From contig JAEUHN010000017.1 of assembly GCA_016795365.1 (NCBI GenBank), positions 1-64,000 of the forward strand: a stretch of 64,000 nucleotides of DNA. The letters run 5' to 3'. Of the stretch, positions 1 to 64,000 are shown piece after piece (within the stretch, counting starts at the first letter, position 1; the number at the start of each line of letters is the position of its first letter). The position numbers and the translations under genes were made by a program. Origin of the DNA: Verrucomicrobiaceae bacterium (GTDB taxonomy: Bacteria > Verrucomicrobiota > Verrucomicrobiia > Verrucomicrobiales > Verrucomicrobiaceae). The notes below the pieces were generated by a model. That model saw only the letters and a program-made list of their open reading frames with translations. It was not told where the DNA came from and made no database searches.

Positions 1-215
1 AAGCGCTGGCCATTGAATCAGGAATCATGAATCTCAAACCATGAATCCGTGGCGCTGACGCGGTCGTGGAGGCCGTTGTGAACAACTTCTCGGGGCCGGA
101 AAGCGCCGCATATTGCATGGGGTGCGGAGGGCGTCAAATGCGGGGTCGGATTTGATCGCGGAAGCGCCTCGCGACTTGCGTCCGCTGCCCATCGGCGGCA
201 TGGGCAGGGTTTCTC

Positions 216-914
216 ATGGCCATCGCTGCGATCAACCTCGGATGCGGGCGTCCCGGCAACGATCCCGCCAGCCAAGAGCTGCTGGACGTGCATCTGCATC
301 TGGACTGCCCGGCGACACCGATCTCGATGGGGGAAAGCTGGGGCAGCGCGCCCAGCATCGGGGCGTCCTACACGTTGCAGGACGCGGTGGCGCACCGGCA
401 CTGGGCGCATCTGGAGGCGTGTGGCTGCGATTGGTTGATTCAGGTCGCGCTGGAAGAGAAGGGCCAGGGACGGCTCTTCACACCGCAGGAGATTCTGGAG
501 CGGCGGCCCCAGCCGAAGACCACGCCAGCGGCTGCGGCTTCGCCTGCTCGATCAAAGCCCGCACCTGCGGGAACGCTGGAGCGCATCCGCAAGGCGATCG
601 CTGCCGCTGACTATGAAGCCATCGAAGGTCTGCGCGACTTGCTGAACGACGAACTGGTGCGCGCGATCGCAGCCGAGTGGCGGCCCGACTTGCCCTGGAA
701 GGTGAAGGACGCCTACGCGGCGCTGCTCATGGATCAGACGGCCGCCTGCGTGCGACCGATCTACCGAGACGCGCTGGCTTCGCCCACCACCGAGTCACGA
801 GCTTACGCCGTGTGCGTGCTGAGCGGGGATTTTGGCGTTTTCGACTCGCTGCTCACCGATGGCGGCGTCGATGAGTCGAAGGTGGACGTGGCGGTCGCCC
901 GGCTGAAGTCTTGA
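216..914 (+). CDS. Hypothetical protein, helical C-terminal half
   Basis: A 232-residue protein that I do not recognise. The first 90 or so residues hold a Cys-containing segment (LGCGRPGND near the start) and several His and Trp residues. Next comes an Ala/Pro/Lys-rich linker at about 97-118, then an Ala/Leu-rich helical region that could be a short HEAT-like or other alpha-helical module. There is no signal peptide or membrane segment, so it is probably cytoplasmic. The ATG at 216 is the first good in-frame start. The gene ends about 60 bases before metX on the same strand and may be co-transcribed with it, but nothing in it suggests a role in methionine synthesis. The length and clean reading frame support a real gene. 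Confidence 0.6.
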   Translation: MAIAAINLGCGRPGNDPASQELLDVHLHLDCPATPISMGESWGSAPSIGASYTLQDAVAHRHWAHLEACGCDWLIQVALEEKGQGRLFTPQEILERRPQPKTTPAAAASPARSKPAPAGTLERIRKAIAAADYEAIEGLRDLLNDELVRAIAAEWRPDLPWKVKDAYAALLMDQTAACVRPIYRDALASPTTESRAYAVCVLSGDFGVFDSLLTDGGVDESKVDVAVARLKS

Positions 915-975
915 CCGCTGACATTCCGCGTTGCCGATGGGGCGGGGTGGTGTTTCTTCGCCGCCCTTCAAACTT

Positions 976-2178
976 ATGGCAGCAGCTAACGGCATTGGCG
1001 AGACGCACACGCAATTCTTCACCGTCGCGACGGCGGACAAGCCGTTCGTCTTCGATGGTGGCGGATCGTTGACCGACGCGGTGATCGCGTATGAGACCTA
1101 CGGCACGCTGAACGCGAAGAAGGACAACGCGGTGCTGGTTTTCCATGCGCTGTCCGGAAGCCAGCACGCGGCGGGCTTCACAGCGGATGTGCCGGGCACG
1201 GACGGACGCTGGACAGCGGATTGCCAGCAGGGCTGGTGGGATTCCTACATTGGGCCGGGCAAGGCGGTGGACACGGAGCGTTACTTCGTCATCTGCGCGA
1301 ACTGGCTGGGCGGCTGCTATGGGTCCACCGGTCCGGCTTCGATCAATCCAGCAACGGGCAGGCCGTATGGCAATGCCTTCCCCTCGGTGCGCACGAGTGA
1401 CGTGGTGCGCTCGCAAGCGCTGCTGCTCGATGGCCTTGGCATCAAGAAGCTGCACGCGGTGATCGGCTCCTCGGTGGGTGGCTTGATCGCGATCAACTTC
1501 GCCACGCTGCTACCGGATCGAGTGAAGCTGGTAGTGCCCGTGGCCACAGGGCCGCGCACCACGGTGCTCACGCGATTGACGTTGTTCGAGCAGGTGCTGG
1601 CGATCGAGAACGATCCGCACTTCAAAGGCGGCGACTACTACGATGGCGAAAAGCCCGAGTATGGCTTGGCGCTCGCGCGCATGATCTCCCACAAGACCTT
1701 CGTGCATCTGGATGCGATCGAACGACGCGCTCGCGGCGAGGTGAAGCAAAGCGCCGACCAGCTCGCGTGGTATCGCGTGGGCCACAACGTCGAGAGCTAC
1801 ATGCTGCACCAGGGCAAGAAGTTCGTGAAGCGCTTCGATGCGAACACCTACCTGCGCATCGCCGACATGTGGCTGCGCTACGATCCTCTGCGTGATGCGG
1901 GCGTGAGCAGCTACGAGGAACTCTTCGCCAAATCGCGTGCTGCCGGTCATCACTACCTGGTCTTCAGCATCGACAGCGACTTCTGCTTCTACCCTGAGGA
2001 ACAAGCCGAACTCACCAGCCACCTGGAGCGCGCGGGTGTCTCGTCGATGCACATCACCGTGCATTCGAGCAAAGGTCACGACTCGTTCTTGCTCGAACCG
2101 GAGCTTTACACGCCGCACCTCGTCTATGCGCTGGAAGGACGTTCCAGTCGCGTGGTAGACCGGGACATCGTGGAGTGA
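976..2178 (+). CDS. metX: Homoserine O-acetyltransferase
   Basis: An alpha/beta-hydrolase-fold acyltransferase that activates the hydroxyl of L-homoserine with an acyl-CoA, the committed step of methionine synthesis, in the cytosol. Family landmarks are YETYGTLN followed by HALSGSQHA near the N-terminus, GGCYGSTGPASINP, the nucleophile elbow GSSVGG (Ser166), SDFCFYP with the acid Asp335, and KGHDSFLLE with His368, giving a complete Ser-Asp-His triad. The length of about 400 residues is normal. The frame stays open upstream to a TTG at 931, but the ATG at 976 gives the usual N-terminus, so I use it. Acetyl rather than succinyl specificity is assumed from the family and is not proved by sequence. 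No other methionine gene lies nearby. The next gene is convergent. Confidence 0.93.
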   Translation: MAAANGIGETHTQFFTVATADKPFVFDGGGSLTDAVIAYETYGTLNAKKDNAVLVFHALSGSQHAAGFTADVPGTDGRWTADCQQGWWDSYIGPGKAVDTERYFVICANWLGGCYGSTGPASINPATGRPYGNAFPSVRTSDVVRSQALLLDGLGIKKLHAVIGSSVGGLIAINFATLLPDRVKLVVPVATGPRTTVLTRLTLFEQVLAIENDPHFKGGDYYDGEKPEYGLALARMISHKTFVHLDAIERRARGEVKQSADQLAWYRVGHNVESYMLHQGKKFVKRFDANTYLRIADMWLRYDPLRDAGVSSYEELFAKSRAAGHHYLVFSIDSDFCFYPEEQAELTSHLERAGVSSMHITVHSSKGHDSFLLEPELYTPHLVYALEGRSSRVVDRDIVE

Positions 2179-2260
2179 CGAGTGCCGGTGACTCGGGTGG
2201 ACGGTGCGCGAGTGGATCGAAGGCGATCCTTCCCGTCACACTGCCCTACTATTTCGCCGA

Positions 2261-5200
2261 CTACTGTCCACTGGCCACCGCTTTCCCGGCGCTGGGCAGG
2301 GTCTTGATGCGCTGGGTGGCGCTGAGGCCGTTCTTGTCGGGTTCATACATCGCTTCGATGCGCGCGCTGGGGGCGATCACATCGCCCTCGGCTACGACAC
2401 GGGCGAGGTAGGTCAGCTCGAACTTGCCTTTGCCAGGCGCGTAGTCCGTGAAGAACTGGGCGTGGTCGGTGCGGAGTTCGCGATGGTCGCAGAACCAAGC
2501 CTCGGTGCCCTTGTCGGCGGCGTTGTGGCGCACGTTTTCAGCATCGAACTCCGGGTTCACGGCTTCGAAGACCGCGGGCAGCGGATCGTTGATCGCGAGG
2601 TAGCGATCACCGCCAGGAATCTCGACCGTCAGCCTCACAAGCACCATGTCACCGATGCGCAGGTCCTCCAGGTCCTGCGTATTGCCGTCCGGCAGGAGCT
2701 TCTCGTAAACACGGCTGATGCCGTAGCCGTTGTTCGCCCCCGCGAAGTCACGGAGCTTGGACCAGCTGCGGGCTTCTACGCGGGCGAAGGTCTGGCGGTC
2801 TTTGGGGATCTCGATCTTGAGCGGCTGCTTCAGCATCTCGGAGTTCAAGGGCTGGGACCAGCGTGCGTTGGAGGCGGGCGTGGGCAGTTCGAGCGTCGTC
2901 TTTTGTTCGCCCCAGGCGAGGTTCACCGAGAGCGGAGCATCGGAGCGCTTGAGACTGCGTTCGTAGCCAGCGAGCGCGTAGAGCGTCCAGCCATTGGCGA
3001 ACGTGTTACCCCACTCACCGCGGCTGTTGCGAGAGGCGAGCACATTGGTCAGAAGGTCCTTCGCTTCATTGGTCATGCCTACGTGAGCATAGGCGATCAA
3101 ACGGAGGGCGTTGTTGACCTTGGTGCCCGACCAGTGCGACCACTTGCCAGGGTCGCCATCGCCGGTGAGGAGGGTCTTGATTTGGGCCTCCGGGGCATTG
3201 TCGATGCACATTGAGAGGGCGAGGAAGAGCTTCCCAATCGGCGGCAGCTTCGCGCGGCGGAGGTAGAGCTGATTGGCATACGCGGGCTCCGACTTACCGC
3301 CCTTGGCGAGGGTGTAGAGGGCGAAGGCATTGTCCACGAGCGTGGTGGTGTCGCGCTCGTCATCCACGTGGCGGAGTTGCTTGCTGAGGTAGTCGAGCAG
3401 TTCGTCAATGATCTCCTTCGGCACCGAGGCACCGGCTTCACGAGCCTTCAGCAGCACCCAGCCACCGTAGGCGCTGCCGGACAGCTGAGGCTCCTTGCCA
3501 CCGGGCCAATACGAAAGCCCGCCGTGCTCCGTGACCATCGTGAGCAGGCGATTGACGCCCTTCTGGATCGCATCTTTGCGTTCCTTCGGATCGAGCTGGC
3601 CAGGGAACATGGTCTCAAACCCGCCGAGCGCGAGCCATGGCATCATGGAGGAACTCGTCTGCTCCACGCAGCCATACGGATAGTGCAGCACATACTCCAG
3701 AGCGTCCGCGATTTCGGGCAGTCGTGAGTTGCTCACCGTGATATTGAGCGTGCCGTCGCCTTCGAGGACCTCGGGCTTAAGATCCTTGAGGAGCGCCTCG
3801 GGCAGCGCGCCGCCCGACACATTCACGTAGCGCACATCGCGCAGCTCAGTCACGGGATGCTCCACGTTGAACTTCGACTCCATGCGATCGCTCAGGGCAG
3901 TTCCATCGGACCACTGGGTGGTCTTCACCTGCCAGTTCCACTTCGCCTCGCCGACCTTGGCAAACTTCACTGGGAAGGCGACGGACGCGGTTTCCTTGGC
4001 CTTCAACGGCACCACCTTCTTCCACACCTTGCCTTCGGGCTTGCCCGCATCACCGGTGGCATTGGTGACAACGAAGGGCCGGTCCTCGCTGATGAAGTCG
4101 GCGCGATCATCAAGGGTGAACTGCACTTCCACGCTGCCGCTGTGGGCGGTGGTGTTGTGGACCACGGCTTTCACGATCAACTCATCGTCGATGCGAGCGA
4201 AGCGAGGCAGTGCGGGCTCGATCATGAGCGGCTTGTTGATCGTTACCTGGCTCTGGGCGCTGCCGAAGCGTGTGGCTCCCTCGGTGGCGAAGGCCATGAG
4301 GCGATAGCGGGTGAGATTGTCGGGTGCGGTGAAGCTCGTCTTGATCGCGCCCGTGGCGTCCGTCATGGCCGTCGCCGTCCAGAGCGCCGTGGTGAGGAAG
4401 TTTTTGCGAGTGTCGATCTCTGGGTCCTGATCATCTCCGCCGCCGCCCACGACGAAGCCCTTGTTGCCGTGTGCGCGCGCTTTGGCGTCTTCGGTCACCA
4501 CGCTGCCGAAGTTGGTGTGGTTGGTGATCGCCAGCGGCACTTCGGCGTGGAAGTAGCCGAGCGGATCAGGCGTCTCATACTTCATCAGGCTGAGCACGCC
4601 TTCATCCACGGCAGCAAGCGTGACCTCCGCATTGGCCACAGGCTTCGTCGCACCATCGGTGACGATCGCGGTGAAAGCCGCAGACTCGCCGGGCTTCACT
4701 TCGGGCTGGGCGGGATTGATCGCGATGTTCAGCTCGTTCGCGGAGCTTTCCACCGTGAGCTTGCAGTAGCCCACCTTGTATTCCGGCATCTTCACCGCTT
4801 GCGGGCTGTCCTGTGCGCCACGAATCACCACGACGGAGACAAACACATTCGGGGCATCTTCTTCGCCCACCTCCACTTCGATGATCGGCTTGTCGGGCGA
4901 CACGGGAGTCTGGAACAAACGCTGCACCTTGTTGCGCTCGACGGTCACCAGCGCGGTGCCAGCGATGGGGCTCTTGACCACGATGCTCGCTTTTTCGCCG
5001 GGCTTGAGCGTCGTCTTGTCTGGCTGCAAGTCGATCATGGCTCCGTCCTCGACGGCCCAGGGGAACTCGCCTCCGCCAATGACGAACACCGGCATGCGAG
5101 TGAGCACGGCGCGGTTGCCTGGATCAGTGGCTTCGATGGTGAGGAAGTAGCGACCGCCGGCCTTGGGTGTGACCGGAATGGTGAGTGAGGCAGCATGTTC

Positions 5201-8086
5201 GGCCGTGGCCGCGTGCAGGGTGCCGGTGCTGTTGAGTTCCTCTTCGAGCACCACCTGGTTCTTCACCGTTTCGCCGCCGCCTGCGGTCTGGACCTTGATG
5301 GAATGATAGGCCTGGCGCTCGAACTTGTATTTCACCGGCACGTCGGTGGTCCAGGCTTTGCCTTCCGGTGTGACGGCCACGGCTTCGATGCTCGTAGCCT
5401 TGCCTGCGGTAGCAAAGTAGTCTTTCGCGGCGAGGCCGATCACGAACGCGGCACCTGGCAGCGAGAACTCCGTGCTGCCCATGATGGTCTGCTCATTGAT
5501 GTCTGTCACCTCGGCCTCCACGCGGATCTTCTGGGGCAGCACGGTGGTCAAGGCGGGAGGTGTGGGCATCTCGATGCTGAGCGTGCCGTCTTCATTCAGC
5601 GTGTTCTCGCCGTAGGCATTCCATTCTTCCGTGCTCAGCGTGTTGCGATCGCTGCCATCATCTTCATCGCGGCCATACGATGCCCAGCTGGGTGCATCGC
5701 CGAAGTGGTAGGCACTCCATTGCTCGGGCATCTCGGCGACCTCCATACGGAAGGCGTTCCAGGTGATCTTCGATTTGCTCAGGGGCTTGCCCATGTAGTA
5801 GCTCGCGGTGAGCGGCACCTTGATGCGATCGGCACCGATGTTGATCTTCGAGCCATCGAACTTCACCTCGAAGGTGTTCGGCCGGTAGTCGTCCACGCGC
5901 AGCTGGAGATGGCTGTCGTAGTCGTTGTCGCTGTTGCTGTCGGGGAACTTGATCGACACGCCATACCAGCCCGTCGGAGCCGAAGGCAGGAGCACGCTGT
6001 CATTCCATGAACCATTGGCCGAGAAGGTGATGTTCTTCTCGATCACCACCTTGGAGCGTGGATCGCGGACCTGGAGCAAGGCCTTCACCGGAGCGGGATC
6101 GAGCTTCAGTTCGTCACCGACGGAGACGCGGGTGTAAGCCTTGAGAAAAGCGATTTCGCCGGGCTTGAACAGCGGACGATCGGCAAACACAAAGGTCTTC
6201 CGCTGCGGCTGCCAGGGCGAGCGCCAGGCCGTGCTGAGCGAGAAGTGCCACAGCGGAATGGCCGAGTCATAGCCCGTCACTTCGAGGGCTGTGGCGTCGC
6301 TGTCTTTCTCCGCGAGCACATAGGCTGCCTCCGTGGCGGGGATGGTGGCAAGGCCGTTGTTGTCGGTGCTGCCGTGGCCGAGCAGACGATGATCCTTGTC
6401 CACCAGGGCAAGACGAACGCCGGGGATGGGCTTGCCCGTGGCGAGGGAAACGGCGAGCACGGTGGAGTTGCGGTAGTCGTTCTTGTGGAAGAGCCCGATG
6501 TCGGTGAACTCCACCAGGGTCTGAGCGATGCTCGCCTTGCCTTCGAGTCCTGGCAGCGCGGTGCCTTCCAGCTCGATGAAAAGAGGCGCTGCGGTGGTAT
6601 TGCCCAGCACTTCCTTCCAGTTGATGGATTGGAGGGAGCTTTGGTCGATGGGCTTGTTCACCGGGAAGGTGCGGTCGAAGACCACCGTGCCTGGATATTC
6701 ATCAAATGGCTTGGGCGTGAACTTGCGGCGTTCCTCGCGGTCGCGGCTGCCATTGGAGCCCACGTAGGGCTGGTAAGCCTGGATCGTCTGCAGCAGCTCG
6801 GGGCCGGTGAGGCGCTTCGCCCTCATGCGCACCTGCGAGACATTGGCCGCGTGGAATTCAAACTCGCCTTTGCCCGTGGCGAGCTGTGCATGGATGAAGG
6901 ACGAGGCCGAGAGGTAAGGCGGATTCGCCACAAAGACGAGCGTCGCCTCGGCCGGAGCAGCCAGCTTGAGACCATCGCTGGAGGTGATCTCGGTCGCCAC
7001 GCTGGCCTTGTATTCCTTGCCCAGCTCGAAGCTGCCGGACACACGCAGGGTGGACTCGTCGATGATGTCGAACTTCACGTTGCTCACGGCGGGCTCGATC
7101 TTCACTTGTGGTGACGCGGCGGCGAGCTGTTCCTTCTTTTGCTTGGTCCGGTCATCGCCGCGCAGGTCCTCGTCGATCAGCGTGCGGGTGAATTCGATGT
7201 CCACGTAGCGAGCCGTGTCGAAGGGGCTGTGCGCCGTGATCTCGCTCACCTCGAAGGGGCGGATGTCGCCGAGCACGATGAGGTCGCCCGTGTCGAGTTT
7301 GGAGGTGCCCGACTTGTTAACGATGGTGGGCGCAATATCCAGCGACCAGCCCTTGCCTGGGTTCAGCGGCTGCGCAGGCGTCACGATGATGGCGGACTCG
7401 CGCGTGGCGTCGTCGGCCACCTTGGGCTGCACGCCAGCGATCTCCTCCGACCATGTCGGGTGCGGCTCCGCATGGTTGCGACGGAAGTCCTTGCCCGTGG
7501 CGAAGCGGACGCTCGCAGGCACTCGCTCTTTGGTCTCCTCGCACTTGTAGGCGATGCCCGGCGTCACCACCTCCAGGGTGACGGGGTCATTGAACTCGAA
7601 GAGGAACATCTGATTCCGCGACACATTCGTCTCGTCCAGCCAGCGCGGGTATTGTTCCACCACGCGGAACTTCTCCGTCGTCACATCCTTCAGCTTCGAG
7701 GCCGGCACCTCGCGGCCCTCGGTGTCCTTCAATCCCGCACGCAGATCAAAGCGATAGCCCGCGTCGAAGCTCGGTGCCTGCGACAGACGGTAGATGCCTC
7801 CGCGAGTGCTGGTCCATTCAAACTTGCCCTGCAGCGGCGGCACGATCACGATCGGCGACTCAGGCTCCGTGCTGCCCACGCGCTCCTTCGGGATCATCGA
7901 CGTGGCAAAGGTGAGTTCGATCGTGGAGAGCGGGCCGAATTCCTTCGGGTTGATCACCAGCCGCGCCTCCAGATTCGATTTGGGCGCTGCGGGTTCCGCT
8001 TTGGCTTTGGACTTCTTGGAAGCCGGGGCTCCCGAGGCGGAGAGGACTGACAGCAACAGCAACGAGGAGAGGATGAGCTTGTGCAT
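2261..8086 (-). CDS. Secreted alpha-2-macroglobulin-like protein with thioester
   Basis: A giant protein of about 1941 residues. Family members trap proteases in the periplasm through an internal thioester. Features in order: a Sec signal peptide (MHKLILSSLLLLSVLSASGA), many beta-rich macroglobulin domains, the MG motif FVFADRPLFKPGE near residue 630, the thioester motif GCVEQ with Cys at about 1473, an alpha/alpha-toroid thioester domain including GLSYWPGG, and a C-terminal receptor-binding-like beta domain (VRLTVEIPGG then NDPLPAVFE). The frame is open to 8140, but the ATG at 8086 starts the signal peptide. Unlike Escherichia coli YfhM there is no lipobox Cys after the signal, so the protein should be soluble or exported. 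No penicillin-binding protein 1C gene is adjacent. It probably defends the envelope against foreign proteases, by inference from the family. Confidence 0.9.
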   Translation of the reverse strand: MHKLILSSLLLLSVLSASGAPASKKSKAKAEPAAPKSNLEARLVINPKEFGPLSTIELTFATSMIPKERVGSTEPESPIVIVPPLQGKFEWTSTRGGIYRLSQAPSFDAGYRFDLRAGLKDTEGREVPASKLKDVTTEKFRVVEQYPRWLDETNVSRNQMFLFEFNDPVTLEVVTPGIAYKCEETKERVPASVRFATGKDFRRNHAEPHPTWSEEIAGVQPKVADDATRESAIIVTPAQPLNPGKGWSLDIAPTIVNKSGTSKLDTGDLIVLGDIRPFEVSEITAHSPFDTARYVDIEFTRTLIDEDLRGDDRTKQKKEQLAAASPQVKIEPAVSNVKFDIIDESTLRVSGSFELGKEYKASVATEITSSDGLKLAAPAEATLVFVANPPYLSASSFIHAQLATGKGEFEFHAANVSQVRMRAKRLTGPELLQTIQAYQPYVGSNGSRDREERRKFTPKPFDEYPGTVVFDRTFPVNKPIDQSSLQSINWKEVLGNTTAAPLFIELEGTALPGLEGKASIAQTLVEFTDIGLFHKNDYRNSTVLAVSLATGKPIPGVRLALVDKDHRLLGHGSTDNNGLATIPATEAAYVLAEKDSDATALEVTGYDSAIPLWHFSLSTAWRSPWQPQRKTFVFADRPLFKPGEIAFLKAYTRVSVGDELKLDPAPVKALLQVRDPRSKVVIEKNITFSANGSWNDSVLLPSAPTGWYGVSIKFPDSNSDNDYDSHLQLRVDDYRPNTFEVKFDGSKINIGADRIKVPLTASYYMGKPLSKSKITWNAFRMEVAEMPEQWSAYHFGDAPSWASYGRDEDDGSDRNTLSTEEWNAYGENTLNEDGTLSIEMPTPPALTTVLPQKIRVEAEVTDINEQTIMGSTEFSLPGAAFVIGLAAKDYFATAGKATSIEAVAVTPEGKAWTTDVPVKYKFERQAYHSIKVQTAGGGETVKNQVVLEEELNSTGTLHAATAEHAASLTIPVTPKAGGRYFLTIEATDPGNRAVLTRMPVFVIGGGEFPWAVEDGAMIDLQPDKTTLKPGEKASIVVKSPIAGTALVTVERNKVQRLFQTPVSPDKPIIEVEVGEEDAPNVFVSVVVIRGAQDSPQAVKMPEYKVGYCKLTVESSANELNIAINPAQPEVKPGESAAFTAIVTDGATKPVANAEVTLAAVDEGVLSLMKYETPDPLGYFHAEVPLAITNHTNFGSVVTEDAKARAHGNKGFVVGGGGDDQDPEIDTRKNFLTTALWTATAMTDATGAIKTSFTAPDNLTRYRLMAFATEGATRFGSAQSQVTINKPLMIEPALPRFARIDDELIVKAVVHNTTAHSGSVEVQFTLDDRADFISEDRPFVVTNATGDAGKPEGKVWKKVVPLKAKETASVAFPVKFAKVGEAKWNWQVKTTQWSDGTALSDRMESKFNVEHPVTELRDVRYVNVSGGALPEALLKDLKPEVLEGDGTLNITVSNSRLPEIADALEYVLHYPYGCVEQTSSSMMPWLALGGFETMFPGQLDPKERKDAIQKGVNRLLTMVTEHGGLSYWPGGKEPQLSGSAYGGWVLLKAREAGASVPKEIIDELLDYLSKQLRHVDDERDTTTLVDNAFALYTLAKGGKSEPAYANQLYLRRAKLPPIGKLFLALSMCIDNAPEAQIKTLLTGDGDPGKWSHWSGTKVNNALRLIAYAHVGMTNEAKDLLTNVLASRNSRGEWGNTFANGWTLYALAGYERSLKRSDAPLSVNLAWGEQKTTLELPTPASNARWSQPLNSEMLKQPLKIEIPKDRQTFARVEARSWSKLRDFAGANNGYGISRVYEKLLPDGNTQDLEDLRIGDMVLVRLTVEIPGGDRYLAINDPLPAVFEAVNPEFDAENVRHNAADKGTEAWFCDHRELRTDHAQFFTDYAPGKGKFELTYLARVVAEGDVIAPSARIEAMYEPDKNGLSATQRIKTLPSAGKAVASGQ

Positions 8087-8258
8087 GGCGGAGTGTGGTG
8101 ACTCGACGGCGAGATAACGGCATTCGGACGCGAGACGCAATGGTTCTATTGAAGCAATTCAGGGAGAGCGGAAGAAAGTCGCAGCGCTGCCAAAGGCGAG
8201 CCCTCGGCCTCGAGATCTACGAGCGTGCCATCGCCATCGTCGGCGGCTTCATCGAGAA

Positions 8259-9515
8259 TCAATCCTCGGCTCCCTGGGGCGATTGAATCACCCGTGCTCC
8301 GCGCTGCCAGGTGAAGTAGGACCACACCCAGTGCAGGAAGACCGATGCGCGATTGCGCATGCCCATGAGGAAGAGCAGATGCACAAACAGCCACATCAGC
8401 CAGGCCAGCAGCCCGCGCACCTGCATGCCCGCGAAACTCACCACCGCCGCGCTTCGGCCAATCGTGGCCATGCTGCCCTTGTCCCAGTAGCCAAAGGCGG
8501 GCCGCGAATCTCCTAGCGGCTCGTTCTGAATCGTCTGGGCGATGAACTGGCCCATCTGAATCGCCGCCGGACACACACCGGGCACACGCACGCCATTCTT
8601 GTCCGTCAGGCTCGCGATGTCGCCCGCCGCGAAGACCTCGGGATGCCCTGGCAGGCTCAGATCAGGTCGCACCTCGATGCGTCCGCCACGGTCCAGCGCA
8701 ATGCCCGCCAGCGTGCGCGTGACCTCGCTCGCCTCCACGCCTGCACCCCACACCACGAGGTCGGTTTCGATCCGCTGATCACCGGCCAGCACATAGCCTG
8801 CGCCCACGTCTTTGACCGGGCAGTTGAGGTGAACCTGGACCCCCATGCGCTCGAGTCGCTGGCGAGTGTAGTCCGGCAGATCACCGGGGAACATCGGCAG
8901 CAGTTTCGGCCCCGCTTCAATCAGATGCACCCGCGCCTTTGCCGGATCAATGCGGCGGAAGTCCTCCTTGAGCACCACGTTCGCCAGCTCCGCCAGCGAC
9001 CCCGCCATCTCCACGCCCGTCGGTCCACCGCCGACGACGACCATGGTGAGCAGGCGCTCGATCTCCGCTGGATCAGTCGATGACTCCGCCTTCTCAAAGG
9101 CCAGCAACACCTTCCTGCGGATCGCCATCGCATCATCCAGGCTCTTCAGCCCCAGCGTGTGCGGAGCCCATTCCGCATGACCGAAGTAGCTCGTCTTCGC
9201 CCCCAGCGCGATCACGAGGAAGTCATAGTCCAGCACGCGATCCTTCAACTGCACCTGACGTTTCTCCACGTCGATGCGCGTCACCTCATTCATGATCGTC
9301 GTCACATTCTTATGCTCCGAAAGGATCGAGCGCAGCGGCTGCGCAATCTCCGTCATCGCCAGCCCGCCTGTGGCCACCTGATAGAGCAAGGGCTGGAACA
9401 GATGATGATTCCAGCGATCCACCAGTGTCACCCGGAAGCGCTCCTCATTCAGACCTTTGGCACAGGCCAGCCCCGCAAAGCCGCCTCCGAGAATGATGAC
9501 GTGTGGTTCGCTCAT
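8259..9515 (-). CDS. ndh: Type II NADH dehydrogenase (NDH-2)
   Basis: A single-subunit, non-proton-pumping NADH:quinone oxidoreductase of the inner membrane. The FAD-binding motif LGGGFAG sits at residues 9-15, and a second dinucleotide motif (VVVGGGPTGVE) binds NADH. The FAD-contact motif VFAAGDIA and the CPAAIQMGQ segment are present. The C-terminus holds a hydrophobic amphipathic stretch (LLAWLMWLFVHLLFLMGM) followed by WVWSYFTWQRG, typical of membrane-bound NDH-2. The length of 418 residues is normal. The frame runs open to 9599, but the ATG at 9515 places the FAD motif correctly near the N-terminus. It lies 172 bases upstream of the macroglobulin gene on the same strand, with no obvious functional link. 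Confidence 0.92.
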   Translation of the reverse strand: MSEPHVIILGGGFAGLACAKGLNEERFRVTLVDRWNHHLFQPLLYQVATGGLAMTEIAQPLRSILSEHKNVTTIMNEVTRIDVEKRQVQLKDRVLDYDFLVIALGAKTSYFGHAEWAPHTLGLKSLDDAMAIRRKVLLAFEKAESSTDPAEIERLLTMVVVGGGPTGVEMAGSLAELANVVLKEDFRRIDPAKARVHLIEAGPKLLPMFPGDLPDYTRQRLERMGVQVHLNCPVKDVGAGYVLAGDQRIETDLVVWGAGVEASEVTRTLAGIALDRGGRIEVRPDLSLPGHPEVFAAGDIASLTDKNGVRVPGVCPAAIQMGQFIAQTIQNEPLGDSRPAFGYWDKGSMATIGRSAAVVSFAGMQVRGLLAWLMWLFVHLLFLMGMRNRASVFLHWVWSYFTWQRGARVIQSPQGAED

Positions 9516-9687
9516 GCCGCGCAGAGTGCGGAGAAACCCACCGGGATCAACTGGCAGCCTTGCTGAGGTCGTGGGCGTTGAGGGTGATCGACGGCTCAAG
9601 GCGGGAGCGCGTCAGGGGCTTGGACGGCTGGCGCGGTGATCGTTTGCACCTTACCTCTGTCTGATCACGGGGGGTGCTTGTGCGTTG

Positions 9688-9773
9688 AGGGAACGTCAAG
9701 GATCAGGCGACGGGGAGACTTTGAATACACGTCAGCGACCTTCGAGCCATTGCCTGCATCCGTTTTGTTCGCC
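9688..9773. repeat. attC-like dyad element, copy A
   Basis: Third copy along the minus strand, just 3' of the gene at 9793-10323. Plus-strand outer arms are AGGGAAC (9688-9694) and GTTCGCC (9767-9773), each followed or preceded by an unpaired spacer. Inner arms are GGATCAGGCGACGG (9700-9713) and GCCATTGCCTGCATCCG (9746-9762), which pair with one extra unpaired base. The 37 bases at 9739-9775 match copy C (11096-11132) with a single difference. Confidence 0.6.
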
Positions 9774-9792
9774 TTCGTTTTTGGGTGTGCCT

Positions 9793-10323
9793 TCATTTCG
9801 GGCTTACACGTTCAAAACTCGACTTCGGAGCCGAAAGCTCGAAGGTCTTAAGCTGGCGATCAAAAGTAATTAATACCTTCTGACCACTGCCATAATTAAA
9901 ACCAAGGGTCCGTTGACCCTCGTTAGTGAAAACATAACCTCTTCGACCTCCAGACTGATCAACAAAGAATACCTTTCCACCTTCAAAACGAATGCCGTCC
10001 TTAGCTGCCTTGTTCTTGTTCCTCCAGTCGGTTCCCTCAATGGACTTGGCAATGTCGTCATCGTTTGGAGCGGGAGCCTGAGCGGTTGGGGAAATGACTT
10101 TGATCTCGGACTCAACAGCCAAGGCACCTTGAAGGTCTCCCTTCTTGGTGAGTTCTGTTTTGAGCTTCTCAAGCTCGGTCAAATATGTCTTGGTTAGCGG
10201 GGCTGTGCTGCGCTCGACGGCGGAACGATATGAATCTCGCAACGAACGAAGTCGATCAGGTTCCTGCGACCATGCTGAGGAAATCGTCAATGCTAGGAGT
10301 GTGATGAGCTTCGTGTGTTTCAT
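9793..10323 (-). CDS. Small secreted protein, tandem paralogue 1
   Basis: A 176-residue exported protein of unknown function. The signal peptide (MKHTKLITLLALTISSAWS) is followed by a helical module (SYRSAVERSTAPLTKTYLTE then KGDLQGALAVESEI) shared with the two genes beside it. The C-terminal domain is beta-rich (EGTDWRN, FEGGKVFFVD, GYVFTNEGQ) and more like paralogue 3 than paralogue 2. The frame is open to 10458, but the ATG at 10323 starts the signal peptide. GC is visibly low: I count 22 of 60 bases at 9841-9900, against clearly GC-rich flanks. It lies between attC-like elements A and B and could be a gene cassette or a tandem duplicate. No function is assigned. Confidence 0.75.
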   Translation of the reverse strand: MKHTKLITLLALTISSAWSQEPDRLRSLRDSYRSAVERSTAPLTKTYLTELEKLKTELTKKGDLQGALAVESEIKVISPTAQAPAPNDDDIAKSIEGTDWRNKNKAAKDGIRFEGGKVFFVDQSGGRRGYVFTNEGQRTLGFNYGSGQKVLITFDRQLKTFELSAPKSSFERVSPK

Positions 10324-10342
10324 GCGATGGACTCTAGAGTTG

Positions 10343-10433
10343 GGCGAAGGACTCGGATCAGGCGACGGCGAGCGCAAGACTCCGCTAATACGACAGACGA
10401 CTCCGAGCCGTTGCCACCAGCGCCTTGTTTGCC
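10343..10433. repeat. attC-like dyad element, copy B
   Basis: Second copy, between paralogue 2 and paralogue 1. The left inner arm CGGATCAGGCGACGGC (10354-10369) is identical to copy C. The right arm keeps only GCCGTTGCC (10407-10415), and the outer boxes (GGCGAAG at 10343, GTTTGCC at 10427) are degenerate. The 26 bases GGATCAGGCG... to ...GCAAGAC at about 10355-10380 match copy C almost exactly. This is the most decayed copy. Confidence 0.5.
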
Positions 10434-10459
10434 CCTTTTTGTTGCCACAGGTCGCCATC

Positions 10460-11017
10460 TCATGATTTCTTCATCAAGATAGGCGTTCTGCTGAAATCTC
10501 CGTCATCAAACCAATGAAACGTCTCACCTTCAACATGGATGATCGTTCCTACTTTTGATGCCTCTTCAACTTCAATACTCAATTCTTTTCCTCCTTTTCT
10601 AAGGGTTGCGTGTCCCTTGGTGATTTTGCCTGATCCGTCTCTTCGCTCGACGGTTCCTTTGGTCGCATTTGGCGGTATCACGACCACATAAGCTGCCCCC
10701 TTGATGGAGGTAAATGTTCCATTAAAGTCGGGAAGTTTTGGGGCTGTTGCTTTTGTCAAATCAACGTCCGAAGACCCGAGGAGCTTAAGCTCGCTGTCTA
10801 TTGCGAGAGCGCCCTGCAAATCCCCTTTCTTCATGTAGTCCGTTTTCAGTCGTTGGAGCTCGGAGGTGTAAGTCTTAGTTAGTGGAACTGTTACTTTATG
10901 GACTGCGGCCTGATATGATGCCTTCAGTTTGACGACATCGGGAGGAAGTTGGGGAGCCTGCCCAAAACCCGGGTATGCGATTAGGAGTCCAACAAGAGTG
11001 AGTCGAGTTTTGTTCAT
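10460..11017 (-). CDS. Small secreted protein, tandem paralogue 2
   Basis: A 185-residue exported protein of unknown function. The signal peptide is MNKTRLTLVGLLIAYPGFG. The same helical module follows (LKASYQAAVHKVTVPLTKTY, then KKGDLQGALAIDSELKLLG). The C-terminal part differs from its neighbours: a beta-rich domain with GTFTSIKGAAYVVVIPP, RDGSGKITKGHATLRKG and GETFHWFDDGDF. A conserved N-terminal module with exchanged C-terminal domains suggests modular divergence. The ATG at 11017 is chosen over the longer open frame because it begins the signal peptide. Base composition is low in GC (24 of 60 by my count at 10501-10560). It is flanked by attC-like elements B and C. Confidence 0.75.
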   Translation of the reverse strand: MNKTRLTLVGLLIAYPGFGQAPQLPPDVVKLKASYQAAVHKVTVPLTKTYTSELQRLKTDYMKKGDLQGALAIDSELKLLGSSDVDLTKATAPKLPDFNGTFTSIKGAAYVVVIPPNATKGTVERRDGSGKITKGHATLRKGGKELSIEVEEASKVGTIIHVEGETFHWFDDGDFSRTPILMKKS

Positions 11018-11037
11018 GGCGAGTGGCTTGATTTTTG

Positions 11038-11130
11038 GGTGAACGCTTCGGATCAGGCGACGGCGAGCGCAAGACGTTGCTGACACGACAGATAGCCTTC
11101 GAGCCGTTGCCTGCATCCGTTTTGTTCGCC
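11038..11130. repeat. attC-like dyad element, copy C (best preserved)
   Basis: It lies between paralogue 3 and paralogue 2. Outer boxes are GGTGAAC (11038-11044) and GTTCGCC (11124-11130). These are separated by 4-base unpaired spacers (GCTT and TTTT) from inner arms CGGATCAGGCGACGGC (11049-11064) and GCCGTTGCCTGCATCCG (11103-11119). The inner arms pair with one extrahelical base, leaving a 38-base variable middle. Outer box, unpaired spacer, inner box with an extrahelical base and variable terminal loop is the architecture of integron attC sites. The outer boxes keep AAC/GTT but otherwise depart from the RYYYAAC/GTTRRRY consensus. Confidence 0.62.
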
Positions 11131-11144
11131 TTGGTGCTGCGGTT

Positions 11145-11723
11145 TTACTTCTTGGCGGTGTCGAGCTTGAAGGTTTTCTTCTCGAAGAGTCCTTCCAAAA
11201 CGGCACCCTGATTGGTAAAGCGGAATGTGCCGGGTTTAGGCTCCGCTGGTGAGGTGATCACGAATGAACCATCCTGTGCCTGCTTGTATGTAAATGCGCT
11301 ATAGACTTTGTCGTTTTCGTTTGTGACGGTCATTGCGCCTTTTGCGCGAAACTCCAAGCGCCTCAGAAAGCCAGTCTTCGCAACCCAAACAGTCCCCACA
11401 ATATCGGTGACCGGTGCGGCGGCTGGAACGGTCTCGTTCGGCGGCGCTTGCTGCTCGGTCCTCGCCAACGAAGCACCATCAAGAGTTGCAAGCTCCTTCT
11501 TCACTTGCAAAGCCTGATCCAACTTCCCGGCACGAGTGAAACCATCCATCAAACGCTCGAGTTCTTTACGGTAAGTCGATGTGAGCGGTGTGACGGCCTT
11601 GGTCACGGCTGCCTGATAGGAGGTCTTCAATCGAGCAAGTTCTGGACTCAGAGCATCTTGTGACCAGAGCTGAATCGTAAACGACGCTGAAATCAAGGCT
11701 GCGATGGTTGCTGGCTTTCTCAT
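11145..11723 (-). CDS. Small secreted protein, tandem paralogue 3
   Basis: A 192-residue exported protein of unknown function. The signal peptide (MRKPATIAALISASFTIQLW) leads into the shared module (LKTSYQAAVTKAVTPLTSTY, then RAGKLDQALQVKKELATL). A Pro/Ala linker follows, then a beta-rich C-terminal domain (GTVWVAKTGFLRRLEFRAKG, FRFTNQGAVLEG) resembling that of paralogue 1. The start ATG at 11723 begins the signal peptide directly. It is the first gene of the co-oriented trio. In the upstream region a GTTCGCC box (minus strand, about 11762-11768) remains, but the conserved inner arms do not. The KxGDLxGAL-type motif is one I associate with PVC-group secreted proteins; that is a recollection, not a search result. 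Confidence 0.78.
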   Translation of the reverse strand: MRKPATIAALISASFTIQLWSQDALSPELARLKTSYQAAVTKAVTPLTSTYRKELERLMDGFTRAGKLDQALQVKKELATLDGASLARTEQQAPPNETVPAAAPVTDIVGTVWVAKTGFLRRLEFRAKGAMTVTNENDKVYSAFTYKQAQDGSFVITSPAEPKPGTFRFTNQGAVLEGLFEKKTFKLDTAKK

Positions 11724-11790
11724 GGTAAACTGTAGTCGTTACAAGTGTCGCTGTTGAGGTTAGGCGAACGTTGTTTAGCCACACTTAATT

Positions 11791-11813
11791 GTGGGCGAAT
11801 CGGATTCGTCCAC
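11791..11813. other. Inverted repeat with 10-bp stem
   Basis: GTGGGCGAAT, loop CGG, ATTCGTCCAC: ten pairs including one G-T wobble. It lies between the gene at 11920-12771 and paralogue 3 and could end minus-strand transcription, but no T-run follows, so a terminator role is uncertain. Confidence 0.35.
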
Positions 11814-11919
11814 AGTGAAGTGGGGAATAACAGGGGAACTGGCGAGTCTGGGCTCACCGCTGCCCGAAGAGCCGCGCGCGGGGCGGGGCTCCTCGGGGTG
11901 GCGGTTGATGAGGGGGGGA

Positions 11920-12771
11920 TCAGCCGCCGATGGTGATGCTCACTTCGTCGCTCCACTGGCCGACGCGTTGGTCGCCGACGCGGAAGATGGCTTTGTAGGT
12001 CCACTTCTGCGGGGTGGCGGGGGCGGGGGTGGTGTCCAGGTAGTTGGGCGTGGTGTCCATGGCGAGGAGGGCGAAGCCACTGCCGCGGTCCACGTGCAGT
12101 TCCAGGAGGTCGAGGAAGGCGCTTTTGCCCTGCCAGCTCCAGCGGATGAAGGACTGGCCGCCGCTGAGTTCGAGTTTCAGCTCGGGCTTGAGGCTGGTGT
12201 AGTCCGGGGCGCTGACGTGGTCGCCCTCGATGCCGAGGGCTTCGCCGATGGCGGTGTTGTAGTTGGGGTGGGCTTTGATGAGGTTGGCGAGGTCGCGGAA
12301 GCGCCGCTCGATGCCGGGGGCCACGGGGGTGGCGGCGGAGGGATAGGTGGGCGGCACGGGGGCGCCGCTGATGGGGCCGGTGCCGCCGTGGCGGATGATG
12401 TTTTTCCAGCCGGTCTGCTGCTGGGTGTGGTTGCTGGAGATGTCGGCGCAGCAGAGCAACTGGTTGAAGTAATCGGCATCGGCGGCCTGGGAGGCGATCT
12501 GGGCGTCGGTGAGGCCGAGGAGCACCTTGTAGGCGCCGATGTTGTTTTTGAAGGTCTGGAGCTGGGCGTTGAACTCAGCGTCCCGTGACTTGATTGGGTC
12601 GTGTTTAGGCATGGCTTTGCGTTTGGTTTGAGGTTGGCTTGGGGGAAAGCTGGCAGAGGTGGGGTCGGGCACGTAGCCGGGGTCGCCGGGTTCGAGGAGG
12701 TAAGACGGGTCGCCCCAACGGAGGTTGGGGTCGTCCCAGCGGACGCCGGAGTCCCAGGTGACGGGTTTCAT
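11920..12771 (-). CDS. Hypothetical protein with Trp/Asp-rich leader and fibronectin-like end
   Basis: Up to 283 residues, function unknown. The first 53 residues are Trp/Asp/Pro-rich (repeats such as RWDDP and RWGDP) and lack a signal peptide. An internal ATG at 12612 begins a more ordinary protein (MPKHDPIKSRDAEFNAQLQ) and may be the real start, giving about 230 residues. The middle is helical, with paired Cys (LLCCADIS) and a Gly/Pro linker. The end (SGGQSFIRWSW, LELHVDRGSGF, WTYKAIFRVGD, GQWSDEVSITI) looks like a fibronectin type III-like beta sandwich. The gene begins 29 bases from the 21-bp tandem repeats, which lie in its upstream region and could carry or disturb its promoter. Confidence 0.6.
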   Translation of the reverse strand: MKPVTWDSGVRWDDPNLRWGDPSYLLEPGDPGYVPDPTSASFPPSQPQTKRKAMPKHDPIKSRDAEFNAQLQTFKNNIGAYKVLLGLTDAQIASQAADADYFNQLLCCADISSNHTQQQTGWKNIIRHGGTGPISGAPVPPTYPSAATPVAPGIERRFRDLANLIKAHPNYNTAIGEALGIEGDHVSAPDYTSLKPELKLELSGGQSFIRWSWQGKSAFLDLLELHVDRGSGFALLAMDTTPNYLDTTPAPATPQKWTYKAIFRVGDQRVGQWSDEVSITIGG

Positions 12772-12800
12772 GAGGGGATCAGGGATGAGGGATGAGGAAT

Positions 12801-13058
12801 GGCGCGTCCACCGGATGGCTTGGCGCGTCCACCGGATGGCTTGGCGCGCACGCCGGATGACTTGGCGCGCACGCCAGATGGCTTGGCGCGCACGCCAGAT
12901 GACTTGGCGCGCACGCCAGATGACTTGGCGCGCACGCCGAATGACTTGGCGCGCACGCCGGATGACTTGGCGCGCACGCCGAATGACTTGGCGCGCACGC
13001 CGAATGACTTGGCGTGAACGCCGAATGACTTGGCGTGAACGCCGAATGACTTGGCGTG
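12801..13058. repeat. 21-bp tandem repeat (minisatellite), about 12 units
   Basis: Units with the pattern GGCGCGCACGCCGAATGACTT start every 21 bases from 12801 to 13053 without spacers. Two units at the left read GGCGCGTCCACC, about eight in the middle GGCGCGCACGCC, and the right ones GGCGTGAACGCC, so variants occur in blocks. Each unit has a small dyad (GGCGT/ACGCC or GGCG/CGCC). Because 21 is a multiple of three, several frames stay open across it and produce false open frames on both strands. Confidence 0.95.
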
Positions 13059-13060
13059 AC

Positions 13061-13757
13061 TAGCGGGTGGTGGGCGATGCCTTGCGAGCGGCGGAGTGGT
13101 GCCCGCGAATCGTTCCTGGAGGCTCCTGAGCAAGGCCGGACGCGCTCGCCGGTCTCGGCGGGTGAGCAGGAAGAATCGGTGTCGATCAACGGCTTCACGG
13201 CAGCAGGAGGCGTGGCTCCTTTCTTATCTATGCAATCGGCAGCGCTTTGTTATGCAATTCATGAAAAAAAGCGGTCAAGGCTTGGATTTTGCCCTCTGAG
13301 GCCTACGGAGTTTTGGAGGGTCTGATCAGCACTTTGCCCGGAATGCAATGCCTTTGGGTTCGCTCCGCTGAGCCGTTGGCTTTGGGTTAAGACGGTTCCG
13401 GGGAAGGCTCGAAGCCGAAGGCTTGTGCGCTGCTCTCCGGTGGTGAGGTCAAGACGCGGAGTGATGCCACGACTCCTCCGATGCGAATCGCAAGCACCGG
13501 CGAGCGGACCGTGGACGGTGTTGAGAGAAGAACCTTCTCTCTACGGGCACCTCTGCCTCTGCCCCTCGCTGGCGACGCCAGGCGGCATGAAAGCTGATGA
13601 GTCAGGGCGCGCAGCACCGTGAAGGGTGCAATGGCGATGACTCAGGTAGCTTTGTTTGCAATCCTCCCGTTGACGTTGCTGACTTCGAGCGGTTGAATGA
13701 AAGCATTGGCGGACTTGTGACGACTTGTTGAGCGCCTAGCATTCGAAATTAACAATC
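13061..13757. other. About 700 bases without a convincing gene
   Basis: Short open frames here (60-90 codons) overlap each other on both strands and show no signal peptide, domain or codon bias, so I call none. The stretch holds a perfect 8-bp hairpin at 13523-13541 (GAGAGAAG, loop AAC, CTTCTCTC) inside a GC-rich block at about 13490-13620 that looks like a degenerate intergenic repeat. The last 60 bases before 13758 are AT-richer and should hold the promoter of the sigma-factor gene. I see no clear -35/-10 pair. Confidence 0.5.
13523..13541. other. Perfect 8-bp hairpin
   Basis: GAGAGAAG and CTTCTCTC separated by AAC. There is no adjacent T-run on either strand, so a terminator call is not supported. 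It may be the core of a small dispersed repeat. Confidence 0.4.
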
Positions 13758-14423
13758 ATGGAGCCTGACATCCCAGACACCGAGGACGGCAAGAAAGAGA
13801 AAGTCTTGTGGGAGAAGACCCGCAAGAGCCTCATCGAGCGTCTCAACAACTGGGAAGACCAGAAGACCTGGAACGAATTCTACCAGACCTATTGGAGACT
13901 GGTTTACAGCGTGGCGACGAAGCAGGGACTGACTCGTGAGGAGGCCTTCGATGTGGTGCAGGAGACCATCATCGCCATCGCCCGCCAGGTGCAGCGCGGC
14001 CAATACGATCCGCGCGCCGGGAGCTTCAAGGCCTGGCTTTTGCAGATGACTCGCTGGCGCATTCTGGACCAGTTCCGTGCACGCAAGCGCCAGCCTTCGC
14101 TCGCTGATCAAGGCGATGCCTACAGCGAGGACAACACGCCGCTCATCCTCGACCGCATGGCGGCTGAGAAGGAGAACCAGCTCGACAAGATCTGGGACAA
14201 GGAGTGGAAGGACAACATCTTTGCCGCCGCACTGGAACGCGTGAAGTCGCGCGTCTCGCCCCGTCAGTTTCAGATCTTCGATTGCTATGTGCTCAAGGGC
14301 TGGGGCGTGAAGAAAACCTCCGAGACGCTCGGCATCAATGCGGCCCAGGTCTATCTGGCCAAGCATCGCGTGGGCAACCTCGTGAAGAAGGAAGTGCAGG
14401 GCCTCGAAGGGCAGCTCCTCTAA
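13758..14423 (+). CDS. RNA polymerase sigma factor, ECF type
   Basis: A 221-residue sigma-70-family factor with region 2 and region 4 only. Region 2 spans about 38-110: FYQTYWRLVYSVATKQG, the EEAFDVVQETIIAIA core-binding helix, then FKAWLLQMTRWRILDQFRARKR, the part that melts and reads the -10. A linker follows at 110-150. Region 4 spans about 160-215 (VSPRQFQIFDCYVLKGWGVK then SETLGINAAQVYLAKHRV), the helix-turn-helix that reads the -35. It redirects RNA polymerase to a stress or envelope regulon. No anti-sigma gene is adjacent: the next gene is thiE, 24 bases on. Control is therefore by a distant partner or by transcription. Confidence 0.88.
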   Translation: MEPDIPDTEDGKKEKVLWEKTRKSLIERLNNWEDQKTWNEFYQTYWRLVYSVATKQGLTREEAFDVVQETIIAIARQVQRGQYDPRAGSFKAWLLQMTRWRILDQFRARKRQPSLADQGDAYSEDNTPLILDRMAAEKENQLDKIWDKEWKDNIFAAALERVKSRVSPRQFQIFDCYVLKGWGVKKTSETLGINAAQVYLAKHRVGNLVKKEVQGLEGQLL

Positions 14424-14447
14424 AGGATGAAGTATGAGTGATGAAGT

Positions 14448-15113
14448 ATGAAGGGAGCAGCTACGGAAGGGGAGGCGAGTAGTTCCTCCTCCAGCCTTCA
14501 CACTTCAGCCTTTCTCTACGGCATCGTGGACCTCGGCTACGTGAAGCCTGAGCAGATCGTGCCGATGACCGAGGATCTCATTTCGGGCGGGATCGACCTT
14601 TTGCAGCTGCGGGCCAAAGGTCACCCGGAAGCGGACGTGATTCGATGGGGCCGGGCGATGCACGCGGTCACGAAGGCGGCGGGCGTGCCCCTGGTGATCA
14701 ACGATCATCCCCGCGTGGCGGCCGAGGTCGGTAGCGAGGGGGTGCATGTGGGGCAGGACGATGATGCGGTGGCCAAGGCCCGAGCGATCGTGGGCGACCG
14801 GTGCTTCGTGGGCAAGTCCACGCACAGTCTTGCTCAGGCCGTGGCGGCCCAGGCCGAAGGCGCGGACTATATTGGTTTCGGCCCGCTCTACGCTACCGGC
14901 ACCAAGCCGGACTATGTGCCGATCGGCCTGGCTGACATCGCCGAGGTCCATCGGCTCGTTCAGTTGCCCATCTTTTGCATCGGCGGCGTCAATGCGGCCC
15001 GTCTGGATGAAGTGCTGGCCGCCGGAGCCCGGCGGGTGGTGGTGGTGTCCGCGTTTCTCCAGGCACCCGATGTGAGGGCCGCTGTGGCGAGCCTGAAGTC
15101 CCGATTGCCCTAG
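14448..15113 (+). CDS. thiE: Thiamine phosphate synthase
   Basis: A TIM-barrel enzyme that joins hydroxymethylpyrimidine diphosphate and carboxy-thiazole phosphate to make thiamine phosphate. Motifs are the start strand LYGIVDLGY, DLLQLRAKG, PLVINDHPRVAAEVGSEGVH (Asn and Asp contact the pyrimidine and metal), GVHVGQDD, GKSTHSLAQA, DYIGFGPLYATGTK (pyrophosphate loop) and FCIGGVNAARLDEVLAAGA. The 221-residue length is usual. The first 20 residues are Ser-rich and poorly conserved, so the true start could be slightly downstream. It is followed at a distance by the cell-division cluster. thiG lies at 45839. No TPP riboswitch is visible in the 24-base gap upstream. Confidence 0.9.
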   Translation: MKGAATEGEASSSSSSLHTSAFLYGIVDLGYVKPEQIVPMTEDLISGGIDLLQLRAKGHPEADVIRWGRAMHAVTKAAGVPLVINDHPRVAAEVGSEGVHVGQDDDAVAKARAIVGDRCFVGKSTHSLAQAVAAQAEGADYIGFGPLYATGTKPDYVPIGLADIAEVHRLVQLPIFCIGGVNAARLDEVLAAGARRVVVVSAFLQAPDVRAAVASLKSRLP

Positions 15114-15154
15114 GCAGTCTCCACGGAACTTGCGGCAATTTATCATTGCCTGCT

Positions 15155-15176
15155 TATAGTTAATAGATATTAACTA
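15155..15176 (+). promoter_or_regulatory. 20-bp palindrome overlapping possible -10 before ddl
   Basis: TAGTTAATA-GA-TATTAACTA (15157-15176) has two perfect 9-base arms and ends seven bases before the ddl ATG. A -10-like TATAGT (15155-15160) overlaps its left arm, with a weak TTGCGG (15130-15135) 19 bases upstream. The position fits an operator controlling the ddl-ftsQ-ftsA-ftsZ cluster. There is no Shine-Dalgarno match between it and the start codon. Confidence 0.45.
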
Positions 15177-15182
15177 GCAATT

Positions 15183-16106
15183 ATGAGTTTAATTGCTGGC
15201 AAGAAGGTCGCCCTCCTGTGGGGTGGTCCCGGTTCTGAGCGCTTGGTTTCCCAAAAGACGGGAGAGGGCGTGGCTACGGCCTTGCGTGCGCTGGGGGCCG
15301 AGGTGGTGGAAGTGGATGTGACCGGCCCGGACTTCACCTTGCCCGATGGAATCTTCATCGCCGTGAACATGATCCACGGCACCTTCGGCGAAGACGGTGC
15401 TCTCCAGGCGATCCTGGAAGCACGCGGCGTGGCCTACACGGGTGAAGATGCGGCGACCAGTCGGGTGACCTTCGACAAGGAGCTGACCAAGGAGTGCTTC
15501 GTGAAGGCGGGGGTGCCGACACCACTTTCGCAGAGCTTCCGCCTGGATGGAACGGACAAGCTTCAGCTCGATCTGCCCGTGGTGGTCAAGCCACCGCGCG
15601 AGGGCTCCAGCGTGGGCGTGCATATCTGTCGCACCGCGGCGGAGTTTGAGGCCGCGATCGAGGATGCCAGGAAATTCGGCAGCAGCACGCTGGTGGAAGA
15701 GTTCATCGAGGGACGCGAACTCACGGTGGGCATTCTGGGCGATCAGGTGCTGCCCATCATCCGCATCATGCCGGTGGATGGCTTCTACGACATGAGTAAC
15801 AAGTATCCCTGGCTCACCGGCAGCGGGAAGTCCGAGTATCAATGCCCTGCCGAGCTGCCTGCGGAGGTCACGAGTGCGGTCCAGGCTGCGGCGTTGGCGG
15901 CGTTCAAGTCGGCGGGTTGCAAGGTGTATGCGCGGGTGGATGTGATGCTGCGCGAGCGGGACATGAAACCTTATGTCCTGGAGATCAATACGATCCCAGG
16001 GATGACGCCGACCAGCCTTCTGCCCAAAGCCTGCAACGCGGTGGGCATCAGCTACGAGCAGCTCTGCGAGAGCATCATTCAGCTGTCCCTCCAAGCCCGC
16101 ACCTGA
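15183..16106 (+). CDS. ddl: D-alanine--D-alanine ligase
   Basis: A cytosolic ATP-grasp enzyme that makes the D-Ala-D-Ala dipeptide of peptidoglycan. N-terminal domain: VALLWGGPGSERLVS, then NMIHGTFGEDGALQ. ATP-grasp: VVVKPPREGSSVGVH (ATP lysine and the Ser-loop) and VEEFIEGRELTVGIL. C-terminal Mg/ADP-binding: YARVDVMLRERD, YVLEINTIPGMTPTSLLPKA. The 307-residue length is at the short end of the family and includes the omega-loop region (DGFYDMSNKYPWL), which lies in the usual place. It is the first gene of the ddl-ftsQ-ftsA-ftsZ run, with gaps of 9, 6 and 64 bases, and a palindrome sits just before its start. Confidence 0.94.
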   Translation: MSLIAGKKVALLWGGPGSERLVSQKTGEGVATALRALGAEVVEVDVTGPDFTLPDGIFIAVNMIHGTFGEDGALQAILEARGVAYTGEDAATSRVTFDKELTKECFVKAGVPTPLSQSFRLDGTDKLQLDLPVVVKPPREGSSVGVHICRTAAEFEAAIEDARKFGSSTLVEEFIEGRELTVGILGDQVLPIIRIMPVDGFYDMSNKYPWLTGSGKSEYQCPAELPAEVTSAVQAAALAAFKSAGCKVYARVDVMLRERDMKPYVLEINTIPGMTPTSLLPKACNAVGISYEQLCESIIQLSLQART

Positions 16107-16115
16107 CCCCCCCTG

Positions 16116-17213
16116 ATGAAGTTCATTCGCTACTGCCAGATGATTTGGTCTCTCCTCCGCAGCGAGGACGAGAACAAGCCGCAGCGCCGTCAGCGAGGTA
16201 ATCGACGCACGGCACGTCAGAGGCTGGTGGCTCCTGACCGGCAGAAGGTCCACAAGACGCCCGACACGCCCAAGATCCGTGCCGAAGAGAAAGCCGAGCG
16301 CCTTCGGCACAATCTCCGGCTCGTGGGCCTGGCAGCCTTGGCGGTAGCGATGGGCTCCGTGGTTTTCCTGGCCGTGCGGGAAACGGTTTTCAACAATCCC
16401 CGGATGTCCGTCCGCGAGATCTACGTCACGCCGGAAGACGGCCATGAGATGCTCACGCCCACGCAAATCAAAGAGGCATCCGGCCTTCGTGAGGGCGAGA
16501 ATCTGCTCGTGGTGAACCTTCGTGATGTGCGCGAGAAGCTGATGCTCCTGCCCGCGATCAGCAAGGTGTCCGTGGAGCATGACTTTGCCGGGAAGATCAC
16601 CATCACGCCCACGCAGCGCCGGCCTGTGGCCTGGGTGAAGTGCGACCATCTGCACTGGGTGCCGATGCGAGTGGGGCAGGGCTTGATGATTGATGTGGAC
16701 GGTCGCGCCATTCGCGCGGAGACCGTGCTGCCTGAGTATGAGCAGCTGCCCGTGATCGACGACGACACCATTGATCAGGTCACGCCCGGAGCGCTCATCG
16801 TTTCGCCGCGATTCGTCGCCTCGCTGGATCTCATGAAGCAGCTGGTGGAGCGGCAGAAACGCGACGGCCAGGTGCTCAAGACCATCCAGGTCAAAAACAA
16901 GTTTGCCCTCATCGCCACGTTCGACAACGGCTTCAAAGCCACCTTCAGTTACGACAACGTCGGACCCGAGTTGAAGCGCTATGATCAGTTTGTGGCCGCC
17001 GTGCGTGGCCGTGAGCCTAAAGCCCGAGCGATCAATCTGGCTGCCGAACTCAACATCCCCGTCGTCTTCGAAGTGGCCCAGGCGAAGGAAGTTCCTCCAC
17101 CGCCGTCGCCAACACGCACCTCCATCTCCAGCACCAAATCTTCCTCCCGCTCTGCGTCTTCCTCATCGACACGCCCGCGGAATTCAGGCAAAACACGAAA
17201 GACCAAATCCTAA
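16116..17213 (+). CDS. ftsQ: Cell division protein FtsQ
   Basis: A bitopic inner-membrane divisome protein that links FtsZ-ring components with septal wall synthesis. It has a long basic cytoplasmic N-terminus (about 1-66, Arg/Lys-rich), one membrane helix at about 67-87 (LRLVGLAALAVAMGSVVFLA), a POTRA domain at about 95-165 (VREIYVTPEDGHEMLTPTQI, GENLLVVNLRDVREKL, ISKVSVEHDF) and a periplasmic beta domain to about 320. The last 35 residues are Ser/Lys/Arg-rich and of low complexity. Sequence conservation in this family is weak, and the call rests on the architecture and the position between ddl and ftsA. Confidence 0.86.
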   Translation: MKFIRYCQMIWSLLRSEDENKPQRRQRGNRRTARQRLVAPDRQKVHKTPDTPKIRAEEKAERLRHNLRLVGLAALAVAMGSVVFLAVRETVFNNPRMSVREIYVTPEDGHEMLTPTQIKEASGLREGENLLVVNLRDVREKLMLLPAISKVSVEHDFAGKITITPTQRRPVAWVKCDHLHWVPMRVGQGLMIDVDGRAIRAETVLPEYEQLPVIDDDTIDQVTPGALIVSPRFVASLDLMKQLVERQKRDGQVLKTIQVKNKFALIATFDNGFKATFSYDNVGPELKRYDQFVAAVRGREPKARAINLAAELNIPVVFEVAQAKEVPPPPSPTRTSISSTKSSSRSASSSSTRPRNSGKTRKTKS

Positions 17214-17219
17214 CCTCCC

Positions 17220-18425
17220 ATGGCCAAGAGCACCATTTACGCAGGACTCGAAATCGGCACCCACAAGATCTGTGTGGTGGTCGGCGAAGCCAAGCGCGAC
17301 GGCGCCATCAAGATCCTTGGCGTCGGCCAGGCACCTTCACGAGGCGTTCGCAAAGGCGAGATCGTGGACTTCGACAAGGTCCAGACTTGTCTCAACGACG
17401 CCCTGGTCCGTGCTGAAGACCGCAGTGACGTGATGATTCGCAATGTGTTCCTCGGCGTGACAGGAGCGCACATCGAGAGCTTGAACAATCGCGGCTGCCA
17501 TTGCCTGCCCGAGGATCAGCCGGAGATCACCGAGGACGATGTGGAGGAATCGAAGGAGATCGCCCGCAACGTGGCCATCCCTCAGCAGAATGTCTTCCTG
17601 CACAGCATCACCCGCCAATACATCGTGGATGGCCAGGAGGCCGTGAGGCAGCCCATCGGTCGTGAGGCGCGCACCTTGGAAGCCGATTATCACATCATTC
17701 ACGGCGTGCGTGGTCGCATTCAAAACGCCATCCGCTGCGTGCGTGAGATCCCGCTCGAAGTCGAAGACGTGGTCTTCAATCCCATCGCTGCCGCGCAGGT
17801 GGTCCTCAATCGCGAGGCCAAGCATCAGGGCGCGCTCATGCTCGACTTCGGTGCCGGCACTGTGGACTATGTTCTCTATGAAGATGGCATGGTCACCGCT
17901 TCAGGTTGTGTGCCCCTCGGTGGTGATCACATCTCTCAAGACATTGCACAGGCGTTCCAGATGCCGCACGGTCGTGCCGAGCGTCTCAAGATCGACGAAG
18001 GCAGCACCTTGTTCCAGGATGTGCCGCCCGATGAGATGATTCGTGTGGAGGATGACAATGGATTGCACGTCACCGATGTGGAGCGTGCCTTCTTGAACGA
18101 AGTCATCTATCTGCGCACGCAGGAGATCCTCACTCAAGTGCGCGCTCGCGTGGATGATCACCTGGGCAAGCTCGCCGCGGGCATCTACATCACTGGTGGG
18201 GTGAGCCTGACGAAAGGCATTGACGCTGTTGCGAAGGAAGTGTTTGGATTGAAGGTCACCAAGGCTGGTTCCGCCCCTGTGAGCGGTGTGACCGCCACCT
18301 TTGAGAATCCTCAATACTCCGCGCCGATTGGACTCATTCGCTACGCCCAGATCCTCGACAGTGAGAAGCCATTTCTCTCGCCGTTGTCGCGTCTCGGTCG
18401 CCGAATGAAGGAACTTCTCCACTAG
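17220..18425 (+). CDS. ftsA: Cell division protein FtsA
   Basis: An actin-fold ATPase that tethers FtsZ filaments to the inner membrane. Motifs are YAGLEIGTHKICVVVGE (phosphate 1), the 1C-domain region around VFLGVTGAHIESLNN, LMLDFGAGTVDYVLYEDG (phosphate 2), VPLGGDHISQDIAQ and IYITGGVSLTKGI (adenosine motif). The end (SPLSRLGRRMKELLH) is an amphipathic basic helix of the kind that serves as the membrane-targeting sequence. The 401-residue length is normal. It lies between ftsQ (6-base gap) and ftsZ. Confidence 0.94.
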   Translation: MAKSTIYAGLEIGTHKICVVVGEAKRDGAIKILGVGQAPSRGVRKGEIVDFDKVQTCLNDALVRAEDRSDVMIRNVFLGVTGAHIESLNNRGCHCLPEDQPEITEDDVEESKEIARNVAIPQQNVFLHSITRQYIVDGQEAVRQPIGREARTLEADYHIIHGVRGRIQNAIRCVREIPLEVEDVVFNPIAAAQVVLNREAKHQGALMLDFGAGTVDYVLYEDGMVTASGCVPLGGDHISQDIAQAFQMPHGRAERLKIDEGSTLFQDVPPDEMIRVEDDNGLHVTDVERAFLNEVIYLRTQEILTQVRARVDDHLGKLAAGIYITGGVSLTKGIDAVAKEVFGLKVTKAGSAPVSGVTATFENPQYSAPIGLIRYAQILDSEKPFLSPLSRLGRRMKELLH

Positions 18426-18489
18426 TCAGCACGGCCCTTTTGCCTCTCATAACAATCTCCCGCCAGCAACCTTCCAACATTCGCACACC

Positions 18490-20298
18490 ATGGTCGAATA
18501 CGATCGCTCCGCTCCCAGTGAATCCAGTGGCAAAGACCCGCTCAATATCTGCATCGCAGGTGTCGGTGGAGCCGGTAGCAATGTGCTGGATCGCATCTCG
18601 ATCGACCGCACGGTGGATGCCAAGCTGGTCACGTTTCAGTCCGACATCCGGGTGCTTAATCGCACCAATGTTACCAATCGTGTGCAACTGGGCACCGATC
18701 TGATGCGCGGTGTGGGTGCGGGTGGCGATCCTGATCTTGGTCGCGAGGCTGCTCTGTTCTCGAAGAATGAAATCCGTGATGCTCTTGATGGTCACGAGAT
18801 GGTCTTCATCAGTGCTGGTCTCGGTGGCGGCACAGGTTCCGGTGCGGCTCCGGTGATCGCTGAGATCGCGAAGAGCACAGGGGCGATCGTGGTGGTTTTT
18901 GCCACCGTCCCATTCTCATTCGAAGGCCGCCGTCGAGGAGCGCAAGCCACAGAAGCTCTGGATCGTCTGGCCAAGAGTGCAGATGCTTTGATCCTCTTTG
19001 ATAACAATCGCATGGGCGAACTCGTCCTTCCGAAGGAAGGCATCCAGAAGGCTTTCGCTCAAGGCGATCAGCTCATCGCTCAAAGCGTGCGCGCCGTCAC
19101 CAGCATGGTGGGCACACCGGGACTCGTGAAGCTTGGCCTCGATGATCTCGTCGCCGCTCTCCGCGTCTCCGAAGGTCGCTGCCTGTTTGGCTTTGGTGAA
19201 GCCAAAGGCCAGAACCGCGGCACCGAAGCTCTCAAGCGCGCCCTCAAGAGCCCGCTCATCAATTCGGGCGAGCTGCTGGGCAACGCCAAAAACCTCCTCG
19301 TGCATGTGGTCGGTGGCGAGTCCCTCACCTTGGCTGAAGTCGAGCAGGTGATGAAGCAGCTCGGACGTCACGTGCCGGACGAAACACAGATTCTCTTTGG
19401 CCTGAGTGTCGAGCCGAAGCTGGGCGAAACTATCACGGTGACGCTCATCAGTGCCCTCAGCGCGCGTGAACTGGCCACCGCTCGCCGCGAGCCAGAAGCA
19501 CAGCAGCCCGTGGTGCAACCCGCTGCTGTCGAACCTGTGGCCAGGCCTGTTGCTCGTCAGCAGCAACCTGCTCCGACCAGGGCTGCACCTGCCCCTCAGG
19601 CGCCGCCACCTCCGCCCCCACCCGCGCTGGATGATCTTTTTGTCGCAGCGCCTCTTCGCACCGAGACTCTCGCCGTCGAAGCCGCCGCCCCAGCACCTCC
19701 GCCCGTGGCCGAAGTGCGTCCGGCCCCGGCCCCGGTGGCTCACGCACCCGTGGTCTCAGCTCCTGCGCCTGAAGAGGTGGTCTATGAGGCAGCCATTGAA
19801 GACGTGGCCCCGGAGCCGCCGCGTGAGCCTACCCGCGACTCAGCTCGCGTTCGCTTGCTCAATGTGGTGAATCCAGAAAAGACGGTGGCAGCACCTCCGG
19901 CCCAGAGGGTGGCTCCGCCCGTCGATGAGGTTCGCATCGAGCCCGAGCCTGCTCCCCAGGTGGTAGCACCCGTGCCTGAAACTGTCTCGGTGCCGATCAG
20001 TCGGACGCCAGAGACCACCCAGGTCCGCCCTGCGGCCGTTGCCGAACCAATGATTGTGGCCCGCACTCCCGAAGTTGCGGTTCCTCAGCCTGAGCCCAAG
20101 GCTCCTGACCTTTTCGGCGGTCGCGAGAATGCTCCTGTAGCCAAAAAAACTGCTCCCGTCGAGCAACCCTCCTTGCGCCTCGGAACCGAGGAGCGTGGTG
20201 GCCGCTTTAAGGACACCGAGCCTTCCTTTGCGGCGCAAGGCAATGAAGACCTCGATACGCCGACCTGGATGCGGTTGCGCCGCCGGGTGACCAAGTAG
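18490..20298 (+). CDS. ftsZ: Cell division protein FtsZ with divergent T7 loop and long linker
   Basis: A tubulin-fold GTPase that forms the division ring. The GTP-binding half is recognisable: GVGGAGSNVLDRI (T1), GVGAGGDPDLGREAA (T3), the signature GLGGGTGSGAAP (T4) and PFSFEGRRR (T5). The T7 loop, which should read NxDxxD, reads G211-LVKLGLDD: the Asn is Lys214 and the first Asp is Gly216, while the last Asp (219) is kept. The globular part ends near residue 330. A Pro/Ala-rich linker of about 255 residues follows, then a C-terminal peptide (LDTPTWMRLRRR) that matches the usual FtsA-binding tail. At 602 residues it is well over the normal 350-450. It is the last gene of the cluster. Confidence 0.93.
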   Translation: MVEYDRSAPSESSGKDPLNICIAGVGGAGSNVLDRISIDRTVDAKLVTFQSDIRVLNRTNVTNRVQLGTDLMRGVGAGGDPDLGREAALFSKNEIRDALDGHEMVFISAGLGGGTGSGAAPVIAEIAKSTGAIVVVFATVPFSFEGRRRGAQATEALDRLAKSADALILFDNNRMGELVLPKEGIQKAFAQGDQLIAQSVRAVTSMVGTPGLVKLGLDDLVAALRVSEGRCLFGFGEAKGQNRGTEALKRALKSPLINSGELLGNAKNLLVHVVGGESLTLAEVEQVMKQLGRHVPDETQILFGLSVEPKLGETITVTLISALSARELATARREPEAQQPVVQPAAVEPVARPVARQQQPAPTRAAPAPQAPPPPPPPALDDLFVAAPLRTETLAVEAAAPAPPPVAEVRPAPAPVAHAPVVSAPAPEEVVYEAAIEDVAPEPPREPTRDSARVRLLNVVNPEKTVAAPPAQRVAPPVDEVRIEPEPAPQVVAPVPETVSVPISRTPETTQVRPAAVAEPMIVARTPEVAVPQPEPKAPDLFGGRENAPVAKKTAPVEQPSLRLGTEERGGRFKDTEPSFAAQGNEDLDTPTWMRLRRRVTK

Positions 20299-20324
20299 TT
20301 GCGCGTTAATTGCGCAAATATTTT
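20299..20324 (+). terminator. Weak hairpin just after ftsZ
   Basis: TTGCGC (20299-20304) and GCGCAA (20312-20317) flank a 7-base loop and are followed by ATATTTT. The six-pair stem begins right at the ftsZ stop codon. It could be a weak terminator separating the division cluster from the DUF1501 gene. Confidence 0.4.
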
Positions 20325-20384
20325 CCATAGCATCGCAAGATCGGCAGCATTAAGGCGTAGGTTTCGCTGACAACGATCCACGCC

Positions 20385-21713
20385 ATGAAAATGCACCCCC
20401 TCTGCCAAGGCAATCACTCCAACCTCGTGGTCGGCCAGAGCCGCCGCGATTTCCTCCAGATCGGCGCCATTGCCGGACTTGGACTCTCCCTCCCTGAAAT
20501 GATGCGTCTCCAAGCGATTGAGATGCCCAAGGTGGAGAGCTTCAAACCGATCGCTGACAGCGTCATCCACATTTACCTGCCGGGCGGCATGGCCCAGCAC
20601 GAATCGTGGGATCCGAAGCCTTTCGCATCCCCTGATTACCGCGGACCCTATAGCCCGATCAAAGGCGTGACGGGTGAATACGTGGGCGAGAAGTTCCAGA
20701 ACATCTCCAAGATCCTCGACAAGATCACGATCATCCGCTCGATGACTCATGGCGAAGCTGCTCATGAGCGCGGCACGCACAATATGTTTACGGGCTATCG
20801 TCCGAGCCCGGCGATCAAGTTCCCCAGCTTCGGCAGCATTGTCTCGCACGAGCAGGGTTCTCGTAACAACCTGCCACCTTACGTGGTGGTGCCGAATGTG
20901 TCCGCCCCTGAGCAGCAGTCCGGCTACATGAGCAGCGCTTACGGACCCTTCGCTCTCGGCAGCGATCCAGCCGACAAGAACTTCACCGTCCGCGACCTGC
21001 TTGCTCCCAAGGACATCGACCTCAAGCGCTTTGACCGTCGTCGCTCGCTGCTGGGTGCGGTCGATGAGCACTTCCGCACGATCGAGAAGAGCGATGCTCT
21101 CAGCGCCATGGATAGCTTCTATCAGGCTGCCTACGGTCTGATCAGCAGCCAGAAGGCTCGGGAGGCGTTCAACCTCAATGCCGAGCCCGACAAGCTTCGT
21201 GACGAATATGGCCGTAATACTGCCGGTCAGCGCTTCTTGCTTGCTCGCCGCTTGGTGGAAGCTGGCGTGCGCATGGTGTCCGTCACCTACGGTGGCTGGG
21301 ATCACCACAGCAACATCAAGAGCGCCTTCGATGGCCAGGCTCCAAACTTCGACGTGGCCTTCAGCCGACTGATCAAGGACCTCGAAGATCGTGGCATGTT
21401 GGATCGCACCTTGGTCATGGTCAGCTCCGAGTTTGGGCGCACACCGAAGATCAACGGCACCAATGGTCGTGACCACTGGCCTCGCGTGTTCTCTGTGGCC
21501 CTCGCTGGCGGCGGTATCAAGAGGGGGCATGTCTATGGTTCTTCCGATGCCCTCGGTGGTGAGCCAGACACCAACCCGGTTGGCCCTGAAGATCTCGCCA
21601 AGACGATGTATCGCCTCATCGGCATCAATGCTGAGAAGCGCATCGTCGCTGACGGCGTGCGTCCGATCGACATCGTTAACGGCGGTCGCATTCTCAACGA
21701 AGTCATCGCCTAG
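20385..21713 (+). CDS. DUF1501 family protein with Tat signal
   Basis: A 442-residue exported protein of the sulfatase/alkaline-phosphatase-like superfamily (DUF1501), abundant in Planctomycetota and Verrucomicrobiota, biochemical role unknown. The Tat motif SRRDFLQIG lies at about 19-27, followed by a hydrophobic stretch. Conserved blocks are VIHIYLPGGMAQHESWDPKP, IRSMTHGEAAHERGTHNMFTG, VTYGGWDHHSNIK, VMVSSEFGRTPKING and GRDHWPRVFSVALAGGG, where the Asp/His clusters suggest a metal site. The gene usually travels next to a DUF1549/DUF1553 cytochrome-like partner (family knowledge). Here it stands alone after ftsZ and ends in a strong terminator. Tat export implies that it folds, with any cofactor, before secretion. 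Confidence 0.9.
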   Translation: MKMHPLCQGNHSNLVVGQSRRDFLQIGAIAGLGLSLPEMMRLQAIEMPKVESFKPIADSVIHIYLPGGMAQHESWDPKPFASPDYRGPYSPIKGVTGEYVGEKFQNISKILDKITIIRSMTHGEAAHERGTHNMFTGYRPSPAIKFPSFGSIVSHEQGSRNNLPPYVVVPNVSAPEQQSGYMSSAYGPFALGSDPADKNFTVRDLLAPKDIDLKRFDRRRSLLGAVDEHFRTIEKSDALSAMDSFYQAAYGLISSQKAREAFNLNAEPDKLRDEYGRNTAGQRFLLARRLVEAGVRMVSVTYGGWDHHSNIKSAFDGQAPNFDVAFSRLIKDLEDRGMLDRTLVMVSSEFGRTPKINGTNGRDHWPRVFSVALAGGGIKRGHVYGSSDALGGEPDTNPVGPEDLAKTMYRLIGINAEKRIVADGVRPIDIVNGGRILNEVIA

Positions 21714-21730
21714 TAACGGCTCTTTTTACG

Positions 21731-21766
21731 ACGGCGCAGAGGTCCCCCTCTGCGCCGTTTTTGTTT
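21731..21766 (+). terminator. Rho-independent terminator after DUF1501 gene
   Basis: ACGGCGCAGAGG (21731-21742), loop TCCC, CCTCTGCGCCGT (21747-21758): a perfect 12-bp stem running into TTTTTGTTTT. Confidence 0.9.
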
Positions 21767-21843
21767 TGATAGGCGAGAGCTTGAGGAAGCAAGATTGATC
21801 TCCTGGTTGCAATCGCCGCCGCTCCACTCCATGAACCGAGGCT

Positions 21844-22941
21844 ATGTCAAACATCTGGGATTTCGCCAACTCGCAGCTCAAGGACCTCGTCGCATACGAA
21901 CCGGGCAAGCCAATCGATGAAGTCGCGCGCGAACGCGGACTGAATCCCGAAGACATCATCAAGATGGCGTCGAACGAGAACCCGCTCGGCCCCTCGCCCA
22001 AGGCCCAAGCCGCGATGACCGCCGCGTGCGGCGACGTTCACATCTATCCCGATGGCGGCAGCTACAAGCTTCGCAACGCAATCGCGCAGAAGTTCGGCCT
22101 CGAGATGGGCAACGTCATCCTCGGCTCCGGCAGCAATGAAGTGATCGAGTTCATCGGCCACGCCTTCCTCAAGGCAGGCGACAACATCATCACCGCCGAG
22201 CACGCCTTCCTGGTCTACAAGCTGATGGCCAAGGTGTTTGGCTCCAACACGATCGAAGTGCCCGATCCCGGCTACGTCCACGACCTCGACGCGATGGCTG
22301 CCGCGATCACGCCCCAGACGAAGGAGATCTTCATCGCGAACCCGAACAATCCCACGGGCACGCTCGTCACGCAGGAGCAGATCGACCGCTTCATGGCCAA
22401 GGTGCCGGATCATGTCGTGGTCGTGTTTGACGAGGCTTATTACGAGTTTCTCGACAACCCGCCAGACACGCTCAAATACGTGCGCGAAGGCCGCAACGTG
22501 GTAGTGCTGCGCACCTTCTCGAAGATCCAGGGGCTTGCCGGCCTGCGCATTGGCTACGGCCTTGCCAGCAAGGAACTCATCGAGGTGCTGCAACGCACTC
22601 GCCAGCCGTTCAACATCAACTCCATCGCGCAAGCGGGCGCTCTCGCAGGCCTGCTCGACGACGAGCATCAAGCCAAGACCAAGCGCATCACCGACGAAGG
22701 TCGCAGCTATCTGCAAACCGAGTTCGCGCACTTGGGTCTGGAGTTCATTCCGAGCTTCGCGAACTTCGTGCTCGTGAAGGTCGGCGACGGCAATGCGGTC
22801 TTCAAAGCGATGATGGACAAGGGCGTCATCGTCCGCGCCATGGCCGCCTACAAGCTACCACAGTGGGTCCGCATCAGCATCGGCACCATGCCGCAAAACG
22901 AACGTTGCATCGCCGTGCTGAAAGAGGTGCTTGGGAAGTAG
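21844..22941 (+). CDS. hisC: Histidinol-phosphate aminotransferase
   Basis: A fold-type I PLP enzyme that converts imidazole-acetol phosphate and glutamate to histidinol phosphate in histidine synthesis. Landmarks are KMASNENPLGPSPKA near the N-terminus, GSGSNEVIEFIGHAFL, IFIANPNNPTGT, VVVFDEAYYEF (Asp and Tyr contacting PLP) and TFSKIQGLAGLRIGYG with the Schiff-base Lys227, then NFVLVK and the C-terminal arginine segment WVRISIGT. The 365-residue length is right. It stands apart from other his genes, and the ATG at 21844 gives a full-length protein. Related enzymes accept aromatic keto acids, so phenylalanine/tyrosine transamination is possible. Confidence 0.92.
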   Translation: MSNIWDFANSQLKDLVAYEPGKPIDEVARERGLNPEDIIKMASNENPLGPSPKAQAAMTAACGDVHIYPDGGSYKLRNAIAQKFGLEMGNVILGSGSNEVIEFIGHAFLKAGDNIITAEHAFLVYKLMAKVFGSNTIEVPDPGYVHDLDAMAAAITPQTKEIFIANPNNPTGTLVTQEQIDRFMAKVPDHVVVVFDEAYYEFLDNPPDTLKYVREGRNVVVLRTFSKIQGLAGLRIGYGLASKELIEVLQRTRQPFNINSIAQAGALAGLLDDEHQAKTKRITDEGRSYLQTEFAHLGLEFIPSFANFVLVKVGDGNAVFKAMMDKGVIVRAMAAYKLPQWVRISIGTMPQNERCIAVLKEVLGK

Positions 22942-22969
22942 AACGTGCGACATCACGTTCTCCTGCACC

Positions 22970-24439
22970 ATGCGCCTCACCCTTCTCCTCTGCCTGATTG
23001 TCTCCGCGCTCGCTGCCGAGACCGTGAAGCCGCCTTACTTCGGCATTCACGTGATCGATGAAGCGACGGGGCGTGGCATTCCGCTGATCGAGATGCGCAC
23101 AGTGAATGACGTGCGCGGCATCACGGACAACGCCGGCTGGATCGCCTTCTACGAGCCGGGGCTGATGGATCGCGAAGTGTGGTTCTACATCAGTCTGTCG
23201 CCCGGCTACGAGCGCGAAAAGGATGGCTTTGGTTACGTCGGCGCCCGGCTCAAGACCACGCCCGGCACCACAGCAACGGTGAAGATGAAGCGCACCAACA
23301 TCGCCGAGCGCATCGCCCGAACCACCGGCCAGGGCTTGTATCGCGACAGCGAGATGCTCGGCCTGCCATGCCCTCTGCCGAACCTCGGCAATGCAGGAGT
23401 CATGGGCTCCGACAGCGTGCAAGCCGTGCCGTATCGCGGGAAGATCTTCTGGCTCTGGGGCGACACCAACGTGCCGCACTATCCGCTCGGCAACTTCCAG
23501 ACGACCTCGGCCTTCACCTCACGCGACTTGAAGCCGGAGCAAGGCATCGACTTCGACTTCGACTACCTCGTGGATGAGAAGCGCCCCGACAAGATTCGCC
23601 ACATGCTGCCAATCGAAGGGCCTGGAGCCGTGTGGTTGTTCGGGCTGCTCAATGCCAAGGATGACCGTGGCGAAGAAGCGATGCTCGCCCACTACTCGCG
23701 GCACAAGTCGCTCGACAACGCAGTGGAGCACGGCCTCGCGAAGTTCGACGATAAGCTCGGGCACTTCACGGTGCTCAAGCAGCTAGACAAGGCGAACACT
23801 TGGCACTACCCACGCGGCCACGCGGTCCGTGCGGGCGAGCACTTCTATTTCTCCGACGGCTTCCTGCTCACGCGCACGAAAGCCGAATGGGCCAGTCTCA
23901 TCGAACCCGCGAGCTACGAGGCATTGCGCTACGACGAGACGAAGCACGAGTGGCGCTGGCAGCACGATCAGCCTCCCACCACGCCCGACGACGAAGTGAA
24001 GTTGCTGCTCCGCGGCCAGATGCCCAAGGAGCACGCGCGCTATCATCTGAAGGATGTGGCTAGCGAAAAGTTTGTCAGCCTGCACGGCGGCAGCGTGCAG
24101 TGGAACGAGCATCGCCAGCGCTGGGTGCTCATCGGTTTGCAGCGCGGCGGCAAGGATGATCCATCACCGCTCGGCGAGGTGTGGTATGCCGAATCGAAGC
24201 AGCCCGACGGCCCATGGACCAAGGCCATCAAAGTCGCGAGCCATCCGCGCTACACGTATTACAACCCTGTGCATCACGGCTTCCTGGACACCGAAGGCGG
24301 ACGCTACATCTACTTCGAGGGCACTTACTCGCTAGAGTTCTCAGGGAACCCTCTGGCACCCGCACGCTACGACTACAACCAACTCATGTATCGGCTCGAC
24401 CTTGATGATCAGCGGCTAAACGATGCGCGCGCGAAATAA
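22970..24439 (+). CDS. Secreted protein, Ig-like N-terminus plus beta-propeller-like body
   Basis: About 489 residues. A signal peptide (MRLTLLLCLIVSALAA) is followed by a carboxypeptidase-regulatory-like beta sandwich (about 25-110: GRGIPLIEMRTVNDVRGITD). The body reads like a five-bladed glycosidase-type propeller of the DUF4185 kind, with YRGKIFWLWGDTNVPHYPLG, VWLFGLLNAKD and YYNPVHHGFLDTEGGRYIYF. A periplasmic or extracellular carbohydrate-related role is plausible but unproven. The frame is open from 22931, but the ATG at 22970 begins the signal peptide. It follows hisC by 28 bases. Its stop codon abuts, without a single spare base, the stop codon of the convergent DUF4407 gene. Confidence 0.75.
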   Translation: MRLTLLLCLIVSALAAETVKPPYFGIHVIDEATGRGIPLIEMRTVNDVRGITDNAGWIAFYEPGLMDREVWFYISLSPGYEREKDGFGYVGARLKTTPGTTATVKMKRTNIAERIARTTGQGLYRDSEMLGLPCPLPNLGNAGVMGSDSVQAVPYRGKIFWLWGDTNVPHYPLGNFQTTSAFTSRDLKPEQGIDFDFDYLVDEKRPDKIRHMLPIEGPGAVWLFGLLNAKDDRGEEAMLAHYSRHKSLDNAVEHGLAKFDDKLGHFTVLKQLDKANTWHYPRGHAVRAGEHFYFSDGFLLTRTKAEWASLIEPASYEALRYDETKHEWRWQHDQPPTTPDDEVKLLLRGQMPKEHARYHLKDVASEKFVSLHGGSVQWNEHRQRWVLIGLQRGGKDDPSPLGEVWYAESKQPDGPWTKAIKVASHPRYTYYNPVHHGFLDTEGGRYIYFEGTYSLEFSGNPLAPARYDYNQLMYRLDLDDQRLNDARAK

Positions 24440-26158
24440 TCACGAGGCCACACGACGCGCATTGCTATCGCTGAAGAACAGTTCCATGCGGCGGCGGAGG
24501 TCGGCGTAGAAGGCTTGGACCATGTCTTCGAGCATGGCGATTTTCTCGGCGGCTTTTTCGCCGAGCTGCTCGCTGGCAATGCGTTCGCGTTCGATGCGGA
24601 CCTTGTCTTCGAAGGCGCGCTCGAGTTCGAGCAAGTGCTCCAGGAACTCCTTCGCGGCGCGGCTGCGATCGACGCCTTCGATGAGCGCGGCTTCGAGGGG
24701 CTTGTTGCGCGTGAGGTGGAGGAACGGACCGTTGGTGAGCGTCTCCATGTAGCGGTGGAAGCTCTGAAGGAAGCTCTTGCGCTCGCGGTCGAAGCGGGCC
24801 TCGTCGATGTCGATGAGCGTGTCATATGGGCCGGCCTTGGAGAAGAACTTCATCACCAGCGGAATGGTATCGACGAGCATGAAGAGCAGCGTGAGAACGA
24901 TGTAGGCGGCGAAGGCGAACTGGCCGCCTTCGTTGCCTTTCTCAAAGAGATGATGCAGGGCGAGCGTCTGCGTGAGGATGTCGCGGCGGGGCTCGGCGCG
25001 GATGGAGACGATGCGAGCTTCCTCATCGGCACCGAGGCGGGCGATCTCTTCGTGCAGGCCTTTGAGCTGGACGAGCGTGGTGTCGATCTGCTTCTGCAGC
25101 GTGTCGCGGATGCCATTCTGCTGCGTGACGAACTGATCGGCTTGCTGCTCCTGCACCTGGCGCTTGAGCGCATCGACACGATCCTGCTCGGCCTTCGCGC
25201 GGGCGGCGTTCTCAGCGAGCTTGGTGTTGAAGCGATCGGTGGTGAGCTGCGCCGTGGTGTCGAGATCGGACTGCAGTTGCTTGCGCTGCATGGTGAGCGC
25301 TTCGAGCACGGCGGCGAGGCGCTTCGATTCGGCGCGGCGCGGCTCAAGCTGATCGGCGCGGATGCTCTTGGCGCGAGGTCCTTCACCGAGGAGTCCGCTG
25401 CGCTGGCCGTTGATCTCGCGCTCGAATTCGGTCTGCCAGAAGCCGAGTTCGGTGGAGAGCTTGGTGTTGGCTTCGGTTTGTTCGGTGATCTGCTTGTCCA
25501 GCGTCGCGAGCTGGTCGCGCTGGGCTTTGGTCGCCTCGGTGACTTGGGCTTCGAGCGCGTCCTTGGCTTTCTTTTGCTCGTCGGTGAGCGGGATGCCGTC
25601 GGGGTTCTTTTCGCCTTCGAGGAACTTGGCGCTGAAGGTTTCGTTCCAGCGTTCGCGCGCGGCAGCGATCTCTTTCTCCACGGAGGCGACCTTGGTCTCG
25701 ACGCCTTTCTTTTGCTCCACCGTCTTGGCGCGCACGGCGTCGATCTCGGCCTGGCGATCCTTTTCAATCTCGGACTGAATGGTGTCGCGGAAGAGCAGCA
25801 GCGTCATCGGATGGCTGATGGTCATGCCCATCAAAGCGGCGACCACGAGGCGAAGGCCGAACTGCGCCATCTTGCGGAAGACATTTTGATAGGCGCGATA
25901 CGTGGCGAGCAGGGCGCGGTCCACGGTGAGGATGATGAAGGCCCACACGAGCGCGATGGGGATGATGAATTCCCATTTGTCGGTGAGCGTGCTGATCGCA
26001 TACGCAGAGGCGATCAAGGCGAAGGCGGACGGCACGAGGACCGTGGCACCGAAGGCGACATATTTGCGACGCTCCCAGGCAGGGCAGCTTTCCAGGGCAT
26101 CGGTGGAGGCTCCGGAGAGCCAGAAGAAAACACGCTCAAGACGGTCAAGAAGTGACAT
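24440..26158 (-). CDS. DUF4407 membrane protein with long coiled coil
   Basis: A 572-residue inner-membrane protein of unknown function. The N-terminus carries the family segment LERVFFWLSGAS and ERRKYVAFGATVLVPSAFAL. Paired membrane helices lie at about 38-90 and a third near 105-125 (LRLVVAALMGMTISHPMTLL). A long periplasmic or cytoplasmic Glu/Lys/Gln-rich coiled coil runs from about 130 to 390, and a further hydrophobic segment (FAAYIVLTLLFMLVDTIPL) is followed by a helical tail. The open frame extends to 26248, but the ATG at 26158 matches the family start (MSLLDRLERVFFW). It is divergent from the Cys-rich gene at 26313, with a 154-base shared upstream region. Confidence 0.85.
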   Translation of the reverse strand: MSLLDRLERVFFWLSGASTDALESCPAWERRKYVAFGATVLVPSAFALIASAYAISTLTDKWEFIIPIALVWAFIILTVDRALLATYRAYQNVFRKMAQFGLRLVVAALMGMTISHPMTLLLFRDTIQSEIEKDRQAEIDAVRAKTVEQKKGVETKVASVEKEIAAARERWNETFSAKFLEGEKNPDGIPLTDEQKKAKDALEAQVTEATKAQRDQLATLDKQITEQTEANTKLSTELGFWQTEFEREINGQRSGLLGEGPRAKSIRADQLEPRRAESKRLAAVLEALTMQRKQLQSDLDTTAQLTTDRFNTKLAENAARAKAEQDRVDALKRQVQEQQADQFVTQQNGIRDTLQKQIDTTLVQLKGLHEEIARLGADEEARIVSIRAEPRRDILTQTLALHHLFEKGNEGGQFAFAAYIVLTLLFMLVDTIPLVMKFFSKAGPYDTLIDIDEARFDRERKSFLQSFHRYMETLTNGPFLHLTRNKPLEAALIEGVDRSRAAKEFLEHLLELERAFEDKVRIERERIASEQLGEKAAEKIAMLEDMVQAFYADLRRRMELFFSDSNARRVAS

Positions 26159-26312
26159 AGGGGTCAGCGGGGTGGAGCGCGCGCAGATTGGGTGCATTTG
26201 CTCAGGTGTGCAATCACGGCGATCGGCTTTGTGGACGGACGAATGCAAAAAAGTTTCAAAGAATGTGATCGCCTCTCGGAATCCGTGTCGTTATCATTGG
26301 TGTAGAAAGCGC

Positions 26313-26702
26313 ATGTTCCAGAAAGTCACAGCCTTCATGCTCGCGCTGCTCATCGGGAGTCCGATGTGTTGGTGTGGCTGGATGCACAGCCGGGCTCCGG
26401 CAGCATCGGCTGCTGTGCCTGCCTGCTGCCATGCGAAAGCGAAGGACTCGGCGAAGCATGAGTCTGACAAGTCGAAGGAGGACTGCCCGTGCGCTCACGC
26501 ACCAAAGGCCCGCGACGTGGTGAGTAGCAAGGTGTCCTTGCCCTCGCTGAAGGTAATGGACTTTCATTTGCTGACCTGGACCAAAGTCCGCGTTTCGCTG
26601 TGGGATGGAGTGATCGACGAGGCTGTCGCTTCACGCACCGAGCATGGCCCGCCTCGAGAGGCGGTGCCGCTCTACATGGTTCATTGCTCGCTGCTGATCT
26701 GA
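26313..26702 (+). CDS. Small exported Cys/His-rich protein, metal-related
   Basis: A 129-residue protein. The signal-like N-terminus (MFQKVTAFMLALLIGSP) runs into CWCGW. A metal-ligand-rich stretch follows (VPACCHAKAKD, KHESDKSKEDCPCAHAPKARD), then a neutral C-terminal tail of about 60 residues. CCH, CPCAH and the Lys/Asp/His filling resemble small periplasmic heavy-metal-binding proteins; the metal cannot be told from sequence. The frame is open far upstream (25902), but that part runs antisense to the DUF4407 gene, so the ATG at 26313 is chosen. It heads a run of three small Cys-rich envelope genes. Confidence 0.68.
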   Translation: MFQKVTAFMLALLIGSPMCWCGWMHSRAPAASAAVPACCHAKAKDSAKHESDKSKEDCPCAHAPKARDVVSSKVSLPSLKVMDFHLLTWTKVRVSLWDGVIDEAVASRTEHGPPREAVPLYMVHCSLLI

Positions 26703-26934
26703 TACCCGCCGCGTGCTGAGATCTCGTTCGTCTGCCCTGAGCGGCAGACGCGGAGTCACGAAGGCTGGCCTTGGAGCCATACCAGGGAGTGCCCCGAGAG
26801 ATTCGGCTTAAGCCGTGAATCATGATGATCCTTTTTGCCCCAGGGCAAACCGGGACGAACTCTGGCTGCGGTGCGCCCGGCCTATTCGACAAGCAGACCA
26901 AGTTAACTGAACTCAAATCTAACTGACCAAACTT

Positions 26935-27090
26935 ATGAAAACATTGATGACCCTCCTCGCCGTTGCCTCCATGGCGCTGACCGCTACCGCTGGTGAAGCC
27001 TGCAAGAAGTGCTGCAAAGACAACTGCGCCGCCTGCTGCAAAGAGAAAGGCAAGACCTGCGGCAAGGACTGCTGCAAGAGCGAGAAGTAA
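26935..27090 (+). CDS. 51-residue secreted metallothionein-like peptide
   Basis: A 51-codon gene. The signal peptide (MKTLMTLLAVASMALTATAG) is followed by a mature part of about 30 residues with nine Cys at 23, 26, 27, 31, 34, 35, 42, 46 and 47, arranged as CKKCC, CAACC and CGKDCC with Lys between. Clustered Cys-Cys pairs with basic spacers are typical of metallothionein-like thiolate clusters, here apparently exported. Cu(I) or Zn(II) binding is an inference. The frame is clean, and the signal peptide plus the lipoprotein gene 72 bases downstream support it. It is too short for many gene finders. No strong Shine-Dalgarno precedes the ATG. Confidence 0.8.
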   Translation: MKTLMTLLAVASMALTATAGEACKKCCKDNCAACCKEKGKTCGKDCCKSEK

Positions 27091-27112
27091 CCCACTCTGA
27101 CCCGAAACCCAC

Positions 27113-27143
27113 GCCGCCGCCCTCATACCGGGAGGGCGGCGGC
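27113..27143 (+). terminator. GC-rich hairpin between two Cys-rich genes
   Basis: GCCGCCGCCCTC (27113-27124) and GAGGGCGGCGGC (27132-27143) form a perfect 12-bp stem with a 7-base loop. No T-run follows, so it could be a terminator of another type, an mRNA-stability hairpin or an attenuator before the lipoprotein gene. Confidence 0.5.
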
Positions 27144-27162
27144 CGTTCGATCCTACTACCTC

Positions 27163-27411
27163 ATGCTGTCACGAATCATCCTCGTTGCTGTTCTTGGCTT
27201 TATTGCCTCTGGATGCAATAAAGCACCCGCTAAGCCCTATCCGCTCGATACGTGCCCAATTTCTGGCAAGAAGCTCAATGACCATGGCGAACCGTATGTC
27301 TTCAGCCGAAATGGCCAGGAAGTGAAACTATGTTGCGAAGCGTGCCTCGAAGAATTCGACGCCAATGCGGACAAACTCCTCAAGGAGATCGTCGATAAGT
27401 CTAAACCGTGA
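27163..27411 (+). CDS. Small lipoprotein with YHS/TRASH-like metal-binding domain
   Basis: An 82-residue protein with a lipoprotein signal (MLSRIILVAVLGFIASGC, Cys18 being the lipidated residue). The mature part reads YPLDTCPISGKKLNDHG, YVFSRNGQEV and KLCCEACLEEF: a TCPxSG turn followed by a strand and a CCxxC turn. This is the pattern of YHS/TRASH-type treble-clef domains that bind copper or other soft metals. It should sit on the outer or inner membrane facing the periplasm. It follows the metallothionein-like peptide and probably acts with it in metal sequestration or sensing. It ends 81 bases before rpsU. Confidence 0.8.
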   Translation: MLSRIILVAVLGFIASGCNKAPAKPYPLDTCPISGKKLNDHGEPYVFSRNGQEVKLCCEACLEEFDANADKLLKEIVDKSKP

Positions 27412-27492
27412 ACCGTTTGAATTCGAGGTTGACGACTTCCCTCCCGGCCATACTTTGACCGCCCTTTTCCTCAACCCACCCCAAGTCCAATC

Positions 27493-27732
27493 ATGCCCGA
27501 AGTTCAAGTCCGTAAAGGTGAGCCAGTCGATCGTGCGCTCAAGCGTCTGAAGACCAAACTCGAGATGGAGGGCATTCTCGAAGAAGTGCGCCGCCTGCGC
27601 GCCCATGAAACTCCCAAGGAACGCACCAAGCGCAAAGCACGTGCATCTGCCAAGCGTGGGAAGATTCGCTTCCGCTTCAACAACGCCAAGCCTGCGGCAG
27701 CTGAAGATGGAGCCGCAGCAGTTGTTGCGTAA
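27493..27732 (+). CDS. rpsU: 30S ribosomal protein bS21
   Basis: A 79-residue basic protein of the small subunit near the anti-Shine-Dalgarno end of 16S rRNA. The family segment MPEVQVRKGEPVDRALKRLK leads into KLEMEGILEEVRRLRAHETP and an Arg/Lys-rich helix (KERTKRKARASAKRGKIRFR). A short Ala-rich tail (PAAAEDGAAAVVA) is an extension of the usual length of about 65-70. It is a single-gene unit with a strong terminator 30 bases downstream. Confidence 0.93.
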   Translation: MPEVQVRKGEPVDRALKRLKTKLEMEGILEEVRRLRAHETPKERTKRKARASAKRGKIRFRFNNAKPAAAEDGAAAVVA

Positions 27733-27764
27733 CTGAGGTCCTCAGATTGAGGGAATCAAATTTA

Positions 27765-27795
27765 GGCCGGGAACTCTTTGGGTTCCCGGCCTTTT
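27765..27795 (+). terminator. Rho-independent terminator after rpsU
   Basis: GGCCGGGAAC (27765-27774), loop TCTTTGG, GTTCCCGGCC (27782-27791), then TTTT: a perfect 10-bp GC-rich stem. Confidence 0.88.
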
Positions 27796-27834
27796 GCGTT
27801 GTCAGAGCAGTGATCTCACGATTAATGTTTCTTC

Positions 27835-28968
27835 ATGCACTGGAGATTATTGATAGCGATTGTGATGGTCCTGGGCGGCTTGTCGCTCGAAGTGAAGGCA
27901 CAGTTCGGGCAGTTCGGCGACGTTGCTGGCGACAACCTCAAAGCGGAAGCTGAGGACGGGGACGCGGAGGCACAGTTTCAGTATGGCCTCCGTCTGCTGA
28001 CCGGGCAGGGCGGCGAGAAGGTGTCCAAAGCCCAAGGCGCGGCGTGGATTCAAAAGGCAGCCAAGCAGGATCATGACAAGGCGATGCACATCCTTGGTAT
28101 TCTCTACGAGGAAGGCGAAGGACTTGGCCAGGACTTCAAGAAAGCAGCGGAGTGGCAGTTGAGGGCATCCGAGAAGGGCCTTGCCGAGGCGCAGATGAGA
28201 CTGGCTCTTCTTTATGACCAAGGCAAAGGGGTTGAAAAGGATGAGGCTGCTGCGGCCGAGTGGGCCATGCAGGCAGCGACTCAGGGGCATCCTCCTGCTC
28301 AGGCGCTGTATGGACTCAAGCTCGTGCGTGGTGATGGCGTGCCGAAGAACAGCGCCAAGGCGGCGATTTGGTTTCTTCGTGCGGCACAGCAGGAGAATGG
28401 ATTTGCCCAGCGCCAGCTCGCTTACCTTTACTACACAGGAAATGGCGTGCCTGTGGACTATGCACGCTGCGAGGCTTGGTATCGTCGCGCCGCTGCCAAC
28501 GAAGAGGATGTCTGGGCACTGAACGACCTTGCGTGGTTTCTGGCCACGTGCCCCGAGGACAAGTATCACAAAGGCGATGAGGCTGTGACAATAGCCAAAG
28601 CAGCCGTCAAGACGCTTCAAGCCAACGAGGGCGAGCAAAGACACGAGATGGTTGACACGATGGCCGCAGCGCTGGCTCGAAGCGGCAAGTTCGGGGAGGC
28701 CGTGGTCTGGCAAAAGCGTTGCCTCAGTCTCCTCAAAGAGGATGCCGCTCTGCCGCCAGAGGAGCGAACTAAGCTCCAGAAGGAATTTGAAGAGCGGCTG
28801 AAGCTTTACTCCGAACGGAAGCCATACATTGACAAGCCAGCCCCCCCAGAGTCCAAAGGGGAGCCCCTTCCGTCAGATGATGTCTTGAATGCCAACCCGT
28901 CTAAGCGGGGCAATGGACCGTCACCTACTGCACCTGTTCCAGGAAAGAAAAAGGGCTCTGTGATATGA
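27835..28968 (+). CDS. Exported Sel1-like repeat protein
   Basis: A 377-residue protein. A signal peptide (MHWRLLIAIVMVLGGLSLEVKA) is followed by about five Sel1-like repeats between 45 and 245. Repeat hallmarks are LGILYEEGEGLGQDFKKAAEW, LALLYDQGKGVEKDEAAAAEW and LAYLYYTGNGVPVDYARCEAW. A TPR-like segment follows (NDLAWFLATCPEDKYHKG, then DTMAAALARSGKFGEAVVW). The C-terminal 60 residues are Pro/Lys-rich and disordered. Sel1 repeats are protein-binding scaffolds. The stop overlaps the start of the sugar-binding lipoprotein gene by 4 bases (ATGA), so the two are translationally coupled and probably act together in the periplasm. Confidence 0.86.
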   Translation: MHWRLLIAIVMVLGGLSLEVKAQFGQFGDVAGDNLKAEAEDGDAEAQFQYGLRLLTGQGGEKVSKAQGAAWIQKAAKQDHDKAMHILGILYEEGEGLGQDFKKAAEWQLRASEKGLAEAQMRLALLYDQGKGVEKDEAAAAEWAMQAATQGHPPAQALYGLKLVRGDGVPKNSAKAAIWFLRAAQQENGFAQRQLAYLYYTGNGVPVDYARCEAWYRRAAANEEDVWALNDLAWFLATCPEDKYHKGDEAVTIAKAAVKTLQANEGEQRHEMVDTMAAALARSGKFGEAVVWQKRCLSLLKEDAALPPEERTKLQKEFEERLKLYSERKPYIDKPAPPESKGEPLPSDDVLNANPSKRGNGPSPTAPVPGKKKGSVI

Positions 28969-29915
28969 AGCTTCTGCGGCGTTCGATTGGACTCGGGTTG
29001 TTGAGTTTCTTGGTCGGTTGTGGCAAACCAACCCCTCCGTCGCGAGGGACAATTGGCGCTTCGCTGCTCACTCTGCAGAATCCGTTCTTCAAGGTCATCG
29101 GCGATGAGTTGAAGACCGAGGCTGCCCGTCACGGTTACGAAACTCTGGTGGTGAGTGCCGAAAACGATGTGGCCCGCCAGAGCAATCAGGTAAAGGATTT
29201 CATCGTCAAACGCTGCGCAGCGATTGTGCTGAGCCCTGCGGACAGCAAGTCGATCGTCTCAGTGATTGCCGAAGCCAACGCCGCCGGCATTCCCGTGTTT
29301 ACCGTGGACATCCCATGCAACGAGCCTGGGGTGAAGATCGTCAGCCAGATTGCGACGGACAATTTGGGAGGAGGAAGGGAGGCGGGAAAGGCCATGATCG
29401 AGGCACTTAATGGTCAGCCGGCAGAAGTCGGCGTGCTCGATTTGAAACAAGTGGAGAGCTGCATTCTGCGCGTGAAAGGCTTCAAGGAGGTCATCGACGC
29501 ACACAATGCGGCCTCGCCAGCGAGCCAGATTAAGATCGTAGCCGAACTCGACGGTGGCGGTGCTAAGGACAAAGGATTCAAGGCAGCGGAAGACATGCTA
29601 CAGGCACACCCTGGAATGAATGGTATTTTCGCTATCAACGATCCTTCCGCACTCGGGGCGCGCGCGGCTCTGGAGAAAGCTTCGAAGGCGGACAATGTCG
29701 TAATTATCGGCTTTGATGGACAGCCCGAGGGAAAGCAGGCGATCAAGGATGGCAAGATCTATGCTGATCCTGTCCAGTTCCCTGACAAGATGGGCATGGA
29801 AATTGCGAAGGCTATTGTCAAACACTCGAAAGGCGAAAACGTGCCTCCTCAGACACTCATCCCCACAGCCCTCTATCGCCAACGAGATGCTCAAAACGAC
29901 CCGTCTCTGAAATGA
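28965..29915 (+). CDS. Sugar-binding periplasmic lipoprotein, RbsB-like
   Basis: A 316-residue type I periplasmic binding protein. The lipoprotein signal ends at LSFLVGC (Cys19). The fold is shown by IGASLLTLQNPFFKVIGDEL, QVKDFIVKRCAAIVLSPADS, VFTVDIPCNEPG, IATDNLGGGREAGKAMIEAL, GIFAINDPSALGARAAL and VVIIGFDGQPEGKQAIKDGK, all standard for ribose/galactose-type binding proteins. No ABC permease or ATPase gene is nearby. Together with coupling to a Sel1-repeat protein, this hints at a sensory or scavenging role, or that the transporter lies elsewhere. Ligand unknown. Confidence 0.87.
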   Translation: MKLLRRSIGLGLLSFLVGCGKPTPPSRGTIGASLLTLQNPFFKVIGDELKTEAARHGYETLVVSAENDVARQSNQVKDFIVKRCAAIVLSPADSKSIVSVIAEANAAGIPVFTVDIPCNEPGVKIVSQIATDNLGGGREAGKAMIEALNGQPAEVGVLDLKQVESCILRVKGFKEVIDAHNAASPASQIKIVAELDGGGAKDKGFKAAEDMLQAHPGMNGIFAINDPSALGARAALEKASKADNVVIIGFDGQPEGKQAIKDGKIYADPVQFPDKMGMEIAKAIVKHSKGENVPPQTLIPTALYRQRDAQNDPSLK

Positions 29916-29981
29916 TCTTTGGCAACTTCCGATCGCATCGTTGCATCCGAGCAGCGTGCATCGTATCATTTCCCAAACTCC

Positions 29982-30218
29982 ATGAGCGCTGCAGACGATT
30001 CTAAAGACAACCGACTTCGCCAAGCTGAAAAAATAGCCCATCACCCTGAACAATATAAGGTGTGCGAAGGATGTGGTTCGATCGTCGTCGTGCGGGCGGT
30101 TTCCTGTCCGAGTTGTCATGGTTATCGATTTGATGGGACACCAGCGAGAATTGTCTCGCAGGCTCAGGCTTTGGCGATGCGCAATCCGAGTTCGGTGTTG
30201 GCGTCAGATTTGTCGTAG
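29982..30218 (+). CDS. Small zinc-ribbon protein
   Basis: A 78-residue cytoplasmic protein with KVCEGCGSIVVVRAVSCPSCHGYRFDG, a CxxC...CxxC zinc ribbon at about residues 26-50. The region around it is charged and helical. An upstream in-frame start at 29919 would add 21 poorly structured residues; the ATG at 29982 is preferred. Function unknown. It might bind nucleic acid or a protein partner. It stands alone downstream of the binding-protein gene. Confidence 0.65.
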   Translation: MSAADDSKDNRLRQAEKIAHHPEQYKVCEGCGSIVVVRAVSCPSCHGYRFDGTPARIVSQAQALAMRNPSSVLASDLS

Positions 30219-30627
30219 GGTTTGATCATTTCTATTCCCGATTTTCTCCGTCGTGTGATCTCGGTCAGAACGGCATCCGAGAACGTGATCCCTTGATCCA
30301 GGAATGGTGATTTCTGTCACAAATTGTGAAGCTCCATGTCTGGAGTGACTCTTTGTAGTCTCTGTGTATCACTACTGGCCACGAGCCGTTAAACGTCCTT
30401 ATCTAGTATTTACGTTTAACTGGGTAAGGGGTGGCCTGAGTTATGTCTTCTCCAAGAAATTGAACAAAAAGGCAGAAAATCCTTTTGCGAGGACCATCCC
30501 GCTGCTACGAATTTCGGAAGGATTGAACGGTGGCCCCTCTGCAACGCTTCTGTCATGAAGATGCGGTCTGCGGAGGAGATACCCTCATTCCGACCTCAAC
30601 AACACAACCAAACGAACCAACCAAACC
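30219..30627. other. Intergenic leader region before an outer-membrane protein gene
   Basis: A stretch of 409 bases without a credible gene; the short frame at 30364-30558 has no supporting feature. It is AT-richer than the flanks and should hold the promoter and leader of the gene at 30628. The most distinct feature is the inverted repeat at 30388-30420. Direct AACCAAACG/AACCAACC-like runs precede the start codon (30606-30627) with no Shine-Dalgarno match. Confidence 0.5.
30388..30420. promoter_or_regulatory. 9-bp inverted repeat, possible operator
   Basis: GTTAAACGT (30388-30396) and ACGTTTAAC (30412-30420) are exact reverse complements with a 15-base AT-rich spacer. It lies about 210 bases upstream of the outer-membrane protein gene. 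The spacing suits a dimeric regulator or an RNA hairpin in the leader. Confidence 0.4.
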
Positions 30628-31425
30628 ATGACATTGAACAAGCTCGCATTCTCCCTCGTGGGAAGCCTCGCTCTGGCGACTGTCGGCTTCGCCGGCACCG
30701 CTCCGTCCGGCAAGAAGTGCACCACCTGCACTCCTCCTCCGGCCGCTGAAAACGACCTCGGCCTCACGCTGAGCGCCGGTTATGACTCCAAGTATATCTT
30801 CCGTGGTCTCGACCTCGCTGATAACTGGATCACCACCTCCCTCGACTGGACTCTGCCGCTTACCAGCACCGTTCGTCTTGACTCCGGCGCCTCCTATGGA
30901 GTGTCGGCTGATGACAGCTTCCTCGGTGTTGACGGCGCCTCCTATCAGCGCCTTGAGCTGAACACCGGTATCGTCGCCGACCTCGGCGGTGCGGAACTGG
31001 GCCTCGGCTATCGCTGGTATAACCATCAGGGCGACGGCGACCTCGTGCTCGAAGACGGTCACGAAGTGGGTCTTACCTTGGCTTCCAAGGCTGGTCCTCT
31101 TAACGTCGGCGTCGGCGCTTACTATGACTTCGCTATCGAAGGCTGGTTCTTCGAACTCGGCGTGAACAGCGAAATCAAGATCAACGACACGATCAGCCTC
31201 GTTCCAGGTGCAAACCTCGGCTATGGCTCTGATTACAACTACCACCTTGAAGGTGCCGAAGGTATCGATGGCTTCAGCCATGTTGGCCTCAGCCTTGCTC
31301 TTCCGATCAAGCTGACCAAGACCGCTACCCTCACTCCTTACATCGCTGGCAACCTTCCGATCGATGAACTCGACGGCTTTGACAACCAGCTGTTCGGTGG
31401 CGTTTCCCTCAGCGTGAAGTTCTAA
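30628..31425 (+). CDS. Outer-membrane beta-barrel protein
   Basis: A 265-residue exported protein with signal peptide MTLNKLAFSLVGSLALATVGFA, a short Cys/Pro linker (KKCTTCTPPP), and then a run of amphipathic strands alternating polar and aromatic residues. It begins LTLSAGYDSKYIFRGLDLAD and ends SLSVKF with a terminal Phe, the usual BamA-recognised signal of barrels. AGYxSKYIFRG resembles the opening of the Gcw_chp/porin-like families. The codon choice is strongly biased and it ends in an efficient terminator, suggesting an abundant protein. Substrate unknown. Confidence 0.82.
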   Translation: MTLNKLAFSLVGSLALATVGFAGTAPSGKKCTTCTPPPAAENDLGLTLSAGYDSKYIFRGLDLADNWITTSLDWTLPLTSTVRLDSGASYGVSADDSFLGVDGASYQRLELNTGIVADLGGAELGLGYRWYNHQGDGDLVLEDGHEVGLTLASKAGPLNVGVGAYYDFAIEGWFFELGVNSEIKINDTISLVPGANLGYGSDYNYHLEGAEGIDGFSHVGLSLALPIKLTKTATLTPYIAGNLPIDELDGFDNQLFGGVSLSVKF

Positions 31426-31472
31426 TTCACCGAGGGGCATTCGCTCCTTCCAACCAATCTCAATTGGTTTTC

Positions 31473-31503
31473 AAACCTCCCAGCGAAAGCTGGGAGGTTT
31501 TTT
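31473..31503 (+). terminator. Rho-independent terminator after outer-membrane protein gene
   Basis: AAACCTCCCAGC (31473-31484), tetraloop GAAA, GCTGGGAGGTTT (31489-31500), continuing as T to 31503: a perfect 12-bp stem with a GNRA-type loop. Confidence 0.92.
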
Positions 31504-31590
31504 CTTGGCTAGATTCAATATCTGGCGTTCTGCTTCGGTCCCTGTCCCGTGCCATCAAATCCCCCTCATCCTGATGCTTCCGATCAAGGC

Positions 31591-33882
31591 ATGCTCTTTG
31601 ACATGTCGGAGAAGAAGTCTGTGCAGGGTGATCCTGCAAAGCCCCTTATGGTTGCCAGGGTGCAGCTCGAAGATGCGGCGGCTTTGGAGCTAGACTATAC
31701 GGTGCCTGATCGGCTTCGTGACCGCGTTTCCGTGGGGACCCGAGTGATGGTTCCTCTTCAGCGACAACGAATTGCTGCCGTCGTCCTTGAGCTGCTGGAC
31801 CACAGTTCGCACGGCTTCCGACTCAAGGAGATCGCGGACCTCAAGGGAAGAGGCGATCCCGTCTTTACACCTACACTCCTGAAGCTCGCCCGCTGGGCTG
31901 CGGATTACTACGTGTGTCCGGTGCAGCAGGTCTTGAGGGCCATGTTGCCCAAGGCGGTGCGAGCGAGGCCGGAAAGCTTTGTTACTGATAGCCACCTTAC
32001 CCTGGTCAAAACGCCCAGTGCGGACGAAATCGAGAAGCTCCGTGCAAAGGCCCCCATGCAGGCGCGAATTCTTGATGAGCTGGCCGCTGCTGGCGGAACT
32101 GCGGCCCTGAGCCAGCTGAGGCGGGACTTGCCGAAGGCCTCCAGCTATCTTCCAGCACTTCTGAAGAAAGGCTGGATCACCAGGGCTGAGGTGCGAATCG
32201 AACGTGATCCTTTTGACCGGGAGGAGTTCCTTCCCACTCAACCGCTCGACCTTACGGAGGAGCAGACGACTTGCCTTGCCCCTGTGATTTCGGCGGTTGA
32301 GAACCCCATCCAATCCCGCCCCATGCTGCTGCACGGAGTCACGGGCAGTGGCAAGACGGAGGTCTATCTTCAGGCCATCGCCCGGGTGCTGGAGAGGGGA
32401 CAGACGGCACTCGTGTTAGTGCCGGAGATCAGTCTCACACCTCAGACAATCGAGAGGTTCAAGGCTAGGTTCTCTGAGCGCAAAGAACGCATCGCCGTGC
32501 TGCACAGTCACTTGTCTGATGGCGAGCGGCATGATGAGTGGTTCAAGGTCCATGAACGTCGTGCAGACGTGGTGATCGGGGCTCGAAGTGCGATTTTTGC
32601 GCCCCTTGAGAATCTGGGGCTCATCATTGTCGATGAGGAGCATGAGCCTAGTTACAAGCAGGAAGAGTCGCCGCGCTACCATGCACGCGATTTGGCGGTG
32701 GTTCGTGCTCGTCTAGAGAACTGTGCGGTGCTGTTGGGCAGTGCCACGCCCAGCCTTGAGTCATTCCACAATGCCACGACAGGCAAATACGAACTGCTGC
32801 GCATGACACGGCGAACGGACGGCAAGTCAATGCCGCTGATTCGCATTGTCGATCTGCGTCTGGAACGACGCAAAGGCGGCAACAGTCCGGATACGCGCAT
32901 CCTTTCTGAGCGGCTCCGGACGGCTGTGCTCGCCCGATTGGAGAAGAAGGAGCAAACCATCCTCTTCCTCAATCGCCGAGGCTACAATACATCCTTGTCG
33001 TGCATGGCGTGCGGGCACGTGTGTGAGTGCCAGGACTGTGCGGTGCCCATGACGCTGCACAAGACGGATGACCGGCTCGTCTGCCATATCTGTGGGTCCA
33101 GGCGCGTGCCGCCGCGGAAATGTCCGTCTTGTGGTGATCCGGGGATTCGCTTTGCAGGATTTGGCACGGAGCGGGTGGAGCAGGTGCTTCGCCAGGCGTT
33201 TCCACAGGCTCGAATTGCTCGTGTCGATACGGATACGATGCAGCGGAAGAATCAGCTCCGGGACACCTTGCGAGACTTTCGCTCTCAGAAGCTCGACATG
33301 CTGATCGGCACTCAAATGATCGCCAAGGGGCTGGACTTTCCCAATGTGACCCTCGTGGGCGTTTTGAACGCAGACCTCGCGCTGAATCTCCCTGACTTCA
33401 GGTCGGCGGAGCGCACGTTTCAGCTGCTCACGCAGGTAGCTGGCAGAGCGGGGCGAGGTGAGGTCAAAGGCGAGGTCTTTGTGCAGACGTTCGCGCCTCA
33501 TAGCCCGGCGGTTCAATTCGCGCGGCACGGAGACTTCGAAGGGTTTGCTCAGCAGGAACTCGAGCAGCGCAAGGTCTTCCACTACCCGCCCGACACCCAC
33601 GTAATCCTGGTCATGGCACGGAGCAAGAACGCAGCCATGGCCGAGTTCACTCTTCAGAGCATCGCGACCAAGTTGAGGGCGGTGATCGGTGATGATGTTC
33701 GCATGGGCGAGCCGCTGCCATCACCCCTGGCCAAGGCGCATGGGCAGTTCCGTTTTCAGCTCATGCTTCGCTCATGCGCAGTGCGCGTCCTGGCGCGAAA
33801 GATCCATCGCATCGTGGACGGGATGACATTTCCACAGGAAGTCATCGTCACCTGGGACGTGGATGCGCTCAATCTGATGTGA
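31591..33882 (+). CDS. priA: Primosomal replication restart helicase PriA
   Basis: A superfamily 2 DNA helicase (about 763 residues) that recognises stalled forks and reloads DnaB. The N-terminal 3'-DNA-binding and winged-helix domains (about 1-200) precede the motor: Walker A LHGVTGSGKTEVYLQA, Walker B IVDEEHEPSYKQ, LLGSATPSLES (motif III), and late motifs LIGTQMIAKGLDFPNVTLVG and QVAGRAGRGEVKG. Between the helicase lobes is the Cys-rich zinc region SCMACGHVCECQDC, VCHICGSR, KCPSCG. The frame is open from a GTG at 31549. I take the ATG at 31591; the ATGs at 31603 and 31648 are alternatives. Confidence 0.94.
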   Translation: MLFDMSEKKSVQGDPAKPLMVARVQLEDAAALELDYTVPDRLRDRVSVGTRVMVPLQRQRIAAVVLELLDHSSHGFRLKEIADLKGRGDPVFTPTLLKLARWAADYYVCPVQQVLRAMLPKAVRARPESFVTDSHLTLVKTPSADEIEKLRAKAPMQARILDELAAAGGTAALSQLRRDLPKASSYLPALLKKGWITRAEVRIERDPFDREEFLPTQPLDLTEEQTTCLAPVISAVENPIQSRPMLLHGVTGSGKTEVYLQAIARVLERGQTALVLVPEISLTPQTIERFKARFSERKERIAVLHSHLSDGERHDEWFKVHERRADVVIGARSAIFAPLENLGLIIVDEEHEPSYKQEESPRYHARDLAVVRARLENCAVLLGSATPSLESFHNATTGKYELLRMTRRTDGKSMPLIRIVDLRLERRKGGNSPDTRILSERLRTAVLARLEKKEQTILFLNRRGYNTSLSCMACGHVCECQDCAVPMTLHKTDDRLVCHICGSRRVPPRKCPSCGDPGIRFAGFGTERVEQVLRQAFPQARIARVDTDTMQRKNQLRDTLRDFRSQKLDMLIGTQMIAKGLDFPNVTLVGVLNADLALNLPDFRSAERTFQLLTQVAGRAGRGEVKGEVFVQTFAPHSPAVQFARHGDFEGFAQQELEQRKVFHYPPDTHVILVMARSKNAAMAEFTLQSIATKLRAVIGDDVRMGEPLPSPLAKAHGQFRFQLMLRSCAVRVLARKIHRIVDGMTFPQEVIVTWDVDALNLM

Positions 33883-33891
33883 ACCGCACGG

Positions 33892-34941
33892 TCAGACCAG
33901 CTTCTCAGCCAGCTCAGCCAGTTTCTTCTCCAGGTCCTGAATGCGGCGTGTCAGTTCAGGCACGCGTGAGGGATACATCAGCATTCGTCGTCCCTCGATC
34001 AGAGGGCGCGCTGGGTAGCCAGTGTAGGCTCCGGCGGCGGGCGTATCCTTGGTCACGCCACTCTTAGCGAGGAAGGTCACCTGGTTGCCAATCTTGAGAT
34101 GCCCGGCCACGCCGACCTGCCCACCCATCACGACGTAGTCACCCAACTGTGTGCTGCCGGAGATGCCGGTTTGCGAGACGATGATGCAGCCGCGTCCGGT
34201 GGACACGTTGTGCCCCAGCTGGACGAGATTGTCGATCTTCGTCCCGGCCCCGACATGGGTTTTGCCAAACCGGGCACGGTCGATCGTCGTGCAGGACCCT
34301 ACCTCCACATCGTCGTCGATCTGCACGATGCCCACCTGATCAATCTTCAGGTGTCGCCCATCCACCGTCTGATAGCCAAAGCCATCCGTGCCGATGACAC
34401 TGCAGCTGTGAATCACAACCCGGTTGCCCAAGACGCTGCGTTCTTTGATCACGGCATTCGAATGAATGATGCAGCTTTGGCCCAGGCGAGCGCCGAGGCC
34501 GATAAAGGCTCCTGCATGAATCGTGCTCCCGTCGCCAATCACGACATCCTCCTCAATGACCGCGTGGGGACCAACTTGAACCTTGTTTCGGTCAAACTGG
34601 GCGCTGCCTGCGACCACGGCGGTCGGGTGCACGCCTGGCACAAATGGGCGCTCGGGAGGACCGAAGTATTTGACCGCTTGATCGAAGGCGAGCGTTGGAT
34701 TGGCGACCTGGATCAATGCTTTTCCAGGCAGATCGTCTTTGAAGTCCGGCGCGACGAGGATGGCCGTGGCTTTCGTTGTCTGCGTCAGTGGCGCGTATTT
34801 AGGGTTTCCCAGAAAGGAAACTTCACCCTCCTGAGCCTCTGCCAGAGAATTGATACCAGAGATAGCGCCGTTGGGATCGCCCTGCAGCAATTGCCCACCG
34901 ACCAGGTCAGCCAGGGCTTGGTGAGAAATGGTGGGAGTCAT
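33892..34941 (-). CDS. lpxD: UDP-3-O-acylglucosamine N-acyltransferase
   Basis: A cytosolic trimeric left-handed beta-helix enzyme that adds the N-linked acyl chain in lipid A synthesis. The N-terminal uridine-binding domain (about 1-100) contains INSLAEAQEGEVSFLGNPKY. Hexapeptide repeats follow from about 105 to 300 (for example AVIEEDVVIGDGSTIHAGAF). IGTDGFGYQTVDGRHLKIDQ and LVQLGHNVSTG carry the family's catalytic histidine, and the second conserved His lies in VAGHLKIGN. A C-terminal helix (RRIQDLEKKLAELAEKL) closes the protein. The 349-residue length is usual. It is the third gene of the minus-strand run bamA-ompH-lpxD. A hairpin in the ompH-lpxD gap may tune its expression. Confidence 0.94.
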   Translation of the reverse strand: MTPTISHQALADLVGGQLLQGDPNGAISGINSLAEAQEGEVSFLGNPKYAPLTQTTKATAILVAPDFKDDLPGKALIQVANPTLAFDQAVKYFGPPERPFVPGVHPTAVVAGSAQFDRNKVQVGPHAVIEEDVVIGDGSTIHAGAFIGLGARLGQSCIIHSNAVIKERSVLGNRVVIHSCSVIGTDGFGYQTVDGRHLKIDQVGIVQIDDDVEVGSCTTIDRARFGKTHVGAGTKIDNLVQLGHNVSTGRGCIIVSQTGISGSTQLGDYVVMGGQVGVAGHLKIGNQVTFLAKSGVTKDTPAAGAYTGYPARPLIEGRRMLMYPSRVPELTRRIQDLEKKLAELAEKLV

Positions 34942-34961
34942 CGAGAGATCGGGAAATGGAA

Positions 34962-34984
34962 ACGGCGGCCGTTCAGGCCGCCGT
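34962..34984 (-). terminator. Hairpin between ompH and lpxD, possible attenuator
   Basis: On either strand ACGGCGGCC and GGCCGCCGT pair over a 5-base loop. Reading the minus strand, the stem is followed by TTTCCATTTCC, a broken T-run, 20 bases before the lpxD start. Partial termination would let ompH be made in excess of lpxD. Confidence 0.45.
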
Positions 34985-35012
34985 CATGTAGTGAACTGAG
35001 GAAAGGATGCGG

Positions 35013-35645
35013 TTACTTGGACTTCTTGGACGAAGAACCTTTCTCCTTGGCGGAGTCTTCTTCCTTGTCCTTTTTGCCGCTGTCGGCAGGAGCGTTTTTA
35101 TTCAGTTCAACGATGACTTCATCAGTGAACTCGGTCGCATCCTTGTAGTAGAGAAGAACGGGGACGGTGGTCATGCTCACGCCTGACTTATCGAACACGA
35201 GGTCGTAGCTAGAGCTTTTGGACTTGTCCTTCACGACCGCCACTATCTCGTCATAGAGGCCCTTCTGGAGCTGCATTTCTTCCTGCTTCAACTGCATCGA
35301 GCGACGCTGCTGGAACTCGTTGATCTCTTGCTCCAGCGCACGTGCTTCCTTCAGCTTGTCCTGGAACTCTGCGCCAGCCTTGGCACGGCCTTCCTGGGTA
35401 AGGATAGGGTCCTGAGCTTCCTTTTGCTTCTTCTGCACTTCGTTGAGCAGGTTCTTGTAGGTGGCAAAGCGCTCGTTCATTTCAGACATCGCCTTGTCCT
35501 TGTTGCCCTTCATCTTCGAAGAGGCGTCCTTGGTCTTATAATATTCCGTGAACGCTTTGGTCATGTCCACGACGCCGACCTTGAGGTCGGCGGCGGAGAT
35601 GCTGGAGGCTACAAGAACGACGAGTAGTGAGGAGAGAAATCTCAT
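35013..35645 (-). CDS. ompH: OmpH/Skp-family periplasmic chaperone
   Basis: A 210-residue exported chaperone for unfolded outer-membrane proteins. The signal peptide (MRFLSSLLVVLVASSISA) is followed by the family strand LKVGVVDMTKAFTEYYKTKD. A long alpha-helical tentacle follows (about 45-145: KKQKEAQDPILTQEGRAKAG, EINEFQQRRSMQLKQEEMQL), then the returning strand YDLVFDKSGVSMTTVPVLLY. The last 30 residues are Lys/Asp/Ser-rich, as in several PVC homologues. The open frame reaches 35675, but the ATG at 35645 begins the signal peptide. It is placed between bamA (39-base gap) and lpxD, the classic order. Confidence 0.92.
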   Translation of the reverse strand: MRFLSSLLVVLVASSISAADLKVGVVDMTKAFTEYYKTKDASSKMKGNKDKAMSEMNERFATYKNLLNEVQKKQKEAQDPILTQEGRAKAGAEFQDKLKEARALEQEINEFQQRRSMQLKQEEMQLQKGLYDEIVAVVKDKSKSSSYDLVFDKSGVSMTTVPVLLYYKDATEFTDEVIVELNKNAPADSGKKDKEEDSAKEKGSSSKKSK

Positions 35646-35684
35646 TGGATAGCTTGAGGGGTGGGGGATTTGCACAGTCAGGCT

Positions 35685-38018
35685 TTAGAACTTGTAGCCG
35701 ATGTTGAAGTTGAACTTGCCGCCAGAATCGTTGTGCTCATCCGACTGAACGGGAATACCGAAGTCCACACGGATCGGGCCGATAGGCAGGTAGAGCCGGA
35801 GACCAACACCAACGTCTGAATTGACCTCACCGCCCCAATCGTAGGCGCTGCCGCTGACCACACCCAGATCATAGAACACCGCACCGCGGACTTTTTCCAT
35901 GATGGGGAAGGTATATTCGATCGAGGCATAAGCCGAGGTGAGGCCACCGAGAGGTTCGCCAGTGGCATCCTTCGGTCCCACATCGCGATAGTCGAAGCCA
36001 CGCAGGCTGTTTGCGCCACCGAGGAAGAGGCGCTCGAAGATCGGCACATTTTTGCCGTCGCCCCACGTGTCCACTGTGCGGATCGATCCTTCAACGCTCA
36101 GGATGGTGTCCCATGGCAGGCTGAAGTATTGTGAGCCCGTCGCGTTCAGGCCGTAAACATCGGCGTCGCCACCAAGGAAGCTGCCGGAGAGCATGGCTCC
36201 GAGTTCCAGCTTGTGGCCTGACCGAGTGATGTAAACGCTGTCACGAGTATCATGCACCCAGCTCAGGTCGATCTTGCTCTGGAGATAGTCGCCTTCTTCA
36301 GCTTGGATTTCGGGGGAGGCTTCGTCGTCGATGTTGTGAATCTTCACCTTCTGGAGCGTGTAGCCAAGCTCAGCATAGGAGTGCTCGCCCAGAGGCTTGC
36401 GGAAGCTGAAGGAGCCACCGTAGTTCTGCTGGTCATACACATCGCTGAGGTAGTAGAGGTCGCGATAGAAGAGTTCGGTGGTGAAGGCCAGCTTCTGACC
36501 AAGGAACCAGGGCTCAGTGAAGGCGATCGAACCATCACGACGTTTGGTGCCGTATTTCACACCAAGGTGGAAGCGCTGACCGGCTCCACGAAGGCTGGGC
36601 CAGTTGCCGATGTCGAAGTTGGTCTGTGTCAGGTCGACGAAGCCCACCAGGCTATCGATCGAGCTGAAGCCTGCGCCGAAGTTGATCGAACCTGTGGATT
36701 GTTCCGTCACGGCGATGTCCACATCCTTGAATCCAGGCTGAGCGCTTGGATTATTGCGGATATCGACGGCACTGAAGTAGCCAAGCTGCTCAAGACGGGA
36801 CTTGCCAGCCTCAAGCTTCACGGTGTTCAACTCTTCACCGGGGGCCACCGGAAGTTCACGACGGATGACCTGATCCTGGGTAACGCTGTTGCCGGAGATG
36901 TTGATCTTGTGGATCAAAGACTTCTGACCTTCGTTGATGCGGTAGAGCACATTGACCTGACCCTGACTTGCTGGCACCACGCTCACGTCCACACGGGCAT
37001 CGGCATAACCGCGGGAGCCATAGTAATCGCCGATCATCTTCTCGTCGTCCTTCACATCGGAACCCGAGTAGGCGAAGCCTGCCACAGTCTTCAGAGCTGG
37101 CTGAAGTTCTTCAGAAGTGAAGACCGTATTGCCCTGCATGGAAACGGAAGCCACGTCATAGCGTTCGCCTTCGGTTACAACGAAAGTGAGGTCCACGTAG
37201 TCCGAGCCAGCGGGCTCACGGCGGACTTCGACCACCTTGGCGTAAACATAGCCTGCATCGTGGTAGGCGCTTTCGACAGCCTTCACGTCGGCATTGAGAG
37301 CGTCATCGCTCAGGCGGCCGGACTTGCCGCGCCAGACACGCCAGATCGCTTTTTCCTTGAGCTTCATCTTGCCGCGAAGGTCGCTGGCCTTGAGGGCGGA
37401 GTTGCCTTCGAAGTTGATGTTGCGGACGAGACCACGAGCGCCTTCACCAATGATGTAGGTCACGCGGGTGAAGCCGGATTCAGCCATTGGCTCGGCCTGA
37501 TAGGTGACCGACACGTCGGCGTAGCCCTGCTTTTCGTAGCGCTCGCGAATCTTCTGAGTGCCCTGGGCCAGCTTCACTTCATCAACGGGGTCGCCGGTCT
37601 TCAGTTCGATGTCCTTGAGGAGCTTGCCGCTGTCCACCTGGGTGTTGCCCTGGAACAGAATGTCACCCACCGCTCCACGACCTGTGATCGTCACCACCAC
37701 GCGCACGCCACCAGCCACGTCTTCCCCAGCGATTTCCACATTGTCCACCGCGCCGGTGCTGTAGATATTGCGGATGTCCTGCTCTACGAGGTCATCTGAG
37801 AAGGCTTCACCTTCACGGGTAGCCATCTGGCCTTTGACGCGGGCTTCACTGATGGAGGCGGAGCCTTTAAAGACGATGCGCACTTCCTTCACGATTTTGC
37901 GGGCGGCAGGTGCATTGACCGCTGCGCCCTGAGAGAAAGCGAGTTGGGGAGAATTCACTCCGGCCACGGCAAAAACCAGGCTGAAGACGGGCAGACGAAG
38001 AAGCTTGAGGCTTGTCAT
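35685..38018 (-). CDS. bamA: Outer-membrane assembly factor BamA
   Basis: A 777-residue Omp85 protein, the catalytic core of the barrel-assembly machinery. A signal peptide (about 1-30) is followed by five POTRA domains (about 40-420; repeats such as RGAVGDILFQGNTQVDSGKL and VASVSMQGNTVFTSEELQPA). A 16-strand barrel domain then runs to the end. The L6 loop motif is present as SLRGFDYRDVGP (family consensus VRGF). The last residues (GGKFNFNIGYKF) end in aromatic Phe as expected for self-recognition. It is the first gene of bamA-ompH-lpxD, linking barrel insertion, its chaperone and lipid A synthesis. The 150 bases upstream should hold the promoter. Confidence 0.95.
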   Translation of the reverse strand: MTSLKLLRLPVFSLVFAVAGVNSPQLAFSQGAAVNAPAARKIVKEVRIVFKGSASISEARVKGQMATREGEAFSDDLVEQDIRNIYSTGAVDNVEIAGEDVAGGVRVVVTITGRGAVGDILFQGNTQVDSGKLLKDIELKTGDPVDEVKLAQGTQKIRERYEKQGYADVSVTYQAEPMAESGFTRVTYIIGEGARGLVRNINFEGNSALKASDLRGKMKLKEKAIWRVWRGKSGRLSDDALNADVKAVESAYHDAGYVYAKVVEVRREPAGSDYVDLTFVVTEGERYDVASVSMQGNTVFTSEELQPALKTVAGFAYSGSDVKDDEKMIGDYYGSRGYADARVDVSVVPASQGQVNVLYRINEGQKSLIHKINISGNSVTQDQVIRRELPVAPGEELNTVKLEAGKSRLEQLGYFSAVDIRNNPSAQPGFKDVDIAVTEQSTGSINFGAGFSSIDSLVGFVDLTQTNFDIGNWPSLRGAGQRFHLGVKYGTKRRDGSIAFTEPWFLGQKLAFTTELFYRDLYYLSDVYDQQNYGGSFSFRKPLGEHSYAELGYTLQKVKIHNIDDEASPEIQAEEGDYLQSKIDLSWVHDTRDSVYITRSGHKLELGAMLSGSFLGGDADVYGLNATGSQYFSLPWDTILSVEGSIRTVDTWGDGKNVPIFERLFLGGANSLRGFDYRDVGPKDATGEPLGGLTSAYASIEYTFPIMEKVRGAVFYDLGVVSGSAYDWGGEVNSDVGVGLRLYLPIGPIRVDFGIPVQSDEHNDSGGKFNFNIGYKF

Positions 38019-38168
38019 GATTAAGGGAGGGCTGAGGCAGTCGAGGTGTGGTGGTGGACCCAGTTACACACTGTCAGTCCAAGCGGTGACTTTTGACGGA
38101 AGCGGCGATGGGCGTCAAGGTGAAATCCTGGGGGTTCAAACTTGTCGGAATGGGCATCAGGCGAGCAC

Positions 38169-39086
38169 TTATCGGGCCACGGTCTTGGCCGCATCGGCCA
38201 GTTTGGTGACTTTGTATCCCTTGGATTGGAGCAGGTGCAGCACACCCTCTTTGCCTCCTAGATGACCCGTGCCCACGAGGACCATCACATTTTCTTTGCC
38301 TGCGAGGTAGGCCTCCAGTTGCTTGATCCACCGCGCGTTGCGTTGTGTTAGGAAGGCATCGAGCAGCTCGGGATACTTCTCGGCTTCTTCGAAAAGCATT
38401 TGGTGCAAGGCGTCCGCATCGCCCACGCGCCAAGACGCAATCATGCGTTCGAACTGGTCCGGCAGCGTGCGCACCTCGGCCAGCGTTTGTTCAAGGAGTT
38501 CCTGCTGGTGCTCTTCGCTGAGCGATGTGAACAGGCCGATCTGCAATTCCAGCGTCTCCAGCCCCTCGCCAGGCTTGCCGTCCTTGGTTGCACGTTTTTC
38601 GAAGAAGCGATCCACGCCGCGGTCGGGGTCGGCACCCAGGAGCGAGTATTCGGTAGCCGACACCGTGAGTGCGGCGAACCACGGGCGGAAGGGATTGAAC
38701 ATCGACGACGGCAGGCCGCGAGTTTTGCCCCAGGCCTCAAGGGCCTGCCAAGTCGCAGGCTTTACTTTGGCGGACAAAGTGTTGCCCTCGGGGTAAGAGC
38801 CCGCCGTGCGCATCTTGACGGCTAGCTGTGGATCGTGGGACACGCCGGGAGGTAGCTCGAACACCACCCGCTGGCTGTCGGCGTAGGCCTTTTCATAAAC
38901 CTCGGGCAGCGGATAATCCGTGGGGCGAAGCAGATGGATCGTGCCGCAGAGGTAAAGGCGGGAGGTGGCGCTTTCCACCATCCAGACGCTGCCAGCACCG
39001 GGTGAACTGACGGCACCCTTCTCCGCACAGGCAGGCAAGGAGAACAGGGCCAGGGACCCAATCAAAGCAACAGGCAGCAAACGCAT
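38169..39086 (-). CDS. TraB/GumN family lipoprotein
   Basis: A 305-residue protein of the TraB/GumN (Tiki-like) family, thought to be metal-dependent hydrolases or proteases. The N-terminus has a lipoprotein-type signal (LIGSLALFSLPAC, Cys20). The two family motifs are near each end: YLCGTIHLLRPTDYPLP (GTIH) and VMVLVGTGHLGGKEGVLHLL (GTGH), whose His residues are expected to bind metal. FNPFRPWFAALTVS and GVDRFFEKRA are typical internal blocks. Role in this organism unknown. It is likely to act in the periplasm. Confidence 0.86.
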   Translation of the reverse strand: MRLLPVALIGSLALFSLPACAEKGAVSSPGAGSVWMVESATSRLYLCGTIHLLRPTDYPLPEVYEKAYADSQRVVFELPPGVSHDPQLAVKMRTAGSYPEGNTLSAKVKPATWQALEAWGKTRGLPSSMFNPFRPWFAALTVSATEYSLLGADPDRGVDRFFEKRATKDGKPGEGLETLELQIGLFTSLSEEHQQELLEQTLAEVRTLPDQFERMIASWRVGDADALHQMLFEEAEKYPELLDAFLTQRNARWIKQLEAYLAGKENVMVLVGTGHLGGKEGVLHLLQSKGYKVTKLADAAKTVAR

Positions 39087-39098
39087 CAGTCCTGCGCT

Positions 39099-39530
39099 TT
39101 ACCCTAGGTTCACCGGTTGGGAAGTGTTTTTATTGGCGCGCCAGTCCTCGAAGGCAGCCACCACGGGGAAGTCGGCTGGTGCCAGGTCATGAGCCAGCAG
39201 TTCCTCAGGCGGGCACCAAAGCAGCGCTGCATGCTCGTGCGGGTGGGGAGGAGGGCTCTCTTGCGTCAGCTCGCAAACGAAGGGAATCATCTCCACCGTG
39301 CCCCTCTCGTAGTTGTGCGTCGAGCGGGGCAGTGCGGTCACGATGCGAACTTCGCAGCCGAGTTCCTCGCGAAGTTCGCGGATCATGGCGTGCTCCGCCT
39401 TCTCACCTGGTTCCACCTTGCCCCCAGGAAACTCCCACTTCAGGGCTAGATGCTTGCCCTCGGGACGCTGGGCGAGCATCACATGCCCCTCGCGAAGGAT
39501 CAAGGCGCAGACAACGGGGATGGTGTTCAT
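39099..39530 (-). CDS. Nudix hydrolase, MutT-like
   Basis: A 143-residue pyrophosphohydrolase. The complete Nudix box GGKVEPGEKAEHAMIRELREELG (positions about 36-58; Gly, Glu, RE, EE and Gly are all in place) binds Mg. The N-terminal VVCALILREGHVMLAQRPEG and the body resemble MutT, which clears 8-oxo-dGTP, and the PFVCEL segment with a final tryptophan-rich end fits that group. Specificity cannot be fixed by sequence alone. It lies 12 bases upstream of the TraB/GumN gene on the same strand. Confidence 0.88.
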   Translation of the reverse strand: MNTIPVVCALILREGHVMLAQRPEGKHLALKWEFPGGKVEPGEKAEHAMIRELREELGCEVRIVTALPRSTHNYERGTVEMIPFVCELTQESPPPHPHEHAALLWCPPEELLAHDLAPADFPVVAAFEDWRANKNTSQPVNLG

Positions 39531-39575
39531 GAGTGGCGGACTGGAAGCAGAGCCTGGACCTGCGTCCAGTGCTTC

Positions 39576-39833
39576 TCAATACAACGCCCATTTCAAGGTG
39601 GTCACCAAAAGAATGCCGCCGAAGGCAATGGCCGCAGCGATCACCACCAGACCGACAATCACCGATCGCCAATCATCGTTCTCCAAGTCCACTCGTTTAG
39701 CTGTCATCGCATAGATCACACTGCCTCCGAGGCAGCCAATGACCTGCCACAGCCCGCGTCCGATCTCTTTGTCGCCAAAGCTGAACACAGTCTCGAACAT
39801 GACGCGGGCAAGGAATTCCAGAAGGTCACTCAT
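39576..39833 (-). CDS. Small inner-membrane protein
   Basis: An 85-residue protein, function unknown. The N-terminal half is amphipathic (MSDLLEFLARVMFETVFSFG). Two hydrophobic segments follow: RGLWQVIGCLGGSVIYAM, and SVIVGLVVIAAAIAFGGILL near the end. The ATG at 39833 is preferred over an upstream start at 39878. It is divergent from the Gfo/Idh gene at 39923. Confidence 0.55.
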   Translation of the reverse strand: MSDLLEFLARVMFETVFSFGDKEIGRGLWQVIGCLGGSVIYAMTAKRVDLENDDWRSVIVGLVVIAAAIAFGGILLVTTLKWALY

Positions 39834-39922
39834 GACGGCGCCGAGGCTATCCAAGACGAAGCGGCAAGTTAACTCCAAGTTCCGCGTATCTTTGGAAGCC
39901 CACGGGCCATCTTTTTATCCTC

Positions 39923-41242
39923 ATGCAAACACGCCGCCGCTTCATCCACACCGCCGCCACGCTCTTCGCAGCGCCTTATGTCACCTCCGGCCTGCGTGCC
40001 GCCTCGCCCAATGGCAAGCTCCGCCATGCCGCCTTCGGAGCCTCCGGCATGTCGCGTTCGGACTACACCTCCATGGCCAATCATCCGATGTGGGAGTTCG
40101 TGGCGGTTTGTGATGTGGACACGCGCAACTTCGACCGCGTGAAGAAGGATTTCCCGAATGTGAAATGCTACCAGGACTGGCGCGAGATGCTGGAGAAGGA
40201 AGGGGGCAACATCGACAGCGTGAACGTCTCCACGCCCGACCACATGCACGGTCCCATCGGGCTCAAGGCGCTGGAATTGGGCAAGCACATGTATGGCCAG
40301 AAGCCCCTCGCGCAGAACCTCTGGGAATGCCGTCAGCTCATGCTCAAGGCGCGTGAGAAGGGTGTCATGACGCAGATGGGCATCCAGGTCTCGTCCGACT
40401 TCACCGAACGCTACACCGTGGAACTCATTCGTTCGGGTGTGATCGGCAAGGTCAAGGAAGCCTACACCTTCTCCAACAAGAAGTGGGGCGACATGGAGCC
40501 GGTGCCCACGAAGGTGGACGAGGTGCCTGCGGGCTTCGACTGGAAGACCTGGCTCGGACCTGCCACCGATCGGCCTTACATCCAGGGTTACTATCATCCG
40601 AGCAACTGGCGCAAGCGTCGCGACTTCGGCACTGGCACCCTCGGCGACATGGGCTGCCACATGTTCTCCGGCTGGTTCCGCTCCATGGATCTCGCGGCGC
40701 CGATCTCGGTGAAGAGCACCGGCCTTCCACCACCGAATGCCACCAACTGGGCCATCAATGGTCTCGTCGAATACACCTTCAAAGGCACTCAATACACTGA
40801 CGGAGATGTGAAGGTGACCTGGTATGATGGCGACAACAAGCCGCCCGTGGCCATCACCGAGAAGCTGGTGAGCGAATCGGGCAAGCTAGCGAAGATCGAC
40901 CAAGGCACCATCTATGTGGGCACCGAAGGCATCCTCCATCATCCGCATGGCGGTCGCCCCATGCTTTACCCGGCGGGCAAGTTCAAATCCGTGGTGTTCC
41001 CCAAGCTGGAGCCGCGCAACCATTGGTTCGACTTCATCGACTGCTGCCTCAAGGGCGACAAAAAGCCCAGCGCCAACTTCGATTACGCTGCCCCGCTGAC
41101 AGAAGCCGTGCTCCTCGGCTGCCTCGCCAGTGTCTTCCCCAACGAGGTCCTCACCTGGGATTCCCCCGGCCTGAAGATTCCGAACAACGAAGCTGCCAAC
41201 AAAATGGTGAAGCGCGAGTATCGCGAAGGCTGGGTGATCTGA
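39923..41242 (+). CDS. Gfo/Idh/MocA oxidoreductase with Tat signal
   Basis: A 439-residue NAD(P)-dependent sugar or inositol dehydrogenase family member, exported. The Tat motif TRRRFIHTAA lies at 3-12 with a hydrophobic stretch following. The Rossmann part includes LRHAAFGASGMSRSDY, FVAVCDVDTRNFDRV, VNVSTPDHMHGPIGLKALEL and HMYGQKPLAQNLWECRQL, which carries the EKP-like motif as GQKP. The substrate domain has GTGTLGDMGCHMFSGW with the conserved Asp/His. EKP to QKP and Tat export are common in PVC paralogues, which may bind NAD tightly and act in the periplasm. It ends in a strong terminator. Confidence 0.92.
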   Translation: MQTRRRFIHTAATLFAAPYVTSGLRAASPNGKLRHAAFGASGMSRSDYTSMANHPMWEFVAVCDVDTRNFDRVKKDFPNVKCYQDWREMLEKEGGNIDSVNVSTPDHMHGPIGLKALELGKHMYGQKPLAQNLWECRQLMLKAREKGVMTQMGIQVSSDFTERYTVELIRSGVIGKVKEAYTFSNKKWGDMEPVPTKVDEVPAGFDWKTWLGPATDRPYIQGYYHPSNWRKRRDFGTGTLGDMGCHMFSGWFRSMDLAAPISVKSTGLPPPNATNWAINGLVEYTFKGTQYTDGDVKVTWYDGDNKPPVAITEKLVSESGKLAKIDQGTIYVGTEGILHHPHGGRPMLYPAGKFKSVVFPKLEPRNHWFDFIDCCLKGDKKPSANFDYAAPLTEAVLLGCLASVFPNEVLTWDSPGLKIPNNEAANKMVKREYREGWVI

Positions 41243-41268
41243 TCGTCACGCCATTACTCGAATCACAG

Positions 41269-41300
41269 GAGCGGAGCCGATGAGGCTCCGCTCTTTTTGT
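41269..41300 (+). terminator. Rho-independent terminator after Gfo/Idh gene
   Basis: GAGCGGAGCC (41269-41278), loop GATGA, GGCTCCGCTC (41284-41293), followed by TTTTTGTT. Confidence 0.9.
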
Positions 41301-41352
41301 TGGAGGTCGGAGTCGGCTTGATGAACGCCATCCTCGATCCGCACTCGACGCT

Positions 41353-42153
41353 TTATTTCAGCACCAGTGGCAGCAAGGCAAAGCTCGCGGCATCGAAAGC
41401 TCCGTGAGCGATGATCGCAGGCCAGGCGGATCGGTGCAGCACCATGATCGTGCCCAGCGCCATGCCAATCAGAGCCGTGACACCCACCGAGAACCATCCC
41501 TGACCCAGGTGGCCGATGCCAAAGAGAAGCGAGGTCAGCACCACGCCGATGAGTTGTCCTTGAGTCGATCCAAACCATTGCGGCCACAGCTTGCGCAAGC
41601 CCGTGAGCGAGGCGGAGCGCCAGAGTTCCTCGCGTAGTCCGGCAACGACGAAGCTTACGAAGGTCAGCGTCAGCCAGAAGTAAATCGGGTCGTTCTTCAG
41701 CGCTTTCACGTCCACAAGCTTCTCCACGTCGGGACGGTTGGAGTTGACGAATTGCTCGATGGCTTCCTGGGTAACCACGCCGAGCAGTATCAGCACTGCA
41801 GCCGCCAAGCCCATTACGAGCCCAATACCAAAACGAATGGCCAGGCTGTAGCCCATGCCCTGAACGATGAATCGTCCCATGCCTCGGGCGCGCAGCATGA
41901 GATCGTCGCGCGTCGTTCGCGACAGCCACACGGCGAGCCCAAGGATGGTGCTGAAGACCATCAGCTCGATCCCGCACACGATCAGCAAACTCTTCCATCC
42001 GCCGGTCAACGCCGAGCGTTTTGCTTCCTTGTCTGCGCCACCAGCGAAAGCCGCGATCAGAGGGTAAGGCACTACCAGCAGCAGATGCAGCCACAGCCGC
42101 CAGCGTTGAACGGGAAGCACGCTGGCGGGCAAGGGTGGTGGCTGTGCTTCCAT
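41353..42153 (-). CDS. CPBP (Abi) family intramembrane metalloprotease
   Basis: A 266-residue polytopic inner-membrane protein with about six helices. The three CPBP motifs are present: AGLREELWRSASL (EExxxR type, catalytic Glu pair), LLFGIGHLGQGW (FxxxH) and WPAIIAHGAFDAASF (HxxxN/D-like). Family members cleave prenylated or other membrane substrates, and some give bacteriocin self-immunity. The Pro-rich start (MEAQPPPLPASV) is typical of Verrucomicrobial copies. It is the last gene of the minus-strand run thuA, SUI1, CPBP, with 6-base gaps. Confidence 0.88.
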   Translation of the reverse strand: MEAQPPPLPASVLPVQRWRLWLHLLLVVPYPLIAAFAGGADKEAKRSALTGGWKSLLIVCGIELMVFSTILGLAVWLSRTTRDDLMLRARGMGRFIVQGMGYSLAIRFGIGLVMGLAAAVLILLGVVTQEAIEQFVNSNRPDVEKLVDVKALKNDPIYFWLTLTFVSFVVAGLREELWRSASLTGLRKLWPQWFGSTQGQLIGVVLTSLLFGIGHLGQGWFSVGVTALIGMALGTIMVLHRSAWPAIIAHGAFDAASFALLPLVLK

Positions 42154-42159
42154 GGCGAT

Positions 42160-42510
42160 CTACTTCACGCCCGCCACCTGGAAGCCTTCCTGCTCCAGCA
42201 GCGCTCGAATGCGCGCCACCTGATCGCCTTGAATCTCGATGCGCTTATCTTTCACGGTGCCACCGCAGCCACAGGCAGAGCGCAGCTTCTTGCCGATGGT
42301 CTCGATCACGCTCACGGGCAGGTGAGACGCAAAATCCTTCACCACCGTCACCACCTTGCCTCCGCGATGAGCCGTCTCCCGCTGGAGCACCACACGGCCC
42401 ATCTTCCAGATCTTCTGCGGTGAATCCGCCGCCGTGACCGGAGGTGGTCCTGGCGGCAGATTCGAGAGGTTCAGCTGGTCAAAAGGCGAGCCTGAAGAGG
42501 GCTGGCTCAT
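42160..42510 (-). CDS. yciH: SUI1/YciH-family translation factor
   Basis: A 116-residue protein with the eIF1/SUI1 fold. An N-terminal Pro/Ser-rich tail is followed by VVLQRETAHRGGKVVTVVKD, KKLRSACGCGGTVKDKRIEI and QGDQVARIRALLEQEGFQVA. The basic HRGGK and CGCGGT loops are the family's ribosome-contact elements. Bacterial members monitor start-codon fidelity under some conditions. It sits between the ThuA gene and the CPBP protease gene with 6-base gaps on both sides, so it is co-transcribed with both. Confidence 0.92.
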   Translation of the reverse strand: MSQPSSGSPFDQLNLSNLPPGPPPVTAADSPQKIWKMGRVVLQRETAHRGGKVVTVVKDFASHLPVSVIETIGKKLRSACGCGGTVKDKRIEIQGDQVARIRALLEQEGFQVAGVK

Positions 42511-42516
42511 GGCGTT

Positions 42517-43524
42517 TTACTTTACCTCCGGATTGGGCGTGGAGCTGCCGTCGGCGAGGCCGAGAGCCCATTTGATTCCGCCCGTGATGTGCGCCTGGTA
42601 TTGCTTGCTGAGTTCCACCGAGTTCTTGCGGTCCTTGATCTCAGGCGAGTCGCTCCACAGGTCTTCGCGGTGGCCGAGGCTGGTGTAGAAAACCTTGCCA
42701 TTGCCGGCCTTGCGGCACCAGGAGACGGGGAAGTGACGCTGGTCGGCCGCATCGTTCGGATGATGGCGCATGAACCAGAGGGAGCGCACCTTGGAGCGGT
42801 CCTGGCTCTTGATGATATACATCTCTTCCTGGGCGAGGTTCCAGTTCGGGCCAATGCCTGCATTGGCAGGATGCTCGGTGTCGCCAGCGATGAGGTCAGC
42901 GGGCACCTGGGCTTTGTGGGTTTCAAATTCGCCCTGAAGCATGTCGATGTAACCACCCCAGCCGCCGACGTCGCGAGGGTGCAGGGTGTCGCTGCTGCTG
43001 TGCATGCCCATGAAGGCATGGCCTTCTTCGATCCACTTGATGAAGCCGTCCTTGTCAGGCAGCGGGAGAGGACCGGTGGTGTTGGCAAAGATGACGCCGT
43101 CGATCTTTTCGGCAGCGAGGTTGGCCGGGCTCAGGCGTTCCAGTGCTTTCTTTTGTCCGTCGGCGAGGGCTTGCTGCTTGGCCTTGGCATCGGCTTGCAC
43201 CTCAGGGGTCCACTTGGCCATCTCGGCTTCGTAGCGCTTCATGTCGTTCGCGTAGCGTTTCTTCGCATTGTCATCTGCTGCGGCGTCGAGGTCCTTGGGC
43301 TTGCGTGGAGCCTGGGGCACCTGGATGTCGGGCTGCTGGACAAAGCCGACAATGGTGAAGGCGCCGTTGGATTCATCGGCGAGCTTTTGCAGGGTCTTTT
43401 CAGCCCAGGGGATGGAACTGTGGCGGAAGCCTGCGGTGACGGTGCAGACGAGCACACGCTTCGCATCAGCGGCGAAGGTGGAAGTGGCGGCGAGCGCCAG
43501 AGCGATAAGTGGAAGTAATTTCAT
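42517..43524 (-). CDS. Secreted ThuA-domain protein
   Basis: A 335-residue exported protein with signal peptide MKLLPLIALALAATSTFA. The ThuA/type 1 glutamine-amidotransferase-like fold is shown by RVLVCTVTAGFRHSSIPWAE, IDGVIFANTTGPLPLPD, GHAFMGMHSSSDTLHP and GNGKVFYTSLGHREDLWSD. A charged helical insertion lies at about 75-130. ThuA proteins act in sugar (trehalose or related) metabolism. PVC bacteria export many, often beside Gfo/Idh oxidoreductases, and one lies here at 39923. The open frame extends to 43698, but the ATG at 43524 begins the signal peptide. It heads the run to SUI1 and CPBP. Confidence 0.88.
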   Translation of the reverse strand: MKLLPLIALALAATSTFAADAKRVLVCTVTAGFRHSSIPWAEKTLQKLADESNGAFTIVGFVQQPDIQVPQAPRKPKDLDAAADDNAKKRYANDMKRYEAEMAKWTPEVQADAKAKQQALADGQKKALERLSPANLAAEKIDGVIFANTTGPLPLPDKDGFIKWIEEGHAFMGMHSSSDTLHPRDVGGWGGYIDMLQGEFETHKAQVPADLIAGDTEHPANAGIGPNWNLAQEEMYIIKSQDRSKVRSLWFMRHHPNDAADQRHFPVSWCRKAGNGKVFYTSLGHREDLWSDSPEIKDRKNSVELSKQYQAHITGGIKWALGLADGSSTPNPEVK

Positions 43525-43588
43525 AAGCGGTTGGTAAATGCGGAGGCGACGATGCCCCCGCGATGCGTGGTGTGCAAACGGTTCAGCG

Positions 43589-44620
43589 TCAGGGAAATCC
43601 CGGTGTTTTGGTCTCACGCACTTTCCCTTCCGCATCGAGATCGACGAAGCGGACCTTCGTTTGATCAAAGAGCGGGAGCACGGCTTGTCCGCGTTCAATC
43701 CCGAGCACGCACATGGTGGTCGCTAGCGCATCGCTGAGCGTCGCGGTGGGAGCGACCACAGAGCAGGCCATGCGTTGCGTCAGCCCGAGCCCGGTCGCGG
43801 GATGGATGATGTGGGAGTAGCGCACGCCATTGATCTCGGTCCACTGGTGCAGATCGCCGGAGGTGGAGACGCCGCAGTTGGCAAGGTGAAGTTTGATCTG
43901 CGAATCCTGCGCCTCGGCGGCCTCAAAGGTGCGCAGGCCCACCTCCCATCCGATCGAGCCAGGAGGTGCATCGCCGATCGCGAGGTCGCCACTGGCGGCG
44001 ACGACGGCGTGCTTGATGCCTTGTTTCCTCAGCACCGCGAGCGCTTCATCAGCAGCGAAACCCTTCGCGATGCCGCCCAGATCGAGCTGCATACCGGGCA
44101 TCGCCAGCGTCACCTCCTTCGTCTTGTCATCTAGCATCAAGTAACTCCATTTCGTTAACGCCTTGGCTTTGGTCAGCTGAGCATCGGTGGGCAGCATGCC
44201 TTTGCGTTTGGTGCGTCGCCAGAGGTTCGTGAGGTGGCCAATGGTGGGATCGAAGGCTCCATCCGTTTCCCTGGCAATGGTGCGTGAGATCTTCAGCACG
44301 CGGAATAGATCATCGCTCACTTTCATGCTGCCGGCCTGGCACAGTCGAATCAACTCGCTGTCGGGGATGTAGTCCGAGCAGATGCGATTGAGGGCTGCCA
44401 CGCGATCAAATGCGGCCTCGGCAGCCGTGGTCGCCGTGGGTTCATCTTGAGCGAAGAGGTCGATCTTGAAGACCGTGCCCATCTCGGGGCGCTCAAAGCT
44501 GAACCGCTTCAACTCGGGCTCGGCACGCAGGCATGAGGCGATGATGAGCAGCAACAAAAACGGCGCTCGAAGTGAGCGCCGTGTTTGCTTGGAAAGGAAT
44601 GTCTGCCTCGGATTATTCAC
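43589..44620 (-). CDS. apbE: FAD:protein FMN transferase
   Basis: A Mg-dependent periplasmic flavin transferase that attaches FMN to Thr of redox-pump subunits. Conserved blocks are FERPEMGTVFKIDLFA, DGAFDPTIGHLTNLWR, LDLGGIAKGFAADEAL, VVAASGDLAIGDAPPGSIGW and SDALATTMCVLG. No ATG fits the N-terminus. A GTG at 44620 gives 343 residues with a lipoprotein-like signal (RRSLRAPFLLLLIIASC) and overlaps the stop codon of the upstream ferredoxin gene by 8 bases. TTG codons further in are alternatives but would shorten the signal. A terminator-like hairpin lies within its first codons. No obvious flavinylation target is nearby. Confidence 0.88.
   Translation of the reverse strand: MNNPRQTFLSKQTRRSLRAPFLLLLIIASCLRAEPELKRFSFERPEMGTVFKIDLFAQDEPTATTAAEAAFDRVAALNRICSDYIPDSELIRLCQAGSMKVSDDLFRVLKISRTIARETDGAFDPTIGHLTNLWRRTKRKGMLPTDAQLTKAKALTKWSYLMLDDKTKEVTLAMPGMQLDLGGIAKGFAADEALAVLRKQGIKHAVVAASGDLAIGDAPPGSIGWEVGLRTFEAAEAQDSQIKLHLANCGVSTSGDLHQWTEINGVRYSHIIHPATGLGLTQRMACSVVAPTATLSDALATTMCVLGIERGQAVLPLFDQTKVRFVDLDAEGKVRETKTPGFP
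44555..44582 (-). terminator. Rho-independent terminator-like hairpin inside start of apbE
   Basis: Minus strand: ACGGCGCTC, 5-base loop ACTTC, GAGCGCCGT, then TTTTTG. It lies 30 bases past the ferredoxin stop, where a terminator is expected, but also within the codons for the apbE signal peptide. Confidence 0.75.
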
Positions 44621-44846
44621 CGTCGCGACCAATGGCTTCCACAGGGCAGCCAGCGAGGGCCTCTTCGCAGAGGTTCTTCTCGTCTTCGGACTCGGGCTGC
44701 TTGTAGAGGTAGGAATGACCGCCGTCGTCATCACGCTTGAAGTTTGCGGGCGCGGTCTCGCGGCACAGGTCACAGTCGATGCATTGATCGTCAACGTAGT
44801 AGGCACCTGTGACGTTCTGAGGATATTTATTTGCGGCGTCGGCCAT
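44613..44846 (-). CDS. 4Fe-4S ferredoxin
   Basis: A 77-residue cytosolic electron carrier. Three cysteines lie in DQCIDCDLCRETAPANF, the fourth in AGCPVEAIG, with an extra Cys (NLCEEAL) just before it: a single-cluster ferredoxin of the kind common in Verrucomicrobiota. ANF after the motif and the acidic GGHSYLY loop resemble Fer4_13/15-type ferredoxins. Its stop overlaps the probable GTG start of apbE. An in-gene hairpin just downstream may end most of its transcripts. Confidence 0.9.
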   Translation of the reverse strand: MADAANKYPQNVTGAYYVDDQCIDCDLCRETAPANFKRDDDGGHSYLYKQPESEDEKNLCEEALAGCPVEAIGRDGE

Positions 44847-45002
44847 CGGTATTTGGGTTTGGTTAAGGGCGGCGATAGTAAGGTCTCACGGGGGCGGTGC
44901 AATCGCTTTTTTGGGGTGGGAAAGGCATCGCAAAATCGGCCCAGAATGTGCTCAGGACCATGCCTTGACCCGGCGGCGTTTCTTTGAAGAGTGCGCGCCA
45001 CC

Positions 45003-45839
45003 ATGGCCAATCATATCATCCCCACGCAAAGCAAGCCCATCGTCCCGCAGGAAGGCTGGCATGTGCAGCATCTCTTTTTCTCTCTGAATCACACGAACTG
45101 GGCCTCCATGGAAGAGGACCAGCAGGAATCCGCACGCAAGCACCTGGAAGGCACCATCGCCCGCATTCGCAAGCACCCCGACACACAGCTCCTCGCTTTC
45201 AGCATGGTGGGACCAAAGTCCGACTTGGGCTTCATGATCCTCACGCCCGATCTGCAGGACGCCGACCGCTTCGCCAAGGACCTCCAGCGCGCTCTCGGAC
45301 CTGATGTGCTCGTGCCCGCCTACAGCTACCTCTCCATGACGGAGTTGAGCGAATACACGACGAAGGAAGAGGAGTTCAAAAAGGAACTCGTGGAGAAGGA
45401 GGGGCTCGTCGAGGGTTCCGAGCCATTCACTGCGCGCCTCGCCGAATGGAATGCGCGCATGGCGAAATACAATCAGGACCGCCTTTATCCCAACATGCCG
45501 GACTGGCAGGTGATGTGCTTCTACAACATGAGCAAGCGCCGCAACGTGGAGCAGAACTGGTATGCGAGCAGCTTCGAGGCCCGTCGCCAGCTCATGAGCG
45601 GCCACGCCAAAACGGGGCGCGCCTGGCACGGCAAGATCCGTCAGCTCATCACCGGCAGCACCGGCCTTGACGAAGCTGAGTGGGGCGTCACGCTCTTCGC
45701 GCACGATACGCATCACATCAAAGGCATCGTCTATGAGATGCGCTTCGATGAAGTCAGTGCCGTCTATGCGGAGTTTGGCGACTTCTACATCGGCATCCAG
45801 CTCCCGCTGAAAGAACTCCTCGACCGGCTGCTGGCGTAA
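45003..45839 (+). CDS. hemQ: Heme-dependent peroxidase / coproheme decarboxylase (HemQ, ChdC)
   Basis: A member of the chlorite-dismutase superfamily (278 residues). HemQ oxidatively removes two carboxyls of coproheme to make heme b. Blocks that match the family well are [77 protein letters not shown] and [26 protein letters not shown] at 44991 would add four residues; the ATG at 45003 is preferred. Its presence points to a coproporphyrin-type heme pathway. The TAA stop overlaps the thiG ATG by one base. Confidence 0.9.
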
Positions 45840-46624
45840 TGCAAAACGCCGCTCTCACTATTGCTGGTCGCCAGATCCGATCCCGTCTCATGCTCGGCAC
45901 GGGGAAGTTTGCTTCGGGCGAACTCATGAGGGACGCCATCGTCGCCTCGGGCACGGAGATCGTGACCGTGGCACTGCGGCGGGCTGATCTCACGGGCAAG
46001 GGCGATCCGTTTGCCAATATCCTCGATTTCATACCCAAGGAAGTCCTCCTGCTGCCCAATACCAGCGGTGCGATGAACGCGGAGGAAGCCGTGCGTTTAG
46101 CTCGGCTGGCTGTGGCTGCTGGTCTGCCCAACTGGGTGAAGCTGGAGATCCATCCCGATCCTCGTTACCTCCTGCCCGATCCGATCGAGACGCTCAAGGC
46201 GGCCGAAGTGCTCGTGAAGGAAGGCTTCATCGTGCTGCCTTACATCAATGCCGATCCCGTGCTGGCGCGCCGTCTTCAAGATGTGGGCACGGCCACCGTT
46301 ATGCCGCTAGGATCGCCCATTGGTTCGCACCAGGGCATCACCACGCGCAAGCAGATCGAGATCATCATCGCCCAGGCCACCGTGCCCGTGGTGGTGGATG
46401 CTGGCATCGGTGCGCCCAGCCATGCGGCCGAAGCTTTTGAAATGGGAGCCGATGCCGTGCTCGTGAATACAGCGATTGCCGTCGCCAGCGATCCTGTGCG
46501 CATGGGCATTGCCTTCAAGCAGGCGGTGGAAGCCGGTCGTGCTGCGTATGAGATGGGGATCGGACATCAAAGCGATGAAGCCAGCGCCACGAGTCCGCTC
46601 ACGACCTTCCTCTATCAGTCCTAG
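45839..46624 (+). CDS. thiG: Thiazole synthase
   Basis: A 261-residue TIM-barrel enzyme that builds the thiazole phosphate of thiamine from deoxyxylulose phosphate, dehydroglycine and ThiS-thiocarboxylate. Motifs are [63 protein letters not shown] with the Schiff-base Lys101, [36 protein letters not shown] and [17 protein letters not shown]. Translation is coupled to hemQ by a TAATG overlap. ThiS and ThiH/ThiO are not in the window. thiE is at 14448. Confidence 0.95.
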
Positions 46625-46695
46625 CTCCACGGCATCGAAGCGGAACGTTTTCTCTCTGGACGACGGATGTGGAGTCGGCGATTCGAAGTTGCTCG

Positions 46696-47760
46696 ATGCC
46701 AACGCATTCTCCCACCGCTGAAGTTGACTCATCGCTCCCACCGGGATGGCAGCGGACTGGATGGTGGCGTCGGTTGGGCAGATGGATTCTGAAGGCCCTT
46801 GGCCTGCTTTGTCGGGTGCTGATCACTGCCTGGGGCGTGCTGGCGATCTACTACTCGAACTTCCCCTGGGCACCGATTCGTCTTTTGCTCGCATTCGTGT
46901 TCGTGGGGGCAGGCGTGGCGGCCTTCTGGCTGCCACAATCACGCCGCGCGTTCGTGGTCTTTGCAGGGCTTGTCTTCGCCGTGCTTTCCTGGTGGGTGAC
47001 CATTCGCCCCTCACAATCACGCGACTGGAAGCCCGATGTGAGTGTGGTGCCGCGCGCGCAGGTCGATGGCGATAAGGTGACGTTCACTGGCGTGCGGCAC
47101 TTCGACTATCGTTCGCGCACTGACTTTACGCCCCACTATGAAACGCGTGAGGTCCAGCTCTCGCATCTCACGGGCGTGGACTTCTTTGTCTCGCGCTGGT
47201 CGGATGGCCCTGTGGCCCACACCTTCCTGAGCTTCGTCTTTGACAATGCGCCGCCTGTCTGCGTGTCGATCGAGGCGAGGCTGGAGAAGCACGAGACCTA
47301 CGCGGCACTCCCTTCGTGCTTCAAGCAGTTCGAACTCATCTACATCGTCGGTGATGAGCGCGACATCGTGCGGGTGCGCACGCAGTATCGGAAAGAAAAG
47401 GTGCTGCTCTTCCACACTCGAGCCACACCCGAGGGCGTGCGCCGCATCTTCATGTCCTACATCGATCGCATCAACGCGCTCGCCGATCAGCCCGAGTTCT
47501 ACCATCTGCTGAGCAACAACTGCACCGTCAATATCGACCGCCACGTGAACCTCGATGGTCGTGACAGTCCGTTCGATCTGCGCCTGCTCTTGAACGGTTA
47601 CATCGATGCCTACGCTTATGTGAAGGACATCCTCGACACCTCCATGCCGCTGGAGGAACTGCGCGAGCGTTCGCTGATCAATGCAGATGCGCAGGCCGCT
47701 GATCTTGATCCAGACTTCTCCAAGCGCATTCGGGAAAGTCGGCCAAAACTACCGAAGTGA
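46696..47760 (+). CDS. DUF4105 membrane protein
   Basis: About 354 residues. Two or three membrane helices are near the N-terminus (about 30-105: ILKALGLLCRVLITAWGVLA, IRLLLAFVFVGAGVAAFWL, AFVVFAGLVFAVLSWWV). A periplasmic domain follows with the DUF4105 pattern: VAHTFLSFVFDNAPPVCVSI and EFYHLLSNNCTVNIDRH, whose His and Asn-Asn-Cys resemble a papain-like or NlpC-like active site. The catalytic role is unproven. The open frame begins at a GTG (46669); the ATG at 46696 is used. It stands convergent to the DUF3999 gene, 7 bases apart. Confidence 0.85.
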   Translation: MPTHSPTAEVDSSLPPGWQRTGWWRRLGRWILKALGLLCRVLITAWGVLAIYYSNFPWAPIRLLLAFVFVGAGVAAFWLPQSRRAFVVFAGLVFAVLSWWVTIRPSQSRDWKPDVSVVPRAQVDGDKVTFTGVRHFDYRSRTDFTPHYETREVQLSHLTGVDFFVSRWSDGPVAHTFLSFVFDNAPPVCVSIEARLEKHETYAALPSCFKQFELIYIVGDERDIVRVRTQYRKEKVLLFHTRATPEGVRRIFMSYIDRINALADQPEFYHLLSNNCTVNIDRHVNLDGRDSPFDLRLLLNGYIDAYAYVKDILDTSMPLEELRERSLINADAQAADLDPDFSKRIRESRPKLPK

Positions 47761-47767
47761 CTCGCGT

Positions 47768-49708
47768 TTACGAGGGCGTCTCGGCCTTCGGCAGCAGTTT
47801 CGCCATCACGGCAATCAAACCGATCACGACCACGCTCAGTGCCACCCACAGCCAGGGGCTGGTGGCTTCTTTTGGAGTGTCGCAGAAGACGGGGTGGCTG
47901 GAGAGAACTTGTTCGTCACCGAGCTTGCCAATCAATGGTGACACCGTCGTGAGGTCCTTCTCCACCAGACGAAGATCGTAGCGCGGCGTCGTTGCGCGAG
48001 GATTGCCGTAGTAGAGGTGAACGGGTTCTGGCGTTGTCGTCTTGAACACGAGCGCCACCACGTCGAGGTCAGCTTTGGCGGTTGAGAGTTCGATGGGAGA
48101 GTTGTCACCATTGTCAGTCTCAAGGATGACGGAATCGCCCTGCCAGCGATGGTAGCAGGTGAGAGGCAGCTCTGGCTGACGATCAGGAACGTGAGACCAT
48201 GAGGCGCTGGCCAGACTCACCAGTGATTCGTTGCCGTAGTGATCCCTGCGTGACTCAATGACACGCATGGATCTCTCGAAGACAGGCGTGGGGGATTGCA
48301 ACGTCAGTCTCCGCACGGGCAGATGGCGCTGTGAAACGGACAACCGCCACCGGGAGACGGAGGGGCGTTTGGAGTCGGGTTCCGCTTTGATCGTGACCGG
48401 CAGCGTGGTGGTGCGGTCGGTTGGTTGCAGCAGGAAGGGAACCTGACGCCCACCTTGCACCAGTCGAAGATCACCGAGTTCATCGCGAGCGTGTGCGAGC
48501 ACGTCGAGATCGAGTTCGATCTGTGACACGCCATGGCCCGACAAGGTCACCGCCTTGCGATAGCTCCATCCAGTGAGGTCCAACGTGGCACCGCTGAGGC
48601 CAGTCTCAGGCTGCGTTGCGGCTTTGTTAAAGGTCGGATTGGGCTCCAGCAGAGTGATGGTTGCGGGAATGCTCGATGCGCTGCGGAGGTCGTTCGCCAG
48701 GGTTGCCACATCGTAAGTGGGAGCCTTCGCCGCAGGATTCCCGGTGAAGAGCGACCATGAGCCTGGAGCGCTGGCATGAAACGCGAGACTTACGGGATCG
48801 CGAGTGGCGTTGATGCCTTCAATCTTCAGCGGTGGACTGTCGTTGTTGATGATGACGAGCGTGATCTCGTTGGCCGGCACCTGCGTGAAAACAGGGATGG
48901 TGAGTTCCTCTGTTTGCTTCCCGTTCACGGCAAGCCGATGCAACTGCGCTGAGGCAATGGTGCGGGGGCCAGTTTGCACACTGACGTGGCGGCTGAACAG
49001 CGCATCGCTGACTCGCAGGCTTAGTTCGGCGAGGAACAGATTCGAGTGGCGAAGATCCAGCCGGAGCTGCGTCTCGCCTTTCGCCTCCTCGCGACCGCTC
49101 ACGCTGACGTCGAGTGGCACTGGGGCCGTGCGCGGTTCCTGCCATTCGATCCGCGCGCCAGTGAAGGCAATCGCGGGTGACGAGTCGTCTCGGATCGTGA
49201 CACGTAGATGCGCCCACGATTGAGGATTGGCAAAGGTAAACGTCATGTGTCCTGCTCCATCGCTTTGCCGAAAGATCATGCCATCGGTGATGAGCGGCTG
49301 CCATTGGCTGCGATCGTTGGATGCTTCAATGCTGACCGCCTTGACGAAATCGCGAGCCGCGCATTCCAGCAACAGAGCCCGGATGGGTTTGGTCGTTCCC
49401 GTGTCCATGTCGAGGATCGTTCGCTGCGGTTGCAGCGTGACGCGGAAGTTCTCCACCTGCGGCTGACGAGTGGAGGCTGGCAGAGGCCATTCGATCACGA
49501 ATGGCTGATCTATGCCTTGAGCATCGCTCAAACGAAGATCTTCAAGACCCGCCTGCGCCGCCGAAAGAGTCGCGGGTGGAAGATCAAGGCGATGGAGCCC
49601 GGAGCCGCTCACCGTCACTGACTGCACGTTTTGCCACGCCGCGTGTGGTGACGTTTGCGCCGATGCGGCGAGTGCGGCAACGAAGGGGATGAAGGCTAGT
49701 CGTCTCAT
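47768..49708 (-). CDS. DUF3999 family exported protein
   Basis: A 646-residue protein, function unknown. The signal peptide (MRRLAFIPFVAALAASAQ) is followed by several beta-sandwich domains with discoidin-like patterns (LLLECAARDFVKAVSIEASN, WAHLRVTIRDDSSPAIAFTG, TLDLTGWSYRKAVTLSGHGV). A single membrane helix lies near the C-terminus (WLWVALSVVVIGLIAVMAKL). The open frame reaches 50356, but that part is antisense-like shadow; the ATG at 49708 is right. Its ATG overlaps the TGA of the DUF2339 gene by 4 bases. DUF2339 and DUF3999 are regularly paired, which suggests a complex in the inner membrane. Confidence 0.88.
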   Translation of the reverse strand: MRRLAFIPFVAALAASAQTSPHAAWQNVQSVTVSGSGLHRLDLPPATLSAAQAGLEDLRLSDAQGIDQPFVIEWPLPASTRQPQVENFRVTLQPQRTILDMDTGTTKPIRALLLECAARDFVKAVSIEASNDRSQWQPLITDGMIFRQSDGAGHMTFTFANPQSWAHLRVTIRDDSSPAIAFTGARIEWQEPRTAPVPLDVSVSGREEAKGETQLRLDLRHSNLFLAELSLRVSDALFSRHVSVQTGPRTIASAQLHRLAVNGKQTEELTIPVFTQVPANEITLVIINNDSPPLKIEGINATRDPVSLAFHASAPGSWSLFTGNPAAKAPTYDVATLANDLRSASSIPATITLLEPNPTFNKAATQPETGLSGATLDLTGWSYRKAVTLSGHGVSQIELDLDVLAHARDELGDLRLVQGGRQVPFLLQPTDRTTTLPVTIKAEPDSKRPSVSRWRLSVSQRHLPVRRLTLQSPTPVFERSMRVIESRRDHYGNESLVSLASASWSHVPDRQPELPLTCYHRWQGDSVILETDNGDNSPIELSTAKADLDVVALVFKTTTPEPVHLYYGNPRATTPRYDLRLVEKDLTTVSPLIGKLGDEQVLSSHPVFCDTPKEATSPWLWVALSVVVIGLIAVMAKLLPKAETPS

Positions 49709-52700
49709 GACTTGGAATCGCGTTCGAGGAAGCGTTGATAGAGGAACGAAGCAGCGAGGGCGATGATGGCGACAGCGATGAGCGCGCCGATGCGGTAGAT
49801 GCTGTCGATGTTCGCGAGGTCGTGCAGGAAGAGTTTCAACAGCGTGATGCCCATCAGGCCGATGCCAGCGTAGCGGGTGCCTTTCGAGCGGAGCATGAAG
49901 CCAGTGACCAGCAGCGCGAGGGCGAAGAGGCCCCAGGCGATGCTGTAGCACATGTCGCGTGCGAGATTGCCACTGAACTCGAAGGTGATGAAGTGGGAGC
50001 CCGGCGCGGTGAAGTAGTCGGCGATCTCGATGTTGAGAAGGATGAAGAGCAGCACACCACCGAAGGCACCGAAGAGGGCTCGGAGGTCGAGTTCTCCCAG
50101 CTTGTGATGCGGTTCGCGAAGGAGCTTGATCGCGGCAAACTGAGCCGTGGCGACGATACCGTAGGAGTAGAGGAACCAGTTGAGGATGGCGGTGCTGCCA
50201 CGCTGGTGATAGTCGAAGACCGAGGGGTTCAGACCGAGACGGATGAAGGCCACGGTGAGCAGTCCGGTCGCGACGTAGCGGAGTCCTTGATGGGGCACGC
50301 GTTGGAACAACCAAAGCAGCGCGGCACCTTCGATAGCCCATGCGATGGTCAGCCATTGACGATCAAATTGCAGCGGGAAGATCAGCGTGATGAAGAACAA
50401 GGCGACTCCGCCAAACCAGGCGAGCTGCGAAAGCCGCGCGGGTGTGTTTTCACGATGCTGTTTCACTATCATGATCAGGCTGAGCAACGCCGGGACGGCG
50501 AAGGCGGCGGCGATCAACCCTGGCGGAGCGTCAGGCCATGCGAGCTTCGTCATGCGATAGACGAGGCCAAAGGTGCTGATGCCCGCGACCGCAGCCGTGA
50601 TCCACGGCAAGGTGGCTTGCTCGAAGTGCTTGCGGAACACGAAGGGGAAGATCGCGAACACGGCGTAGAAGCCGAGGCTCCAGAGCAGCGGTTCCGTCGC
50701 TTGCTCCGCTTTGAAACTGGCACCATGCCATGCGTATTCGAGCGCGAGCACGCAGGCGAGAGCGGCGAGGCCAAGCCCATGCACGCGAGTCAGTTTGGTC
50801 ATGGCCAGCAAGAATCCGGTGAGGAGCAATGCGAGACCAAAGACCGGTGCCGGGCTGCTGATTTGAAGTTGTAGCACCGCCATGATCAGCAGGGCGAAGG
50901 GCATCACGGCGGAGCAAATCGGTAGCGCGTCGTTGAGGTTAAAGCCGACCTTGTTGTCCAGGGCACTCACGCGCTTGCCGAGGAAGAGGCTGGCGACGAT
51001 GAAGAGCACAGCGAAACCGCCGACGACCAGCAGGAAGGTAGGCAAGGCGAAGGCGTCGCGATGCACTGGCAGCACCAGCCAGAAGAACGCACCGAGCAGC
51101 GTGAGCACGATGCCGAAGAGCACGGGCAGCAAGCGGCGCGTCATCAAGGCGAGGCCGATGATTGCCAGGTTCACCAGCAGCATCGCTGGCCAGAGCAGGA
51201 TGCTGACGTGCTTGAGCCCAAACAAAGGCATCATCATGAGCACGAGGGTGATGACCGGCATCCATGGGGCAGCCGTGGCTGGGAGTTGTGGATGCTTGCG
51301 CTGCCAGAGCAGACCGAAGCCTGTGTGGATCAGGCCAAACACCAGATAGATGCCGAGGGCCAGCGGCAGCATCTCATCGGTGAGTCGTCCCATGGTCCAG
51401 ACCGTGAGATGAATGAAGGTGGCTGCGCCCACCACTCCCGGTGCGAACCGCACGCGGGGCTCCACCCAAGCGGTGAAGAGTGCGGCCGCATTAATCAACA
51501 TGACAAAGCCGTAGAAGAGCACCGGGCGTTCCGTGATGCTGCCATACTCTAGCATGGCAAAGGCTGCGATCATCGCGGTGGCGCACATGCCCAGAGCGGA
51601 GAAGGCGGGATGAGCGTCCTCATCTTCGCGACGCTTCGACCACCAGGTGGCAGCGGCGAAGAGAGCCGCGAAAGCCAGGAAGATCGTCATCGCTCCCAGG
51701 GTTTTGCTGCCTTCGAAGTAGTGCCCGGTATCGAAGAATTTTGCCACCCAACCAGCTTGCATCAAGGCCGTGCCGATAGCTCCCAGCGTGGTCAGATGCA
51801 GCCAGCGGCGATGCTTGGCCACGGCGATCAATCCGCTATCAAGTAGCGCGATGTAAACAAACAGTCCCACCGGGTTGTCTTGCCCCGTGGAGCAGAGAAT
51901 AGGTGTGAGGAAACCGCCAACCATGCCTAGCACGGCAACGACTTGAGCATGGAGCCGCACCGCAATGACGAACCCGGCGGCGGTGATGAGCGTCATCAAT
52001 CCAAACGTGATGGCGGGAGGGAAGAAGTGGTAGAGCGATTGGGCGGCGAAGGTCACGCCGTAAAGCACCAGGATGCCTGCCGCGCTGAGCGTTTGTGCGA
52101 GCACCTCATAAGCCTTGTGCCGCTGCACCCAGAGGCCGCCACCGACGAGTCCGATGCCCGTGAGGAAACCGAAGGCGACGCGCACGGACGGAGGGATGAG
52201 GTTGTTCTCAAAGGAATACTTCACCGCGAAGATGATGCCGAGGAAGAGTGCCAGGCCCGCCGCCCAGGCGAACAACTTGACACCGACAAACTGCTCCATG
52301 TTGAGCTGGGGTCGTGCCTGAGGAACAGGAAGGCGAACGGGCTTGGAGGTTTCGAGTGCTGCGGGGTCGATGGCAGGCTCGTGCTTGAGCTGGCGAACGA
52401 CTTCAGGAACGGGAAGCGGAGGTGGCGTGTGGGCGGGCTCTGGTGCTGCCATCGCAGGAGGCGGAGGAGGCACCACGATGGGCTCGACGTGCTCTTCGGT
52501 TCGCGGCTGCTCCTCAATGACTGGTGCTGGCCCGGGCTCCTTGAGCCTGGACGATGCGATGACCGGCTCGGGCGGGGGAACGGGCACATGATCCAGGCTC
52601 TGTGCCTTGAGTTTCCGCACTTGCTCTTCGAGGAAGGCAATACGCTCGACGTGGTTGGCAGCCACCTTGGTGAGGCGGGCGTTGAGTTCCTCGGCCTGCC

Positions 52701-52791
52701 GTCGTGCGCCGCTCGCTTTGACGATGGCGACGATCGGCATGATGAGGATCAAACCGGCGACGAGAAGAAGGACAAAGATAACTTCAGGCAT
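49705..52791 (-). CDS. DUF2339 polytopic membrane protein
   Basis: A 1028-residue protein with a first helix (VIFVLLLVAGLILIMPIVAI), a coiled-coil segment (AEELNARLTKVAANHVERI), a Pro-rich linker at about 70-165, and then about 25 closely spaced membrane helices to the end. The conserved family start of the membrane part is EQFVGVKLFAWAAGLALFLG, followed by FAVKYSFENNLIPPSVRVAF. Function unknown. The many helices suggest transport or an envelope-polymer role, inferred only. It is translationally coupled to the DUF3999 gene (4-base overlap). Confidence 0.93.
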   Translation of the reverse strand: MPEVIFVLLLVAGLILIMPIVAIVKASGARRQAEELNARLTKVAANHVERIAFLEEQVRKLKAQSLDHVPVPPPEPVIASSRLKEPGPAPVIEEQPRTEEHVEPIVVPPPPPAMAAPEPAHTPPPLPVPEVVRQLKHEPAIDPAALETSKPVRLPVPQARPQLNMEQFVGVKLFAWAAGLALFLGIIFAVKYSFENNLIPPSVRVAFGFLTGIGLVGGGLWVQRHKAYEVLAQTLSAAGILVLYGVTFAAQSLYHFFPPAITFGLMTLITAAGFVIAVRLHAQVVAVLGMVGGFLTPILCSTGQDNPVGLFVYIALLDSGLIAVAKHRRWLHLTTLGAIGTALMQAGWVAKFFDTGHYFEGSKTLGAMTIFLAFAALFAAATWWSKRREDEDAHPAFSALGMCATAMIAAFAMLEYGSITERPVLFYGFVMLINAAALFTAWVEPRVRFAPGVVGAATFIHLTVWTMGRLTDEMLPLALGIYLVFGLIHTGFGLLWQRKHPQLPATAAPWMPVITLVLMMMPLFGLKHVSILLWPAMLLVNLAIIGLALMTRRLLPVLFGIVLTLLGAFFWLVLPVHRDAFALPTFLLVVGGFAVLFIVASLFLGKRVSALDNKVGFNLNDALPICSAVMPFALLIMAVLQLQISSPAPVFGLALLLTGFLLAMTKLTRVHGLGLAALACVLALEYAWHGASFKAEQATEPLLWSLGFYAVFAIFPFVFRKHFEQATLPWITAAVAGISTFGLVYRMTKLAWPDAPPGLIAAAFAVPALLSLIMIVKQHRENTPARLSQLAWFGGVALFFITLIFPLQFDRQWLTIAWAIEGAALLWLFQRVPHQGLRYVATGLLTVAFIRLGLNPSVFDYHQRGSTAILNWFLYSYGIVATAQFAAIKLLREPHHKLGELDLRALFGAFGGVLLFILLNIEIADYFTAPGSHFITFEFSGNLARDMCYSIAWGLFALALLVTGFMLRSKGTRYAGIGLMGITLLKLFLHDLANIDSIYRIGALIAVAIIALAASFLYQRFLERDSKS

Positions 52792-52893
52792 GGGAGGTCA
52801 CGGTGGTTATGAGCCGTGAATGCTCCCAGTGTTGCAGGTTTGCGGGCGCGATGAAATGCAGAATGTCGATTTGTCTATCGACTCAGGCGATGA

Positions 52894-54827
<1,934 letters not shown>

Positions 54828-54831
<4 letters not shown>

Positions 54832-56390
54832 GGCGTCTTGCTCGGGGAGTCGAATGTGAGGTGAAAGGAGAGCGAGTCTGGCGCAGCATGGGCAGAGGAA
54901 ACGCTGGGGGATGGAGAACTGGTTGGGTTGCGGAGGGTGAGGGGGCTGACGCCTGCCTTGACGAGCTTTTCGCGCACAGTGGAAAGGCGCAGCTGCCAGA
55001 GAGAATCATCGGTGGATGTGCTGGACTGGCGCACGATGAATTCTGCCGTGAGAGCGCCCGAGTTGGCTGTGGCCACGCGTTCCAGGTGCTGGAGTTGCTC
55101 GGCGATGAAGGAGAGCTTCTCCTTGCTGTTGCCTGCCAGCTCATTGCTGCCGGCTTGAAAAGTGAGATGGGTGGACTCGAGCACTTCCATCACGCGCTCG
55201 GTCGAGGATTCTTCATCGGCGTTCCTGGTGGCTTCGTTGGCCTTGCCGCTTCTGGCCATGATGGGGTGAGGGCCTGCGGCTTTGCGCGCCTTCATGAACG
55301 GCTCTTCGGCGGAGACGTAGGCTTTGAACTTCAGCACCACTTCCTCGGGATCGATGTCCAGCTGTTTGAGCAGCACCTTGGGATCACGGGCGAGAGGATC
55401 GCGGAGGCCGCGGATTTCGCGTTTTCCCCAGGAGGTGCTTTCTCCCACGATCTGAAATCCGGGTTCTTCGCTAAAGGCACGCACGGCGTGCTGCCATGTG
55501 CGCTCCTGCTTCGCGTAGTAGGTGGCGAGGCCCAGGATTGCAAAGGCGGCGATGCTGCCGAGCACGATAGCGGTCCGCAACGTCCAGGGCGAGGTGGCGG
55601 GCGTGTGCTTCATCAGTGCTCGCGGGAGCAGGTGCTCGATGAAAGAGGCGCGGTTGCCGGTGTCGAGCTGGGCGTGTTCGAGCATTCGATCCGCCTCCTG
55701 GCAGAGCAACTGCAGCGCTGGACGAAGCTTGGCTGGCGGATGCCCATGCACTCGAACAGCGAGACGGCATTGCACGCCGACCAAAACCATCACGCGGGAG
55801 GTGTTTGAGTCTTCAGCCTCCGCCTCAGCGCGCGCGTCAGCATCGGACTCAGACGCGGGCACGGTGAGGAAATCGGAGAGTGGGCGCTCGCGGCGCGCCG
55901 AGCGTCGCCACGGGGCGTCGGCGCTGCCGAGCAGCACATTGGTGCCAGACTCGACGAGCACGGCTTCGACGACCTGGAACCACTCGGACGTGCGCTCCAT
56001 GTAGTCCCACACGGGCTCGCCTTGCCAGAGAGCCTTGAGCGAGAGCGGCCACAGCCGGGGATTGACCAGCACGGCCATCCATTTCCAGCAATGATCTTCC
56101 ATGCGCGCCACGCGGTGACGACGGTGCTCGACAAGTGCCGCATCCATCACGGGAGCGAGCAACTCGGCGGCACGACGCGGACGACGCCGGAGGTCTTCAA
56201 GGGAATACTCGACCGGCTTGCGCATGGCCACGGCCCATTCGCGCGCGGTGTGCGGGTTGTCGCCTTGTATGGCAAACCACCCGGCGACATCGCCAGGCTG
56301 GGGACGTTCGCTCGATGCCATCAACGGACGAGCCCCAGCTTCCTGAGAAAGCGGGGGCGCAGCCAGGGCATCTGTGAGCGGACGCGTCAT
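54828..56390 (-). CDS. Membrane protein with degenerate OmpA-like C-terminal domain
   Basis: A 520-residue protein. The cytoplasmic half (1-270) includes a segment at about 137-235 (VVEAVLVESGTNVLLGSADA, VMVLVGVQCRLAVRVHGHPP) that recalls a longin/roadblock-like region found in a family of OmpA-type inner-membrane proteins. One membrane helix lies at 273-292. A BON-like block at about 300-365 contains REIRGLRDPLARDP. The C-terminus (about 400-490: HLTFQAGSNELAGNSKEKL, LWQLRLSTVREKLVKAGV) keeps the OmpA-like frame but lacks the usual TDxxG peptidoglycan-binding Asp. The fold calls are from pattern memory. It sits between a coiled-coil gene (9-base gap) and the hybrid kinase (4-base overlap). 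Confidence 0.72.
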
Positions 56391-56399
56391 GAGTGAGGG

Positions 56400-57218
56400 C
56401 TAGGCGACCGCAGCCTTGGACTCGGCGGGTCGCTGCTCCGCGTGTTCGCGGCGTGCAGAGGCGAGCTTCATCAAGGTGGATTCCACCACGCGGACCACGC
56501 GTTGATCGAGCGATTCGTCGGCACCTGCGCGGAAGCGCTCAATGGCTTCGGAACTGGCTTTGGCCTGCTGGTCAATGCGATCGGCCAGCGCCTTGGTGAC
56601 GGCCACCCAGGTCTCACGGTTGCGGGACTCGGCGAGCCCCATCTTGTCATTGATCGCGCTCACGCTCATCACCGTGGTGAAGACGTCGCGCTTGAGATCT
56701 TCGAGTTCCTTCTGCGTTTCCATGCGCAGGGCCACCATGTCGCGATGCAAGGCGGCACCCAGTTCGTCCACGCGTTCCAGCATGGCTTTGCGAGCCCGCG
56801 TGACACCGCCCTCCAGCACCTGGCGCAGCTCTTTCATCCGGCCTTCCAGCTCTTCGTAGTAGCGGCCAAACATCTGCATCCGAAGCGTCTCCAGGCTCGA
56901 AGCCGTTTCCTGAGTGGGCGGTTGTTGCAGAGCTTGGACCATCGCTTCCACGCTCAACCCCGGTAGGCCACCCGTCTGCGGCATGGCGGGAGCCGTCGCA
57001 GGTCGCATTTCGGGTGTCGTGTAAGGCGATGTCGGCGACATCAGCGAAGGCTGGGCATTGAGTGGCGGCACAGGCAGGCCTCGGCCAAGCACCTGAGCAA
57101 GACCCTCGGTCAAGGGACCAACCGCCGGAGCGATCGGGCGCAAGGGCTGCGACAGGGGGGGCTGTGCATGCAACGATGGGGTTGCGACTTGGGGTGGGAA
57201 TTCAAGAACGGCAGGCAT
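56400..57218 (-). CDS. Pro-rich coiled-coil protein
   Basis: A 272-residue cytoplasmic protein of unknown function. Residues 1-100 are Pro/Ala/Gln-rich and disordered. From about 105 to 265 the sequence is heptad-like and charged (LETLRMQMFGRYYEELEGRM, RKAMLERVDELGAALHRDMV, QKELEDLKRDVFTTVMSVSA). LRxxxxGxYYxxLxxRxxxL resembles the partner that accompanies OmpA-type inner-membrane proteins (recollection, unverified). It is the first gene of the three-gene operon, 9 bases before the next. The AT-rich region upstream is shared with panD. Confidence 0.72.
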   Translation of the reverse strand: MPAVLEFPPQVATPSLHAQPPLSQPLRPIAPAVGPLTEGLAQVLGRGLPVPPLNAQPSLMSPTSPYTTPEMRPATAPAMPQTGGLPGLSVEAMVQALQQPPTQETASSLETLRMQMFGRYYEELEGRMKELRQVLEGGVTRARKAMLERVDELGAALHRDMVALRMETQKELEDLKRDVFTTVMSVSAINDKMGLAESRNRETWVAVTKALADRIDQQAKASSEAIERFRAGADESLDQRVVRVVESTLMKLASARREHAEQRPAESKAAVA

Positions 57219-57387
57219 GGTATTCGGGAGATAATGTGGATATTAACAGATAAAATAATAATTTCCATAAATATTTCTGGTTTCTCGACTATTTTGGCTT
57301 CCCGGACCCTTCAGCCCTCCCGTGCGCGAGGTTGCAGTTCCTGCTTTCACGCGCATTCTCCCGCTCACCTCCACCCTACCCCCTGCC
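57219..57387. promoter_or_regulatory. AT-rich divergent promoter region
   Basis: It separates the minus-strand coiled-coil operon from plus-strand panD. Bases 57235-57300 are strikingly AT-rich (for example GATAAAATAATAATTTCC) in an otherwise GC-rich window, as expected for back-to-back promoters. I cannot assign -10 or -35 boxes with confidence. Confidence 0.45.
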
Positions 57388-57738
57388 GTGCTGCGAACCC
57401 TGCTCAAATCCAAGCTCCACCGAGCCCACGTGACCGATGCCAATATTCATTATGAAGGCAGCATCACGATTCCTACCGATCTCATGCGCGCGGCCGATCT
57501 CTGGGACGGGGAAAAAGTTCTCGTCACCTCCATCACCAATGGAGCCCGCCTGGAAACCTACGTGATCCCGGGACCCGAAGGCTCTGGCAAGATCGTCGTC
57601 AACGGAGCCGCCGCGCACCTGATTAATACCGGCCACCGCGTGACCATCATGGCCTGGGGACAGTCCGACCAGCCGGTGAAACCCAAGCGCCTGCTGCTCA
57701 ACGAGCACAACGCGATCGTGAATGAGACGGTGAAGTAA
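57388..57738 (+). CDS. panD: Aspartate 1-decarboxylase
   Basis: A 116-residue pyruvoyl enzyme that makes beta-alanine for pantothenate and CoA. It is made as a proenzyme and self-cleaves. With the GTG start at 57388 the protein begins LRTLLKSKLHRAHVTDAN, and the cleavage site YEGS falls exactly at Gly24-Ser25 as in the family. Lys9, Arg54-region (GARLETYVI) and the NGAAAHL segment are in place. An upstream GTG at 57322 would add 22 residues not expected in the family, so it is rejected. It is followed 15 bases later by the APC permease gene. Confidence 0.94.
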   Translation: MLRTLLKSKLHRAHVTDANIHYEGSITIPTDLMRAADLWDGEKVLVTSITNGARLETYVIPGPEGSGKIVVNGAAAHLINTGHRVTIMAWGQSDQPVKPKRLLLNEHNAIVNETVK

Positions 57739-57753
57739 GTTCGTCTCGAAGGG

Positions 57754-59100
57754 ATGCATTCTGCGGAATCCTCCCCTCCCATGGAACGTCGTTTCGGCCT
57801 CTTGCAGGCCACAGCGCTCAACATGTCCAACATGCTGGGCGCTGGGCCGTTCATCACGATCCCGCTGCTGATGAGCGCAATGGGTGGTCCGCAGGCAATG
57901 CTCGGCTGGGTGCTCGCCCTGATCATCACGCTCGCGGATGGACTGGTGTGGAGCGAACTCGGAGCCGCCATGCCGCACTCCGGCGGCACCTACGGCTACC
58001 TGCGCACCAGCTTTGGCAAGCGCTGGGGTCCGCTGATGGCCTTCCTCTTCATCTGGCAGCTTATCATCAGTGGTCCACTGGAGATTGCCTCGGGATACAT
58101 CGGTTTTGGTCAATACCTGCGCTACCTGTGGCCCACGGCGACGGACTTCGAGACCAAGCTCGCAGGCGCAGGCATTGGCGTGGTCGTGATCTTCCTGCTC
58201 TACCGGCAAATTCAAAGCATCGCCAAGCTCACCGTTTCACTCTGGATCGGTGTGCTGGTCTGCATCGTCGCGGTGATTGCGACCGGAGCGATGCACTTCG
58301 ATGCCCGAGTTGCCTCCGACTTCCCACCCGATGCCTTCCAGTTCTCCTGGGGCTTCCTGCTCGGGCTCGGGGCCGCTTCCCGCGTGGGCATCTACGACTA
58401 CCTGGGCTACTACGACGTCTGCTACATCGGTGATGAAGTGAAAAACCCTGGCCGCGTGATCCCTCGATCCGTGATGCTCAGTCTCTTCAGTGTGGCACTC
58501 ATCTACATGGCGGTGAATCTCTCGATCATCGGCACCGTGTCCTGGCGCGACTTCGTCCCCGCAGCCGATCCGCTGCCGCCGATTGCCTCCATCTTCATGG
58601 AAAAGATTCATGGGCGCGGCATTGCACAGCTCTTCACGGTGCTCGTCCTGTGGACCATCGTGGCCTGCGTCTTCGCCTTGCTGCTGGGCTACTCCCGCAT
58701 CCCCTACGCGGCAGCCCGCGATGGCAATTTCTTCAAGCCTTTCGCACGCCTGCATCCCACCGGGGCCTTCCCGCATCTCTCGCTACTCGTCATCGGCGGC
58801 CTTTCGATTGCCTTCACCTTTTTGCCGCTGATGACCGTCATTGATGCCTTGCTCACCACGCGCATGGCGGTGCAGTTCATCGGCCAGATCGGAGCCCTGA
58901 TCTGGCTGCGCAAGCACAGGCCCGATCTCGACCGTCCCTTCCGCATGTGGCTGTATCCCGTGCCCGCCTTTGTCGCCCTGGTTGGCTGGCTTTACTTGAT
59001 CGGCACTCAAAGTGCCCAGCAGCAACTCTACGCCCTCGTCTTCCTGATGGGCGGAGTCGTTTGCTACGTCGGCTGGCGCAAGGTGGTGCCTCAAACCTGA
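57754..59100 (+). CDS. APC-family amino acid/polyamine permease
   Basis: A 448-residue inner-membrane transporter with about 12 helices. The first helix carries the unwound substrate motif MSNMLGAGPFITIPLL (GxG). PHSGGTYGYLRTSFGKRWG follows helix 2, and YDYLGYYDVCYIGDEVKNPG is the conserved amphipathic loop of the superfamily. It probably imports or exchanges amino acids; the substrate is not readable. A second ATG at 57781 is a possible start. It is close behind panD, so co-transcription is likely, but a link with beta-alanine or aspartate uptake is only a guess. The stop region overlaps the convergent VWA gene by 10 bases. Confidence 0.9.
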   Translation: MHSAESSPPMERRFGLLQATALNMSNMLGAGPFITIPLLMSAMGGPQAMLGWVLALIITLADGLVWSELGAAMPHSGGTYGYLRTSFGKRWGPLMAFLFIWQLIISGPLEIASGYIGFGQYLRYLWPTATDFETKLAGAGIGVVVIFLLYRQIQSIAKLTVSLWIGVLVCIVAVIATGAMHFDARVASDFPPDAFQFSWGFLLGLGAASRVGIYDYLGYYDVCYIGDEVKNPGRVIPRSVMLSLFSVALIYMAVNLSIIGTVSWRDFVPAADPLPPIASIFMEKIHGRGIAQLFTVLVLWTIVACVFALLLGYSRIPYAAARDGNFFKPFARLHPTGAFPHLSLLVIGGLSIAFTFLPLMTVIDALLTTRMAVQFIGQIGALIWLRKHRPDLDRPFRMWLYPVPAFVALVGWLYLIGTQSAQQQLYALVFLMGGVVCYVGWRKVVPQT

Positions 59101-61613
59101 CCCGCCACCCGCGTTCGCCAGGCTTCGATGAGCAGCGCAAGCAGCAGCGCAATCATGAGCCAGCGCTCGAAGCCGCGCCAGGCGGGGGCTCGGGGGGCGT
59201 GCCAGATGTCGCTGAGGTCCACGCGCTCTTGACCGTGGGTGCGGAGGCTGAGTGACTTGAGTTCGTCAAGGCGCGAGCGGTCGAACGACCACTCGGGATT
59301 GATCGCTGCATTGATAGGACCGAAAGGAAACGCACTGGTGCCCACACGCACGGCACCGCGCACCCAGGCATTGCCAGGCAGATCAACGCTGGCCCGGAAA
59401 TGTCCAGGGGCCAGTCGCTCCCAGGCGGCGGGCGTGGTCTTGCCTTCGGCACCGGAAGCAAGCACTAGCTGAGGACCAGCAGTGGCGATGCGCTCGGTCC
59501 AGGTGTCGTCATAGAACAGGTCCGCATTCAGCCGTGTGCCATCCATCCCCACACGCACCCCGATGCCCGGAGGCGTGACCTCGCCCATGAGCCAGCGAGT
59601 GAGGCTCTGCACAAGATCGCCATACTGTGGCCAGCTTCGAGTCTTGGCACTGAACTCGCCGCCGAGCGGGAAACTCACCGCCGCCACACGCCCCGCGCCA
59701 CGTTGCCAGAAGGCGACGAGCGGAGCCGCGTATTCGTCGCCACTCATCGCTGCCTGCGCGGCACCGGGCTTGAGGTAGCTGAGGTTGTAGCCATCGGTCT
59801 GCGGCAACCATGAGATCGGGCTCGCCGCCATTTCCATCCATGAGGACGTGCCTTTTACTGCCACGGGTTCATCAATGAAGGCCGATCTCGCCACAGCCAC
59901 GGTCTCTTGTGCGAAGAGCGCCGGGAGTTCATTGGCATCCGCATTGAAAAAGATCCGGCCCTGTCCGCGCTTGGCCACGTCCTTGAGGAAGTCGGCATCC
60001 ACATCGTGATCGGTGCCCATGCCGATCACGCTAACTGTGCATTTGTTCTTCACCATGTCCTCGATCAAGCGCACATACTCGCCGGGTTCCTCGGCGTCGT
60101 TGGCATCGGCGAAGAGAATGACGTGGCGCTGGCCCACCTCGGCCATTTGCAACTCCTTCCAGGCGGCCTTCAGTCCCGTGTAAACAAAGATGCCCCCGCC
60201 GGTGCTTTCGATGCGTCGAGTGAGGCTGGTGATCTGTGAGCGGTTCGGCCCCAAGGGCGCGAGCGGAGCAATGACATGGGCCGCACTGTCCACGGGAATG
60301 ACCGTTACCTGATCGCTGTCGCCCAGCAGCTCGATGGCCCGCGCTGCGCCTTCACTGGCGAGCTGGATCTTCTGCAGATTGGTGCCGGGAGCAGTCATGC
60401 TCATGCTGCCCGAGCGGTCCATCACGATAGCGACGGCGACGGCCAGCTTGCGATGCTCCTGCTTGAGTTCCATGCTCACCGGCAGCAAGGGCTCCACAGG
60501 TGAGCCGAAGTAGCCGCCAGCGGCAAAGCTGTGCTTCCCGCCCACCATTACGAGACCGCCGCCTTGCTCGTTGACGAAGAAGCTCAGGGCTGAGACGAAC
60601 TCGCTGGGCAGTTTGTAGGCGGGCACGTTGTTAAGCACGACCACCTTCGCGGCGCTCAGCACGCCCACGTTGAGCGTGGCGAAGTCACTGACCTCCTTCA
60701 CCTCGAACCCTTGCGCACGCATCGCAGCGTTCATCGGATCATTTTGATAAGAGGTCACCAGCAGGACGCGAGGTCCGGTCTCCACCTCGATCCATTGGGT
60801 GGCGGCGTTGTTGCCCGGCAGGGAATCCTTCTCGGGCAGCAGTCGGGCCTCCACCTTCCAGGCTCCAGGTTGTCCGATGCGGTCTGTTAGGCGAAGTCGC
60901 CCCACGCCATTGACGAGGGTGATGTCCTTGCGCCCCATGGAGACGCCATTGCGGAGCAGTTCGACTGGCACCTTGCCATCGGAGTCGCTGGTGGCCACGA
61001 CCTCGATCATGAAGGCTTCCATCGGCAGCACGCGATACGGCACCGCGAAGGCGGCCAGTCGCACGTCACCGGCGACGGAAGCCCCGGCAAGGCGGTAGTC
61101 CAGCGCCACCTCCTGGCGCAGCAGACGATCGGCAAGTCCGTCGAGCGGCTCGGTGCTGAAGCCATCGGTCATAACGAGCAGTCGCGACGAACGGTCCGGT
61201 TCCATTTGCGAGAGCGCATGGTGGATCGCCTGTCCTGTGCGGGTGCTGGTGCGCTCGCCTTCGAAGTCCGTCGATCCAGCGCGAATCAGGGCACCGCGTT
61301 CGATCGCCTCGCCCGCGAAGTCGATGAAACGCAGCCGGTCGCGTGAGCCCTTGGACTTGTCGAGCAACTGCTCCCACTCGGCGAGTTTGGGGGCGAGCAC
61401 ATCCTTGGCCGAATCCGAACGATCGACTAGCACCCAAAGATCGAGTCCATCACTGAGGCGACGCATCTGAGGTCTCACCAAGATCGCCAGGACGAGCAGC
61501 ACACAAATGATGCGCCACGGACGCCGCCATTGCAGGCGCGGCCACAGCCAGCCGGCAATCGCCAGCAGCGGCAGCAGAAGGAACCATTCGGGGGAGAGGA
61601 GACGCACGATCAA
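59091..61613 (-). CDS. Large membrane-anchored VWA protein
   Basis: An 840-residue protein. Helices lie at about 10-25 and 33-48 at the N-terminus and near the C-terminal end (LMIALLLALLIEAWRT). A first VWA-like region (LWVLVDRSDSAKDVL, LLVMTDGFS) is followed by a class I glutamine-amidotransferase-like segment (VLLVTSYQNDPMNAAMRAQG, GGGLVMVGGKHSFAAGGYFG). A second VWA domain has an intact MIDAS (AIVMDRSGSMSM, then HVILFADANDAEEP), and a beta-rich tail closes the protein. It belongs with BatA and DUF58 upstream, the usual MoxR-associated set thought to aid folding or metal insertion in the periplasm. There is a 47-base gap from the BatA gene. Confidence 0.87.
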   Translation of the reverse strand: MIVRLLSPEWFLLLPLLAIAGWLWPRLQWRRPWRIICVLLVLAILVRPQMRRLSDGLDLWVLVDRSDSAKDVLAPKLAEWEQLLDKSKGSRDRLRFIDFAGEAIERGALIRAGSTDFEGERTSTRTGQAIHHALSQMEPDRSSRLLVMTDGFSTEPLDGLADRLLRQEVALDYRLAGASVAGDVRLAAFAVPYRVLPMEAFMIEVVATSDSDGKVPVELLRNGVSMGRKDITLVNGVGRLRLTDRIGQPGAWKVEARLLPEKDSLPGNNAATQWIEVETGPRVLLVTSYQNDPMNAAMRAQGFEVKEVSDFATLNVGVLSAAKVVVLNNVPAYKLPSEFVSALSFFVNEQGGGLVMVGGKHSFAAGGYFGSPVEPLLPVSMELKQEHRKLAVAVAIVMDRSGSMSMTAPGTNLQKIQLASEGAARAIELLGDSDQVTVIPVDSAAHVIAPLAPLGPNRSQITSLTRRIESTGGGIFVYTGLKAAWKELQMAEVGQRHVILFADANDAEEPGEYVRLIEDMVKNKCTVSVIGMGTDHDVDADFLKDVAKRGQGRIFFNADANELPALFAQETVAVARSAFIDEPVAVKGTSSWMEMAASPISWLPQTDGYNLSYLKPGAAQAAMSGDEYAAPLVAFWQRGAGRVAAVSFPLGGEFSAKTRSWPQYGDLVQSLTRWLMGEVTPPGIGVRVGMDGTRLNADLFYDDTWTERIATAGPQLVLASGAEGKTTPAAWERLAPGHFRASVDLPGNAWVRGAVRVGTSAFPFGPINAAINPEWSFDRSRLDELKSLSLRTHGQERVDLSDIWHAPRAPAWRGFERWLMIALLLALLIEAWRTRVAGQV

Positions 61614-61660
61614 AAAATGAAGGATGAAATAGGAAGGAAGCAGACGCTAAGGCGAGGAAC

Positions 61661-63376
61661 TCACTGCTTCGCGGACCACGCGGTGAGCAGGCAGCCGAGC
61701 AGGGCGAGGGTCCACACGGCGGTGAGAGGATCGGATTCGCTGGTGCGCTCGCGGGCTTCGGAGCGGCGCGCTTCGGTGTGGTCGAAGGACTCTGCCTTGG
61801 TGAGGTCGGCCTCGCGTGCGTCGGCAAACTGCGCGGCTCCGTGGACGAGTGTTTGCGTGGGCGATTTCACCTCGAAGAAGCCTGGTTGCTCAGGAGCACG
61901 ACCAATGAAGGGCTTGGCGTTGCTGCCTTGATGCAGGGTGAGCTGGTTCAAGGTGGTGCTGGCGGGAAGGGCGATGCTCTGGGCGAGATCGTAGTTGCCT
62001 GCGCGCTCGCCATCGAGCTGACTGCGGACCAGTTCCACGTAGCGATGCAACATCACCAGCAGTGCGGGCAGGCGATGGGCATTGGACTTCGAGAGGTCCC
62101 AGTTGAGGAAGAGTTGCACCACCTCACGCCCCTCCGCCGTGCGTGTGCGGCGTTGCAGTGCGAGCACGGCATCACCACGCCAGAGCAGGGGCGAGTCCGA
62201 TTCGAGCACTGCCAATGCTCGCGGCTTGTTGGAGATCAGTCCGGTCCAGTTCAGTTCGCGGGTCAGCGAATGGTTCTCAGCCACGACCAGCGAGGCATCG
62301 AGCTTCGAGCCCTCTGGTGCAGTGGAGTCGATGTAAATCGCATCTGTGGGGGCCTCGTCTCCGATCTCGGCGAGCGTGAGATCTGCCCGTGTGGTGGCAT
62401 CCACGAAGGTCACGCCATCGAGCGCTTCGATCATGCGCTTGATCAGCGAGCCCGATTCACCACCTGCACGCAACGCAACGCGCACAGGTCGCTCCACGGG
62501 CACGACGAGACTCATGCGGTCATCGAGTGCGAAGGCATCTCCCTCCATCACCAGGGTGGCTTGCTTGAGGTTGGGAGGCAGCTCGCCGGACAATGAGACG
62601 GACTGATGGGGTTGCAGCGTGAGCGTGGACTTGGTGGGTGCGGTCGCCAGCTCAAGCTCCACCCACCATTGACGCGTTTGCACGGCGTCACTGTGGTTCG
62701 TCGCGAGCGTTTTCCATTGGCGTGAAGCATTCATCTCAGCGCCGCTCCAGCCGACATTGCTCTTGGACTCGCCAACGGCCAGCACGGCGATGTCAGAGGG
62801 CACGGTGGCCGTTCGGTCAGTCACATAGATGATCGCGCCGCTGCCATCGCGGACGAGTCCTCGGGAGGTATTGAAAGCATCCGTGGGATCGAGTTCACCA
62901 CGCAGTGGCTGCCATCGGCTGAAGGCCGCGAGCAGTGCCTCGCGATCGTCGCCTGCGTAGAGCGTTGGCTTGCGAGCATCGCTCTCCAGCAGATGCCACC
63001 GCGTCTTCGCGGCGACACGCGACCACTGAGCCAGCGTCTTCTCGATCGCGGCGCGCGCTTCGGTATTGAAGGCCGACATGGATGCGGTGCTGTCCAGCAC
63101 GATCACGATGGTCTGCTGACTGTCCTTTTTCATCCATCGCGGCTCCGCCAGCATCCAGGCGAGCAGGCAGGCGGCGAGCAGTTGCATCCACATGGGCAAG
63201 GACTGGCGCAAGCGCTCAAACTTGGCACCACTGACACTCTCGGGGGCCACGCGCTCGAGCAGGAAAAGGGTGCTCACGCGCAACCGGCGTGACTTCTCCT
63301 GGAGGCAGTGAATCGCGAGGATCACTGGCACTGCCAGCAAGGCCCAAAGCCCGAGAGGATTGGCAAAGTGAAGCAT
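61661..63376 (-). CDS. BatA-like aerotolerance / VWA membrane protein
   Basis: A 571-residue protein. The N-terminal BatA domain (MLHFANPLGLWALLAVPVIL, with helices at about 8-25 and 55-75 and RLRVSTLFLLERVAP between) is followed by a VWA domain with a slightly altered MIDAS (VIVLDSTASMSAF, D-x-T-x-S). A long beta-rich domain (about 220-500) and a C-terminal helix (TAVWTLALLGCLLTAWSA) complete it. The frame is open to 63502, but the ATG at 63376 matches the family start. It lies between the DUF58 gene (8-base gap) and the large VWA gene, all minus strand. Confidence 0.88.
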   Translation of the reverse strand: MLHFANPLGLWALLAVPVILAIHCLQEKSRRLRVSTLFLLERVAPESVSGAKFERLRQSLPMWMQLLAACLLAWMLAEPRWMKKDSQQTIVIVLDSTASMSAFNTEARAAIEKTLAQWSRVAAKTRWHLLESDARKPTLYAGDDREALLAAFSRWQPLRGELDPTDAFNTSRGLVRDGSGAIIYVTDRTATVPSDIAVLAVGESKSNVGWSGAEMNASRQWKTLATNHSDAVQTRQWWVELELATAPTKSTLTLQPHQSVSLSGELPPNLKQATLVMEGDAFALDDRMSLVVPVERPVRVALRAGGESGSLIKRMIEALDGVTFVDATTRADLTLAEIGDEAPTDAIYIDSTAPEGSKLDASLVVAENHSLTRELNWTGLISNKPRALAVLESDSPLLWRGDAVLALQRRTRTAEGREVVQLFLNWDLSKSNAHRLPALLVMLHRYVELVRSQLDGERAGNYDLAQSIALPASTTLNQLTLHQGSNAKPFIGRAPEQPGFFEVKSPTQTLVHGAAQFADAREADLTKAESFDHTEARRSEARERTSESDPLTAVWTLALLGCLLTAWSAKQ

Positions 63377-63384
63377 GGCAGGAG

Positions 63385-64000
63385 TCAGGTGAGTTCCACG
63401 GCCCCCACGGTTGCGGCTTCGGCGCGGAGCGCGGCGATGAAGTCGCCCTCGGCTCCGATGCGGGCAAAGGCGATGCCGCGGCGCTGGCAGGGTTCGCGCC
63501 ACAGGTCGAAGTGGCGACGATAAGCCTCGCGGTAGCGTTCGAGGGTGGTCTGCGGCACACGGCGGCGGTCGCGCTGGGTGCTCTCGCAGTCTTCGAAGTC
63601 AATGTTGCCGCTCCAGTCGGGATCAGCTTCCTCCTGGCAAAAAGGAGCCAGCACCAAAGCGCGTCCTCGTTGGGCGACGAGGGGTGTTAGGCAGAGGTCA
63701 GGTGAGGCGGGAAAGAGCACGTCGCTCACCAGCACGCGCAAGGATCCTGGACGCAGCGCCAGCAGATCCAGTCGCAGCCCGTTGCTGGAGGCAGCGATCT
63801 CTTCCAACGGCCAGCGGTCGGCCATGACGTGATCCATGGGCACCTCGCGTCCGCTGCCGCTAACGAGATGCACCTTGAGCGCAGCTCCGAGGCGAAGAGC
63901 GCTCTCGATGCAGAACCACACCGTCTCCCACACCCGGCGGGTCTTGGCTTCATTGAGGAACATGCTGGGCGAGGCATCGAGCACGAGGTCCACGCGAGGG
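63385..64000 (-). CDS. DUF58 domain protein (partial, 5' end beyond window)
   Basis: The last 205 residues of a DUF58 protein; the start lies past the right edge. The visible part opens with the MIDAS-like RVDLVLDASPSMF, followed by ETVWFCIESALRLG, LRVLVSDVLFPASP and LVLAPFCQEEADPDW, and ends VGAVELT. DUF58 proteins form an operon with a MoxR AAA+ ATPase and BatA/VWA proteins, and a MoxR gene is expected just outside the window. The GTG that appears to start the frame at 63993 is internal, because the conserved sequence continues upstream. Confidence 0.85.
   Translation of the reverse strand, partial: PRVDLVLDASPSMFLNEAKTRRVWETVWFCIESALRLGAALKVHLVSGSGREVPMDHVMADRWPLEEIAASSNGLRLDLLALRPGSLRVLVSDVLFPASPDLCLTPLVAQRGRALVLAPFCQEEADPDWSGNIDFEDCESTQRDRRRVPQTTLERYREAYRRHFDLWREPCQRRGIAFARIGAEGDFIAALRAEAATVGAVELT

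Follow-up and report, generated by a model that had tools for sequence, protein, structure and literature searches.

Three adjacent short genes on the minus strand of a Verrucomicrobiaceae contig are each followed on their 3' side by an attC-like element. A preliminary description of this DNA favored an integron-type cassette array, with plain tandem duplication of a gene and its terminator as the main alternative. The locus lies in a 64-kb stretch (the window, analyzed over its whole length), in which tblastn finds no integron integrase, as the description had stated. The question is whether these genes are integron cassettes and, if so, at which site and by which enzyme they could have been inserted.

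attC sites in the window

The window was searched with a covariance model (R2), a check that had been proposed from the sequence; the model was built from 30 attC sites, all from other genomes, with the window genome left out. Over the 64 kb it returned exactly three minus-strand matches, the sole extra one being the mirror image of the best, and the scores were far above chance:

11038..11132 (-): attC C, intact; 116.8 bits, E 2.7e-29 with the model lacking the window genome
10343..10435 (-): attC B, degraded, with R'' box GGCAAAC, R' box CTTCGCC and a changed outer arm; 55.4 bits, E 1.5e-12
9688..9775 (-): attC A, with a shortened middle and R' box GTTCCCT; 64.2 bits, E 5.7e-15

The elements are 88–95 bp long (n = 3, extents set by the covariance model), and each lies 3' of a short minus-strand gene. 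An Rfam search of the window gave no match. The architecture reported earlier is present in the intact copy: attC C carries the outer 7-bp box GGCGAAC, spacers of 4 nt, inner arms CGGATgCAGGCaACGGC with GCCGTcGCCTGATCCG, and one extrahelical base. It is predicted to form a long imperfect hairpin that is more stable on the strand opposite the genes (-23.4 vs -18.2 kcal/mol; z -3.3 vs -1.3). The proposed fold test was thus passed by attC C, whereas attC A and B fold no more stably than shuffled sequences; the boxes of copy B bear out its earlier classification as degraded.

The consensus attC reads GGCGAAC-AAAA-CGGATgCAGGCaACGGC ... GCCGTcGCCTGATCCG-AGnC-GTTCGCC, and in the consensus of the 30 sites 94% of cells are paired; because the arms hardly vary across this alignment, base-pair covariation is uninformative. 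Nested inverted repeats (R''/R' and L''/L'), spacers, an extrahelical base and a more stable bottom strand are found in attC C and in the 30-site consensus and are weak in A and B, while all three elements match the covariance model. Judged by these features, the three window elements are integron attC sites. As the preliminary description had pointed out, copies A (9739) and C (11096) show a single mismatch across a 37-base stretch although the genes have diverged; the proteins are 27–31% identical to the first. Identity thus does not fall in step between genes and elements, the pattern expected in that description for simple duplication.

Cassettes and their boundaries

Between successive crossover points, the window array divides into three units:

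11044..11768 (-): cassette 1, gene 11145-11723 (192 aa, function not assigned by profile search) with attC C; delimited by crossover-to-crossover homology with G010:C27
10349..11043 (-): cassette 2, gene at about 10460-11017 (185 aa) with degraded attC B; between successive crossover points
9694..10348 (-): cassette 3, gene 9793-10323 (176 aa) with attC A; between successive crossover points

Pfam and NCBIfam searches of the three cassette genes gave no matches; the encoded proteins are mutually related and represent distant paralogs. Relatives of these genes adjoin attC as single cassettes in genomes G010 and G011. Cassette 1 aligns over 739 bp at 84.7% identity with a cassette on G010:C27, from a different genus: the homology runs from the upstream crossover GTT to the attC GTT, and the neighbors differ on both sides. 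Cassette-sized units have a median length of about 640 bp.

Movement of a segment as a circle predicts that its own start supplies the 3' half-site with which the R'' box of its attC pairs. Pairing was therefore scored at 4 variable positions in 63 units from the arrays studied, against the start of the same segment and against that of the next. Mean pairing was 3.83/4 with the own start and 3.05/4 with the next unit (permutation mean 3.22, sd 0.05). The own start was better in 36 units, worse in 3 and tied in 24, with a binomial p of 4e-8 that is indicative, as the units are not fully independent. The own start was also better for 11 first cassettes at the attI-like ports described below and worse for none; in the window genome alone the counts were 8 and 1. 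Sequence comparison thus recovers a gene with its attC between G|TT crossovers, half-sites that match on circularization, and the recurrence of one exact cassette in another genus, and by this comparison the stretches from one GTT crossover point to the next act as cassettes. The attC model, the further copies in the genome and the within-unit half-sites together support the cassette array favored in the preliminary description. With attC B degraded, the middle of the window array may no longer be easily excised.

An attI-like site at the head of the array

The 5' boundary of the array, at about 11767-11816, had gone unnoticed in the preliminary description. Two features are located here:

11767..11816 (-): attI-like site ('type B', attI-B), a hairpin and simple-site core GGCTAAACAAC|GTT at the array 5' end; conservation ends at AAC|GTT
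11920..12771 (-): gene 5' of the port, with no family match in Pfam/NCBIfam

The attI-B element of about 50 bp is conserved up to the crossover, which in the window falls between G 11769 and T 11768, and is followed by a different cassette at each locus. The window genome has five copies, on contigs C32 (the window contig), C4, C36, C23 and C13, and the element is present in 28 of 68 family genomes; the highest number of matches in one genome is about 8, a count in which a palindromic copy may appear on both strands. In three relatives (G011:C38, G006:C51 and G064:C1) it lies about 500 bp from an integron integrase and is divergent to it, a position that marks it as an attI, and its core is similar to the published consensus of delta-attI1, AAACAAAGTTRRRY (PMC12901181). 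Both hallmarks of an attI, a divergent neighboring intI and cassettes that begin at G|TT, are seen in G011, G006 and G064, and the second alone is seen at the window port. From this comparison, the 5' boundary of the array is identified as an attI site, a putative recombination target.

DNA related to the gene at 11920..12771 is also found upstream of the ports on C4, C36 and C23. Between 12768 and 13133, likewise 5' of the window port, lie open frames of a short tandem repeat (such as KSFGVRA); the C36 and C23 ports have different short tandem repeats on their 5' side.

Integron integrases of clades A and B

The search for an integrase elsewhere in the genome, suggested in the preliminary description, was successful: one intact integron integrase (IntI-A) was found in the window genome, on contig C26. 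This protein scores 378 bits against TIGR02249 (cut-off 265); its match to 2a3v, an integron integrase of solved structure, reaches 258 bits over 307 residues and includes the integron-specific region. The region around residues 230–260 is aligned to 2a3v, and the R, HxxR, H and Y motifs are present. It thus qualifies as a tyrosine recombinase in which the integron-specific region is present and the catalytic residues are intact. The profile match ends 170 bp from the end of C26, and a contig break lies inside the attI region of this platform. Two further integrases, on C36 and C27, were rejected as integron integrases, being Xer-like and scoring 77–79 bits against TIGR02249, below its cut-off.

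The integrase tree resolves into two clades. Clade A comprises the C26 integrase and most of its relatives, which are 54–68% identical to it, and its platforms carry a different attI (type A). Clade B comprises the integrases of G011, G006 and G017 and a fragment in the sister species G001; its members are 80–87% identical to that of G011 and 46–52% identical to the C26 integrase. The dispersed attI-B element goes with clade B. No clade B integrase (IntI-B) was found in the window-genome assembly, which is 97% complete in 55 contigs.

Clade B integrases have open frames of 464–481 codons, in which a conserved N-terminal stretch of about 150 aa precedes the usual start (G011:C38, G006:C51, G064:C1); this extension gave no match in Pfam. 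Several further integrases of the order also have long open frames, of 440–540 codons. Just past the clade B integrase of G011:C38, at 2429-2698, lies a fragment 51% identical to the clade A integrase.

Dispersal of attC and attI-B in the genome and family

The preliminary description had called for a search for more copies of the attC element, and over 20 were found beyond the window. In total, the window genome contains about 26 attC sites in 7–8 clusters beside unrelated genes, on C32 (window), C36, C4, C23, C43, C44 and C24, with a degenerate copy on C13. Across the genomes searched, attC sites were detected in 37 of 57.

For the dispersed attI-B copies, or ports, 39 were read in 11 genomes. 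Downstream attC sites on the same strand were found at 29 of them (two being weak matches, C13 and G006:C51); another 4 reach the end of their contig within 0.7 kb, and 6 have no detectable attC despite enough downstream sequence. Only 3 of the 39 have an adjacent IntI. Most assemblies are draft metagenome bins, with contigs ending in arrays; the port copies of G062 and G078 lie deep inside contigs of 0.2–2.7 Mb and are therefore no assembly artefact.

The ports also retain traces of an integrase gene. At 13 integrase-less ports the first 17–95 codons of intI-B are kept, with varying cut points (G085:C1 is a weak match); the window port consists of attI alone, with no intI-B codons. In G011, four ports are 98–100% identical and have nested left ends, yet lead into different arrays. 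The retained codons and the nested left ends argue that the ports derive from the IntI-B platform. Spread of the ports by attG x attC excision was considered and is not supported, as the G011 left ends (-119, -243 and -396 from the crossover) lack G|TT in the source copy. A TTGACT stretch 5' of some ports was likewise discarded as a promoter, since it corresponds to the reversed coding start of intI-B.

The intI-B relics often end near codon 17–18 or 32–37 (L077, L078, L079, L080, L090, L182-L184), and these end points perhaps reflect a functional stretch such as a cassette promoter. In G001:C122 (L084), an attI port is preceded, on its own strand, by an attC at 7519-7613, an order that perhaps represents two joined arrays.

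Turnover at orthologous loci of a sister species

A comparison of strains for cassette gain or loss had also been recommended, and a difference in cassettes was found in the sister species G001, which shares the region beyond the 3' end of the array:

2261..9640 (-): conserved 3' flank outside the array, with the gene of a 1959-aa protein and a pyridine-nucleotide oxidoreductase-like gene; 93% identity to G001:C306:44-7423

Identity ends at 9640, beyond which the sister species has other cassettes with the same kind of attC. The comparison at this orthologous locus is one-sided: in G001, no array adjoins the counterpart of the window's right flank (contig C238), and the contigs do not join. 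A second comparison is provided by the port on C13 and its ortholog on C252 of the sister species, where the flanks are kept (94% and 86%) and the content from the attI crossover to the right flank is replaced. The different cassettes at C13/C252 and at the window locus argue for a turnover of port contents over periods comparable to species divergence.

Proposed movement in trans and competing explanations

The window locus is probably a small, genuine array of three cassettes at an integrase-less attI. An integron integrase acting in trans would cut cassettes out as circles, through attC x attC recombination of the folded bottom strand, and insert them again at ports. The enzyme could be IntI-A, or an IntI-B since lost or missing from the assembly, and the ports may have arisen by copying of the IntI-B platform, with simultaneous or later loss of most of intI. 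That the window port is served in this way is suggested by genome comparison. Points against it are the 6 of 39 ports that have no detectable attC, the window attC A and B, which are no more stable than shuffles, and the sole integrase found in the genome, which belongs to clade A, whose members in relatives carry type-A attI. Given this integrase, the main doubt concerns which enzyme would serve attI-B in the window genome. A broader model is about as likely as not: in a 'multi-port' integron, a single integrase would serve dispersed attI copies in trans, giving many short, independently refilled arrays, and the ports would be shortened fragments of the IntI-B platform that have dispersed.

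The strongest competitor, which we consider possible though rather unlikely, is a dead remnant: a complete IntI-B integron would have been duplicated or rearranged and lost intI, leaving decaying cassettes at a site that no integrase serves. The degraded attC B and the lack of IntI-B in the window-genome assembly would fit such a history, as would the many ports with nothing of intI-B but its 5' end, the expected product of a deletion; intI loss is, moreover, one published origin of CALINs (PMC8618304, PMC9024848). However, cassettes are wholly different at orthologous ports and flanks of a sister species about 93–94% identical, which implies turnover close to the split or since. The intact state of cassette 1, its presence in another genus and the nearly identical G011 ports that lead into different arrays also count against a remnant.

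Insertion of cassettes at ordinary secondary (attG) sites by an integrase, with no attI involved, is improbable here. Such insertions are known to yield integrase-less arrays at several loci (PMC12444791, PMC12901181), but different attG targets would not have a common element, and the array 5' ends share the element of about 50 bp ending in AAC|GTT that recurs across the family and stands beside integrases in relatives, which refutes this explanation for the window array. Simple tandem duplication of a gene with its 3' terminator-like hairpin, with no recombination system, would agree with the distant paralogy of the window proteins but can practically be dismissed, given the same element 3' of unrelated genes at other loci, half-site pairing within units, cross-genus homology that stops at the crossovers of an exact cassette, and related genes present as single cassettes in G010 and G011.

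Relation to known integron types

A cluster of attC sites lacking an integron-integrase (CALIN) is a category defined by IntegronFinder (PMC9024848), and the window array, with three attC (two or more being required), cassette genes and no IntI in 64 kb, falls within it; a complete integron would have intI beside attI and the array, and the window contains no IntI. The window array is thus a CALIN headed by attI, and as a CALIN it is of a known kind. It differs in that this array and most relatives examined begin at a recognizable attI, whereas the CALIN definition requires none. What is unusual is that attI 'ports' without an integrase occur in several copies. IntegronFinder looks for attI of class 1 only (PMC9024848), so port-type attI go unreported by it. 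Integrons are known in Verrucomicrobiota, and off-target insertion, intI loss and rearrangement have been proposed as origins of CALINs (PMC8618304).

Sedentary chromosomal integrons of Vibrio and Xanthomonas likewise combine near-identical attC within a genome, short cassettes of unknown function and an integrase in the genome; they have one integrase-linked array, in contrast to the several short arrays at separate attI copies described here. The CALINs of Xanthomonas occupy few conserved loci, with no common attI described (PMC12444791). In the delta-attI cassettes of class 1/2 integrons, attI cores with the sequence AAACAA[A/C]GTT also occur away from the integrase (PMC12901181); there, an attI fragment replaces attC within a mobile-integron array, whereas here the full site heads chromosomal arrays. 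Insertions at attG secondary sites share the integrase-less arrays at G|TT junctions, but have diverse genomic targets instead of a conserved attI-like element. No account of several integrase-less attI copies that each head an array of their own within a single genome turned up in the open-access literature searched, and novelty is provisional.

CALINs are usually read as degraded integrons or off-target insertions. Across this family, most conserved attI copies lack an adjacent integrase yet head arrays, and the cassettes differ at orthologous places. If the ports were served in trans, an integron would be a network of loading sites in separate genomic contexts and not one array, and current software would miss this network, as these attI are not sought.

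In G028, in which no integron integrase was found, type-A attI occurs in several copies (C94, C63, C101 and C133), and attI dispersal may thus extend beyond type B.
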